From Candidatus Kapaibacterium sp. (lineage in GTDB: Bacteria > Bacteroidota > Ignavibacteria > Kapaibacteriales > Kapaibacteriaceae), in the NCBI GenBank assembly GCA_018882895.1, contig VERF01000013.1, positions 1 to 49,414 of the forward strand: a stretch of 49,414 nt of DNA. The letters run 5' to 3'. This document shows, piece by piece, positions 1 through 49,414 of this stretch. How positions within the stretch are numbered: the first letter of the stretch is position 1; each line of letters opens with the position of its first letter. A program made the translations under genes and the position numbers. The notes under the pieces were generated by a model, which ran no database searches, was not told the DNA's origin, and was given only the letters and a program-made list of their open reading frames with translations.

Positions 1-2
1 CC

Positions 3-215
3 GTTGCCGTTGAGCGCATGCGCTATGGAGCTACGCCACAGGAAGCATGCGAAGAAGCCATCCGCCGCATTGTAAAGAAGCATGCGAATTGGAAAGAGTT
101 CCAAGTCGGCATCCTGGCGGTCGATAAAAACGGTCGACATGGCGCATACGCACTGCAGAAGGGATTTACCTATGCGCTGAACAATGAGCTGAAGACAGCG
201 GAAGCGTATTCGTGA
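3..215 (+). CDS. C-terminal fragment of an N-terminal-nucleophile asparaginase / glycosylasparaginase-like protein (truncated by window edge)
   Basis: Open frame from the window start; 'VGILAVDKNGRHGAYALQKGFTYAL' resembles the C-terminus of the isoaspartyl peptidase/asparaginase-2 family. Confidence 0.6.
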   Translation, partial: VAVERMRYGATPQEACEEAIRRIVKKHANWKEFQVGILAVDKNGRHGAYALQKGFTYALNNELKTAEAYS

Positions 216-263
216 GTGACCCCCGTAATTCAGTACTTCCGTAATTCAGCAATTGGGGCTCCC

Positions 264-908
264 ATGCGTTCTCTCATCATCGGTGCCACGGGGCTTGTTG
301 GCGCGGAGCTCGTAAAGCTTCTTGTTGACGATGCACGGTTCACCACCATCAACGTGCTGACGCGCCGGCCCCTTGACATCAATGATCCGACGGGACGCGT
401 CAGGAACGTCGTGAGGGACTTCGATACGCTCGATGGATCCGAAGGCGTGTACGACGTAGATGTGGTGTTCAGTGCAATGGGGTCGACCATCAAGACGGCC
501 GGAAGTGCTCAGCGATACCGGCTATTCGACTACGAGTATCCCATTCGCATTGCCCGCTTTGCTCGCACGCATGGCGCAAAGCACTGGATCATGGTCAGTT
601 CCTTCGGCGTCAAGCCCAACTCTCGGTTCCTCTACGTGCAGGTCAAGCACGACCTTGAGCGGGACATGCACGCGCTCAGGTTCGACCGGCTTACTATCCT
701 GCGTCCGTCGTTCATCCTTGGCGACCGACGTGAGCACCGCCTTGGAGAGCGAATCGGAATCTGGTTTGCCCAGACCTTTGCCGCCATCATCCCCCGCGCC
801 TACCGGGCCGTGCATGCCCGGGCCATCGCCGCAACCATGATTCGGGCCGCCACGGATGGTGCAGCCCAACCATTCGAGAGCATTTCCAACGAGTTCATAC
901 GTCCGTAG
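264..908 (+). CDS. NAD(P)-binding Rossmann-fold (NAD(P)H-binding / SDR-like) protein
   Basis: MRSLIIGATGLVGAELVKLL glycine-rich motif at N-terminus; the ORF track starts at GTG 216 but ATG 264 fits the family better. Confidence 0.7.
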   Translation: MRSLIIGATGLVGAELVKLLVDDARFTTINVLTRRPLDINDPTGRVRNVVRDFDTLDGSEGVYDVDVVFSAMGSTIKTAGSAQRYRLFDYEYPIRIARFARTHGAKHWIMVSSFGVKPNSRFLYVQVKHDLERDMHALRFDRLTILRPSFILGDRREHRLGERIGIWFAQTFAAIIPRAYRAVHARAIAATMIRAATDGAAQPFESISNEFIRP

Positions 909-972
909 CCCCCAAATAAATATGATAGTTAGCACGGCTCTGTTGGTTTTGTGAGCGAATGCTCATTATTTT

Positions 973-2178
973 GTGAGCGATACCTCGCAAAATATGTACA
1001 GACGTCCGCAATCAACCGAACTTGAACGTCGGCTCTCCGAGCCTCGACGCTTCATTCAGATCGTCCTGGGTCCGCGACAGGTCGGCAAGACCACGCTCGT
1101 GCGGCAAGCTCTTGACGGGTGCGAAAAGCCTGTCATCTCGATGTCGGCAGATGACCTGGAGATGATCGGGCGTGAGTGGCTCATCGAGAAATGGAACCGT
1201 GCGCGTGCTGTCGCCACAGCGTCTGGCAGTTGCGTGCTATCTGTTGATGAGATCCAGAGGGTGCCCGACTGGAGTGCGATCGTCAAGCGTCTGTGGGATG
1301 AAGACACTGCCTCGAGATGTCGTGTGTATGTAGTGCTGACTGGGTCGTCGACGACGCTCATTCGAAAGGGGATGTCCGAGAGTCTGGCAGGACGGTTCGA
1401 AGTTCTGCGTGCCGGACATTGGTCGTGGCCCGAAATGCGCGATGCCTTTGGTGTAGGGCTTGATGAGTATCTCATCGTCGGCGGGTATCCGGGTCCGATG
1501 GATTTCCGTTCAACGCCGGATCGCTGGCGCGACTACATGCAGCAATCCATCATCGAGAGCACATTGGCCCTGGATGTTCTGTCGCTTGAGCGGATCGATA
1601 AGCCCGCCCTGCTTCGAAACCTGTTCATTCTCGGAACAAGTATGTCGACACAGATCGTGTCGCTTCAAAAACTGCTTGGTCAGCTGCAGGATTCAGGAAA
1701 TGCCGCAACGATTGCCCAGTACCTTTCGCTTCTATCCGATAGCGGTCTGCTAACGGGACTCGAAAAGTATACGGCCACGGCAGCGCGTTCCCGTGCGGCG
1801 AGCCCAAAGCTCATCAGCGCCGCACCGGCACTGCTTTCTGCCATCCTTGGACTGTCGGGTTCGACGGAGTCGATCGACCCTACGCTGCGCGGACAGATCG
1901 TAGAGTCTGCCGTCGGTTCGCATCTGCTTGGTCTGACGCGAGGCACAACAACGTCGGTGAAGTATTGGCGAGAGGGTAACGCGGAGGTAGACTTCGTCCT
2001 ACAGAGTCCACGTCGACGCATACTCATCGAGGTCAAAAGCGGAGATAGCCGAGGTGCATTTCGAGGAGCAGAGCAGTTTCGGAAGATGCACGGTGATGCA
2101 CGGTTGATTCTTGTTGGTGATGATGGTATGCCGCTTGATCTGTTCCTTGGCATGACTCTTGAACAAATCCTTCATTAG
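973..2178 (+). CDS. AAA ATPase with DUF4143-type C-terminal domain
   Basis: Walker A 'LGPRQVGKTTLVRQAL', 'LSVDEIQRVPDW', C-terminal 'EVDFVL...ILIEVKSGD' typical of ATP-binding DUF4143 proteins; GTG start at 973 or ATG 994. Confidence 0.8.
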   Translation: MSDTSQNMYRRPQSTELERRLSEPRRFIQIVLGPRQVGKTTLVRQALDGCEKPVISMSADDLEMIGREWLIEKWNRARAVATASGSCVLSVDEIQRVPDWSAIVKRLWDEDTASRCRVYVVLTGSSTTLIRKGMSESLAGRFEVLRAGHWSWPEMRDAFGVGLDEYLIVGGYPGPMDFRSTPDRWRDYMQQSIIESTLALDVLSLERIDKPALLRNLFILGTSMSTQIVSLQKLLGQLQDSGNAATIAQYLSLLSDSGLLTGLEKYTATAARSRAASPKLISAAPALLSAILGLSGSTESIDPTLRGQIVESAVGSHLLGLTRGTTTSVKYWREGNAEVDFVLQSPRRRILIEVKSGDSRGAFRGAEQFRKMHGDARLILVGDDGMPLDLFLGMTLEQILH

Positions 2179-2238
2179 CCCTACTTGCGTAGTATTGACC
2201 TTTCGTTATCCTCATCAGCCAATTCGGAGGAGTGTTCC

Positions 2239-3420
2239 ATGAAGCCCCTTGCCATAATCATTGTCGCGTTTCTGGTGTATAGCGCCAACCTTGGTGCGCA
2301 GTCATACATTGAGCCCACCTACAAGATCCGCTCCACCAAGGATGTCTTCTTTGGAACGGCAAAGCGATTTGACGGGGGAACCGATACGCTGAAGATGAAC
2401 ATCTTCATGCCCACCAATGACAACGCCGTCAAACGGCCGCTGGTGGTGTGGGTGCATGGAGGGGGCTTTATCCAGGGCAACCGCGCCGACTTCAATTCGC
2501 TCTGCGAGACGTGGGCCAAGAGGGGATACACGGCGGTGACGATCTCGTACAGACTCGGCATTCATGGCGGGCTGCTTGATCCGCCCTTTGCCTATGATGA
2601 GGCCGAGCTGATACGCGCCTGTTTTCGGGGCATCCAGGATGTGCGCGGTGGAATACGCTTCCTGGTAAAGAACGCAGGCACTTATGGCATCGACACGTCG
2701 CGCATCATCATCGGCGGAGCCAGTGCAGGATCGATCGTGGCCATGCACACGGCATTTGTTGATGCACTCGATACCGTTCCGAGGGCCATCGGCAGGATCT
2801 CAGACGTCACCCGTTTGGCAGGCACGTTTGCGCGGCCTGACCTTGGAAGCGTCGAAGGAGACCTGCACACCGACGTGCCGACGCCCGGCATTGACGTGGT
2901 ACTGAACATCTTCGGAGCCCTGCTAAATCTTGACTATCTCGGGGGCGCCCCCTTCATCCCGATGTACAGCTACCACCAGACCGATGATCCTGTGGTGGCC
3001 TGCGGCGTCAACCGTGCATATCATGGCGTTGGACTCATTTCAGGCGCCTATCCCTACCTGTCCGGCACGTGCGCCATCCGAGAGGAACTCAAGCGCCGCG
3101 GCATCCCCGAATCGGATCGCGAGATGACCATCTATCAGGGGGCTGCACACGATGTGCATGACCCCGCGGGGATCGACCGGGCGGCGGCCGTGTTCGCGTC
3201 GAAGCGCATGACGCCCGCAACGTCGGTGAATGATGACCACGTCGCAACCGGTCTGCTTGACGGACGTTGGACGTTGATCGGACTCGACGGACGTCATATT
3301 GCCACCGATGTGGAACTCACCAGCCTTGGCTCGGCTATCGACGGCGTGTACGTTGCCGTGCGTGCCGGGGAACGTCGACTCCTTCTTCTGCGTGAAGGTA
3401 AAGTTGCCGCAGTGCGCTAA
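2239..3420 (+). CDS. Secreted alpha/beta-hydrolase (carboxylesterase/lipase-like)
   Basis: Signal peptide MKPLAIIIVAFLVYSANLGAQ; 'VVWVHGGGFIQGNRADF' oxyanion motif and 'IIGGASAGSIVAMH' nucleophile elbow. Confidence 0.8.
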   Translation: MKPLAIIIVAFLVYSANLGAQSYIEPTYKIRSTKDVFFGTAKRFDGGTDTLKMNIFMPTNDNAVKRPLVVWVHGGGFIQGNRADFNSLCETWAKRGYTAVTISYRLGIHGGLLDPPFAYDEAELIRACFRGIQDVRGGIRFLVKNAGTYGIDTSRIIIGGASAGSIVAMHTAFVDALDTVPRAIGRISDVTRLAGTFARPDLGSVEGDLHTDVPTPGIDVVLNIFGALLNLDYLGGAPFIPMYSYHQTDDPVVACGVNRAYHGVGLISGAYPYLSGTCAIREELKRRGIPESDREMTIYQGAAHDVHDPAGIDRAAAVFASKRMTPATSVNDDHVATGLLDGRWTLIGLDGRHIATDVELTSLGSAIDGVYVAVRAGERRLLLLREGKVAAVR

Positions 3421-3424
3421 CTGA

Positions 3425-3530
3425 CATTCATCATGAACTCTGCGTTGGCTGTCGAATAGCTTCGAGCATGTTCGACAAACGCCATTCCGCTGTATGCGGG
3501 AATCCATTCCGGAGTTCATCATGATGAATG
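3425..3530 (+). promoter_or_regulatory. Candidate branched structured RNA leader overlapping the RBS/start of the downstream gene
   Basis: P1: CATTCATCATGAACTC (3425-3440) pairs with GAGTTCAT(cat)GATGAATG (3512-3530); P2: GCGTT..TGTCGAA / TTCGACAAACGC (3442-3482); P3: ATTCCGC/GCG(G)GAAT (3484-3503). Confidence 0.5.
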
Positions 3531-4660
3531 TTGCACAGAGTCCTCTGATCCAGGATCTCTTCTCGATCACCTCGAAGCCGTGCCTCAGCCTGTATCTGCC
3601 TACGCATCGGACGCAGCCAGAACGTCGGGATGACCAGACTCGATATCGTCAGCTGGTGCGCACGCTCAGTGACTCGCTCAAGACCGCCTATGCAGATGAC
3701 GGGATGACCGATCTGCTGGCCCCGTTCCGGGCACTTGAACGCGACGATGCATTCTGGAACTCAAGGCGTCAGGGACTGGCCGTCTTCCGAGCGCCGGGCG
3801 TGTTCATCACTCAGCACCTTGACAGGTCGGTACCGGAGATCGCCGTGGTTGCCGATCACTTTCATGTGAAGCCCCTTTTCCGACTACTTCAGACGTTGGA
3901 AGATTACAACGTGCTCTGTCTCACGAGGGAATCCGCCCAACTGTTTGTCGGCAATCGTGATGGACTGGAGGAAGTGAGCTTTGCTACCGGACCGATGCTC
4001 TTGATCAACGAGATCCTTGGTGATGAACTCAGTGATCCGGGGTTCTCGAATTCGAACTCCGGCGGTACCGAGCGAACTGTTCCACATACGACCATTGAGG
4101 ATGAGGTTGATAAAGACACGGAGCGATTCTTCCGTCACGTCGACCGGTTGGTGATGGAGATCGCCTCGAGAGCCACGGGGCTACCCCTTGTTGTGGCAAG
4201 TCTCCCTGAGCAGGCGGCGCTGTTTCACCGCATCAGCCGCAACCCCAACCTGGTCGATGCCAGCATCATCGTTAACCCCTTCGGTATCGAATTGCGCGAT
4301 CTGGTTCAAAGGGCATGGGAGACCATGCGACCCTTTGCATTGGCTGAGAGTCAGACGCTGATCGAGGCCTATGATGAGGCGGCCGGACATCACGACGGGA
4401 TCGATGGGATCTTCTCCATTGCGCAGGCCGCCGTGGAGGGTCGCATTGCTACGCTCTTTGTGGAGGATTCTCGCCAGATCCCGGGCAAGATCGATGAGCT
4501 AACCGGCAAGGTTGTGTTCGATGACCTGGCAATGACGGATGTGAATGACCTGCTTGACGATATAGCGCGGATCGTGCTCAAGCACGGAGGCACGGTGATC
4601 GTTCTGCCAACGAACATCATGCCCACATCCACCGGGGCGGCGGCCATTCTGCGATACTGA
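3521..4660 (+). CDS. baeRF family (bacterial archaeo-eukaryotic release factor-like, probably family 3) protein
   Basis: 'PCLSLYLPTHRTQPERRDDQTRYRQLVR', 'RQGLAVFRAPGVF', 'VVADHFHVKPLFRLLQ' pattern of baeRF proteins; likely start MMNVAQ at 3521 (ORF track 3494). Confidence 0.7.
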   Translation: MMNVAQSPLIQDLFSITSKPCLSLYLPTHRTQPERRDDQTRYRQLVRTLSDSLKTAYADDGMTDLLAPFRALERDDAFWNSRRQGLAVFRAPGVFITQHLDRSVPEIAVVADHFHVKPLFRLLQTLEDYNVLCLTRESAQLFVGNRDGLEEVSFATGPMLLINEILGDELSDPGFSNSNSGGTERTVPHTTIEDEVDKDTERFFRHVDRLVMEIASRATGLPLVVASLPEQAALFHRISRNPNLVDASIIVNPFGIELRDLVQRAWETMRPFALAESQTLIEAYDEAAGHHDGIDGIFSIAQAAVEGRIATLFVEDSRQIPGKIDELTGKVVFDDLAMTDVNDLLDDIARIVLKHGGTVIVLPTNIMPTSTGAAAILRY

Positions 4661-4721
4661 ACTGATGAACATGCCGACGGTGTAAGGTGCCCGCTGGCGA
4701 GAAACGTGGAGGGAATTCTCG

Positions 4722-4729
4722 TAGATTCC
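4722..4729 (+). promoter_or_regulatory. TAnnTTTG-like -7 box (TAGATTCC) 3 nt upstream of ATG 4733
   Basis: Motif seen repeatedly upstream of genes in this window. Confidence 0.4.
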
Positions 4730-4732
4730 CCA

Positions 4733-6253
4733 ATGCAAATTCTCGCTTTGGCTCTCCTGTTTGCCGCGGGTTCCGCTGTGGGCCTTGCACAGCGCACCGT
4801 CGGCCTCATCAGTCAAGATGCTTCGCGCTCGTTCAAGGGCTACACGCTCTTTGCTCCTGTCGTGTCTAGAAACACCTACCTCATCGACAACGAAGGTCAG
4901 GTGGTCAAGACCTGGCAGAGTACTAACAACGCCGGTCAGGCAGCGATGCTTCTCGACGATGGTTCGCTCCTTCGTACGGCTGCTCCTCCTTCCCAGTGGA
5001 TGCAAGGGGGCGGGGCAGGCGGCATGGTCGAACTCTACGACTGGTCCGGCGCCAAGGTCTGGTCATACACGCATCTGTCGCAGACGGCACGATCGCACCA
5101 CGACGTGGAGATCCTGCCCAACGGCAACATCTTGCTGCTGGTCTGGGAGAGTCACACCATTGACGAGGCGGTTGCTGCCGGACGTCCGCGCTCGCGCCTG
5201 ATCGAGAATGCACTTTGGTCGGAGCGCGTGATCGAGGTTCGTCGCACCGGCCCAACCACGGGTGAGGTGGTCTGGTCATGGTCATCATGGGATCACATGA
5301 TCCAGGATGCCAACCCTGCCGGGCCCAACTTCGGCGTCGTTTCGCAGAACGCCAATCGCGTTGACATCAATGCAGGGGATACACGGGCCGACTGGCTTCA
5401 TGCCAACTCGGTTCGATACAACGCGAAGCGCGATGAAGTGATGATCAGTCTTCACAACCTAGATGAGATATGGATCATCTCGCGCAAGACCGGAGACATC
5501 GTCTACCGCTACGGAAATCCGCAGAACTATAAGTCGGGAACGCCACAGAATCAGGTCCTCTTCGGCCAACACGATGCCCGCTGGCTCGATGATGACCGGT
5601 TTGTGATGATCTTCAACAACGGCAACGGCAGGTTCGGCGGAAACGGATCATCGGTAGATGTGATCGAACTGCCCCGCAATGAGGATGGTACCTATCGCCG
5701 CAACAGTAAGGGGGCTTTCGAGCCGGCCGCGCCGACGGTGCTCTTTCCGAAGAAGATCTCAACGTCGTACTACGCGCAGAACATCAGCGGCGCCACGATG
5801 CTGCCGAACGGCAACGTCCTGACATGTCTCGGTCCGTCCGGCACGTTCGTCGAAGCTACCCCGGAGGGCGACGAGGTGTGGCGCTACGTCAGCCCCGTGA
5901 TCATGAACGGCATCGCCACGCAAGGGCAGACGCCACGCAACAACATGGTCTTTAAGATCTACCGCTACGGGCCGGACCATCCTGCGGTGGCCGGCAGGAC
6001 GCTCACGCCAAGGGGCCGACTCGAAGATGGTCCGCTGTCGGTGTCGACATCTGATGATGGTAAGGGGCTCACCTGCCAACTCGATGTGCTGCAGTCGCGC
6101 CTTGTGATCACGGCCGATACCGATCGGCACGTCACCATCGATGCCTACGACCTGCAGGGTCGTCTGCTCGGCAGGGTGGCCAACGAAGACCTGGCCGCCG
6201 GCACGCATGTGCGCTCGGTCCCGCCCGGAACGTATGTGGTAAGCATGCGCTGA
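4733..6253 (+). CDS. Arylsulfotransferase (ASST)-family secreted protein with T9SS C-terminal sorting domain
   Basis: Repeated 'HHDVEILPNGNILLL', 'HANSVRYNAKRDEVMIS', 'GQHDARWLDDDRFVMIFNNG' blades; C-terminus 'DAYDLQGRLLGRV...GTHVRSVPPGTYVVSMR'. Confidence 0.75.
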   Translation: MQILALALLFAAGSAVGLAQRTVGLISQDASRSFKGYTLFAPVVSRNTYLIDNEGQVVKTWQSTNNAGQAAMLLDDGSLLRTAAPPSQWMQGGGAGGMVELYDWSGAKVWSYTHLSQTARSHHDVEILPNGNILLLVWESHTIDEAVAAGRPRSRLIENALWSERVIEVRRTGPTTGEVVWSWSSWDHMIQDANPAGPNFGVVSQNANRVDINAGDTRADWLHANSVRYNAKRDEVMISLHNLDEIWIISRKTGDIVYRYGNPQNYKSGTPQNQVLFGQHDARWLDDDRFVMIFNNGNGRFGGNGSSVDVIELPRNEDGTYRRNSKGAFEPAAPTVLFPKKISTSYYAQNISGATMLPNGNVLTCLGPSGTFVEATPEGDEVWRYVSPVIMNGIATQGQTPRNNMVFKIYRYGPDHPAVAGRTLTPRGRLEDGPLSVSTSDDGKGLTCQLDVLQSRLVITADTDRHVTIDAYDLQGRLLGRVANEDLAAGTHVRSVPPGTYVVSMR

Positions 6254-6278
6254 CCTCGAGCCGACGTGTCACGTTTTC

Positions 6279-6328
6279 TTGTTGGGTTGTACAAGGAAGG
6301 AACACCGCTTCCTTCATTCACCCAACAA
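6279..6328 (+). promoter_or_regulatory. Two-segment hairpin in the leader of the 81-aa ORF
   Basis: TTGTTGGGT...ACCCAACAA (9 bp) enclosing AAGGAAG-8nt-CTTCCTT (7 bp), no following T-run, ends just before GAGG RBS. Confidence 0.55.
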
Positions 6329-6339
6329 CGAGGTACGTT

Positions 6340-6585
6340 ATGATGCACGAACACTATGCCGCAGCTGCTTGCTGCGCCCGCCAATTGGAGCGATTCCGCT
6401 CCACTGAATCCCAGTGGTCCGATGACGAGCAGTGGATGGAGATGCTTGTTGAGATCAGCCGCGACAGAGGGGACGATGAAACCGAGCGGATGCTCAGAGA
6501 ATGGCTCCAAAGTGCTCGGCTGCACCAGGAGGCAGCGCTCCGGTTGCTGATGGAGGAGCTGAAACTTTTCGTCATGGAAATGTAA
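6340..6585 (+). CDS. Small (81 aa) hypothetical helical protein
   Basis: ORF with upstream GAGG at 6330; acidic/helical composition. Confidence 0.5.
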   Translation: MMHEHYAAAACCARQLERFRSTESQWSDDEQWMEMLVEISRDRGDDETERMLREWLQSARLHQEAALRLLMEELKLFVMEM

Positions 6586-6664
6586 CTTTTGACCGATATG
6601 GGGATATTTTTAGGAGTTCTGATAAAATGAACTCCGCTTTTGCGTCCAAATCTGGGATTACGGC

Positions 6665-7450
6665 ATGCACGGTAGACACGTTTTCACTGCCATGGGAATC
6701 GCCATTCTGCTGTTCCTTTCGTCATGCGCAGACTATGTGGATGGCCCCTTTCACCCACGTGGTGGCGAAGATGACCATGACTCGACATCGCAGACTGACA
6801 CGACCGACCACGGGGATACAACCGGTGGGGGCGGCGCAGATACGACCGGCGGTGGAACCGGCCCTCACGACACGACGGTGTGTTTCACACGCGATGTCCT
6901 GCCAATCCTTATTTCGAACTGTACGATGGCCGAATGCCATGACGTTGATCGGCCCAAGGAAGGTGTGAATCTCACCTCCTATGAATCGATCATGGGTAAC
7001 AGGGACGGCCTGGTTCGTCCGGGCAACCCATCCCGATCAAAGCTCTATGAATCGCTCGTTACTGATGAATCGGACGAGCGCATGCCCCCTCCACCACGAT
7101 CACTGTCGAAGGCACAGATTGCAGTGATCGAACGGTGGATTCGTGAAGGGGCGAAGAATCGCGATTGCTCGGCCGACAACGGCGGCTGCGATACGCGGAA
7201 CGTAACCTATGTAGGGACCATAGCTCCGATCATGGCAACCTCCTGCACGGGTTGCCATTCCGGAACACGCCCATCGGGGGGAATCGACCTTACGGTTCGG
7301 AGCGTTGTGGAAGCACAGGCTCGGGACGGATTTCTGCTTGGCACCATGTCGCACGCCTCCGGGTATGCGCCGATGCCGCCGTCCGGACCCAGGATGTCGG
7401 ACTGCTCCATAGAGCAGGTACGCGCTTGGATTGCCACCGGAATGAAGTGA
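6665..7450 (+). CDS. Lipoprotein with cytochrome-c-like heme motifs (CX4CH and CX2CH)
   Basis: Lipobox 'LLFLSSCADYV'; DTTGGG-rich linker; 'ISNCTMAECHD' and 'ATSCTGCHSG' motifs. Confidence 0.75.
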   Translation: MHGRHVFTAMGIAILLFLSSCADYVDGPFHPRGGEDDHDSTSQTDTTDHGDTTGGGGADTTGGGTGPHDTTVCFTRDVLPILISNCTMAECHDVDRPKEGVNLTSYESIMGNRDGLVRPGNPSRSKLYESLVTDESDERMPPPPRSLSKAQIAVIERWIREGAKNRDCSADNGGCDTRNVTYVGTIAPIMATSCTGCHSGTRPSGGIDLTVRSVVEAQARDGFLLGTMSHASGYAPMPPSGPRMSDCSIEQVRAWIATGMK

Positions 7451-7537
7451 CCGACTGTTCGTAAGATCATATGCTGTATGAACTTCCGTTCATATGGCAA
7501 TGAAACCGCGCGTTTGGCGTCCTTTGCCCGCCTGTGG

Positions 7538-7545
7538 TATATTTA
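7538..7545 (+). promoter_or_regulatory. TAnnTTTG-like box TATATTTA with TTTG at 7513-7516
   Basis: TTTG - 21 nt - TATATTTA spacing matches the Bacteroidota -33/-7 arrangement. Confidence 0.45.
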
Positions 7546-7588
7546 CCGCAGCGGAAAGGTCCGCCCCCTGTCCCGTTTTTGACTGCGC

Positions 7589-9802
7589 ATGAATCTACGA
7601 CCACGTCGCCGACGACCCCTGCTTTTGGCTCTCACGATCAGCCTGATCGTGGTTGCAGCGTCCTATGCGGGCATCGTCGACAGGTCGTCGGAGGGGGCTT
7701 CGGCGCCCGCAGCATCGATTCCGGATTCGGCGCGGCGCAAGCCGGTCTTCCCGGATGAGTTCAGTGAGCTCGACGAGGAGGACAGCACAAAGTCGCGTAT
7801 GGACCCCGTGGTTCTGGGACAGATGGAACGGGCACGCCAGCAGTATCTCGGGGCGCTGACGCTTATCGAAGGCGCTGACACAACAAAGGCAGCCGAGGCA
7901 TTTGAGTCGGCCATCGCCCTCCTGAACGACCTTGCCACCTATCCTGAGATCGAGTCCAATGCCGACTTCACCGATCTGGTACAGGCCGTCATTGAGGACT
8001 ACGAGACGTACGTCAAGAGCATCGACAATCTCAATCCCAACACGTCCATCTTCATCCTACGTGATCGCCTCTTCGAAGAGGTTGATGCTCGTCAGACAGC
8101 CGTAGAGACGATCGAGCCGCGCAAGTACACGCCACCGATCGACATTCCGAAAACGACCATTCCGCTGGTCTTCAACGAGCATGTTCAGCCGCAGCTGACG
8201 TTTATGTCGGAGGGCAGGGGGCGCCGCTTCATGAAGACGTGGATCGAGCGCACCGGACGTTGGTTCCCGACGCTCCGTCGCATCGCCCGCGAAGAGCAGA
8301 TGCCAGATGAGATCGTGCACCTTGCCATGATGGAGTCGGCCCTGAATCCCGAGGCTGTATCGCGTGCCAAGGCCGTAGGCATGTGGCAGTTCATGAAGGC
8401 CACCGGCGAGGAATACGACCTGAACGTCAACTACTGGATCGACGAGCGCCGCGATCCGGAAAAGGCCACCAGAGCGTCGATGCGCTTCCTGAAAGACCTC
8501 TATAACGACCTCGGTGATTGGCATCTGGCGCTGGCGGCTTACAACTGCGGTGCCGGTGGCGTGCGCCGCGCGATCCGTAAGTCAGGCCTGGAGAATCCGA
8601 ACTTCTGGCAGATCCGCGAATTTCTTCCGAAGGAGACGCGCGAGTACGTGCCGCTGTTCATTGCCACGACGCTTATTACGATGAATCGTGACAAGTATGG
8701 CTTTCCGGACGACTCGCTCTCATTCCACGCGCCATACGAATACGAAACGGTCACTATCACCGAGCCCGTCAGTTTTCAGGCTCTTGCCAAATGCGCCCAG
8801 ATCTCACTGGATTCGTTGCGCAAGCTCAATCCCGAATTGGTGCGGCAGTGCACGCCCCCTCGCGAGCCGTATAAGCTGAAGGTCTTTCCGGGCATGGGGC
8901 AGGACTTCATGCGCCGCTATGCGGCGCTGAGCGATGATGACAAGCAGATCTACCTGAAGCACACCGTGGCGCGGGGAGAAACGCTGGCCAGCATCAGCGC
9001 CTCCTACGGCGTGTCAATGGTCGAACTGTCAGAGATCAACGGCATCACCGGATACAAGACGAGACTGCGCTCCGGTACCACGCTTCGCGTGCCGGTACGC
9101 AGCAGCAGCGTCGCACAGGCCGATCAGCCGCGCCCGGCTGCAACCACTGCGCCGGCGAAGACGCCTGATACAACTTCCTCTGCGGCTGTAGCCGGCGATG
9201 ATGGTGGTAAGGGGCGAGGCATGCGCGAAGGCGTTGCGGCCGTGTACGTTGTGGAACGGGGCGATAATCTCTCGTCGATCTCGGAGAAGTTCAACGTTCG
9301 CATCGCCGACATTCGGAACTGGAACAACATTCCCTATAACAGCGATGCCTTGAGCATCGGCGATACGCTCATCGTCGGCACCCCTTCGGGAGTGCAGAAG
9401 ACAAGGGTCGCGCCCGAGCCACAGGTTGCCGTCGAGCAGCTACCGCGCATCCGCACGCAGCGCCACACGGTAAAGAAAGGGGAGACCGTTGCCAAGGTCG
9501 CCGCGAAGTATCAGATGACCCCCAGCCGCCTGGCATCGGTCAATGGCATCAAGCCGAAGGCACGCCTCAAGGCCGGTAGCGTTCTGCTGGTAGAGGTGCC
9601 GCGCGCACGCGGTACTGGCAAGCCAGTGGCCGGCGCTCAGGAGTCTGCCGCAAAACCCAAGACCTATCGGGTGAAGAAGGGCGATACGCTCTCAAGAATC
9701 GCTGACCGATTCAGCATCTCGATCGCCGAACTGCGGAAGAAGAACCCGTCGCTCCGGAAGTCTGACGTGCTTCGCTCCGGACAGGTCGTACGCGTCGACT
9801 AA
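7589..9802 (+). CDS. Lytic transglycosylase (MltD-like) with multiple LysM domains
   Basis: SLT motif 'MMESALNPEAVSRAKAVGMWQFMKATG', 'LALAAYNCGAGGVRRAI'; several LysM repeats such as 'YRVKKGDTLSRIADRFSISIAELRKKN'. Confidence 0.92.
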   Translation: MNLRPRRRRPLLLALTISLIVVAASYAGIVDRSSEGASAPAASIPDSARRKPVFPDEFSELDEEDSTKSRMDPVVLGQMERARQQYLGALTLIEGADTTKAAEAFESAIALLNDLATYPEIESNADFTDLVQAVIEDYETYVKSIDNLNPNTSIFILRDRLFEEVDARQTAVETIEPRKYTPPIDIPKTTIPLVFNEHVQPQLTFMSEGRGRRFMKTWIERTGRWFPTLRRIAREEQMPDEIVHLAMMESALNPEAVSRAKAVGMWQFMKATGEEYDLNVNYWIDERRDPEKATRASMRFLKDLYNDLGDWHLALAAYNCGAGGVRRAIRKSGLENPNFWQIREFLPKETREYVPLFIATTLITMNRDKYGFPDDSLSFHAPYEYETVTITEPVSFQALAKCAQISLDSLRKLNPELVRQCTPPREPYKLKVFPGMGQDFMRRYAALSDDDKQIYLKHTVARGETLASISASYGVSMVELSEINGITGYKTRLRSGTTLRVPVRSSSVAQADQPRPAATTAPAKTPDTTSSAAVAGDDGGKGRGMREGVAAVYVVERGDNLSSISEKFNVRIADIRNWNNIPYNSDALSIGDTLIVGTPSGVQKTRVAPEPQVAVEQLPRIRTQRHTVKKGETVAKVAAKYQMTPSRLASVNGIKPKARLKAGSVLLVEVPRARGTGKPVAGAQESAAKPKTYRVKKGDTLSRIADRFSISIAELRKKNPSLRKSDVLRSGQVVRVD

Positions 9803-9830
9803 GACCCCTCGGCGGTCCGATTTATGCCCG

Positions 9831-9838
9831 TATCTTTG
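9831..9838 (+). promoter_or_regulatory. TAnnTTTG box (TATCTTTG) 5 nt upstream of ATG 9844
   Basis: Exact match to the Bacteroidota -7 consensus. Confidence 0.5.
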
Positions 9839-9843
9839 CCGCA

Positions 9844-10824
9844 ATGCACGCCATCATACCGGTAGCCGGTATCGGCACACGCCTGCGTCCGTTCACGCAC
9901 TCGCTTCCCAAAGTGCTGGTGAATGTTGCCGGCAAGCCGATCCTCGGACACATTCTCGACTCTCTCGTTGCACAGGGCATTAGCTCAGCAACGATCATCA
10001 CCGGATACAAGGGTGACCTTGTAGAGGACTATGTGCGCACGAACTACGATCTCGATGCGCGCTTCGTTCAGCAGGATGAGATGCTTGGCCTCGGCCATGC
10101 AATATGGGTTGCGCGCGAGTCGCTGGCCGAAGAACCGGCTCTGATCATTCTTGGCGACACGGTGTTTGACGTCGACCTGTCGGTACTGTCAACACGCCAG
10201 TTCTCCTCGCTCGGCGTCAAGCACGTCGATGATCCGCGCCGATTCGGCGTCGTGATCGAGTCAGGCGGATACGTCACGCGTCTTGTCGAAAAACCCGAAG
10301 CACCCGTCTCGAACATGGCGATCGTTGGTCTGTACTACATCCACGATCCGCGCAAGCTTCGTATTGCGCTCGACAAGCTCATTCATGACAACATCCGCAC
10401 CAAGGGCGAGTATCAGCTGACTGATGCGTTGCAGATCATGGTGGACGGAGGCGAGAAGTTCACCACGTTCACCGTTGAAGGATGGTATGACTGCGGCAAG
10501 CCGGAGACGCTGCTGCAGACAAACCGATTCCTGCTGACCAATCGCAACGTGATGCCGACGGCGCCCGTGGGCTGCGTATTCGTTCCGCCGGTCCATGTGG
10601 ACCCCGCAGCCATCGTAGAACACTCCGTGATCGGTCCATACGCATCGGTCTCCAAGGGGGCCGTTGTGCGCAACAGCATCGTCCGTGATAGTATCATCAG
10701 TGACAATGCATCGGTTGCCGACATTGCCCTCGACCAGTCGATCATCGGTGAGAACGCCGAAGTGACGGGTCGGTTCTCCACGATCAACATTGGTGACGCA
10801 TCGATCGTGCGTTTGTCCCAATAG
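9844..10824 (+). CDS. NDP-sugar nucleotidyltransferase (glucose-1-phosphate thymidylyltransferase-like)
   Basis: 'IIPVAGIGTRLRPFTHSLPKVLVNVAGKPILGHIL' and C-terminal left-handed beta-helix repeats. Confidence 0.9.
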   Translation: MHAIIPVAGIGTRLRPFTHSLPKVLVNVAGKPILGHILDSLVAQGISSATIITGYKGDLVEDYVRTNYDLDARFVQQDEMLGLGHAIWVARESLAEEPALIILGDTVFDVDLSVLSTRQFSSLGVKHVDDPRRFGVVIESGGYVTRLVEKPEAPVSNMAIVGLYYIHDPRKLRIALDKLIHDNIRTKGEYQLTDALQIMVDGGEKFTTFTVEGWYDCGKPETLLQTNRFLLTNRNVMPTAPVGCVFVPPVHVDPAAIVEHSVIGPYASVSKGAVVRNSIVRDSIISDNASVADIALDQSIIGENAEVTGRFSTINIGDASIVRLSQ

Positions 10825-10866
10825 CCCCTTTCCAACGAACACTCTTCACCTCACATTCTCCTACCG

Positions 10867-12009
10867 ATGAAGTACCTCTTTACCTCCGAGTCCGTTTCCG
10901 AAGGACATCCCGACAAGGTCTGCGACCAAGTGTCGGATGCCGTTCTCGACGAAGTTCTTGCCAATGATCCCACCGGCCGTGTTGCCTGCGAATGCTTCGC
11001 TACAACCGGCATGATCGTCGTTGGTGGAGAGATCACAACGTCGCACTACATCGATCTGCCGGAGCTGGTGCGCGGCGTTATCCGTGAGATCGGCTACGAC
11101 CGCGGCGAGTACCGCTTCGAGGCTGACTCTTGCGCCGTCATCAACGTCATCAACCGTCAGTCGCCGGACATCGCACAAGGCGTCGACACGGGTGGTGCCG
11201 GTGACCAGGGCATGATGTTCGGCTACGCCTGTAAGGAAACGCCGGAGCTGATGCCTGCCGCCATTCACTATTCCCATCAGCTGGTGAAACGCCTTGCAGA
11301 CATTCGCAAGAACAACAATCAGCTGATGCCGTACCTGCGTCCGGATGCAAAGGCCCAGGTCTCAGTGGTGTATGGCGACAACGGCGAGGTGGTAGCGGTC
11401 GACACGATCGTGATCTCCACGCAGCACGATCCGATGGAGAATGCTCAGCGCCGCATCCACGATGACGTGATCGAAAATGTCGTCAAGGCCGTTATCCCTG
11501 AGCACCTGGTGAACAAGGAGACGACCTTCCACGTGAATCCGACAGGCAAGTTCGAGATCGGTGGACCTCACGGTGATACGGGGCTGACCGGCCGCAAGAT
11601 CATCGTCGACACCTACGGCGGCAAGGCTCCTCACGGTGGCGGTGCGTTCTCGGGCAAGGACCCGACGAAGGTGGACCGCTCGGCTGCGTATGCTGCGCGC
11701 CATCTGGCCAAGAACGTTGTGGCCGCCGGACTTGCCCGCGAGTGCACGATCCAGCTGGCCTATGCCATCGGCGTTGCCCAGCCGGTGTCGATCAATGCCG
11801 ATCTTCACGGCACGTCAGATATCAATCCGCGCGAACTCGAGAAGTTCATCATTGAGAGCATCGACCTGACGCCGGCCGGCATCATCAGCCGCCTGAACCT
11901 GCGTCGGCCGATCTACCGCGCCACGGCCGCCTACGGTCATTTTGGACGTCATGAGTTCCCTTGGGAACGTCTTGACCTTGTTCCGGCGTTTTCCGAGGCG
12001 TTCGCCTAA
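10867..12009 (+). CDS. metK: S-adenosylmethionine synthetase
   Basis: '[25 protein letters not shown]', '[21 protein letters not shown]', '[19 protein letters not shown]'. Confidence 0.97.
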
Positions 12010-12047
12010 CTGGGAATTTTCAACACTTCAATTTTCACATCGAAAAC

Positions 12048-13505
12048 ATGTCAACTACCACCACAAAGAAGTCCGCGGTAAAGCCTGCCACCAATGGCGT
12101 GCACACCAACGGTGTGCATAAGAACGGCACCGCGAAGAAGGCTTCATCGCCCCTTGACCGTTTGAAGAAGGCCCCTGCACGTGTTGCCAAGGGTCAGATC
12201 GCCCACAAGCCCCTTGCCTATGCCGTGGCCGACATGGCACTGGCCGAATGGGGTCGCAAGGAGATCCACCTGGCCGAAGCCGAAATGCCCGGCCTGATGG
12301 CCCTGCGCGAAGAGTTCAAAGGCAAGAAGCCGCTGAAGGGGGCTCGCATTGCCGGTTGCCTTCACATGACAATCCAGACGGCCGTTCTGATCGAGACGCT
12401 CATCGATCTCGGAGCCGAAGTCACGTGGTCGAGCTGCAACATCTTCTCGACGCAGGACCACGCCGCTGCGGCCATTGCCAAGGCCGGCGTGCAGGTCTTT
12501 GCCTGGAAGGGAATGAACGAGGAAGAATTCGATTGGTGCATTGAGCAGACGCTGTTCTTTGGCAAGGATCGCAAGCCACTGAACATGATCCTGGATGACG
12601 GCGGTGACCTGACCAACATGGTGCTGGACAAGTATCCGGAGCTGGTTGGTGAGATCCGTGGTATCTCCGAGGAGACCACCACGGGCGTTCTGCGCCTGTA
12701 TGAGCGCGTAAAGAACGGCACGCTGCCGCTGCCGGCGATCAACGTGAATGACTCGGTGACGAAGTCCAAGTTCGACAACAAGTATGGCTGCAAGGAGTCG
12801 CTCGTTGATGCCATCCGTCGTGCAACGGACATCATGCTCGCCGGCAAGGTTGCCGTCGTTGCCGGCTATGGCGACGTAGGCAAGGGCTCGGCCGCATCTC
12901 TGCAGGGGGCTGGCGTGCGCGTGATCGTCACGGAGATCGATCCTATCTGCGCTTTGCAGGCAGCGATGGACGGCTTCGAGGTCAAGCGCATGATCGATGC
13001 CGTCAAGGAAGCCGACATCGTGGTCACGGCCACGGGCAACTGCGACATCATTTCTGAGAAGCACTTCAAGGCCATGAAGGACAAGGCCATTGTCTGCAAC
13101 ATCGGCCACTTCGACAATGAGATCGACATGGCGTGGCTCAACAAGAACCACGGCAAGTCAAAGGTCGAGATCAAGCCTCAGGTGGACATGTACACGATCG
13201 GCAAGCGCCAGATCATCGTTCTGGCCGAAGGCCGTCTTGTGAACCTCGGCTGCGCCATGGGCCATCCGTCCTTCGTGATGTCGAACTCGTTCACCAACCA
13301 GACGCTGGCCCAGCTGGAGCTCTGGAAGAACGCTAAGAGCTACGACAACAAGGTGTATGTGCTGCCGAAGAAGCTCGACGAAAAGGTTGCCCGCCTGCAC
13401 CTGAAGAAGATCAACGTGCAGCTGGAGGTCCTGAACGACAAGCAAGCCAAATACATCGGCGTCGAGGTCAAGGGGCCATACAAGCCCGATTATTACCGCT
13501 ACTGA
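12048..13505 (+). CDS. ahcY: Adenosylhomocysteinase with N-terminal low-complexity extension
   Basis: '[14 protein letters not shown]', '[27 protein letters not shown]', '[10 protein letters not shown]' C-terminus. Confidence 0.97.
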
Positions 13506-13529
13506 GACCGCCGATCAGCCCGGAAATTG

Positions 13530-13561
13530 AAACCGCCCCCTAGGGGGCGGTTTTTTTTTCA
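13530..13561 (+). terminator. Rho-independent terminator downstream of ahcY
   Basis: AAACCGCCCCC-TA-GGGGGCGGTTT perfect stem followed by T-run. Confidence 0.9.
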
Positions 13562-13635
13562 ATGTCGGGAACTTTGTCCGGTCAGTGGGCATTTCCCACA
13601 ACGTAGCACGATACAGAAATGTACGCGCCACAGCC

Positions 13636-13675
13636 GACCCCGTATGAGTGCAGACATACGGGGTCTTGTTTTTTT
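13636..13675 (+). terminator. Second hairpin with T-run, between ahcY and gyrB
   Basis: GACCCCGTATG-agtgcaga-CATACGGGGTC followed by TTGTTTTTTT. Confidence 0.75.
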
Positions 13676-15689
13676 AGATATCGAGGTTCTTTACGTACTG
13701 AGCGTTGCGTTCGATGAACTCCCTACGCGGCTCAACGGCCTCGCCCATGAGTGTCTCGAAGATGTGCATCGCTTCGGCGGCGTTCTCGATCGATACGCGC
13801 AGCAGCGTTCGGGTTTCTGGGTTCATTGTCGTGGCCCAGAGCTGCTCTGGATTCATTTCGCCGAGACCCTTGAAGCGGCTGATCACGATACCGTCTGCCG
13901 TGGCCCCTTCCTCTACCGCTGGTTCCGCTTCTTCGGCGCCGGCAACGTCGGCGGCCTTGGCTGCCTTTCGGTCGGCCTTCTCCTTGCGGATCCGGGCAAT
14001 GGCCTCGTCACGCTCGGCGTCATTGTAGGCATACACCTCGGTGCGACCCTTCTTGAGCTTGTAGAGAGGGGGCTGAGCGATATACAGGCGGCCGTCATTG
14101 ATCAGTTCCGGCATATGCTTCCAGAACAACGTCAGCAGCAGGGTACGGATGTGCGAACCGTCGACGTCGGCATCGGCCATGAGAATGATCTTGCCGTAGC
14201 GAGCCTTGGCCACATCAAAGTCGTCGCCAAAGCCGGCGCCGATGGCCGTGAAGATCGTCCGTACTTCCTCGTTCTCAAGCACCTTGGTCAGGCGTGCCTT
14301 GTGAACGTTCAGGATCTTGCCCTTCAGTGGCAGAATGGCCTGGAAGCGTCGGTCGCGCCCCTGCTTTGCAGAGCCACCTGCAGAGTCGCCCTCAACGAGG
14401 AAGATCTCCGTATCCTCCGGGGTGCGCAGCGAACAGTCGGCCAACTTGCCCGGAAGTGAACCGCTTTCGAGTGCTCCCTTGCGTCGGATCAGATCCTTGG
14501 CCTTGCGGGCGGCGGCACGAGCCTCGGCGGCCTGCATGGCCTTTTCGATGATGTGCTTGGCAGCGCTCGGTGTTGCGTCGAGGTACTTCGACAGTTCCTC
14601 GTTGATGATCGAGCGAACCATGCCCTCGGTCTCGCCGTTGCCAAGCTTGGTCTTGGTCTGACCCTCGAATTGGGGCTCAGCTACCTTGACGGACACCACG
14701 GCGGTGAGGCCTTCGCGGAAGTCTTCACCGGTTAGGTTGATGTCCTTCTTCGTCATGTTGTTGGCCGCCGCGTACGCATTGAGCGTCCGGGTAAGAGCAC
14801 TGCGGAAGCCCGAGACGTGAGTGCCGCCTTCGACGGTGTTGATGTTGTTGACGTAGGAGAGAAGATTCTCGCTGTAGCCTGAGTTGTACTCGAAGCAGAC
14901 GTCGACAACCGTTTCAACGCCCGAGTCGTTGGCAACCACTCCGCTCATCAGGATCGGCTTGGTGATGGCCGTGGCATTTGAATCCAGGTGGCGCACAAAG
15001 TCCACCAGACCGCCGCGATAGGCGAACACGTCCTTCTTTCCGTCGCGCTCATCCTCGAGTGTAATCGTCACGTCCGGATTCAGGAAGGCCAGCTCGCGCA
15101 GACGTTCCGATACCTTCTCGTAGCGGAACTCCACGGAGCGGAAGATCGTCGCATCGGGATAGAAGCGAACCGTGGTGCCGGTGCGATCGGAGGTGCCGAC
15201 CTCTTGAACGGGGCCCTGCGGGATGCCGATGCTGTAGGTCTGCTCGAACTTCTTTCCGTCGCGCTCGACCGTTACCAGCATCTTGGTCGAAAGGGCGTTA
15301 ACGCAGCTGACGCCGACGCCGTGAAGACCGCCCGAAACCTTGTAGGTGTTCTTGTCGAACTTGCCGCCGGCATGCAGCGTACACATCACGACTTCGAGCG
15401 TGGAGATCTTCTTCACCGGGTGGGGTCCGACCGGGATGCCCCGACCGTCGTCGGCCACCGAGCATGACCCGTCGGCATTAAGCGTGATCATGATGTTGCG
15501 GCAGTAGCCTGCCAGCGCCTCGTCGATGGAATTGTCGACGACCTCCTGGATCAGGTGGTGAAGGCCGCGCTCACCAACGTCGCCGATGTACATGGCCGGA
15601 CGCTTGCGGACGGCTTCGAGTCCTTCGAGGACCTTGATGCTATCCTCGGTATATCCCGGCTGTACCGGCTTCTGTGTTTCTTCAGACAT
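13674..15689 (-). CDS. gyrB: DNA gyrase subunit B
   Basis: 'VRKRPAMYIGDVGERGLHHLIQEVVDNSIDEALAGYC', 'EGDSAGGSAKQGRDRRFQAILPLKGKILNVHKA', 'FKGLGEMNPEQLW'. Confidence 0.97.
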   Translation of the reverse strand: MSEETQKPVQPGYTEDSIKVLEGLEAVRKRPAMYIGDVGERGLHHLIQEVVDNSIDEALAGYCRNIMITLNADGSCSVADDGRGIPVGPHPVKKISTLEVVMCTLHAGGKFDKNTYKVSGGLHGVGVSCVNALSTKMLVTVERDGKKFEQTYSIGIPQGPVQEVGTSDRTGTTVRFYPDATIFRSVEFRYEKVSERLRELAFLNPDVTITLEDERDGKKDVFAYRGGLVDFVRHLDSNATAITKPILMSGVVANDSGVETVVDVCFEYNSGYSENLLSYVNNINTVEGGTHVSGFRSALTRTLNAYAAANNMTKKDINLTGEDFREGLTAVVSVKVAEPQFEGQTKTKLGNGETEGMVRSIINEELSKYLDATPSAAKHIIEKAMQAAEARAAARKAKDLIRRKGALESGSLPGKLADCSLRTPEDTEIFLVEGDSAGGSAKQGRDRRFQAILPLKGKILNVHKARLTKVLENEEVRTIFTAIGAGFGDDFDVAKARYGKIILMADADVDGSHIRTLLLTLFWKHMPELINDGRLYIAQPPLYKLKKGRTEVYAYNDAERDEAIARIRKEKADRKAAKAADVAGAEEAEPAVEEGATADGIVISRFKGLGEMNPEQLWATTMNPETRTLLRVSIENAAEAMHIFETLMGEAVEPRREFIERNAQYVKNLDI

Positions 15690-15716
15690 GAAAATCTCCG
15701 TGATTTCGGGTGGGGG

Positions 15717-15992
15717 TCAGCGAAAGATGATCTCGTTCACGAGATCCTTTCCGGCCAGGTGATTGATGGAACGGCGAAGCTCATCCCGCCGCAAGTTCAG
15801 TTCGCTTCGCCAGGGGGCTTCCGGTACGTGAATGCGAAGCACTCCGTTGTCGAACGATCGGATCTCGGTGCGTTCTGCCAGCCCCTTGCCGACAACTTCC
15901 TGCCAATACTTCGGGATGCGGGTTTTGTCGAGCTCGCCGTCGAGATGACGTGTATTGATGAAATTCTTCAGAAGGTCCGACAGAGCGATCAT
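15717..15992 (-). CDS. DUF721 (DciA-like) protein
   Basis: 'YWQEVVGKGLAERTEIRSFDNGVLRIHVPEAPWRSELNLRRDELRRSIN'; true start at 15992 gives ATGA overlap with recF stop. Confidence 0.8.
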   Translation of the reverse strand: MIALSDLLKNFINTRHLDGELDKTRIPKYWQEVVGKGLAERTEIRSFDNGVLRIHVPEAPWRSELNLRRDELRRSINHLAGKDLVNEIIFR

Positions 15993-17176
15993 GCGGCCTC
16001 CCGTGCAATGGAGCGTTCGGAGCCGGTGATGCGACCGTTGGAAACGGTGGACATCTGAACCGAGACGTCGCGGCCGGGCAGGCGATCGACCGAGTCGATG
16101 ACGCTGCGCACTTGCTGACCGTCGGTGGTGGTAACGAAGCACTGCATGTTCATCGAGATCACGTGGTCCAGCACGCGCCGGCACCTGTCGGCATCGAGTT
16201 CGCTGAAAACATCGTCCAGCAGGACTACCGGACGTTCGTTGCAGTGTTCGTGCAGGATGGTCGATTCGGCAAGTTTCAGGGCCACGAGAAGGGACTTGTG
16301 CTGGCCCTGCGATGCGGTCTCGCGAACCAGTCCGCCATTGATGAACAGGGCCACGTCATCCTTCTGCGGACCAAACAGCGTTGTCTGGCGGATGATCTCA
16401 CGTCGGCGCATCTGCCGTGCTACGCTGCGGTAGGCCTCGGCCACATCGGCCGCCGATGACGCGTCCACCGAAGAGACATGTTCTGCAATGTCGGGCCGGT
16501 ACACGATATCGATCTGCTCCGAGCCCCCTGCCACAGAGGCATAGGTGTCGCAAATACGAGGCGTGATCTCTGTCAGGAATGCGAAGCGCCGCTGAACGAT
16601 CTCTGCGCTGACGTTGATGAACTGCTCTGTCCAGAGATCCAGATCCGCATCCCCGGCCTGGCCCTCGGCAATTGCCGATAGGATGGCACCGCGGTGCTTG
16701 TAGAGTCGACGATGTTCATAAAGCAGTTCCGTGTACCGCCGCTGGGCCTGCGCCATGACGGCATCGACGAATGAGCGGCGCTCGGCCGGAGGACCGATCG
16801 TGATCCCCTTGTGATCGGGAGAGAGTACGACCATTGGCAGGTTACCGATGATGTCACGGGGCGAGCACGACGTCTGGGTGGACGTTGTGATGCGCTTGCG
16901 TGTGCCGTGGCGCAGGGTGACCGATACTTGGTAAGGGGCCTGCAGGTCCGTTGTGGCCTGCACAGACACCGAACACGCGTCCTCATTGTGGCGGATCAGA
17001 GCTTGGTCAGTTACCGGCACAAACGTCCGCGCGATGGCGCACAGGCTGATGCCTTCCAACACAGAGGTCTTCCCCGATCCGTTGCCGCCGGTGAGAATGT
17101 TCACATCCGGCACGAAGGAGAGTTCGGACTGTTCGTGATTGCGAACGTTGTGCAGATGAATGCTGCGGATCACCAC
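15989..17176 (-). CDS. recF: DNA replication/repair protein RecF
   Basis: 'LHNVRNHEQSELSFVPDVNILTGGNGSGKTSVLEGI', 'SQGQHKSLLVALKLAE', 'VVLLDDVFSELD'. Confidence 0.95.
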   Translation of the reverse strand: MVIRSIHLHNVRNHEQSELSFVPDVNILTGGNGSGKTSVLEGISLCAIARTFVPVTDQALIRHNEDACSVSVQATTDLQAPYQVSVTLRHGTRKRITTSTQTSCSPRDIIGNLPMVVLSPDHKGITIGPPAERRSFVDAVMAQAQRRYTELLYEHRRLYKHRGAILSAIAEGQAGDADLDLWTEQFINVSAEIVQRRFAFLTEITPRICDTYASVAGGSEQIDIVYRPDIAEHVSSVDASSAADVAEAYRSVARQMRRREIIRQTTLFGPQKDDVALFINGGLVRETASQGQHKSLLVALKLAESTILHEHCNERPVVLLDDVFSELDADRCRRVLDHVISMNMQCFVTTTDGQQVRSVIDSVDRLPGRDVSVQMSTVSNGRITGSERSIAREAA

Positions 17177-17187
17177 ATCAGCGCCCG

Positions 17188-18306
17188 TCAGATCTTCACC
17201 GGCATGACCAGCATGAGGAGGGAATCATCGCCGGCAGCCGGAGTGATCAGTACGGCGCGGACGGCCGACGAGAACGTCATCTTGACGTTTAGGTCCGGAT
17301 CGTCTTCGGTGCTGATGTTCTTGATGGCTTCTTCGAGATAGCGATAGTTGAAGCCCACCTCGAAGTCCGATGCGGAGAACTCGCATGGGATGTTCTCTGT
17401 GCCCTTACTGCCGGAGTCTTCGTCTTCCGAATGCACCGACAGCGTGGTCGGCTCGATGCGGAAGCGAACGTGCTTGGTGTTGGTGTTGGCAAACAGAGAG
17501 ACGCGTTTGATGGCGCTCAGGACTTCACGCTGATGAATGATGAGCGTTTTGTCGTTGTCGGCCGGGATGACGTTCTGATACGGCGGATACTTCTCGTCGA
17601 TGACGCGTGTGGTGATCGTCATGGAGCCGACGCTGAAGCGTGCGTGCGTACGCGACACTTCCATGGTGACGTCGCTCTCGAGTCGACGCAGAAGGTCGAC
17701 CGTCCGCGATGGCACAATGGCCTCGAGTCCGTCCGGAAACGGCGTATCGCCGGCACCGACGATCACGCGCGAGAGGCGGAAACCGTCCGTCGCCACTGCC
17801 GTCACCGTGTCACCCTTGAACTGGAAGAACACCCCGGTCATGCTCGGACGATACTCTTCGGTCGACACCGCAAACACCGTCTTGTTGGCCATGCGCATGA
17901 CGTCTTCCTTGCGGAGGTTGGCCAGCTGTGCCTCGGGAAAGGGCGGGATCGACGGAAACTCGTCGGCATCGAGCGACTTCATCTCGTACGAACCTGTCGG
18001 CGTGCGCAGCGCGATGGTCTGATTCCGGTCATTGGCCGTGATCTCGATCGAGCCGGACGTACCGAGCTCCTTGATCAGGTCGTTGAACTGGCGCGCCGGG
18101 ATGAGCAGGGATCCGTCGCGCTCTCCAACCACCATGGTTGTGAGCGAGATCGTGATCTCCTGATCGGTGGCCGTGAAGGTCAGCTCGCTACCGCTGAGTT
18201 CGGCCAGGAGGTGTTCGAGGACGGGGATCGTGCTCTTGGCGGGGATTGCAGGGAGGACCTTCTGCAAGGCCTTCTGCAGGTCCGGCAGTGCTACGGTGAA
18301 CTTCAT
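17188..18306 (-). CDS. dnaN: DNA polymerase III beta sliding clamp
   Basis: 'MKFTVALPDLQKALQKVLPAIPAKSTIPVLEHLL', 'EYRPSMTGVFFQF', C-terminal 'LMLVMPVKI'. Confidence 0.96.
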   Translation of the reverse strand: MKFTVALPDLQKALQKVLPAIPAKSTIPVLEHLLAELSGSELTFTATDQEITISLTTMVVGERDGSLLIPARQFNDLIKELGTSGSIEITANDRNQTIALRTPTGSYEMKSLDADEFPSIPPFPEAQLANLRKEDVMRMANKTVFAVSTEEYRPSMTGVFFQFKGDTVTAVATDGFRLSRVIVGAGDTPFPDGLEAIVPSRTVDLLRRLESDVTMEVSRTHARFSVGSMTITTRVIDEKYPPYQNVIPADNDKTLIIHQREVLSAIKRVSLFANTNTKHVRFRIEPTTLSVHSEDEDSGSKGTENIPCEFSASDFEVGFNYRYLEEAIKNISTEDDPDLNVKMTFSSAVRAVLITPAAGDDSLLMLVMPVKI

Positions 18307-18348
18307 GAGGGGATCCGAAAGAAATCGTGCCGAGAGGCTCGAATGTGC

Positions 18349-18356
18349 TACTTTTG
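18349..18356 (+). promoter_or_regulatory. TAnnTTTG box (TACTTTTG) for psd
   Basis: Exact consensus in the divergent dnaN/psd spacer; a minus-strand TAGATTCG lies at 18362-18369. Confidence 0.5.
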
Positions 18357-18399
18357 ACGGGCGAATCTACGAACCAAGCAAAGAGAAGACAACGCCGAA

Positions 18400-19080
18400 A
18401 TGCACAGGATATTAACACCTTACGGCTACGACAACGCCTTTTTTCTTTTGGCCGTCAGCGTGGCACTGACAGTCCTCGGATGGACTGCTCTTGAGGGAGT
18501 TTTGAGCGTTCTGATCGGGCTCGTCGGGGTGGGGCTGGGCATCTTCACGATGTGGTTCTTCCGGGATGCCGAACGCCCCCTGCTGAAGGAGGCCGCCGCA
18601 GACTCTTCACTGGTGATGGCTCCGGCCGACGGTCAGGTGGTGAACGTCGTTCCGATCGAGCAGGACCCGCTTCTTGGCGTTCCCGCCGTACAGATCAGCA
18701 TCTTCCTGTCGCCGGTGAACCTTCACGTGAACCGTTATCCGGCAAGCGGAGTCATCGAGTCGGTGGAGTACATCCCGGGCAAGTACCTGATGGCATTCAA
18801 CCCGAAGTCGAGCACCGAAAACGAACGTTCGCTCTTTGTGATGCGCACCGATCACGGCCGCATTTCTTACCAGCAGATCACGGGATTCCTTGCCCGCCGC
18901 ATTGTCTACGACACCAAGCCCGGTGACGTGGTGCGGGTGGGAGAGCGCTTCGGAATGATGAAGTTCGGATCACGCATGGACGTTGTGGTGCCGGCAACCA
19001 GTCAGATTCTGGTGCGTCCGGGCGATCGGGTTGTGAGTTCCAGGCACATCCTTGCCAAGCTCTCCACAGGCGGGAACTGA
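18400..19080 (+). CDS. psd: Phosphatidylserine decarboxylase family protein
   Basis: 'ADGQVVNVV', 'SIFLSPVNLHVNRYPASGVI', 'GMMKFGSRMDVVVP' processing-site motif. Confidence 0.9.
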   Translation: MHRILTPYGYDNAFFLLAVSVALTVLGWTALEGVLSVLIGLVGVGLGIFTMWFFRDAERPLLKEAAADSSLVMAPADGQVVNVVPIEQDPLLGVPAVQISIFLSPVNLHVNRYPASGVIESVEYIPGKYLMAFNPKSSTENERSLFVMRTDHGRISYQQITGFLARRIVYDTKPGDVVRVGERFGMMKFGSRMDVVVPATSQILVRPGDRVVSSRHILAKLSTGGN

Positions 19081-19085
19081 CCCTG

Positions 19086-19847
19086 ATGCGCGTCACCCGA
19101 TCGGTCATCCCGAACCTTTTCACGCTGGCTAACCTCTTCTGCGGGGTGAGCGCCATCGTGGCAGCCTTTGAGGGACGCATCACCGATGCGATCTGGCTTG
19201 TGGTGACGGCCGGCGTATTTGATGCGCTCGATGGTGTGGTGGCGCGTCTGACGCGCAGCACGTCCGAGTTCGGCGTCGAGCTCGATTCGCTCTGTGATAC
19301 AGTGTCGTTCGGTGTTGCTCCAACGATCCTGCTGTATGTGACGTATCCGGAGTCGTGGCAGCACACGCAGTGGACCCTTGTGGTGGCGGCGTTTCCGGCC
19401 CTTGCCGGTGTGTTGCGTCTGGCCCGCTTCAACGTGCAGCTAACCTCCATGGAAGACAAGCTGTACTTCCGCGGCATGCCCATCCCGGCCGGCGCATTCA
19501 CGATCATCTCCTATATCGCCATCTGGCACGATCAGGTGCCGCAACAGTGGCAGCCCCATGCCCTTGCCGCCGTCTCGATCATCACCTCGCTGGCCATGGT
19601 CAGCACCATTAAGTACGACAATCTGCCGCGCCCTTCGGTGAAGGCCTTCCGCAAACGACCCATCGTGTTTTCCGTATTTTTCGTCGGAACGATCCTGTGC
19701 GCCGTCACCAAGCTCGCGGCATTGTTCCCCTTCATGATGCTCTACCTCGTCGGTGGAGCTCTGCGCCATGCCTTCGTCTTCTTGCGAGATCGTTCGGACC
19801 GAGACGATTCGTTCGACGAGGGCGATCCGGATCCGTTCACCATCTGA
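19086..19847 (+). CDS. pssA: CDP-diacylglycerol--serine O-phosphatidyltransferase
   Basis: 'NLFTLANLFCGVSAIVAA...FDALDGVVARLTRSTSEFGVELDSLCDTVSFGVAP' CDP-alcohol phosphotransferase motif. Confidence 0.93.
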   Translation: MRVTRSVIPNLFTLANLFCGVSAIVAAFEGRITDAIWLVVTAGVFDALDGVVARLTRSTSEFGVELDSLCDTVSFGVAPTILLYVTYPESWQHTQWTLVVAAFPALAGVLRLARFNVQLTSMEDKLYFRGMPIPAGAFTIISYIAIWHDQVPQQWQPHALAAVSIITSLAMVSTIKYDNLPRPSVKAFRKRPIVFSVFFVGTILCAVTKLAALFPFMMLYLVGGALRHAFVFLRDRSDRDDSFDEGDPDPFTI

Positions 19848-19874
19848 CACACGACATCGATCTTCCCTCCTACC

Positions 19875-20147
19875 ATGAAGACATACACCGCCAGCATTAC
19901 CGTAACACTTCGCCGCGCCATCCTTGACGTACAGGGTAAGGCCGTGGAGAATGCACTGCACTCACTGCACATGCCGGGCTTTGCCGACGTTCGCATCGGC
20001 AAGCATATCGAGCTGAGCATCCAGGCGGTTGACGCCGATTCGGCCTCGTCTGCCGTGCGTGAGGCCTGCGACAAGCTCCTGACGAATCCGGTGATGGAGG
20101 ACTACCACTTCACCCTGCAGGAGATTGCACCCGTGGAGGCGGCATGA
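19875..20147 (+). CDS. purS: Phosphoribosylformylglycinamidine synthase subunit PurS
   Basis: Short protein '[38 protein letters not shown]', overlaps purQ. Confidence 0.93.
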
Positions 20148-20845
20148 ACATTGGCGTGGTGACCTTTCCGGGATCGAATTGCGATGCTGACGCTCGGCAT
20201 GCTTCGGCCATCACCGGCAACACCGTCCACTCCCTATGGCATAAGGACGCATCGCTTCCGACCGGACTCGATGTGATCATCCTTCCGGGGGGCTTTTCGT
20301 ACGGCGACTATCTGCGCACGGGCGCGATCGCCCGCTTCTCTCCGATCATGAACGAGGTCGTGCGATTTGCCAATGCCGGCGGGCTGGTCTTTGGCATCTG
20401 CAACGGATTCCAGATCCTGTGCGAGGCAGGTCTTCTGCCGGGCGCTCTTATCCGTAACCGCAATCTGTCGTTCGTGTGTAAGGATGTGTTCCTGCGCGTG
20501 GAGAACACCGATAGCCCCTTTACCAATGTCTGCACCGCAGGCCAGGTCCTTCGCGTGCCCGTGGCGCACGGAGAGGGACGCTATACAGCGTCGGATGAGG
20601 TGATCAAGGGGCTCGAGGATGCCGGTCAGGTTTTGTACCGCTACGTGACACCTGAAGGCCAGCAGACCGATGATGCCAATCCCAACGGAAGCCTGAACAA
20701 CATCGCCGGTGTAACCAACACAGCCCGCAACGTGATGGGCCTTATGCCGCACCCGGAAAGAGCCTGCGAGGCCCTTCTTGGCTCAGTTGACGGGCTTACC
20801 GTGTTTCACAGCCTTGCTCGCCATTGCAACGCCCCGGTGGCGTAA
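20144..20845 (+). CDS. purQ: Phosphoribosylformylglycinamidine synthase subunit PurQ
   Basis: '[13 protein letters not shown]', '[15 protein letters not shown]', '[19 protein letters not shown]', 'GLMPHPERA'. Confidence 0.96.
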
Positions 20846-20892
20846 CTTTGCATCGGTAAGAACGAAAAATCCAATCCTTAGAGGAGTATCCG

Positions 20893-21069
20893 ATGGGAAG
20901 GTTAGGCCCACTCGAGATCACAATCATCGTGCTTGTTCTGTTGCTGCTCTTTGGCGGAAAGAAGATCCCTGAACTCATGCGGGGTCTTGGATCCGGGATG
21001 AAGGAGTTCAAGAAGGCTGCATCAGGTGAAAGCGACGATCAGTCAACACCAACCAACCAGCCGAAGTAG
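20893..21069 (+). CDS. tatA: Twin-arginine translocase subunit TatA (58 aa; below the length cutoff of the supplied ORF track)
   Basis: Translation [67 protein letters not shown] upstream. Confidence 0.93.
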
Positions 21070-21083
21070 GGCGTCACAACGCG

Positions 21084-21476
21084 ATGTTTGATGTTGGTGG
21101 TGCGGAGTTCCTCGTCATCATTCTGGCGATCCTCTTGCTGTTCGGTCCGAAGAGTCTGCCAGACTTTGCCCGTCAGATGGGCAAGGGGCTGAGACAGTTC
21201 CGAAAGGCTCAGGAAGATCTGACGCAGCAGATACGGGATATATCGGCCGATGCTGCAGTTCGGGAAGCCCTTGATACCGCGCCGACCACTGTTGTGCGAC
21301 CACCTAGTGGCGGTCTGCCGATATCGCGGACTTCTTCGGAAGTCGCCCCCGAAACAGCCGATGCAACGTCCACGGAAGCTTCGTCTTCGCCCGAAGCACC
21401 GACGCCCGACGAGGGTCCGGATGCATCGCTGAATCCGCCCACAACGCCCCCTGAGCAAGAACAGCAGAAGTCATGA
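21084..21476 (+). CDS. tatB: TatA/TatB-family protein
   Basis: 'MFDVGGAEFLVIILAILLLFGPKSLPDFARQMGKGLRQFRKAQEDL'; Pro/Ser/Thr-rich tail. Confidence 0.8.
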   Translation: MFDVGGAEFLVIILAILLLFGPKSLPDFARQMGKGLRQFRKAQEDLTQQIRDISADAAVREALDTAPTTVVRPPSGGLPISRTSSEVAPETADATSTEASSSPEAPTPDEGPDASLNPPTTPPEQEQQKS

Positions 21477-22861
21477 AGTATAGCAACGACCGTTCATCGT
21501 TCATCGCCGGCACGTCCAGCGCCTCCGAACGTTGTGCCGAAGCCCTTGAGACCATTGCGTCTCGGGCCGACCTAGGGGCATTCCTGCACGTCGATGCCGA
21601 CGGCGCACGTTCGTCGGCTGCCGAAAGCGACGAGAGATTCGCCGCCGGCCTGGCACGTCCGCTCGAGGGGATGATCGTTGCCGTCAAAGACAACATCAGC
21701 GTTGTTGGTCAGCCCCTTACCTGCGCCTCGCGCATGCTCGACGGGTTTCGGCCGCTCTACAATGCGACGGTGATCGAGCGCCTTGCCGATGCCGGAGCGA
21801 CCTTCGTTGGCAAGACCAATATGGACGAGTTTGCCATGGGCTCGTCGAATGAGACCTCGGCCTTTGGTCCGGTGCGCCATGCGCTGGATGCCAACCGCGT
21901 GCCGGGCGGCTCTTCGGGCGGTTCTGCCGTTGCCGTTGCCGCCGGCATGTGTCACGTGGCCCTGGGGTCGGACACCGGTGGCTCGATCCGCCAACCGGCC
22001 GCCTTCTGCGGCGTGTACGGACTGAAGCCAACCTACGGACGCGTCTCGCGCTACGGACTGGTGGCCTTTGCCTCATCACTAGACCAGATCGGACTGTTCT
22101 CCAATAGCATCGAAGACATGCAGGAAGTGTTCCGCGTCATCGACGGCCACGACCCGCTCGATGCCACGTCGGTGCGCCACGCCGAAACGGTTGCCGCTGA
22201 CGTTGCCGCGCCGCGCATTGCGGCACTGCCCGTGGCTCGACTCGACGGGTGCGCCCCCGAGATCGTCGATGCGTACGTGGCCTTCCGAGAACGCCTAACG
22301 GCTCTCGGGGCGAGTGTTGAAGATGTGGACCTGCCGCATTCCGAGCAGTGGATCCCAACGTATTTCATTCTGGCAACGGCAGAAGCCTCGAGCAACCTTG
22401 CACGCTTCGATGGTGTGCGATACGGTTTGCGCGCCGATGCCGAAGATGGCGACATCACCACCGCATCCCGCTCGGCAGGTTTCGGTACCGAGGTTCAACG
22501 TCGGATCATGCTCGGCACGTTCTCGCTCTCCAAGGGCTATGGCGATGCCTACTATACCAAGGCGCAGCAGACACGTCGACTCATCCGCCAGGCGTATGAT
22601 CGGATGTTCGAGTCGTATGATGCGTTTGCTCTGCCAACCACGCCAACGACGGCGTTCCGCCTGGGCGAAAAGAGTGATCCGGTGAGCATGTGGCTGAGCG
22701 ACTACTTTACCGTGTCGGCCAACATCGCCGGCATTCCGGCGCTGAGTTTGCCATTTGGGGCCGACGCAGCAGGGCTGCCCATCGGCATGCAGCTGCAGGG
22801 GCCGATGTTCAGCGATGAACGCCTGATGAGTCTGGCCAAGGGGCTTGCCACGGCCAGCTGA
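21473..22861 (+). CDS. gatA: Asp-tRNA(Asn)/Glu-tRNA(Gln) amidotransferase subunit A
   Basis: Amidase signature 'NRVPGGSSGGSAVAVAAGMCHVALGSDTGGSIRQPAAFCGVYGLKPTYGRVSR'; ATGA overlap with tatB. Confidence 0.95.
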   Translation: MKYSNDRSSFIAGTSSASERCAEALETIASRADLGAFLHVDADGARSSAAESDERFAAGLARPLEGMIVAVKDNISVVGQPLTCASRMLDGFRPLYNATVIERLADAGATFVGKTNMDEFAMGSSNETSAFGPVRHALDANRVPGGSSGGSAVAVAAGMCHVALGSDTGGSIRQPAAFCGVYGLKPTYGRVSRYGLVAFASSLDQIGLFSNSIEDMQEVFRVIDGHDPLDATSVRHAETVAADVAAPRIAALPVARLDGCAPEIVDAYVAFRERLTALGASVEDVDLPHSEQWIPTYFILATAEASSNLARFDGVRYGLRADAEDGDITTASRSAGFGTEVQRRIMLGTFSLSKGYGDAYYTKAQQTRRLIRQAYDRMFESYDAFALPTTPTTAFRLGEKSDPVSMWLSDYFTVSANIAGIPALSLPFGADAAGLPIGMQLQGPMFSDERLMSLAKGLATAS

Positions 22862-22876
22862 AGACGCCCTCGGATC

Positions 22877-23311
22877 CTAGCGGGATCCCGGCAGCGTGAA
22901 GCTTTCCTTACATGTGATCGTGAGCGGAACATCGATCCGCTCAGAGATGCTCTGCTTGACCGGGCAGGTGGTAACGTATTGCTCGACGATGGCAAGGTCG
23001 GAATTGGTCAGCTCGATCGGAATGTAAATGTCGACCTTCAGACGTCCGACCCTGCGGATCGGGTCGGCTACCATCTCCTTGCGAACCTTCACCGATGTGC
23101 CACGCACGTCCCATCCGTGTTTGTTTGCCGCCAGGCCGACGTACGTCAGCATGCACGACCCCAAGGCTGTGGCAAGCAGATCCGTCGGCGAGAAACTCTC
23201 GCCCTTGCCGTGATTGTCCACCGGCGCATCAGTGATGAGCTCGGTTGCTGACGGTCCGTGCACAGCCTTCGTGCGAAGGTCGCCCTCGTATGTGAGTGTG
23301 ATCTCAACCAT
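22877..23311 (-). CDS. OsmC family protein
   Basis: 'GESFSPTDLLATALGSCMLTYVGLAANKHGWD' and 'CPVKQSISERIDVPLTI'. Confidence 0.9.
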   Translation of the reverse strand: MVEITLTYEGDLRTKAVHGPSATELITDAPVDNHGKGESFSPTDLLATALGSCMLTYVGLAANKHGWDVRGTSVKVRKEMVADPIRRVGRLKVDIYIPIELTNSDLAIVEQYVTTCPVKQSISERIDVPLTITCKESFTLPGSR

Positions 23312-23343
23312 GGTTCACAACCCTCGGTGTGGTGGTTCTTCCG

Positions 23344-23351
23344 TAAATTCG
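23344..23351 (+). promoter_or_regulatory. TAnnTTTG-like box (TAAATTCG) upstream of sucD
   Basis: Same motif class, 28 nt before ATG. Confidence 0.4.
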
Positions 23352-23379
23352 CGCTCTCTTTTTTTGAGGACCCGACACG

Positions 23380-24324
23380 ATGAGCGTTTTAGTCAACAAA
23401 GATTCAAAAGTTATTGTTCAAGGCATCACTGGCGGTGAAGGAACATTTCACGCCTCGCAGATGCTTGCCTACGGCACAAACGTCGTCGGCGGTGTGACAC
23501 CCGGCAAGGGCGGCACGACGTATTCCGGCAAGGGTGATGACGTCTTCACTCGCCCCGTACCGGTGTTCAACACCGTGGCCGAAGCACGCTCGGCAACTGG
23601 CTGCGATGTGTCGATCATCTTTGTGCCCGCACCGATGGCCGCCGATGCCATCCTTGAGTCGATCGCTGCCGGCATGGACGTGGTGGTCTGCATCACCGAA
23701 GGTATCCCCGTCAACGACATGATCCCGGTCAAGGCTGCCCTGGAAAACTCGACAACTCGATTGATCGGTCCAAATTGTCCGGGCATCATCACTCCGGGTG
23801 AGTGCAAGATCGGCATCATGCCGGGCTTCATCTTCACGCCGGGTGGCCCTGTCGGCCTTGTAAGCCGCTCCGGAACACTCACGTACGAAGCCGTTCGCCA
23901 GCTGTCGGATGTTGGTCTCGGCCAGACAACGTGCATTGGTATCGGGGGCGACCCGATCATTGGCACACGCTTTATCGATGCCATCAAGCTGTTCAACGAA
24001 GACCCCGAGACAAAGGCCATCGTGATGATCGGTGAGATCGGCGGCAATGCCGAAGAAGAAGCAGCCGAGTACATCAAGAAGCACGTCACCAAGCCCGTCG
24101 TAGGCTTCATTGCTGGTCAAACCGCACCTCCTGGACGTCGCATGGGTCATGCCGGTGCCATCATCTCAGGGGGCAAGGGAACCGCCGCCGACAAAATGGC
24201 AACCATGGCCGCCTGTGGCATCCACGTGGTCGAGTCTCCCGCCTCCATCGGTATCGCAATGAAGAAGGTCCTCGATAGCCATGCGCCAGCAAAGCCAGCG
24301 AAGAAGACGGCGAAGAAGAAGTGA
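23380..24324 (+). CDS. sucD: Succinate--CoA ligase subunit alpha
   Basis: '[38 protein letters not shown]', '[20 protein letters not shown]', '[18 protein letters not shown]'; Lys/Ala tail. Confidence 0.96.
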
Positions 24325-24536
24325 CAAGTGACAAGTGACGAGTGACGAGTGACGAGTGACAATGCGCCGATAATAGCCCCGGGCCTTGGCCCGGGGAAAG
24401 AGTGACGAGTGACGAGTGACAATGCGCCGATAATAGCCCCGGGCCTTGGCCCGAGATGACGGATGGATCCCGGCCTACGCCGGGATGACGAATCAACCCT
24501 GAAACCTGAAACCTGTAACCTGTAACCTGTAACCTA
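24320..24536. repeat. Composite repeat filling the sucD-ndk intergenic region
   Basis: Six AGTGAC(A/G) heptamers 24320-24361; 54-bp direct duplication 24340-24393/24400-24453; palindromes 24377-24396 and 24467-24486; CCTGAAA/CCTGTAA heptamers 24498-24532. Confidence 0.95.
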
Positions 24537-24538
24537 CC

Positions 24539-24961
24539 ATGGAACGCACCCTCTGCATTTTGAAGCCGGACGCAGTCCGCAACCAGAACATTGGTAACAT
24601 CGTGGCGATGATTCAAGCCGCCGGATTCCGGATTCTCGGAATGAAGCTGACGCGGATTTCTCCCGCCGTGGCTGGTGAGTTTTACGCTGTACACAAGGAG
24701 CGCCCGTTTTACGGCGAGCTTGTGAACTTCATGTCGAGCGGGGCAATCGTGCCGATCGCATTGGAGAAGGAGAACGCCGTGGCTGACTGGCGTACGCTCA
24801 TCGGATCGACCGATCCAGCAGAGGCTGCCGAAGGAACGATCCGCAAGGCCTATGCCACGAGCAAGGGAGAGAACGCCGTTCACGGTTCTGATAGCGTCGA
24901 GAACGGAATGATCGAAGTTGGCTTTTTCTTCGCCGAGAGCGAGCTCATCAACAACGCCTAA
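24539..24961 (+). CDS. ndk: Nucleoside diphosphate kinase
   Basis: '[36 protein letters not shown]', '[28 protein letters not shown]'. Confidence 0.97.
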
Positions 24962-25006
24962 GCCTATACACGCGAGGTCTGCATCGCGCGTCAACAGACT
25001 GCAATA

Positions 25007-25032
25007 ACGGGGGAGGACTTGTCCGCCCCCGT
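25007..25032 (+). terminator. GC-rich hairpin after ndk
   Basis: ACGGGGG-a-GGAC-tt-GTCC-g-CCCCCGT; only a weak T stretch follows. Confidence 0.5.
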
Positions 25033-25054
25033 GCCGTTTATGAACGATTTGCCG

Positions 25055-25062
25055 TAGATTCA
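25055..25062 (+). promoter_or_regulatory. TAnnTTTG-like box (TAGATTCA) 4 nt upstream of ATG 25067
   Basis: Same motif class. Confidence 0.4.
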
Positions 25063-25066
25063 CGCC

Positions 25067-26044
25067 ATGTTTTTTCCGAAAAAGACCTTCCTTGGTGCCC
25101 TTGCGGTTCTGGGTCTGATCGTCCTTACAGCTTCGTCCGCACAAGCCCAAAAGGCGGCTGCGGCAGCCCCCTCATTTCGTGAGTATCGTCTGCAGGCTGC
25201 ATATCGGGCCGGGATCGCTCAGAACTATGAGGTCACCGAAAAGACGACCGTCCAGCGCATTCACAGCGACTCTTCCATTCGCTCCTACCAGCGTGAGGTG
25301 CTCACGTATGTGACGGTGCGTTGCATTGAGTCGATGGAGAACATCTCTCGTCTGGTGGTGACGGCCGATTCGATCATCTATAAGTTCACTACCGGCCCAT
25401 CGGTGATCGACTATGATTCACAGAAGGATGCGGCACCAAAGGCGTTCCCTGACCTGAACAACTACGTTGGCGTGCTGAATCGCTCATACGAGCTGACCTA
25501 CTCTCCGTACGGGGAAGTGACAAAGGTTGCCGGCGATCAGATCGACTTCTGGCGGGATTACCTTCAGACGAATTCAGGTGATCTCGATACGCTGATCTCA
25601 ACGATCTGGCTCCAGGCACTGTCTGATGAGAATCTGTTGCATGTCGGTGACATGCAGAAGCAGATCGTACCTGGCTCAAAGCGTGCCATCGATTCGTCGT
25701 GGAGACACAATCTCCGTTTGCGAGTCGATGGAGTGGTCTACGAAGGCAAGGCACGGTCTACCTTCAAGTCCTATGAAGGGGGCATCTTTACGATTGCCAC
25801 GCAGGACACGTTGCCGGCACGCACTCGCTGGCCCTTGCATGTGTTTGAGATCCCGGACCTGGTGCAGGCGCAAGAAGGTCAAGCCGTGGTCAACAGCACG
25901 CTGCAGCTCTCAACGACCGGCGTGCTCAACGGCATTGATGCCAACATCTCGGCCTCCTTCCGCGGTCAAGTCGGCAAGGAGATTTTCACTCAGAATGTCA
26001 CATCCACGCAGTCGTGGAAGCTCGTCCGTCAGTTCCAGTGGTGA
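25067..26044 (+). CDS. Secreted hypothetical protein (DUF6263-like)
   Basis: Signal peptide FLGALAVLGLIVLTASSAQAQ; beta-rich, 'YEVTEKTTVQRI' start resembling the next gene. Confidence 0.55.
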   Translation: MFFPKKTFLGALAVLGLIVLTASSAQAQKAAAAAPSFREYRLQAAYRAGIAQNYEVTEKTTVQRIHSDSSIRSYQREVLTYVTVRCIESMENISRLVVTADSIIYKFTTGPSVIDYDSQKDAAPKAFPDLNNYVGVLNRSYELTYSPYGEVTKVAGDQIDFWRDYLQTNSGDLDTLISTIWLQALSDENLLHVGDMQKQIVPGSKRAIDSSWRHNLRLRVDGVVYEGKARSTFKSYEGGIFTIATQDTLPARTRWPLHVFEIPDLVQAQEGQAVVNSTLQLSTTGVLNGIDANISASFRGQVGKEIFTQNVTSTQSWKLVRQFQW

Positions 26045-27081
26045 TGCGCCTTTGGGGCGCTCTCGTCGCCCTTGGTCTTGGGCTGGCGCTGCCGTCGTGC
26101 CAGACCGAGAGCGACCGTCCGGAGTCGGCCGGCGAGGTCGTCCTTGCGCGCGACACGGCCGGTGCACCGCGCCAGTCGGGTGCTAGCGCAGGCGTAAAGA
26201 ACTTCGTACTCAAGTGGCGTGCCGGCGACGTCTTTCGGTATCGCATTGAGCAGATATCGGAAGGGGGCGTCGACACGGCGCGAACCACCTCGAAGACGAC
26301 ACACTGGTACACGCGCACCGTCCGAGCCGTGCGATCCGATGGCTCGTACGAGACTGTCGTACGATTCGATTCCATCAGCGCCAGTGGTTCGGTCAAGAGC
26401 CTGCGTAGCGGAGCGACGCTTGTTGAGCAGTCCTACAGTTCTACCGACACATCCGAGACATCAAAGCGCCGATACCCGCAATTCGCCTCGATCATCGGCG
26501 AGGACGTCGTTATCTACATGTCAAGCGACGGGAAGGTCGAACAGGTGGGCGACGTTGCACCGATCATCAAGAAGATCGGTGTGTTGGCCGGTCAGCCCCT
26601 TACCGAGCAGATCACAGACCAACTCACGGCACAGGTCAAGACCAGCGTATTTGCGGCGATCATGCTGCAGGAGTTCGTGCCGTATCCGAAGCAGGGACTC
26701 GATGCGAATGCATCATGGGTGAACGACCAGGTGAGTCCCCTCGGTGAGTACTTTGCCCTCGAAACGAAGGCATCGTATGCGCTCAGCAGTGTGTACCGCG
26801 TGCGTGATCACCGCATCGGTGTGATCGGCGCCACGATCGCCGGCGGTGTCCGCGTTCTTCCTATGCCGGCCAATTCGCCGCTCCGTATCAACATTACCTC
26901 TTCGTCGATCACGGGATCGTCCAAGGCCGTGGTCGACGTTGATCGAGGCATCACGCTTTCCAAGCGCAACACCATCTCAATGTCCATGTCCGGGATCGTG
27001 CAGTCTCCGGCAATGAAGACATTGGGTGAAAAGATCTCTCAATCACAGTCATCGATCACCACGATCGAACTCATTCGCTGA
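26044..27081 (+). CDS. Lipoprotein, DUF6263-like
   Basis: TGATG overlap with previous gene; 'MRLWGALVALGLGLALPSCQTE' lipobox; 'WRAGDVFRYRIEQISEGG'. Confidence 0.6.
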   Translation: MRLWGALVALGLGLALPSCQTESDRPESAGEVVLARDTAGAPRQSGASAGVKNFVLKWRAGDVFRYRIEQISEGGVDTARTTSKTTHWYTRTVRAVRSDGSYETVVRFDSISASGSVKSLRSGATLVEQSYSSTDTSETSKRRYPQFASIIGEDVVIYMSSDGKVEQVGDVAPIIKKIGVLAGQPLTEQITDQLTAQVKTSVFAAIMLQEFVPYPKQGLDANASWVNDQVSPLGEYFALETKASYALSSVYRVRDHRIGVIGATIAGGVRVLPMPANSPLRINITSSSITGSSKAVVDVDRGITLSKRNTISMSMSGIVQSPAMKTLGEKISQSQSSITTIELIR

Positions 27082-27087
27082 CGAGCC

Positions 27088-29613
27088 ATGGCCAAGAAGA
27101 ACGTTGATTACCGGAAGGTCTTTCAGCCGAGTGACACCATTGCCTTCATGGCGATCGGTGTTGGACTGGTGATCGCGCTTGTGGCTCCGTACGACAATCT
27201 TGCCGTTCGTCTCATCGGCATCTGCATTGCCATTCTTGGCGGCGTTGCACTGTTCATGATGGTGTCTCCGCGCCTTACGGATCTGCAGATCATCAATCCG
27301 ATTCGACCCTCGTCGATGCCCGACATTATGTCGAGGACCGTCCAAGATGCCAAGAAGCGGACGCAGACGTTCGACTCTGACGCGTATCGCCGCACCTTCG
27401 GTCAGGCCGAGACCGAAGAGCAAACATTCTTCGATGAGAGTCAGACATCGTTGTTCGAGGAGAATCTCGCGCGACCCCAGACGCCCCCTACCGAAACATC
27501 CGTCGCAGCAGGCATGGAGCTCATCGCCGAGGGTGATTCCAGCGTTCGCATCGTGGGAACCCGAAAGAGCACAACCTCGGGATCCAGCGTGCCGACACTC
27601 GTCAGCGAAGCCCGCCAGGCCGCCCGCCAGGCTCAGATCGATGAGCTGACGCAGCGGCGTCAGGCCACGACGTTCCTGCCAAGTCAGACCGATCCGTTCG
27701 AAGGCTCTCCGGATCAGGAGATCCAACTCTCGGACGACGTCATCATACGTCCGGCCCGCAAGCGCGACGCGGAGCCGCCAACAGAAGAATCGACCGCATC
27801 GAGTATGTCAAATGTCATCGAGCCCGACATCGCCTTGCCGGCCACGGAAGATGTTGAGCTGGGAGATGCATTCGAGCAGGTAGACGACCAAGAGCCATCT
27901 CAGGGGGCTGATGTCGACGCTGTGGTGCATGCATCGGCAGACGATGCCGCGATGGAACAACCACAGGAGATCCTTGATGCCGAGGCCATAGCCGCAGCCG
28001 AGGCCGAGGCCTGGCAGGCACGGCAGGAAGCGTCCGATCTTGAGTCTGAAGAACTCGAGCCGGAGCCAGCCGTGGCGGCGCCTCCGCGTGAGACGTCACG
28101 TCGCTCGCCGTCCGTGTCATTGTCGACCTTTGTCAGTGAGCTTAACGAAGAAGACCTTACCTCTCAGGAGCCGCGTCGGGAGTTTGACTATCTGCTGAAT
28201 CGTGTTCTGATGGTCATCCGTTCGGCCACGAATGCCCGCACGGCAGCCTTCCTGTGGGTCAACAGCGAGCGTCAGCAACTGGTGGTCGAGGCCAAGATCA
28301 CCGAAGCGGAAGACGAGTTCACCACCAAGCGCAAGATTCCGATGCGCATGGATGCGCTCAGTCAGATCGCCCGGGATGGTCGACCCGAGATCATCACACA
28401 GATCAGCGCAAGTGCCGAGACCGAACTGCTTCCGTACTATGATCGTCCGGCAGGCACGGTTTCGTTCATCGGCGTTCCAGTGTACTACGGCGGAAACGTT
28501 GTTGGTATTCTCTGTGCCGACTCGAAGCTGGAGGATGCATACTCCGACATTACCGTCGGTTTCTTTGGTCAGTTCACGAAGCTCATTTCCGGTCTCGTAT
28601 CGGCCTACACCACGAAGTACGATCTGCTTCAAGCCTCGTCGACGCTCGAGGCGATCGAAGAACTCCGGCAGGCCATCGGTGCTTCGCCCCTTTCCGCCGC
28701 GAGTGTCATTCGCGCAATGTTCTCCTCGGTCATTCAGCGCATGGACGTCAGTCGAATCGGCGTTGTCAGCTATGATTCCGCACGTCGCGAATGGACGCTG
28801 ACAGATGCGCGCACGGCCATGGATGAGGACTATCGCTCGTATGTCGGCGCATCGGTCAACGTAACATCGTCTGCCGTCGGAACCTGCATCACGTCGGCAT
28901 TGAGCGTGGTACAAACGCAGGAGTTCACCACCACGAGGGTGTTCGACGCAGAGCCCGCGCTGGACTTCGGACAGTTCGTTGCCGTTCCGCTCCGAACGGC
29001 CAAGGAGTGCTTTGGCGCACTCTTCCTGGAGAATCTCGAAGGGTCGCTCTCTACGCAGGACATTGCCCTTGCCGAGGCCATGGCCGAGTATGCCTCCACG
29101 TTCTATGAGCAACTTCATCAGATCGATTCACTCCGTGGTACGGCGTTGCTCGACCATGAGACGGGCGTCCTGAATGAGCAGGGATTTGAGATGCGGGTTC
29201 GCGAGGAGTTTGCGCGCGCCGTCGACTATAACATCCCGCTAACGGTGTGCATGGTGCATCTCGATGCCTCGAGGGCAAGTCAGGAGCAACGCATGCACGC
29301 ACTCCTCCACGTCCTGCGCCTGGTCAAGGAGCAGCTGCGTGAGTACGACGTCGTGGCCCGCTTCGGCCAAGAGCACATCGCCCTCGGCCTTATCGGCTAT
29401 AAGCTGCAAGAGGCGCAGAACTGGACCGAGACCATGCGCCGAGAGATCGCCAGCTCGCCGGTGAATGTTGACGGTAAGCGGCTCTCCTTTACGGTATCGA
29501 TCGGCATCGCTCAGGCAGAGCCGCGCGACACGTGGGATGATCTGATCGCACATGCCAACGCTGCTCTTGAAGTGAGCATGAGAAGCGGAAATAAGGTGAC
29601 CGTGTTTGCCTGA
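27088..29613 (+). CDS. Membrane-anchored protein with acidic linker, GAF domains and a degenerate GGDEF domain
   Basis: Two N-terminal TM segments; GAF-like 'TAAFLWVNSERQQLVVEAKI...VSFIGVPVYYGGNVVGILCADS'; C-terminal 'DHETGVLNEQGFEMRVREEFARA...YDVVARFGQEHIALGL...FTVSIGIA'. Confidence 0.75.
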   Translation: MAKKNVDYRKVFQPSDTIAFMAIGVGLVIALVAPYDNLAVRLIGICIAILGGVALFMMVSPRLTDLQIINPIRPSSMPDIMSRTVQDAKKRTQTFDSDAYRRTFGQAETEEQTFFDESQTSLFEENLARPQTPPTETSVAAGMELIAEGDSSVRIVGTRKSTTSGSSVPTLVSEARQAARQAQIDELTQRRQATTFLPSQTDPFEGSPDQEIQLSDDVIIRPARKRDAEPPTEESTASSMSNVIEPDIALPATEDVELGDAFEQVDDQEPSQGADVDAVVHASADDAAMEQPQEILDAEAIAAAEAEAWQARQEASDLESEELEPEPAVAAPPRETSRRSPSVSLSTFVSELNEEDLTSQEPRREFDYLLNRVLMVIRSATNARTAAFLWVNSERQQLVVEAKITEAEDEFTTKRKIPMRMDALSQIARDGRPEIITQISASAETELLPYYDRPAGTVSFIGVPVYYGGNVVGILCADSKLEDAYSDITVGFFGQFTKLISGLVSAYTTKYDLLQASSTLEAIEELRQAIGASPLSAASVIRAMFSSVIQRMDVSRIGVVSYDSARREWTLTDARTAMDEDYRSYVGASVNVTSSAVGTCITSALSVVQTQEFTTTRVFDAEPALDFGQFVAVPLRTAKECFGALFLENLEGSLSTQDIALAEAMAEYASTFYEQLHQIDSLRGTALLDHETGVLNEQGFEMRVREEFARAVDYNIPLTVCMVHLDASRASQEQRMHALLHVLRLVKEQLREYDVVARFGQEHIALGLIGYKLQEAQNWTETMRREIASSPVNVDGKRLSFTVSIGIAQAEPRDTWDDLIAHANAALEVSMRSGNKVTVFA

Positions 29614-29624
29614 GCGGCAAGGGG

Positions 29625-30515
29625 CTAGTCGTTGTCGGACCCGTCCGTGGAAAACCGAACAGTTACCGGGCAGTGATCGCTGACCTTTGCGGCTTCGCGC
29701 TCATCGAGGTAGGCCTTAACATCATCAACGCGTTCGCTGCCAACGACCAGCCGACCCATGGCTGACCGTGAAGCCAGGACGTGATCGATCACGTACCAGT
29801 TCGGATTGCGGCACGACTTAAGCGTGCCTGTCAGAAATGTCATCTCCGTGCTCCCAAGAAGGGGCTTCAGGGTGGCATTCTCGCGTCGGCCCGGAAAGTC
29901 ATTGAGGTCGCCAACGATCAGGATGTCATTCTCCGAGCTGGAGCGCACCACCGAGTCGGCCCACGAGCGAAGCATGGCCGCCTGCTTTCCGCGAATGCGG
30001 CGCGACTCTTCGCGGAGTTCATCCGTACTGTCGGCGCGTGACGTGCTCTTGAGATGGACGACCATCATCAGCCAGTCAAATGCCCCCTTACGACATGACA
30101 CCACGAGTCCGGCCCTCATGCGGTCGATGCCCACAGTAAGGGGCATATAGGTTTCGATGCGCTTGACCTCGAGATCCTTCCGGTGCACGAGGCCGACGTT
30201 CTGTTTGATGTCGAGTTCGGTTACGAATCCGTCATAGTCCGGTAGGTACGCAAGCAAACGCTTCAGAGCCGCAGTGTTCTCGATCTCCTGCACGCCCAGC
30301 ACATCGATGCCCGATCGGTCGATCACATCGGCGATGCGCTTGTAGTCCTCCTCAGCACGCGGCTTGAGATCGTCCACGCCATCGCCCAGCCACTCGATGT
30401 TGAACGTACCCACGACCACTTGGTCCGGATACACGGAACGCGTCGAATGGCACGCCGTCAGCACCAGCAGGCAAGGGGCAAGCAGGGCCGCCAGGTGCAA
30501 GCGCGAGGGCATCAT
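29625..30515 (-). CDS. Endonuclease/exonuclease/phosphatase-family lipoprotein
   Basis: Lipobox 'LLVLTACHS'; 'VVGTFNIEWLGDG', 'IDVLGVQEIENTAAL', 'ILIVGDLNDFPG', 'VSDHCPVTVRF'. Confidence 0.88.
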   Translation of the reverse strand: MMPSRLHLAALLAPCLLVLTACHSTRSVYPDQVVVGTFNIEWLGDGVDDLKPRAEEDYKRIADVIDRSGIDVLGVQEIENTAALKRLLAYLPDYDGFVTELDIKQNVGLVHRKDLEVKRIETYMPLTVGIDRMRAGLVVSCRKGAFDWLMMVVHLKSTSRADSTDELREESRRIRGKQAAMLRSWADSVVRSSSENDILIVGDLNDFPGRRENATLKPLLGSTEMTFLTGTLKSCRNPNWYVIDHVLASRSAMGRLVVGSERVDDVKAYLDEREAAKVSDHCPVTVRFSTDGSDND

Positions 30516-31414
30516 CGACCCGTCAGAACAGCTTTGGCAACGTATCCGGCAACTTGCGGGTTCTCCTTCAGGCGACGCGTGGAGTATCCATACCAGTCGT
30601 CACCGAAAGGCACATAGATGCGCACGCGATGTCCGCCACGGATGAGCGAGTCGCGACGATCCTCACGCACGCCAAGAAGCATCTGGAACTCGACGTTGTG
30701 GCCTGTTGACCGATGAGCCGCAACCTGCCGCTCTGCATCAACGATGAGTGACTCATCGTGCGTGGCGATATGAACGCGTGCCTGACCTGTGAGCAGAATG
30801 CCGAGCAGCTTCTTGTAGTTGGCACGAATGCCGTCCGGATCCTTGATCGCAACTGATGCATCCTCAACGTATATCCCCTTGCAGAGGCGCACCGACGGGG
30901 CATAGTCGAGCAGCGAACGAATGTCGGCCTCCGAGCGGTGCAGGTAGGCCTGGATCACCACGCCGACATTTTCGAAACCCTCACTGCGGAGGCGACGATA
31001 GAACTCCAGCGTCACATCCGTATAGGGTGTGTTCTCCATGTCCATGCGCACGAACAAGCCGAATGATTTGGCACGTTCGACCAGCATGCGAAGGTTCGAG
31101 TAGGCAAAGTCTCTATCGATGTCGAGACCAAGCGAGGTGAGCTTTACGCTCAGATAGGAATCAAGTCCGTTGTCGCGGATCGCATCCAGGACAGCCCCTT
31201 GAGAAGCTGTTTCCGACACGGCGCGCTCACGCGAGGAGACGAACTCGCCCAACACGTCGATCGTGGAGCAGGCTCCCTTTGACATCAGCTGCTGCGTCAC
31301 GCGCACCGCATCGGACAGAGCGTCACCGGCGATGTATCGCTGAGCGACGGACTTGACGATGCGCTTCGGAATGATCGGAAGGGTGGCGACGACGAGTGTG
31401 TTGAAGAGACTCAC
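30512..31414 (-). CDS. Proline dehydrogenase (monofunctional)
   Basis: 'LSVKLTSLGLDIDRDFAYSNLRMLVERAK', 'VRMDMENTPYTDVTLEFYRRL', 'VRLCKGIYVE', 'EFQMLLGVR'. Confidence 0.85.
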   Translation of the reverse strand: MSLFNTLVVATLPIIPKRIVKSVAQRYIAGDALSDAVRVTQQLMSKGACSTIDVLGEFVSSRERAVSETASQGAVLDAIRDNGLDSYLSVKLTSLGLDIDRDFAYSNLRMLVERAKSFGLFVRMDMENTPYTDVTLEFYRRLRSEGFENVGVVIQAYLHRSEADIRSLLDYAPSVRLCKGIYVEDASVAIKDPDGIRANYKKLLGILLTGQARVHIATHDESLIVDAERQVAAHRSTGHNVEFQMLLGVREDRRDSLIRGGHRVRIYVPFGDDWYGYSTRRLKENPQVAGYVAKAVLTGR

Positions 31415-31428
31415 GGACGCGCCTCCGA

Positions 31429-33993
31429 TCAGCGGGTGATCACCAGCGGAACAGCCGCCTGTGAGGTGCCGAATCGAACAACAAGCTGATACGAGCCCGA
31501 TGCAACTGACGTCACCGGCAGTGTGATCGACTGAGTGCCACGGCGGACGTCTTCCTGACGTCCGAGTATAAACTCGGACCCGTCTGTGCCAATCAGCATG
31601 ATCGTGGCCTGTGCATCAATGTCCGATTGGATGGAACATGTGACCGATGTTGACGCTGGATTCGGACTCACACCTGTGATGCTGAAGGGGGCTTGTACGT
31701 CACCTTCGCTCACCGAAACAACCGATGCGCATGTATCGATCGTCAGATTGTCGCGCGTGGCAAGCACTGCTTCACTGGTGGCGTCGATCACGCGGAGTTT
31801 GACCATTGTGCCGACCGGGACGTTGCGCATGTTGACGTTTGTGCTGAAGATCTGCCACTGCGAGAGGTCGATCGTTGACTGTTGCGTGGCTGTTCTCCAG
31901 TTCGCACCGTTGTCCGTGGTGTACTGAATACGCACATCGTTGATGAAGTCATGCGTCCAGCGATACTGATTCGGCTGGTTGCGGCAGAGCTTGGCGTTCT
32001 CTTCCGGAATGTCGAGCACGAAACGCGTTGTGCCAATGGCGAATGTGCCACTGGTCGATGGCGTTGAGGGCGAACTCAGAGCCGTGACGCGGATGCGAGC
32101 GTTGCTCGTCGTTGTCGACGGTACCGTCCAGCTGAGTGCAGCGGCATTGATCGAAGCATTGATCGTCTCGAAGGTCTCGCCATCGGCAGCGAATTCCACC
32201 TTCACGTTCGTGACGCCGGTGGCACGCGTCCAACGGATCTGGAAGGTAGAGCCGGCTCCGATTCGCTCGCCACCCTTTGGTGCGTCGAGCACAACCGGAA
32301 TCGACAGGCGATACTTCGCCAGCGACGTGTCGTTGACGTTTGCATCGGCGGCATCTTCGATTCGGATCCAGAACTCGCTGGATACGTTCGACGGAACAGT
32401 CCAAGAATAAAGTTCGTCGTCGGCATTCACACCCGAGGCGATCGACGTCCATGGTCCGGCCACGGCAGGCCCCCAAAGAAGGTTCACGGTTGACACGCGT
32501 GCGGTCTTCCAGCGGATGGTCATTTTCTCACCGGGCTGATACGAGTCCGTACCGCGCGGCTCGGTAAGCTGCACAAGCGGGCGTGTGATCAGAGGCACGC
32601 ACGATGCGGCCTTGACCCACCCGCGCATGCGCTCGGCGGCGCGTGGCCCGAAGGTCAGCGGTGTGCGGTCACCGTTCACCAGGTGACAGTAGCTCATGAT
32701 GGTGCCCGGGATCACACGGCGAAGCTTTGTGTCGGTGAAGCATCCGTCTGTTCGGTCGATGGCGGGCCCGAGCTGACAGGTGTCGATCGGTGGGCTCCAA
32801 TAGCAATTGTGCGTGTGCGGCGCCCCGATGTTGTGACCCATTTCGTGTGCGGCCACAAAGACGTCCCACACAAAGGCATTGCTGCGGTTCGGATCGCCCG
32901 GCACATCGTTGGCCGTGAGATACACGGTGCTGACGCCGTAGCCGCCGTTTTGACGCTTGTTGCAGAGCTGATCCAAAAATGCAATGCCGCCAACGAAGCC
33001 GCCGCCAACCGGACGGATGAGAGCATAGAGGTGCGCTACCGTGCGATCAACAGAGTTCATCCGCTTTGACCAGTCGCTGGAGAACTCTTGCAGAAGTTCT
33101 CCCGGCTCGCGGCCATCGTAGTAGTAACCGGATGGCTCCTCCAGTGTGAACTTTTCGAAGTAGGACATGTAGATGTACGCATTCAGTTCCTGCTCGTACA
33201 CCTGCGCCATGGCGGAGATGATCTTGATGAAGTACTGCACGACTTCTTCATCGGTCTCGCCGCGACGCTTCATGACGCTGTCGATGTCTTCACGCAGCAC
33301 AACGGCCATCTTGAATTCGCGCAGATCTTCGGCTTGCGTGGCATCGGCCCCCTTCGAGACCGTCGGCATCGCCATCTTGCGGCGCATCGCATCTTCGTCG
33401 ATCGGAAGGCTCTCATTGCCGCAGATGAAGCGGCTCAGCGGGTCGACGCCGAAGATGGCTGCCTCTTGTCCGATCAGGTGTGGTGTGGATGCCTGCGTGC
33501 GTGACATCGAATAGTCACGTCCCACAACGATGCGGTGGCCGTCTGCTTCTTGCACGAACCCCGTCAGGGCACCATCGCTATAGTGAAGCGACACCATCGT
33601 TTCGGGGTTTCCGTTGATCGTTCCGCGATAGGAGACAACGGGGCGGACCTTCACCGGAACCTTGCCATTCTTCGTGTGGGTGTAGATCTCCGAGTTGGCA
33701 TCAACCACCGAGCGGGTGCGCTCAAGCACGAGCGTTGTATTGCCAGTGCCGGGGATCGGGAAATTCGTCATCTCGATACGCTGCGGCTGAGGCTCAAAAA
33801 TGGCCTTTGCAGTGGCATGCGAAAGCACCGTTGTCTGAAGATTGGCGGTTGCCTGCACGGTGGCGTCTTTGCCATTGACCGTGGCCGGCACCAGGAGCTG
33901 ACGGGTATCGATGCGGACCTGGGCATTGGTAGCCGTCACAAGGGCGAGGGCTGAGACGAGGACGATCAGGAAGCCGAAACGAGAGCGTACCAT
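31429..33993 (-). CDS. Secreted reprolysin/M12-like zinc metalloprotease with T9SS C-terminal domain
   Basis: HExxHxxGxxH 'AAHEMGHNIGAPHTHNCYW'; C-terminal 'ITGVSPNPASTSVTCSI...GSYQLVVRFG'. Confidence 0.88.
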   Translation of the reverse strand: MVRSRFGFLIVLVSALALVTATNAQVRIDTRQLLVPATVNGKDATVQATANLQTTVLSHATAKAIFEPQPQRIEMTNFPIPGTGNTTLVLERTRSVVDANSEIYTHTKNGKVPVKVRPVVSYRGTINGNPETMVSLHYSDGALTGFVQEADGHRIVVGRDYSMSRTQASTPHLIGQEAAIFGVDPLSRFICGNESLPIDEDAMRRKMAMPTVSKGADATQAEDLREFKMAVVLREDIDSVMKRRGETDEEVVQYFIKIISAMAQVYEQELNAYIYMSYFEKFTLEEPSGYYYDGREPGELLQEFSSDWSKRMNSVDRTVAHLYALIRPVGGGFVGGIAFLDQLCNKRQNGGYGVSTVYLTANDVPGDPNRSNAFVWDVFVAAHEMGHNIGAPHTHNCYWSPPIDTCQLGPAIDRTDGCFTDTKLRRVIPGTIMSYCHLVNGDRTPLTFGPRAAERMRGWVKAASCVPLITRPLVQLTEPRGTDSYQPGEKMTIRWKTARVSTVNLLWGPAVAGPWTSIASGVNADDELYSWTVPSNVSSEFWIRIEDAADANVNDTSLAKYRLSIPVVLDAPKGGERIGAGSTFQIRWTRATGVTNVKVEFAADGETFETINASINAAALSWTVPSTTTSNARIRVTALSSPSTPSTSGTFAIGTTRFVLDIPEENAKLCRNQPNQYRWTHDFINDVRIQYTTDNGANWRTATQQSTIDLSQWQIFSTNVNMRNVPVGTMVKLRVIDATSEAVLATRDNLTIDTCASVVSVSEGDVQAPFSITGVSPNPASTSVTCSIQSDIDAQATIMLIGTDGSEFILGRQEDVRRGTQSITLPVTSVASGSYQLVVRFGTSQAAVPLVITR

Positions 33994-34032
33994 GGGTATC
34001 CCTGAGGAAGGTGTACGTGGTGAGAAAGTTGG

Positions 34033-34668
34033 CTACGAAGATACGGTGTGCAGACGTCGCTCGACCTCAGAGATGATGTCGAAATGAATGCTTGCACGAT
34101 CACGATAACCGTCGATCACAACGAAACGTTTCACGTCCTGCTGCGAGATGGCAAGGTACCCGTCACGCACCCTGTTGAAGAACTCACGCCCTGCGCGTTC
34201 CATACGGTCGGGTTCGCCCCCTCCCTCGGAAAACTGCATGCGCTGCTGGGCCTGTTCGTAACGAACGTCGATGAAGAAGGTCAGACCGGGCATTACGCCC
34301 CTTGTTGCGATGCTATTGATGGCCTGTACGGCCGTCAGATCAAGCCCCCTGCCATAGCCTTGATAGGCCGTCGTACTATCAACGTACCGGTCGCAAAGGA
34401 TGATCGAACCCGACTCGAGCGCCGGTTCGATGACCTTTTCGACCAGCTGGGTGCGGGCGGCACTGAAGAGCAGGAGCTCTGCCGTGGGGGTGATGGATTG
34501 TTTCGTGCTAAGAAGGATCTCGCGGATCGACTCCGACAGGAGTGTTGCCCCGGGCTCGCGGATGACGGTCACGCCGGATCCGCGCGACTCGAACCACTCG
34601 CGAAGCATGGTCAGCTGGGTGCTCTTACCGCTACCGTCGATACCTTCAAACGAAATGAACACGCTCAA
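34033..34668 (-). CDS. tmk: Thymidylate kinase
   Basis: 'VFISFEGIDGSGKSTQLTMLREWFESRG', 'DRYVDSTTAYQGYGRGLD'; start probably TTG 34668 (overlapping upstream TGA) or GTG 34662. Confidence 0.92.
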   Translation of the reverse strand: MSVFISFEGIDGSGKSTQLTMLREWFESRGSGVTVIREPGATLLSESIREILLSTKQSITPTAELLLFSAARTQLVEKVIEPALESGSIILCDRYVDSTTAYQGYGRGLDLTAVQAINSIATRGVMPGLTFFIDVRYEQAQQRMQFSEGGGEPDRMERAGREFFNRVRDGYLAISQQDVKRFVVIDGYRDRASIHFDIISEVERRLHTVSS

Positions 34669-35873
34669 TCTCCCGTTTCCGATGTTGGCCCGATCATGAC
34701 GACGCATTCGCCTTTGACCGAGGCACGCTGCGAACATACATCATGCACCTGCTGCGCCGTGCCGCGTATGTACTCCTCAAAACGCTTGCTGATCTCACGC
34801 GCCACAACCACCGGCCGGTCGGGTCCGGCCTCGGTTCGGATCTCTTCAAGCAGAGCCAGCAGGCGGTGCGGTGATTCGTACATCACGATGGTCGCCTGAA
34901 TTGCCAACAGTCCGGCAAGCGCTGCCGAGCGTCCCTTCTTCTGCGGAAGGAATCCGGCAAAGAGGATACGGTCGGTGGGAAGACCGGAGGCCGCCACGGC
35001 GGTCACTCCCGCCGAGGCACCGGGCAGAGCGCTCACCTTTAGGCCGGCCTCTGCGCAAGCGCGCACGGCCCTGTAGCCGGGATCGCTGATGCCGGGCATG
35101 CCGGCATCGCTGATGAGGGCAACTTTTTGTCCGGAGCGCACACGCTGGACGATCTCGACGGCACGCTCGCGTTCATTGTGCTCGTGATAGCTCAAAAGGG
35201 GCTTGCGGGGCACGTCATAGCGCTTCAGCAGGGGGCCTGCGGTGCGCGTGTCTTCGCAGACGATCACGTCGGCCTCGCGGAGAGACTTAACCGATCGGAG
35301 CGTCATGTCCTCGAGGTTGCCGATCGGCGTGGGAATAAGCCACAACACGCCCCCTGCCTGTGCCGGTGGCGTGCTGGCAGGTTCGGCTGGCCGTTGAGAC
35401 GGGCCGTCATCACTGCGCTGACGTGCGAAAAACGCAGACAGCATTGATGAGCATTCGTCTTCCAGGATGCCGCTGCGAACGATCGCGGCATGGTTCAGTC
35501 GGGGATCGTCCACCAGCTCGAACAGACTTCTGCATGCGCCGGTTTTCGGATCGGCAGCGCCGTAGACCACGGTGGGAATTCGGGCCAGCACGATCGCGCC
35601 TGCGCACATCGTGCACGGTTCGAGGGTAACGTACAGAGTGCAGTCGGCGAGAAACTTCTCGCCCTTTGCGCGGACAGCTTCTTCGATGGCGACGACCTCG
35701 GCGTGACGTGTCGGGTCGGCCTTGCGCTGGATCTCGTTGCTGCCTCGTCCGATCACCTCATCGTTGCAAACGATAACACAGCCCACCGGAACGTCGCCCT
35801 CGGCGGCGGCTCCGGCGGCCAACTCAAGGGCCTGCCGCATGTATGTTTCGTGGCGGCGCTGAACGTCGGACAT
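34665..35873 (-). CDS. Fusion protein: N-terminal tRNA-specific adenosine deaminase (TadA) + C-terminal 16S rRNA 2'-O-methyltransferase (RsmI)
   Basis: TadA: 'DVPVGCVIV', 'HAEVVAIEEA', 'TLEPCTMCAGAIVLARI'; linker aa ~151-175; RsmI: 'LWLIPTPIGNLEDMTLRSVKSLREADVIVCEDTR', 'ISDAGMPGISDPGY', 'FAGFLPQKKGRS', 'ESPHRL'. Confidence 0.93.
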   Translation of the reverse strand: MSDVQRRHETYMRQALELAAGAAAEGDVPVGCVIVCNDEVIGRGSNEIQRKADPTRHAEVVAIEEAVRAKGEKFLADCTLYVTLEPCTMCAGAIVLARIPTVVYGAADPKTGACRSLFELVDDPRLNHAAIVRSGILEDECSSMLSAFFARQRSDDGPSQRPAEPASTPPAQAGGVLWLIPTPIGNLEDMTLRSVKSLREADVIVCEDTRTAGPLLKRYDVPRKPLLSYHEHNERERAVEIVQRVRSGQKVALISDAGMPGISDPGYRAVRACAEAGLKVSALPGASAGVTAVAASGLPTDRILFAGFLPQKKGRSAALAGLLAIQATIVMYESPHRLLALLEEIRTEAGPDRPVVVAREISKRFEEYIRGTAQQVHDVCSQRASVKGECVVMIGPTSETGD

Positions 35874-35875
35874 GC

Positions 35876-36781
35876 TTAGCGGCCTTCGCGGGCGGCCTCG
35901 TACTGCTGGGTGTTGCCCGGATCGAGATAGCGCAGATCAGCCCATACCGTCGAATTCTTGTTGCCTCGGAAGATGCCGGCGATCTCGACCTGCTTGGCGT
36001 CGAAGTAGGTCTGCAGCAGCATGCTGCGATTCGAAAGCTTCTTGCGCTTGAATTCCGCGATGTCGTGGATCACCGCCTCCAACGCGGTCACTCCTGCCAC
36101 CTTGTCGGTGGCATAGGTGTCGAGCCCATCGTGGTAGTCGTAGATCAGGCGGCGGAAACCCTGATAGCGCATGTCCATGAGCTCCGAGACCAGGGACATC
36201 CTTGAGATCTCACCGGGCTGGAACATCGAGCTGAAAGAAGACACGCCCCGTGCATTCCCGCTTTGGGCGATCTGCTGGGCCACCTTATAGGCGGCGTCGC
36301 CACCGAGATCGTCGTAGGTGTCCATGTCGAGACCGATGGCCACGAGCATGTAGAAGTCGATGACGCTGGCGAAATCGTCATAGCGAAGGGGCTGATAGAC
36401 CAGCGTCGGATTCAGCGACCATTCAAAGGACCATTCCTGATCGAAGATGCGCAGCAGGCCCGATCCGGTGCCAACCTGACCGTTGATGATACGCTTGCTG
36501 ACAACGGCAAGGCGAGCACTCAGGCGGTTTCCGTTTCGTGCGCTGACGTAGATCGTGATGTCGACTGGAACCTTCTCGCCCTCCCAGTCCCGGTCGAGAT
36601 ACCGGTTGTTGTTGATGTAGTTCTCAACGTCGCGGGCCATGTTCATCAGATCCTGACGCTGGTCCAGACTCAGCGGCTGCATGTCCACGCTGACCGTGGC
36701 CCGTACCTCCTGCGCGTGCAATGTCACGCTAAGCATGAGAAGACACACGAAGAGGGAGAAAGATCGCAGAAGGGTTTTCAT
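35876..36781 (-). CDS. DUF4835 / PorD-like (type IX secretion-associated) protein
   Basis: Signal peptide MKTLLRSFSLFVCLLMLSVTLHAQ; 'EVRATVSVDMQPL', 'RDWEGEKVPVDITIYV', 'FASVIDFYMLVAIGLDMDTYDDLGGDAAYKVAQQI'. Confidence 0.7.
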   Translation of the reverse strand: MKTLLRSFSLFVCLLMLSVTLHAQEVRATVSVDMQPLSLDQRQDLMNMARDVENYINNNRYLDRDWEGEKVPVDITIYVSARNGNRLSARLAVVSKRIINGQVGTGSGLLRIFDQEWSFEWSLNPTLVYQPLRYDDFASVIDFYMLVAIGLDMDTYDDLGGDAAYKVAQQIAQSGNARGVSSFSSMFQPGEISRMSLVSELMDMRYQGFRRLIYDYHDGLDTYATDKVAGVTALEAVIHDIAEFKRKKLSNRSMLLQTYFDAKQVEIAGIFRGNKNSTVWADLRYLDPGNTQQYEAAREGR

Positions 36782-36782
36782 C

Positions 36783-37574
36783 GTGATTGGACTCCGCAGA
36801 AGGGTTTGGGCGAATCTACGCACCACGCTCTTGACGTGGTTGTGGTCGACTCTCGTGTTGGCCGAGGTTTCGGCGCAGCGCTCTGCCCCGTGCAGCGTGA
36901 CGGGGGGTGACGTGCTTAGCGAATCGGAAGGGATGGCCAGCCCCCTGGCACCTATCGGCAAGATGCTCGACGTGGTGTTTGTGCCTCGCCCGTTCGGACT
37001 TGACGGATTGTCGCAAGCCCGCATCGCCATTCCGCTCAAGCCGCTGCCGATGTCGGTCGCCCTCGACGCGCGCGGCACGATGGTGATGAGTCGCTTTGCC
37101 CCGTCAGCCAGGATGCGCTGGACCCCGATGGAGGGATATGCCATGGGGCTTGCCGGCACGCTGGAATGGATCTCGATCTTGGGATTCGATGACGCCGTAT
37201 CAGCATCGATCGATGCACACGCAGGGATGACGATGGCCGAATGGATGATGTGTGTAGGGATCGATGCACTGATCGAGATCGGCGCTGTGAGGGGGCCGAC
37301 GTTTCGGGCTGGACTGTCTAGGTCCCTCGACTCCCACCGGGTGATGGTGGATGTGCGACTTCCCTGGGACCGTTCGGCATCGCTGCGATTATCATCCATG
37401 TTCCGGTTGCCCGACAGGGTCCGCGTGCGCGTAGCTCTTGCGTCGAATCCGGTGACGGTTGAGTGCGCGGTGCGGTTTGGGATCTCGCCAACGGCAGACC
37501 TGATGATCGACCTGTGTCATATTCAGCCCCTTGGCATGCGAACGGCTCTCACATTGTCGGTCGACGTTCCGTGA
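36783..37574 (+). CDS. Hypothetical secreted protein
   Basis: GTG start at 36783 gives signal-peptide-like 'RTTLLTWLWSTLVLAEVSAQ'; TGATG overlap with next ORF. Confidence 0.5.
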   Translation: MIGLRRRVWANLRTTLLTWLWSTLVLAEVSAQRSAPCSVTGGDVLSESEGMASPLAPIGKMLDVVFVPRPFGLDGLSQARIAIPLKPLPMSVALDARGTMVMSRFAPSARMRWTPMEGYAMGLAGTLEWISILGFDDAVSASIDAHAGMTMAEWMMCVGIDALIEIGAVRGPTFRAGLSRSLDSHRVMVDVRLPWDRSASLRLSSMFRLPDRVRVRVALASNPVTVECAVRFGISPTADLMIDLCHIQPLGMRTALTLSVDVP

Positions 37575-39115
37575 TGACGGCAAGGCGTTCCATCGTAATC
37601 CTTCTGGTGCTGCATGTCATGAGCTGCCGAGCTCAGGAGCTCGATCCGGATACGCTCGCTTCGGCAGAGTCACTCAGCTGGATCGAGGATCTCATGATGG
37701 ATGCACTGCCGGGAAGCTCAATGCTTGTTCGCACTGGTACCGGCGGCGAGATCACGGGTATGCGGCTGTTGCTCGACCACCCGTCTGCGCATGGCGGTCT
37801 TCTTCGGTCGGCCACCTTCGGTGAGCATCCGCTCTGGTGGGTGGGCTTTCGCGGGCGCACGTGGACGCTTTTGGTCGGTGACGTGACGGCCGAAGCCGGA
37901 TATGGCTCCTTGCTCTCGGCGGCAAGGGGCTTGGGGCGCTCCCGGCTGCTGCCGGCTCGCCCCTTGCGCATGCTTGCATCCGACGTGCATGCCCGAAGCG
38001 TGCGGGGCGGAATCGGTGGCGTGCGCGGCGTGGCCGCAGCATTCAGACTCGATACGCAGATGGTTGGCCGAGTGATGATCGGAAGTAGCGACGATGCCCA
38101 ATTTCTGGCCGCGTGGTTGGAATCGCGTCTGTTCGGAGCATCGTCATGTCTGACGTTCTTGGTTCGAGGCGACACGCAGGGAATTGCGCCGGCGCTTGCC
38201 GTGGCCGTCGGCAAGCAGTTCGGCGGCGTCGAGGCCGGATGCGAGCTCGCCGTGGACGCTCGTCTGCGTCCGGTCCTGCAGGCGTGCTTGGCCGTGCGAA
38301 GCACGAATGCACCAACATCGTTGTCGCTGTGGTATGCTCCGGCCGATTGCGACCTGCCTATGGGAAGCGTGTGGGCCACGTCGGAACCGATGAACAACAC
38401 CTGGGGCGCGATGCTGCGGCAACGAGTGAGCGTGCGTGCGGTAGCAACAGCCCGTCTTTCTGCGTGCCTGTATGGACGTCCGTGGCGAAGTCGACTTCTT
38501 CCCATGGCTTCGGCCGGGGTGGAGGTGATTGCCGACATCGAGCAACGCGTCACCTCGCGCCTGATTGCCGAGTGGCGGGTGCGTCATCGGCATGACGAGG
38601 ATGGACGCACCGATGGGCTACGACGTCAGTTGCAGCGCCACCTGTGGTCGGCCCGCATCCGCCTTCGCCGCAACGTCACGCGCGATCTCGACGTGCGTGT
38701 GAACATAGACCTGCGCGCGCTGCGTCATGGCATCGAGGGGTGGTCGTACGGAACCCTCGGCTGGGTGGACGCGTGCTGGCGCGCCGGCACTTCGGCTGTA
38801 TTGCGCTTGCGTGCAACTGTGTTCGCTGCCGAGTCTTCAGACGTTGCCGTTGCCGGCGTTGAGTATGCTTCTCAGGGCCTGCAAACAATGGTCAGGGGGC
38901 TCGGGTGGGGCAGACGAGTGTCCTTGGGAGGTGAGTGGACGGTGCCGGGCATGGCTGCCATCGCCCTGCAGGCCAGCGCAGAGTCGCGCATCTACAATGG
39001 CGAGCTTCGCAACGACGTCAGACTGCGCATCAGCGCCGGACTGCTCGGCGCCTTTTGGGGAAGCTCTAGGGGCGGGGCTTTACCAACAGACGATATGCGT
39101 GAGCTTCATGAATGA
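37574..39115 (+). CDS. Hypothetical (possible outer-membrane beta-barrel) protein
   Basis: 'MTARRSIVILLVLHVMSCRAQELD' signal; amphipathic beta-rich sequence; 'TLLVGDVTAEAGYGSLLSAARGLGRS' recalls Bacteroidota outer-membrane proteins. Confidence 0.5.
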   Translation: MTARRSIVILLVLHVMSCRAQELDPDTLASAESLSWIEDLMMDALPGSSMLVRTGTGGEITGMRLLLDHPSAHGGLLRSATFGEHPLWWVGFRGRTWTLLVGDVTAEAGYGSLLSAARGLGRSRLLPARPLRMLASDVHARSVRGGIGGVRGVAAAFRLDTQMVGRVMIGSSDDAQFLAAWLESRLFGASSCLTFLVRGDTQGIAPALAVAVGKQFGGVEAGCELAVDARLRPVLQACLAVRSTNAPTSLSLWYAPADCDLPMGSVWATSEPMNNTWGAMLRQRVSVRAVATARLSACLYGRPWRSRLLPMASAGVEVIADIEQRVTSRLIAEWRVRHRHDEDGRTDGLRRQLQRHLWSARIRLRRNVTRDLDVRVNIDLRALRHGIEGWSYGTLGWVDACWRAGTSAVLRLRATVFAAESSDVAVAGVEYASQGLQTMVRGLGWGRRVSLGGEWTVPGMAAIALQASAESRIYNGELRNDVRLRISAGLLGAFWGSSRGGALPTDDMRELHE

Positions 39116-39794
39116 AGTGTTCGGCAATGGCCAGCGAAAACGGATTGTCATAGGCTAGGCGCTCCGGATGCCACTGCACGGCCAAAAGGAATGGCTTGCC
39201 GCCTAGGGTCGCATCGCCCCATTCAAATGCTTCGATCAGTCCGTCACCCGATACTACCGACGCCGTGAAGAGCGGCGCAAGGTGCTCGACCGCTTGGTGG
39301 TGGGCCGAGTTGACGCTTCCTTCCATCGTACGGGCAATCCGACGCAGGATCGAACCGGGTTCGACGCTGACCTCATGCATGGCATCGACTGACTCTACTT
39401 GACGGTGTTCTATGTCTGAGGGTCGCTCGGTAGGCACATCGGCATACAACGTGCCACCGTAGGCGACGTTCAGGATCTGGGCACCTCGGCAGATCCCAAG
39501 AACGGGCATTCGCAGATCGCGGGCACGTTCGATCAAAGCCAGTTCGCGCTCGTCGCGTGCTTCGTCGATCGACTGGCACAGTGGCCGACGTTCCTCGGAA
39601 TTGTAGCGCGATGGGTCCACATCGGGTCCGCCACTAAGCACCAGTCCGTCACATTCACTGAGCATGTCGGCTGCTTCTGTGGCCGAATGAGGATGCATGT
39701 CGACGATGTCAACGCCCTGGTCGGCCGCCCGAAGCCAGGGAGCATAGCGTTCATAGGACGGGCTTCCGCTGGCGCGGGAAATGGCGATCTTCAC
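39066..39794 (-). CDS. Class I glutamine amidotransferase / gamma-glutamyl-gamma-aminobutyrate hydrolase family (peptidase C26)
   Basis: 'DGLVLSGGPDVDPSRY', 'PVLGICRGAQILNVAYGGTLYAD', 'AVQWHPERL'. Confidence 0.9.
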   Translation of the reverse strand: MKIAISRASGSPSYERYAPWLRAADQGVDIVDMHPHSATEAADMLSECDGLVLSGGPDVDPSRYNSEERRPLCQSIDEARDERELALIERARDLRMPVLGICRGAQILNVAYGGTLYADVPTERPSDIEHRQVESVDAMHEVSVEPGSILRRIARTMEGSVNSAHHQAVEHLAPLFTASVVSGDGLIEAFEWGDATLGGKPFLLAVQWHPERLAYDNPFSLAIAEHFIHEAHAYRLLVKPRP

Positions 39795-40753
39795 GATGTG
39801 ATACCTGATAGGAGTGCTGAAAGAAGTGACGTTGACGAAGAGACGTGCATCTCTAGTTCAAGGACGCTGATGTGATGGCGAATCTCCTCGTCGGCCACAA
39901 GCGGAAGAAGCTTCACCTGATCCTTGGCTGTGGTGATGACCGATGCGTTGTGGCGTGTTGCTGCCGCAGTGATGGTGCGCACGTTAAAGGCGGTGTATCG
40001 GTGGTGATCGCCATAGACGATGGACTCGGCCACGGTGTAGCCAAGATCGTACAGGGCCGAATGAAAGCGCTCCGGACGTGCGATGCCGCTCACGGCAACG
40101 ACCGGACGGTTAAGTGGAGCCGGACAGGATGTTGTGGTGGTGAGTTCGTAGATGCATGCCGTCGACTTAACGTGCGGCTGCACGTCGGCAGTTGTCACGC
40201 CCGTGCCCAGCAGAACGATGTCGGCCCGCTTCAGTGATGAAAGGGGCTCTCGAAGACGTCCTGCCGGCAGCAGTGACCCGCCGATTGTTGCGGCATCAAC
40301 GATCACCACATCAACGTCGCGATGAAGAGCCCGATGCTGGAAGCCATCGTCAACAATGATCACGTCACATGGCAGGTTGCCGGCAGCGTAGGCGGCGGCC
40401 TCTACTTTGTCGGCGCTCACCACCACCGGCACGCCAAGCACGGTGGCATGCAAGGCGGCTTCGTCGCCGGCAGCATCGACGGTTGCCAGCATGTGCACGC
40501 CATCGTGCACCACGACAAGGCCGCGAGAGCGTCTGCGATATCCGCGCATCACAATGGCCGGTCTGCGTCCGGCCTGTCGTAGCATCCGCACCAGCATCTG
40601 CACCGTCGGCGTCTTGCCGGTCCCTCCGGCCGAGAGATTGCCCACACTGATGACTGGACATTCCACCGGAACGATGGGCCGCTGGCGGTGATCGTATTGC
40701 GTGTTGCGGCGTTCGACGAGTCGGCCATACAGTTTCGAGAGCACGCTCAGCAC
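39791..40753 (-). CDS. lpxK: Tetraacyldisaccharide 4'-kinase
   Basis: 'VISVGNLSAGGTGKTPTVQMLVRML', 'GDEAALHA', 'DVIIVDDGFQHRALHRDVDVVIVDA'. Confidence 0.94.
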   Translation of the reverse strand: MLSVLSKLYGRLVERRNTQYDHRQRPIVPVECPVISVGNLSAGGTGKTPTVQMLVRMLRQAGRRPAIVMRGYRRRSRGLVVVHDGVHMLATVDAAGDEAALHATVLGVPVVVSADKVEAAAYAAGNLPCDVIIVDDGFQHRALHRDVDVVIVDAATIGGSLLPAGRLREPLSSLKRADIVLLGTGVTTADVQPHVKSTACIYELTTTTSCPAPLNRPVVAVSGIARPERFHSALYDLGYTVAESIVYGDHHRYTAFNVRTITAAATRHNASVITTAKDQVKLLPLVADEEIRHHISVLELEMHVSSSTSLLSALLSGITS

Positions 40754-41337
40754 GTGACCGCCCCCAGCTGGTGCATGCGTTGGTCCATGCGCGCGATCTC
40801 GGCCGCGGTCTCTTCCTGCGTCATGTTGGCATCAACGGTCACAGGCTCACTGATATGAAGGGTGATGCGCGAAAATGGAAGGGGCACCTGGAACCGATCC
40901 CATGAACGGGCGAAGGTGTAGACGCTGACGGCTCGGACGCGCACGTGGACGATGGGCACGCCGCTGCGCTGCGCAGTGATGACCGCACCCGGCTTGGATT
41001 GGTGCGCCGGCCCCCGTGGTCCGTCGGGTGTGATCAGCACGATGTTGTCCGGAGCCAGCGTGACGAGTTGTTCAAGGGCCTGCTTGCCCCCTCGAGAAGA
41101 AGATCCTTCCACGATGGTGTGACCCCAGTCGCGCAGCAGCTGCTGCAGGATCTTGCCGTCCTGACTCGGGCTGACGAGGACGATCGAATGAAGGGGGCCA
41201 AACGTTGCGAGCACCGGAAGCATCTCGCCGTGCCACGTTACCACGATGCACGGACTGATCGGAATTCGACCTTCGATATGGATGCGCCAGCTGCGGGCAA
41301 GTGTGCGAACCAGCAGCGAGAAGAGCTTGGCCTTCAT
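40747..41337 (-). CDS. DUF374 lysophospholipid acyltransferase family protein
   Basis: 'TWHGEMLPVL', 'VLVSPSQDGKILQQLLRDWGHTIVEGSSSRGGKQAL', 'LITPDGPRGP'. Confidence 0.88.
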   Translation of the reverse strand: MKAKLFSLLVRTLARSWRIHIEGRIPISPCIVVTWHGEMLPVLATFGPLHSIVLVSPSQDGKILQQLLRDWGHTIVEGSSSRGGKQALEQLVTLAPDNIVLITPDGPRGPAHQSKPGAVITAQRSGVPIVHVRVRAVSVYTFARSWDRFQVPLPFSRITLHISEPVTVDANMTQEETAAEIARMDQRMHQLGAVTC

Positions 41338-42449
41338 CCTCTTTTCCTCTGCACCATATCGCGAATGATCTCGGCAGCACGCTGGCTTGCTCCGTGCGAG
41401 GAAAGCATGTGGCGAATCTCAAGCATCGCATCGGTCAGCTCCTGACGTCTGTCGAGATTCGTCGAAAGATCGGCGATCTCCCGCGCGATGGCCTCGGGTG
41501 TAGCATCTGACTGAATGTACTCGTGGACCACGTTGCGCTGCAGAAGAAGATTCATGAGCGTGATCGACGGAACATCGATCAATGCCTTGCTCAGATGATA
41601 GCTCAAAAAAGATGTCCGATAGAAAGAGCCGTAGGGAAGCCCCCTGAGCGTTGCCTCAAGCGTGGAAGTGCCGGCCTTGATCATTCCTGCCCACGCCCCA
41701 TCTATGGCCTCAGCGGCATTGTCGACGATTGCCGCTCCGGCATCGGCAAGGGGCTGAAGCGCCGAAGGTGCGACGCCCGCAGCGCGAGGCACGACGAATG
41801 CGATGTTGCTGTCTGAGGCACGAACGCGCTCCATCGCTGCAGTGAGGATCGGTACGTGACGCTGCAGTTCCTGCGAGCGCGAGCCGGGCATCAGCAGGAT
41901 GGGTCCGCTGGGACGTCGAACTGTTGGCGGCCCGAGTGCCTCCATGAGCGGATGGCCGACGTATTCGGCTCGAATGCCGAAGCGGGAGAAGAACTCGACC
42001 TCGAACGGAAAGACAACCAAGAGCCGGTCCACGGCCGCGGCCAATGCTGGCGCCCGACGTTTGCCCCATGCCCAAAGCTGGGGCGCGATGTACCAGATCA
42101 CCGGCAGGCGCGGGGAGCGGACCCGACGAGCAAGGCGCAGATTGAAGCCCGGATAGTCCACGGGGATGAAGGCAAGGGGCTTGCTGCGCTCAATGTGGCG
42201 CTGACACGTCTCGAGCAGGTTCGTGAAGTACCGATATCGCTTGGCCACCTCCACAAAGCCCGTCACGGCAAGGTCTCGGATCGATGCCAGAGAGTGAAGA
42301 CCCTCGAGTTCCATGGCCGGACCCCCAAAGCCCTCGAAGACCACGTCCGGGATGTGCAGACGCAGCTGACGCATCAGGCGCGCCGCGTGCGCGTCGCCCG
42401 AGGGTTCGCCGGCCGTGATGAAGATGCGGGGGGGTAGTTCGTTACGCAT
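41334..42449 (-). CDS. lpxB: Lipid-A-disaccharide synthase
   Basis: 'FITAGEPSGDAHAARLMRQL', 'YIAPQLWAWGKRRAPAL', 'FEVEFFSRFGIRAEYVGHPL'. Confidence 0.94.
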   Translation of the reverse strand: MRNELPPRIFITAGEPSGDAHAARLMRQLRLHIPDVVFEGFGGPAMELEGLHSLASIRDLAVTGFVEVAKRYRYFTNLLETCQRHIERSKPLAFIPVDYPGFNLRLARRVRSPRLPVIWYIAPQLWAWGKRRAPALAAAVDRLLVVFPFEVEFFSRFGIRAEYVGHPLMEALGPPTVRRPSGPILLMPGSRSQELQRHVPILTAAMERVRASDSNIAFVVPRAAGVAPSALQPLADAGAAIVDNAAEAIDGAWAGMIKAGTSTLEATLRGLPYGSFYRTSFLSYHLSKALIDVPSITLMNLLLQRNVVHEYIQSDATPEAIAREIADLSTNLDRRQELTDAMLEIRHMLSSHGASQRAAEIIRDMVQRKRG

Positions 42450-42481
42450 GGAGGATGCTCGCCATCAGGGTCAAAAATCGG

Positions 42482-42489
42482 TATATTTC
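42482..42489 (+). promoter_or_regulatory. TAnnTTTG-like box (TATATTTC) upstream of GTG 42514
   Basis: Same motif class followed by GGAGGA RBS. Confidence 0.4.
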
Positions 42490-42513
42490 GCCTCGGTTTT
42501 GGAGGATTCTCCC

Positions 42514-43167
42514 GTGAAACATCTGCTGGTGACAATTTTCGCTGCTATTGCCGTGTCTGTGGCCGGAGCCACCGATGCTGCACGGCTCGTGCGTTTGCAG
42601 GGATCCGAGCCGATTCTGCTCGATCCATCCTCAACGATACGCGTAGCCCAAGGCGCTGAGATCCGCCTGGGAATCGAGAACATCACCAGCGCTAAGTATC
42701 ACGAGATCACCTGGTACAAGAACGACGTGGCCATCCCGGGTGCCAACAGTGCCGTGCTGGTTCTTGCCGATCTGCAGGAGCTAGCATCCGGCACCTACAC
42801 GGCCATGGTAAAGACGCCCTGCGCTGCCCGCCGCACCTCTCCGGTGGTGATCAACGTCGAGCCCGAGGGCCCATCTGTGACGTCCACGCCAACGATCGCC
42901 GGATATCAACTGCAGTCGGTTTTGCCGAATCCTGTTTCGAGCAAGGCCACCATCACGTTTTCTGTGCCCGCCCCCTGCAAGGTCCACCTCAAGGTGGTTG
43001 ACATGGTCGGACACGATGTGGCCACGATCCTCAATGCCGACGTAGCCTCGGGAACCCACACGGCCGAGTTCGTCGTCAGTGGCTCGGACATCCCGTCGAC
43101 GCTTTACTACGTCGTTCTATCGACGCAGGGTTTCAAGACGTCGCAGCCGATGATCGTCGTCAAGTAA
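42514..43167 (+). CDS. Secreted Ig-like protein with T9SS C-terminal sorting domain
   Basis: GTG start at 42514 behind GGAGGA gives signal 'VKHLLVTIFAAIAVSVAGATDA'; C-terminal 'LQSVLPNPVSSKATITFSVPAPCKVHLKVVDMVGHDV'. Confidence 0.75.
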   Translation: MKHLLVTIFAAIAVSVAGATDAARLVRLQGSEPILLDPSSTIRVAQGAEIRLGIENITSAKYHEITWYKNDVAIPGANSAVLVLADLQELASGTYTAMVKTPCAARRTSPVVINVEPEGPSVTSTPTIAGYQLQSVLPNPVSSKATITFSVPAPCKVHLKVVDMVGHDVATILNADVASGTHTAEFVVSGSDIPSTLYYVVLSTQGFKTSQPMIVVK

Positions 43168-43179
43168 GCCCCGCAAGCC

Positions 43180-44499
43180 TTACCACTCCAGCGACGTCGT
43201 TGCCTTATAGCCAAAGCTGTTGGTGAGGGTGATCTTCATCCGGTAGGGGGCTATTGCAGTCACATCAAGTCCATCCATTGGGATGACCGCGCGGGCAACG
43301 ATTCCGTCCTCTTGCGGACAGAGCCGAATGTCTTTGGGGTTGGCCTTCAGCAGAAGCGAGCCCGAGCCGCCAACACTTACCGATACCTCGCAGATGCCCG
43401 GAATGTGATCAACGAAGTCCACCACCAAAACGGCCTGATCGCCATCGCGGGCCAGGAATACGCCTCGTAGTTCGGGCTTTTCTTCCAGAGCCACGCGCTG
43501 CACATCTGACGAGGTGCTGAGATGATGTGTGTGGACGCTGGCAAGCTCGACCACGCGCGAGGTGCGCCGGCGTGAGGCGTCGAGGTTGAACCACTCGATG
43601 TTCATCATGTTCTGGCTGCGGGCGCTCACCACGCCGTCGCCCGTGTCGAAGATATCGTCGATCGAGCCTCCGATCACGCTCAGGACCTTGCGGACGAGTT
43701 CTTGGGCAGCCCCCTTGCTGAGGGTGTTGTTCACCAGGTCTACCTTGCCGATCACGCTGATGTATTCTACGTCGAGCGGGTGGGCCATCTTGCCCAGTCG
43801 CCTCAGGTACTCGCCCCCATCTTCGGGCCGACGTAGGTCGCGAACCGCCCAACTGTCGAACGGCACGTCGTCCTGCGCCTTCCGCACGGCCGAAAGGGCC
43901 AGTTCGCAGGGCGTCTTGGTCAGCACGCTTCCATTGCGGGCGCAGTCGGCAAGATCGGTCGTCACATCCCAGATCTTGGCCATCGCTGAGCCCAGGTGCG
44001 GCGTACCGATGGTGATGAGGCGCTTGACGTTGTGATCCGTCAGGCGTTTGCACAGATAGGCCCGTGCGGCCAGGCCACCCATACTGTAGCCGACCAGGAT
44101 CACACGATCGGCGCCGGTGGTTCGGCGAACCTCCGTGATGCAGGCCTCGAGCTCGTCGCGCCAGGCATTGATCGAATCGGACGAATTGGAAAAGGCCACC
44201 GTGAAGAAGTCGGCCTGACCCGAGCCGGCGATCACTCGCCGAATGTTCCCCTTGCGATCGGCCGCCAGTTCGCCGCCGTAGGTAAGCCCCAGATCCTTTC
44301 GGAAGTACTCGGTGGCCGGCCCGTGCCAGACATCGGCCTTTTGTCCGAGACCGTGCAGAAGGATGATCGGATAGGGGACCTTCATTCCGAAGGAGAGGCA
44401 TGACTGCCTGAGCTTCGGAAGGCGGGCGATACGGTCTGGAACGGATGTGCACCCAACGCCGATGATGGCCAGAAGGGCAAGCAGGATTGGTCGTGTCAT
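43180..44499 (-). CDS. Lipoprotein alpha/beta-hydrolase (triacylglycerol-lipase-like)
   Basis: Lipobox 'LLAIIGVGCTS'; 'PIILLHGLGQKADVWHGP', 'VILVGYSMGGLAARAYL'; ATG at 44499. Confidence 0.82.
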   Translation of the reverse strand: MTRPILLALLAIIGVGCTSVPDRIARLPKLRQSCLSFGMKVPYPIILLHGLGQKADVWHGPATEYFRKDLGLTYGGELAADRKGNIRRVIAGSGQADFFTVAFSNSSDSINAWRDELEACITEVRRTTGADRVILVGYSMGGLAARAYLCKRLTDHNVKRLITIGTPHLGSAMAKIWDVTTDLADCARNGSVLTKTPCELALSAVRKAQDDVPFDSWAVRDLRRPEDGGEYLRRLGKMAHPLDVEYISVIGKVDLVNNTLSKGAAQELVRKVLSVIGGSIDDIFDTGDGVVSARSQNMMNIEWFNLDASRRRTSRVVELASVHTHHLSTSSDVQRVALEEKPELRGVFLARDGDQAVLVVDFVDHIPGICEVSVSVGGSGSLLLKANPKDIRLCPQEDGIVARAVIPMDGLDVTAIAPYRMKITLTNSFGYKATTSLEW

Positions 44500-45803
44500 G
44501 TTTCTGCGACGCGCATGGAGATGCGAACTCGCTCGACACGACGGGGCGACGCCGACAGAATTGTGCATGAGTATCCGTCGATCACAACCACGTCACCAAC
44601 CGCTGGGATGCGGCCGGCACGTACATTGATGAGTCCGCCGAGCGTCTCATAGTCATCGCTTTCTGGCAGCGGTTCGGGCAGGAACTCGTTGGCCTCGTCG
44701 ATACGGATGGCCGCATCAAGCTCGAACGAACCCTGAGATTGCTGGGCGTGCATCGGCGTTTCGTCATCGTACTCATCCTGAATGTTGCCGACGAGTTCTT
44801 CGATGATGTCTTCGAGTGTCAGCAGGCCGGCCGTGCCGCCAAATTCATCCAGCACCACGGCCATGTGAACCTTGTCGCGCTGCATATCGCGCAGTAGCCG
44901 CTTCAGCTTTACGTCTTCCTGAACCAGGTAGGGGGCGTGCAGAATATCCTGCACGATCACCAGATCCCTGTGATGCATCAGCGTAAGCAGGTCCTTGGCA
45001 TATATGATCCCAACGATCGTGTCGATCGTTCCGCGGTACACCGGAAGGCGCGAGTACCCCTCGGTCATGACCGAGTCGAGCATCAAATCAACCGGCGTTG
45101 CGATATCGATTGCAGTGATCTTTGACCGAGGCACCATCACCTGGGCCGCCGTTGTTTCGGTGAATTCGAAGACGTTGTCGATCAGCTCCTGTTCCGAGAC
45201 CTCCAAAGCCCCCTGCTTGGACGACTCGGCGATCAGGTAGCGGAGCTCTTCGGGCGAGTGGACATCGTGCTCTCCGGCATGCTTGATGCCGGCGACACTG
45301 AGCATGGCGTTCGACATCCAATTCAGCGCACCAACAACCGGGCGGAACACGGCGTAGAAGGCCCGCATAGGGATGGCCACAGCAAGCGTCACCGACTCCG
45401 GACGGCGGATGGCATAGGACTTTGGAGCGATCTCGCCAACAACGATGTGCAGCACCGTGATGATGGAGAAGGCGATGATCAGTGAAACGGTATGCAGTAC
45501 CTCGGCAGAGAGCGTGATGTTAAGGGCAACCGCCGCCTGAGCAACCAGGTTTGCCACCACACTTTCGCCGATCCACCCCAGACCGAGAGAGGCAAGGGTG
45601 ATGCCAAGCTGGCAGGCGCTCAGATACGCGTCGAGGTGCTCAAGGATGTGCCGGGCAACGCCGGCAAACATGTTGCCCTCGCGTGCGCGGATCTCGATCT
45701 GCGAGGTTCGGACCTTGACCATTGCGAACTCGGCCGCAACGAAAAATCCGTTGAGGATGACGAAGAACATCGTCAGTGCGATATCACCGATCATGGGACA
45801 CAA
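44496..45803 (-). CDS. CNNM-domain / CBS-pair / CorC_HlyC hemolysin-family transporter-like protein
   Basis: 'FFVAAEFAMVKVRTSQIEIRAREGN', CBS 'VMVPRSKITAIDIATPVD', 'MAVVLDEFGGTAGLLTLEDIIEELVGNIQDEYD'. Confidence 0.92.
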   Translation of the reverse strand: MCPMIGDIALTMFFVILNGFFVAAEFAMVKVRTSQIEIRAREGNMFAGVARHILEHLDAYLSACQLGITLASLGLGWIGESVVANLVAQAAVALNITLSAEVLHTVSLIIAFSIITVLHIVVGEIAPKSYAIRRPESVTLAVAIPMRAFYAVFRPVVGALNWMSNAMLSVAGIKHAGEHDVHSPEELRYLIAESSKQGALEVSEQELIDNVFEFTETTAAQVMVPRSKITAIDIATPVDLMLDSVMTEGYSRLPVYRGTIDTIVGIIYAKDLLTLMHHRDLVIVQDILHAPYLVQEDVKLKRLLRDMQRDKVHMAVVLDEFGGTAGLLTLEDIIEELVGNIQDEYDDETPMHAQQSQGSFELDAAIRIDEANEFLPEPLPESDDYETLGGLINVRAGRIPAVGDVVVIDGYSCTILSASPRRVERVRISMRVAET

Positions 45804-45812
45804 TATACGCCG

Positions 45813-46514
45813 TCATCGCAGGGTGTTGAAGGCCTGCGGAGCTATGCGGGTATCTAGGTGGTGCGAAAAATAGAGGCTGAGAAACGACTCGATCTCAAGC
45901 CGATCCGATTCCTGTGCGGACGTCCACTTGCCCCGCAGCGATGAATGCATGATGCCGTACGAGGCGATTGACAATCGAATCCCGCCATCATGTTCATAAA
46001 CGGCGCCGTCTGACACGTCGATTGATACGTACCTGCGATCCTGCGGGAAGGGGGCTCTCTGCAGTCCAAAGCCCATCAGGTCCGCTAGCCGCAGGCGCAT
46101 GGCAACGCTCACGGAATATGCGTCGTCGTTTGCTGCTGAGTCCAGAACGTTCAAAGCGCGACACAGCAACTCGAACACACCGGCGTCAGGCTGCTCCTGT
46201 GCCTGCGTGCGCATGATCAACTCGCACATCAGCAGTCCGGCCCCGAGGTGGTCATACGACCCCTGGATTCGGGCTCTGGGCGCAATCGTTTCAGCGCGGG
46301 AGACCGTATGCAGGTCCTTGTTCTTGCCATGATACACCGTCAACCGAGCATGGCTCATTGGTTCCAGGGCAGAGCCGAGACTTGAGGATGCCGTACGAGC
46401 CCCTTTCGCCACAAGGCCGACCTTGCCGAGCTCCCGGCTGTAGGCCGTCACGATCCGGGATGAGTCCCCGAATCTGCGAGAATGTATGATGATGGCTTCC
46501 GTTGAGACGATCAC
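45813..46514 (-). CDS. recO: DNA repair protein RecO
   Basis: 'STEAIIIHSRRFGDSSRIVTAYSRELGKVGLVAKGARTASSSLGSALEPMSHARLTVYHGKNKDLHTVSRAE'. Confidence 0.92.
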   Translation of the reverse strand: MIVSTEAIIIHSRRFGDSSRIVTAYSRELGKVGLVAKGARTASSSLGSALEPMSHARLTVYHGKNKDLHTVSRAETIAPRARIQGSYDHLGAGLLMCELIMRTQAQEQPDAGVFELLCRALNVLDSAANDDAYSVSVAMRLRLADLMGFGLQRAPFPQDRRYVSIDVSDGAVYEHDGGIRLSIASYGIMHSSLRGKWTSAQESDRLEIESFLSLYFSHHLDTRIAPQAFNTLR

Positions 46515-46557
46515 AGGGGAAGTTACGACGTGGCCTTGTCAGAATCCCGGAGGGGCA

Positions 46558-46565
46558 TATATTTG
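46558..46565 (+). promoter_or_regulatory. TAnnTTTG box (TATATTTG) of the tRNA-Asn gene
   Basis: Exact consensus, CTTG 19 nt upstream, 8 nt before tRNA 5' end. Confidence 0.55.
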
Positions 46566-46573
46566 CAATCCCT

Positions 46574-46647
46574 TCCGCAGTAGCTCAGCTGGTTAGAGCA
46601 TCTGACTGTTAATCAGAGGGTCCGGGGTTCAAGTCCCTGCTGCGGAG
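46574..46647 (+). tRNA. tRNA-Asn (GTT)
   Basis: Cloverleaf TCCGCAG/CTGCGGA acceptor, GCTC..GAGC D-arm, TCTGA-CTGTTAA-TCAGA anticodon arm, CGGGG-TTCAAGT-CCCTG T-arm; no encoded CCA. Confidence 0.97.
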
Positions 46648-46657
46648 CGAAACCATA

Positions 46658-46695
46658 CGCCGTTGCCCCTTGGGGTCGACGGCGTTCCTGTTTTT
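46658..46695 (+). terminator. Hairpin and T-run after tRNA-Asn
   Basis: CGCCGT-tg-CCCC-tt-GGGG-tcg-ACGGCG then ttcctgttttt. Confidence 0.75.
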
Positions 46696-46963
46696 GGCCG
46701 ATTGGATACGATACGTTGCCGGATGGTGGCTATGTGGCCAGTTGGTGGCCCTAGAAAACCGAAGCGGTCGGGTCGACATGCGTCCCAACCGCTTCCATTC
46801 AGTGTACCGGCACGTATCTAATTGCGACGTGACGGCTCCCAACACTGTATTTCTCTTTCTCTTTCTGGCTAGAGGGCGAAGGATCGTCGCACCCACGACC
46901 CTTCGCCATCATCGCCATTCTTTCCGTACGCAACTTACGGGAGTCAGTTGCTAAAACACGGTC

Positions 46964-47009
46964 AACAATCAAATTTTTGGGACAGCTATTTTTTGAGGTT
47001 TTTTGTCCG
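46964..47009 (+). repeat. Left copy of imperfect inverted repeat flanking the 535-aa ORF
   Basis: AACAATCAaatTTTTGGGACAGctATTTTTTGaggtttttTGTCCG; compare right copy. Confidence 0.75.
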
Positions 47010-48593
47010 TGTTTTCTGCTGTACAGGCTGACCCTTGGCAGGCCCTAAGCTCAATAACGACGGGCGAATCCGCTTGATGTGATGCCTATATAAACGGCAT
47101 ACAAGTTCGAGGTATGGAACGATCTCGTAGGCACTGAAAGCGGATTCTGTGACAAGTGTATCGAGGAGTTTATCGATCTCTTTGGTGCGACGGAGGGTCA
47201 TTCTCTCGGTTCGATCGACGGTTTCAAACAGAGCTGCCAGCCGCAGGAAGGCAGACGTGCGCTTACAGGATCGGATCTGCTGGTAGATCTTGTGCATTAC
47301 CGCCAGCTTTTCAACCACTTCAGTGGTCGTGAACCTGCAAACGCTCTCCTGCAGGACGGAACTTATGAGTGTTGCCAGCAGGGCGTGCAGGCGCAGCAGG
47401 CTGTCGCCGGCCCGGCGGTCGCTACTTTCGTTGCGAATCATGGCGATACGGGAAACACGGCGGTCAATTGGGAGCTTCTCTCGGTCATAAAGAGAAACGG
47501 CGATGGACCGTTGGATGAGAATGTGAAACCGTGTTCCATCTTCAGCCGCGCTCAGGTGACTTGGACGGATGCCATCAATTGTTGCGATAGCATCTGAGTA
47601 TCGTCCCTCCCAGAGGAATGCATCGACCAGCCATGAGTAGAAGGTCACATCCACAGGGCGCTTTGTTGCTTTGGCGCTTCGTATCTCTCGGGCGATCATA
47701 CCCTCCAGGATCGGGATCGCTCGGTTGTACTGCTTGGTGGCCACGAAGACGCTCAGGTACATCCGGTCGGAGTCGCGGCCATAGATAGGGGAGTTTTTGT
47801 TGACGGCCAATGAGGCCCGCTTGTACACATCCGCCCATTTGATGACCTGCTCACTCTTTGAATAGACCTGGCTGATGATGTAGGCGCAGGACGCCGCGAT
47901 CATTTGTGCCTGGGGTGAAAGCTCATCGATATGCCCGTTGATAACGTCATCCAGGCGTTCGCTGATCTCGGCAACTCGGGGTTCGAACGAAGAGGCGCGG
48001 TAACGTCGTCGGATGATGCTCTGAAGCTCGATATACATCACCATCCAGTCCCAGCAATCATTGAGCGCGTCGAGATTCCGCTTGGCTGCGTCCATTGACT
48101 GCAGAACCCGACTGTGCTTTTGAGACGTAGACAGGTAAAACGACAGAAAGAGCCCGGCCGAAACCGCAATCGGGAGCATATATGGGTCCCGCGCCGACGA
48201 CACGGTCGACGACAGCCGCTCCTGTGCCCGGTACTGCTGGCGAAGGAAATAGGCGTCAACGCCGGAGGTATACATTGTGATAAGCGACAGCCAGACATTT
48301 CGAAATGACTGCTCGTCCGGTGTCTGACGCGATGTGGCCTCTATCGTGATCGACTCCAGATCATTTTGGGTTCGTGAGATCAGACGTCGAAGTGTGGCCG
48401 GCTTTATGTCCTCCGTTCCATAGATCAAGGTCGATATCTCCCGCTCAGACTTCTTCCCGATTCTGATCTGATTTGCAGCCAGAATGCACTTGGCAACCAT
48501 CGGAGAGAAGCGCTTGGCAAGCTGCTCCTCGGACAAAAGTTCGGGCTCGACCGAAAGTGCGTACTCCAAAGATTCGCGCAGACCTCTTCTCAT
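46986..48593 (-). CDS. Hypothetical 535-aa alpha-helical (TPR-like) protein with basic C-terminal tail
   Basis: Long single ORF with helical-repeat-like composition; stop codon lies inside the left inverted repeat. Confidence 0.7.
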   Translation of the reverse strand: MRRGLRESLEYALSVEPELLSEEQLAKRFSPMVAKCILAANQIRIGKKSEREISTLIYGTEDIKPATLRRLISRTQNDLESITIEATSRQTPDEQSFRNVWLSLITMYTSGVDAYFLRQQYRAQERLSSTVSSARDPYMLPIAVSAGLFLSFYLSTSQKHSRVLQSMDAAKRNLDALNDCWDWMVMYIELQSIIRRRYRASSFEPRVAEISERLDDVINGHIDELSPQAQMIAASCAYIISQVYSKSEQVIKWADVYKRASLAVNKNSPIYGRDSDRMYLSVFVATKQYNRAIPILEGMIAREIRSAKATKRPVDVTFYSWLVDAFLWEGRYSDAIATIDGIRPSHLSAAEDGTRFHILIQRSIAVSLYDREKLPIDRRVSRIAMIRNESSDRRAGDSLLRLHALLATLISSVLQESVCRFTTTEVVEKLAVMHKIYQQIRSCKRTSAFLRLAALFETVDRTERMTLRRTKEIDKLLDTLVTESAFSAYEIVPYLELVCRLYRHHIKRIRPSLLSLGPAKGQPVQQKTRTKNLKK

Positions 48594-48639
48594 GGCCTAT
48601 ACCTACGGGGTTTGTGGCGTTTTCGCTGACTCGGATTGG

Positions 48640-48674
48640 CGGACAAAAATTACTGTCCCAAAATACTGATTGTT
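48640..48674 (-). repeat. Right copy of imperfect inverted repeat
   Basis: Reverse complement AACAATCAgtaTTTTGGGACAGtaATTTTTGTCCG. Confidence 0.75.
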
Positions 48675-48786
48675 ACACCATGACATGGGAGAAATTTGTC
48701 GGAAGTTCGTGTTAGAAACTTTGCACACGCAAAACATCTTTACAAAGAACATCCCTTCACTTCCATTCTAACCCCTGGAGACTACC

Positions 48787-48990
48787 ATGGAACTTCTCAT
48801 CTCGATCCTCATGTGGCTTGGTCTGATCACAGCCGGCAACACATACACAACGCAGGATATTCAGCAGATCGCCGCCACGAATCAGGCAGCTGTCCAGCAG
48901 ACGCAAACCGATTGGAATAACCGTCCACAAGCCGCGAACGTCCAGACGCCGGTTTCGGCGATCGACAAGGTCATCATCGGTCTGCACTGA
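48787..48990 (+). CDS. Small (67 aa) hypothetical protein
   Basis: ATG with CTGGAG RBS; hydrophobic N-terminus MELLISILMWLGLITAG then Gln/Asn/Ala-rich region. Confidence 0.5.
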   Translation: MELLISILMWLGLITAGNTYTTQDIQQIAATNQAAVQQTQTDWNNRPQAANVQTPVSAIDKVIIGLH

Positions 48991-49011
48991 TCGATACCGG
49001 GCGAGATGGTC

Positions 49012-49110
49012 GGGCGAGACAGTGTCTCGCCCCTACATGTCTCTAATCGGGCGAGACTGCGTCTCGCCCCTACATAATGGTAATCGGGCGAGACTGCGTC
49101 TCGCCCCTAC
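49012..49110. repeat. Three palindromic units GGGCGAGAC-nnn-GTCTCGCCC with 37-bp spacing
   Basis: Units start at 49012, 49049 and 49086; each 9-bp arms with 3-nt loop followed by CCTACAT. Confidence 0.95.
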
Positions 49111-49414
49111 ATGTTTTGCCCCTACGTTACGGTAATCGGGCTGATCTTGGGCAACTACTACCCATGGCCGGACACCCGTCTGCTTGTCAAGGCATTTGAG
49201 CGTGCAACCACTGCCACCAATGCTCTGGTGGTTTTGTCATCGAATAACACAGATCTGCTGCGGGTTCGCAACGATGGTCATGTGGGTATTGCTCGAGCAA
49301 TGCCGATGGAGCGTCTTCACATCGGCGACCTCATAACCTTCCACGATGGTGGGGGTAAGTTTATGGGCTTCAACACCTACTATAACGGGCAAAGCAATCG
49401 TCTGGAAAACATCC
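49111..49414 (+). CDS. N-terminal part of a tail-fibre-like/surface protein (runs off window)
   Basis: Open frame to the window end; 'LLVKAFERATTATNALVVLSSNNTDLLRVRNDGHVGIARAMPMERLHIGD' resembles 'DGNVGIGTTxPxxKLHI' repeats; start uncertain (ATG 49111 or downstream TTG 49147). Confidence 0.55.
   Translation, partial: MFCPYVTVIGLILGNYYPWPDTRLLVKAFERATTATNALVVLSSNNTDLLRVRNDGHVGIARAMPMERLHIGDLITFHDGGGKFMGFNTYYNGQSNRLENI

Follow-up and report, generated by a model that had tools for sequence, protein, structure and literature searches.

CRP/FNR-type regulators at class II promoters are positioned near -41.5 relative to the transcription start, and the genes of cbb3 oxidases are typical targets of FNR and FixK. 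In Bacteroidetes, the reported consensus of the -7 box is TAnnTTTG (PMC7366714). Balon proteins are hibernation factors that lack the GGQ and NIKS motifs and are not terminators (PMC10901736). In bacteriophage T4, long transcripts of gene e are silenced about 100-fold, while promoters inside the 5'-strand region of the leader structure give translatable mRNA (PMC3014915). In this report, we describe a locus of Candidatus Kapaibacterium sp. that invites comparison with all of these systems. The solid finding is a predicted CRP/FNR-type promoter, conserved among orthologues, in front of a gene for a Balon-family hibernation factor; promoters of this type apparently also stand before cbb3-oxidase genes in relatives.

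The window, that is, the whole stretch of DNA analysed, comprises 49,414 nucleotides of the genome here called G000; its closest relatives are G005, G009 and G010, and these four genomes are referred to as the clade. The features of interest lie in and around the gap between an esterase gene and the gene termed baeRF (Table 1). The assignment of the latter in the initial annotation is borne out, as the encoded protein (3521-4657) matches Pfam baeRF_family3 with an E of 3.5e-34, but it is more exactly a full-length Balon homologue. A profile built from 14 baeRF orthologues and compared with solved structures aligns over its full length (6-375 against 5-369) with chain 8rd8_B (E 6.1e-27). The record of this chain is titled “methyl-accepting chemotaxis protein”; we take it to be Balon of Psychrobacter urativorans. 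A full-length match to NCBIfam NF052287, the AOC03_06830 ribosome hibernation family, scores 161 bits (E 4.6e-47), which misses the equivalog cut-off of 330 bits and thus marks a homologue rather than a proven equivalog. The match to the MSMEG_1130 family is weak (E 9.6e-5), and neither GGQ nor NIKS occurs in the translation. The protein is best called a Balon-family homologue, with binding to the ribosomal A site as a predicted property. As to its start, there are candidate ATGs at 3521 and 3524; relatives favor the former, which is the sole ATG of the two in G006 and G007.

Table 1. Features of the esterase-baeRF region, in window coordinates
Feature	Position	Strand	Basis or remark
Esterase (BD-FAE / carboxylesterase) gene	2239..3420	+	Pfam BD-FAE, E 5.5e-19
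CRP/FNR-type operator (predicted), TGACATTCATCA	3422..3433	+	TGAC-N4-GTCA, 7/8 positions; overlaps P1 5' arm
P1 5' arm	3425-3440	+	RNAfold; duplex with start region also in G005, G009, G010
P2 hairpin	3442..3482	+	RNAfold; -7 box and predicted transcription start inside
-7 promoter box (predicted), TAGCTTCG	3457..3464	+	Fixed operator spacing; conserved block within otherwise diverged spacer
Predicted transcription start, ~3469	3467..3471	+	From -7 box and class II geometry
28-nt insertion bearing P3	3479..3506, boundaries +/- 5 nt	+	Degenerate copy of palindrome ATTCCCGC-N4-GCGGGAATCCA
GGAG ribosome-binding site	3511..3514	+	Invariant in G000, G005, G009, G010
P1 3' arm	3512-3519 and 3523-3530	+	RNAfold; spans ribosome-binding site and start codons
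baeRF gene (379 aa), homologue of the Balon family of ribosome-hibernation factors	3521..4660	+	Pfam, profile, NCBIfam

The esterase gene is co-directional with baeRF, and its stop codon occupies 3418-3420. Scans of 3200-3700 gave neither terminator-like sites nor sigma-70 promoters, and the esterase gene is a possible origin of read-through mRNA into baeRF. The esterase is retained as the neighbor in G005, G009 and G010 (71-73% identity) and in G001 (47%); in all four clade members, its stop codon lies a few nucleotides 5' of the P1 arm. Across the family, the genes upstream of baeRF vary, being an esterase, an epimerase-like gene or another gene. An epimerase-like gene lies immediately 5' of baeRF in G006 and G007 (L023, L045). 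The window, too, has a NAD-binding epimerase-like gene (216-908), separated from baeRF by an AAA/DUF4143 gene and the esterase. This distribution suggests that the neighborhood has been rearranged, the homology of the epimerase-like genes having been judged by eye.

The TGAC-N4-GTCA dyad recurs despite these differing upstream genes. It stands upstream of 13 of the 16 baeRF orthologues in the family, eight of them with all eight positions and five with seven, mostly 67-76 nt 5' of the matched baeRF start. A lone 7/8 match like that of the window is not significant, since 7-9% of shuffles reach that level; the evidence for the operator comes from its recurrence at one place across orthologues. 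When the whole family was searched with a pattern derived from the baeRF sites, 25 matches came back, against 9 in the reversed control. Six of the 25 precede baeRF, five precede a gene for a ccoI-type P-type ATPase adjoining ccoN, one precedes ccoN itself and one the gene of an EF-G2; in two more genomes, TGACAAAAATCA stands before ccoI. The site is absent from the ccoI/ccoN genes of G000, G005, G009 and G010, and exact matches within G000 are mostly intragenic, with no convincing target among them; the predicted regulon is deduced from the relatives, not from G000 itself. As for raiA/HPF as a co-target, no 8/8 site was found in 23 loci (two of them improperly framed), and one poor 7/8 match was seen, in G005.

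When 22 sites (13 before baeRF, seven before ccoI, one before ccoN and one before the EF-G2 gene) are aligned on the operator, an nAnnTTTG-like box appears at a distance of 35-37 nt, counted from the first base of the operator, with a score reached by none of 2000 shuffles. The spacing result is the same in a reduced set of 15 sites. Operator and box, sought together across the family, gave 42 matches spread over 24 genomes, the control giving 8; further matches stand before genes for secreted proteins and before partly identified genes, and some are intragenic. With the predicted transcription start at about 3469, the operator is centered at about -41.5. In G001, an EF-G2-like gene (contig C154, L074) has operator and box at promoter spacing, and the predicted regulon of that genome may accordingly include a second translation-related gene.

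A candidate for the regulator is at hand. G000 encodes one clear CRP/FNR protein (contig C42), and an orthologue is present in all 17 family genomes that have baeRF (partial in G006). Three (G011, G012, G020) of the seven family genomes without baeRF have no such regulator or a distant relative alone. In the nearly complete G011, there is no match to baeRF, the CRP/FNR regulator or full-length ccoN, as if the three had been lost jointly. Common to 19 CRP/FNR orthologues are an N-terminal CxxC and two more invariant cysteines, which would suit an iron-sulfur sensor. We infer that this protein acts at the promoter and that oxygen is its signal, operator binding and low-oxygen induction being predictions. 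We found no paper linking Balon with FNR or FixK.

The gap also encodes a strong predicted RNA structure. The initial annotation had described three stems hiding the ribosome-binding site and both ATGs; all elements lie at the positions given there, and RNAfold recovers the same fold: P1 with a 3-nt bulge (3520-3522); P2 with GCGTT (3442-3446) on AACGC (3478-3482) and TGTCGAA (3450-3456) on TTCGACA (3471-3477); and P3 with ATTCCGC on GCG(G)GAAT (approximately 3484-3504). The energy of 3415-3540 is -50.5 kcal/mol, against -32.2 +/- 3.6 for shuffles (z -5.06; 0 of 200 as stable). This stability is well above chance; 165 stretches of 126 nt from the window average a z of -0.17 (sd 1.15, lowest -3.7).

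P3 is an inserted dispersed repeat, found among the aligned genomes in the window's species only. The alignment of the four clade members has a clean 28-column insertion in G000 and a gap in the other three. The palindrome ATTCCCGC-N4-GCGGGAATCCA has 63 copies in G000 at two or fewer mismatches, against none in the reversed control, and the copies are often in tandem or beside other repeats. The idea that the entire fold is a mobile element was rejected, for the P3 part alone recurs in the genome. Other repeats were seen in the same settings. A second dispersed element, CGTCCCACGGCTGAAGCCGTGGGCTGAGCTGCAGCAGGGCGTGTTAGGCGT, lies beside ATTCCCGC repeats (G000 contigs C91, C127 and C33; L010, L011, L012, L018); its GTTAGGC end recalls integron attC sites, though no counterpart of the opposite attC end was seen. 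In several intergenic regions of G000 (L015, L017, L019), the ATTCCCGC palindromes adjoin short tandem arrays, for example GAATTACTGAAGTACT.

How might promoter and fold fit together? We propose that a class II promoter in the gap would drive the Balon-family gene, probably when oxygen is scarce; that the 28-nt palindrome was inserted into its leader in the window's species; and that, in the four clade members, the operator/promoter strand could fold back onto the ribosome-binding site and start through P1 and P2. The predicted start lies 3' of the P1 5' arm; therefore, mRNA from this promoter would be unable to form P1, the very circumstance that the initial annotation had named as refuting its switch. 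The esterase read-through mRNA would be the only RNA with both arms, so occlusion would be confined to it and baeRF translation blocked there, while mRNA from the gene's own promoter would escape. The computed accessibilities are, with one exception, consistent with this scheme. In RNA from 3421, GGAG has an unpaired probability of 0.00-0.01 and most of the ATG is buried, and the concealment of the ribosome-binding site and start claimed at the outset is thus predicted for any RNA containing both P1 arms. In RNA from 3469, the ATG is unpaired with a probability of 0.81-0.92; GGAG in this short mRNA of the window's species, however, stands at 0.02-0.39, mostly paired and partly in a weak local helix, which counts against the RNA part of the scheme. 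The predicted operator, the promoter geometry, the insertion and the clade-limited fold emerge from comparison among genomes; the existence of the read-through mRNA and its silencing we infer. We regard the composite, taken whole, as evenly balanced between right and wrong. A sharper proposal, that the promoter strand doubles as an anti-ribosome-binding site so that the factor would be made only from promoter-started mRNA while the neighbor's read-through stays silent, is tentative and, to our minds, somewhat unlikely.

The most serious alternative is that the fold has no RNA function and that the promoter alone matters. Complementarity between operator and start could follow from separate constraints (TGAC..GTCAT, ATGATG, AACGT), the remainder being the inserted palindrome plus chance, or DNA-dyad hairpins near the -7 box. 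When operator, ribosome-binding site, start and protein are held fixed, P1 gives p values of 0.012, 0.023, 0.071 and 0.039 in the clade, which leaves room for such an origin. Nor is covariation significant; the four sequences, a set too small for such an analysis, give one compensatory pair (G-C to A-U, columns 12/116), a result matched in 104 of 500 shuffles. Further, the fold is absent from nine more distant baeRF orthologues, which have no excess stability, and one genome without it, G001, has the same esterase-baeRF order. The insertional origin of P3 also favors an incidental fold. Against it, P1 and a hairpin occur in all four clade members although their spacers are only 30-58% identical, and GAA/GTTC, outside the operator and coding sequence, are invariant in the four. 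The duplex of operator strand with ribosome-binding site and start has energies of -26.2, -22.9, -22.5 and -17.6 kcal/mol in G000, G005, G009 and G010, the whole fold has z values of -2.6 to -6.6, and the inner-spacer hairpin around the -7 box gives -3.1, -4.2, -2.3 and -2.8 in the same order. The hairpins at the P2 position in G005, G009 and G010 differ from that of G000; P2 alone gives p values of 0.004, 0.004, 0.023 and 0.059 in the four, and 0.043 in G000 when the inserted part is removed. A clade-specific RNA function of P1 and P2 is plausible, short of established, and we judge an incidental fold to be nearly as likely as functional fold-back silencing, while falling short of even probability in its own right.

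Translational coupling is a much less probable explanation. Here, P1 would keep baeRF closed on an mRNA spanning both genes until a ribosome, on terminating at 3418-3420, opened it; the proximity of the stop codon to the P1 arm throughout the clade is what this model has in its favor. Yet baeRF has a conserved promoter of its own, co-transcription is unsupported, and a ribosome at the stop would probably disrupt few of the inner P1 pairs that cover GGAG.

The translation-control switch first suggested for the locus survives insofar as G005, G009 and G010 likewise have P1 and a hairpin resembling P2. Its specific forms (riboswitch, thermosensor or feedback from termination) are the least probable readings of all: a buried ribosome-binding site and start and a protein of the aeRF1-like superfamily speak for them, but the P1 5' arm is upstream of the predicted transcription start, there is no conserved ligand-type core (P2 varies by species and P3 is inserted), the one compensatory pair is not significant, distant orthologues have no fold, Rfam gives no match at the gathering threshold or at E up to 1, and the Balon-family identity, with its lack of GGQ and NIKS, deprives termination feedback of its rationale.

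Each part of the locus has a known parallel. The element behind P3, ATTCCCGC-N4-GCGGGAAT, fits the pattern of neisserial dRS3 (ATTCCC-N8-GGGAAT; PMC3898611), but it comes from another phylum, and the P3 copy is degenerate. The predicted promoter resembles the class II promoters that FNR/FixK-type regulators use at cbb3 oxidase genes in its dyad of the TGA-N6-TCA type near -41.5, its cbb3-oxidase co-targets and the cysteine-bearing CRP/FNR protein of these genomes. It differs in having a Bacteroidota -7 box in place of TATAAT and half-sites TGAC/GTCA in place of TTGAT/ATCAA; further, the cysteine layout of the protein is unlike that of E. coli FNR, and its binding to the operator is a prediction. 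In this uncultured lineage, a hibernation gene would thus share its predicted regulon with the high-affinity cbb3 oxidase. Another parallel is offered by mycobacterial Rv2629/Msmeg1130, hypoxia-induced Balon homologues (PMC10901736), a case of a Balon-family protein likewise under probable low-oxygen control. There, control is of the DosR type, whereas the operator here is of the CRP/FNR type, and the family match is the weak one given above. Low-oxygen control of Balon proteins by different types of regulator becomes testable as a convergent theme.

The fold itself illustrates that an operator in the DNA, start codons and an inserted repeat can together supply most of a strong intergenic RNA structure. 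The analysis also lays out conditions under which a structure of this origin could nonetheless shield a gene from read-through. Its nearest counterpart is the leader of the T4 lysozyme gene, e (PMC3014915). In both, long transcripts with both arms hide the ribosome-binding site and AUG (by prediction in our case), and a promoter within the 5'-strand region gives mRNA that lacks that strand; comparative prediction places the promoter at our locus within the structure and its start past the 5' arm. The promoters in T4 are phage late promoters rather than CRP/FNR-type, and the silencing that is proven there is predicted here.
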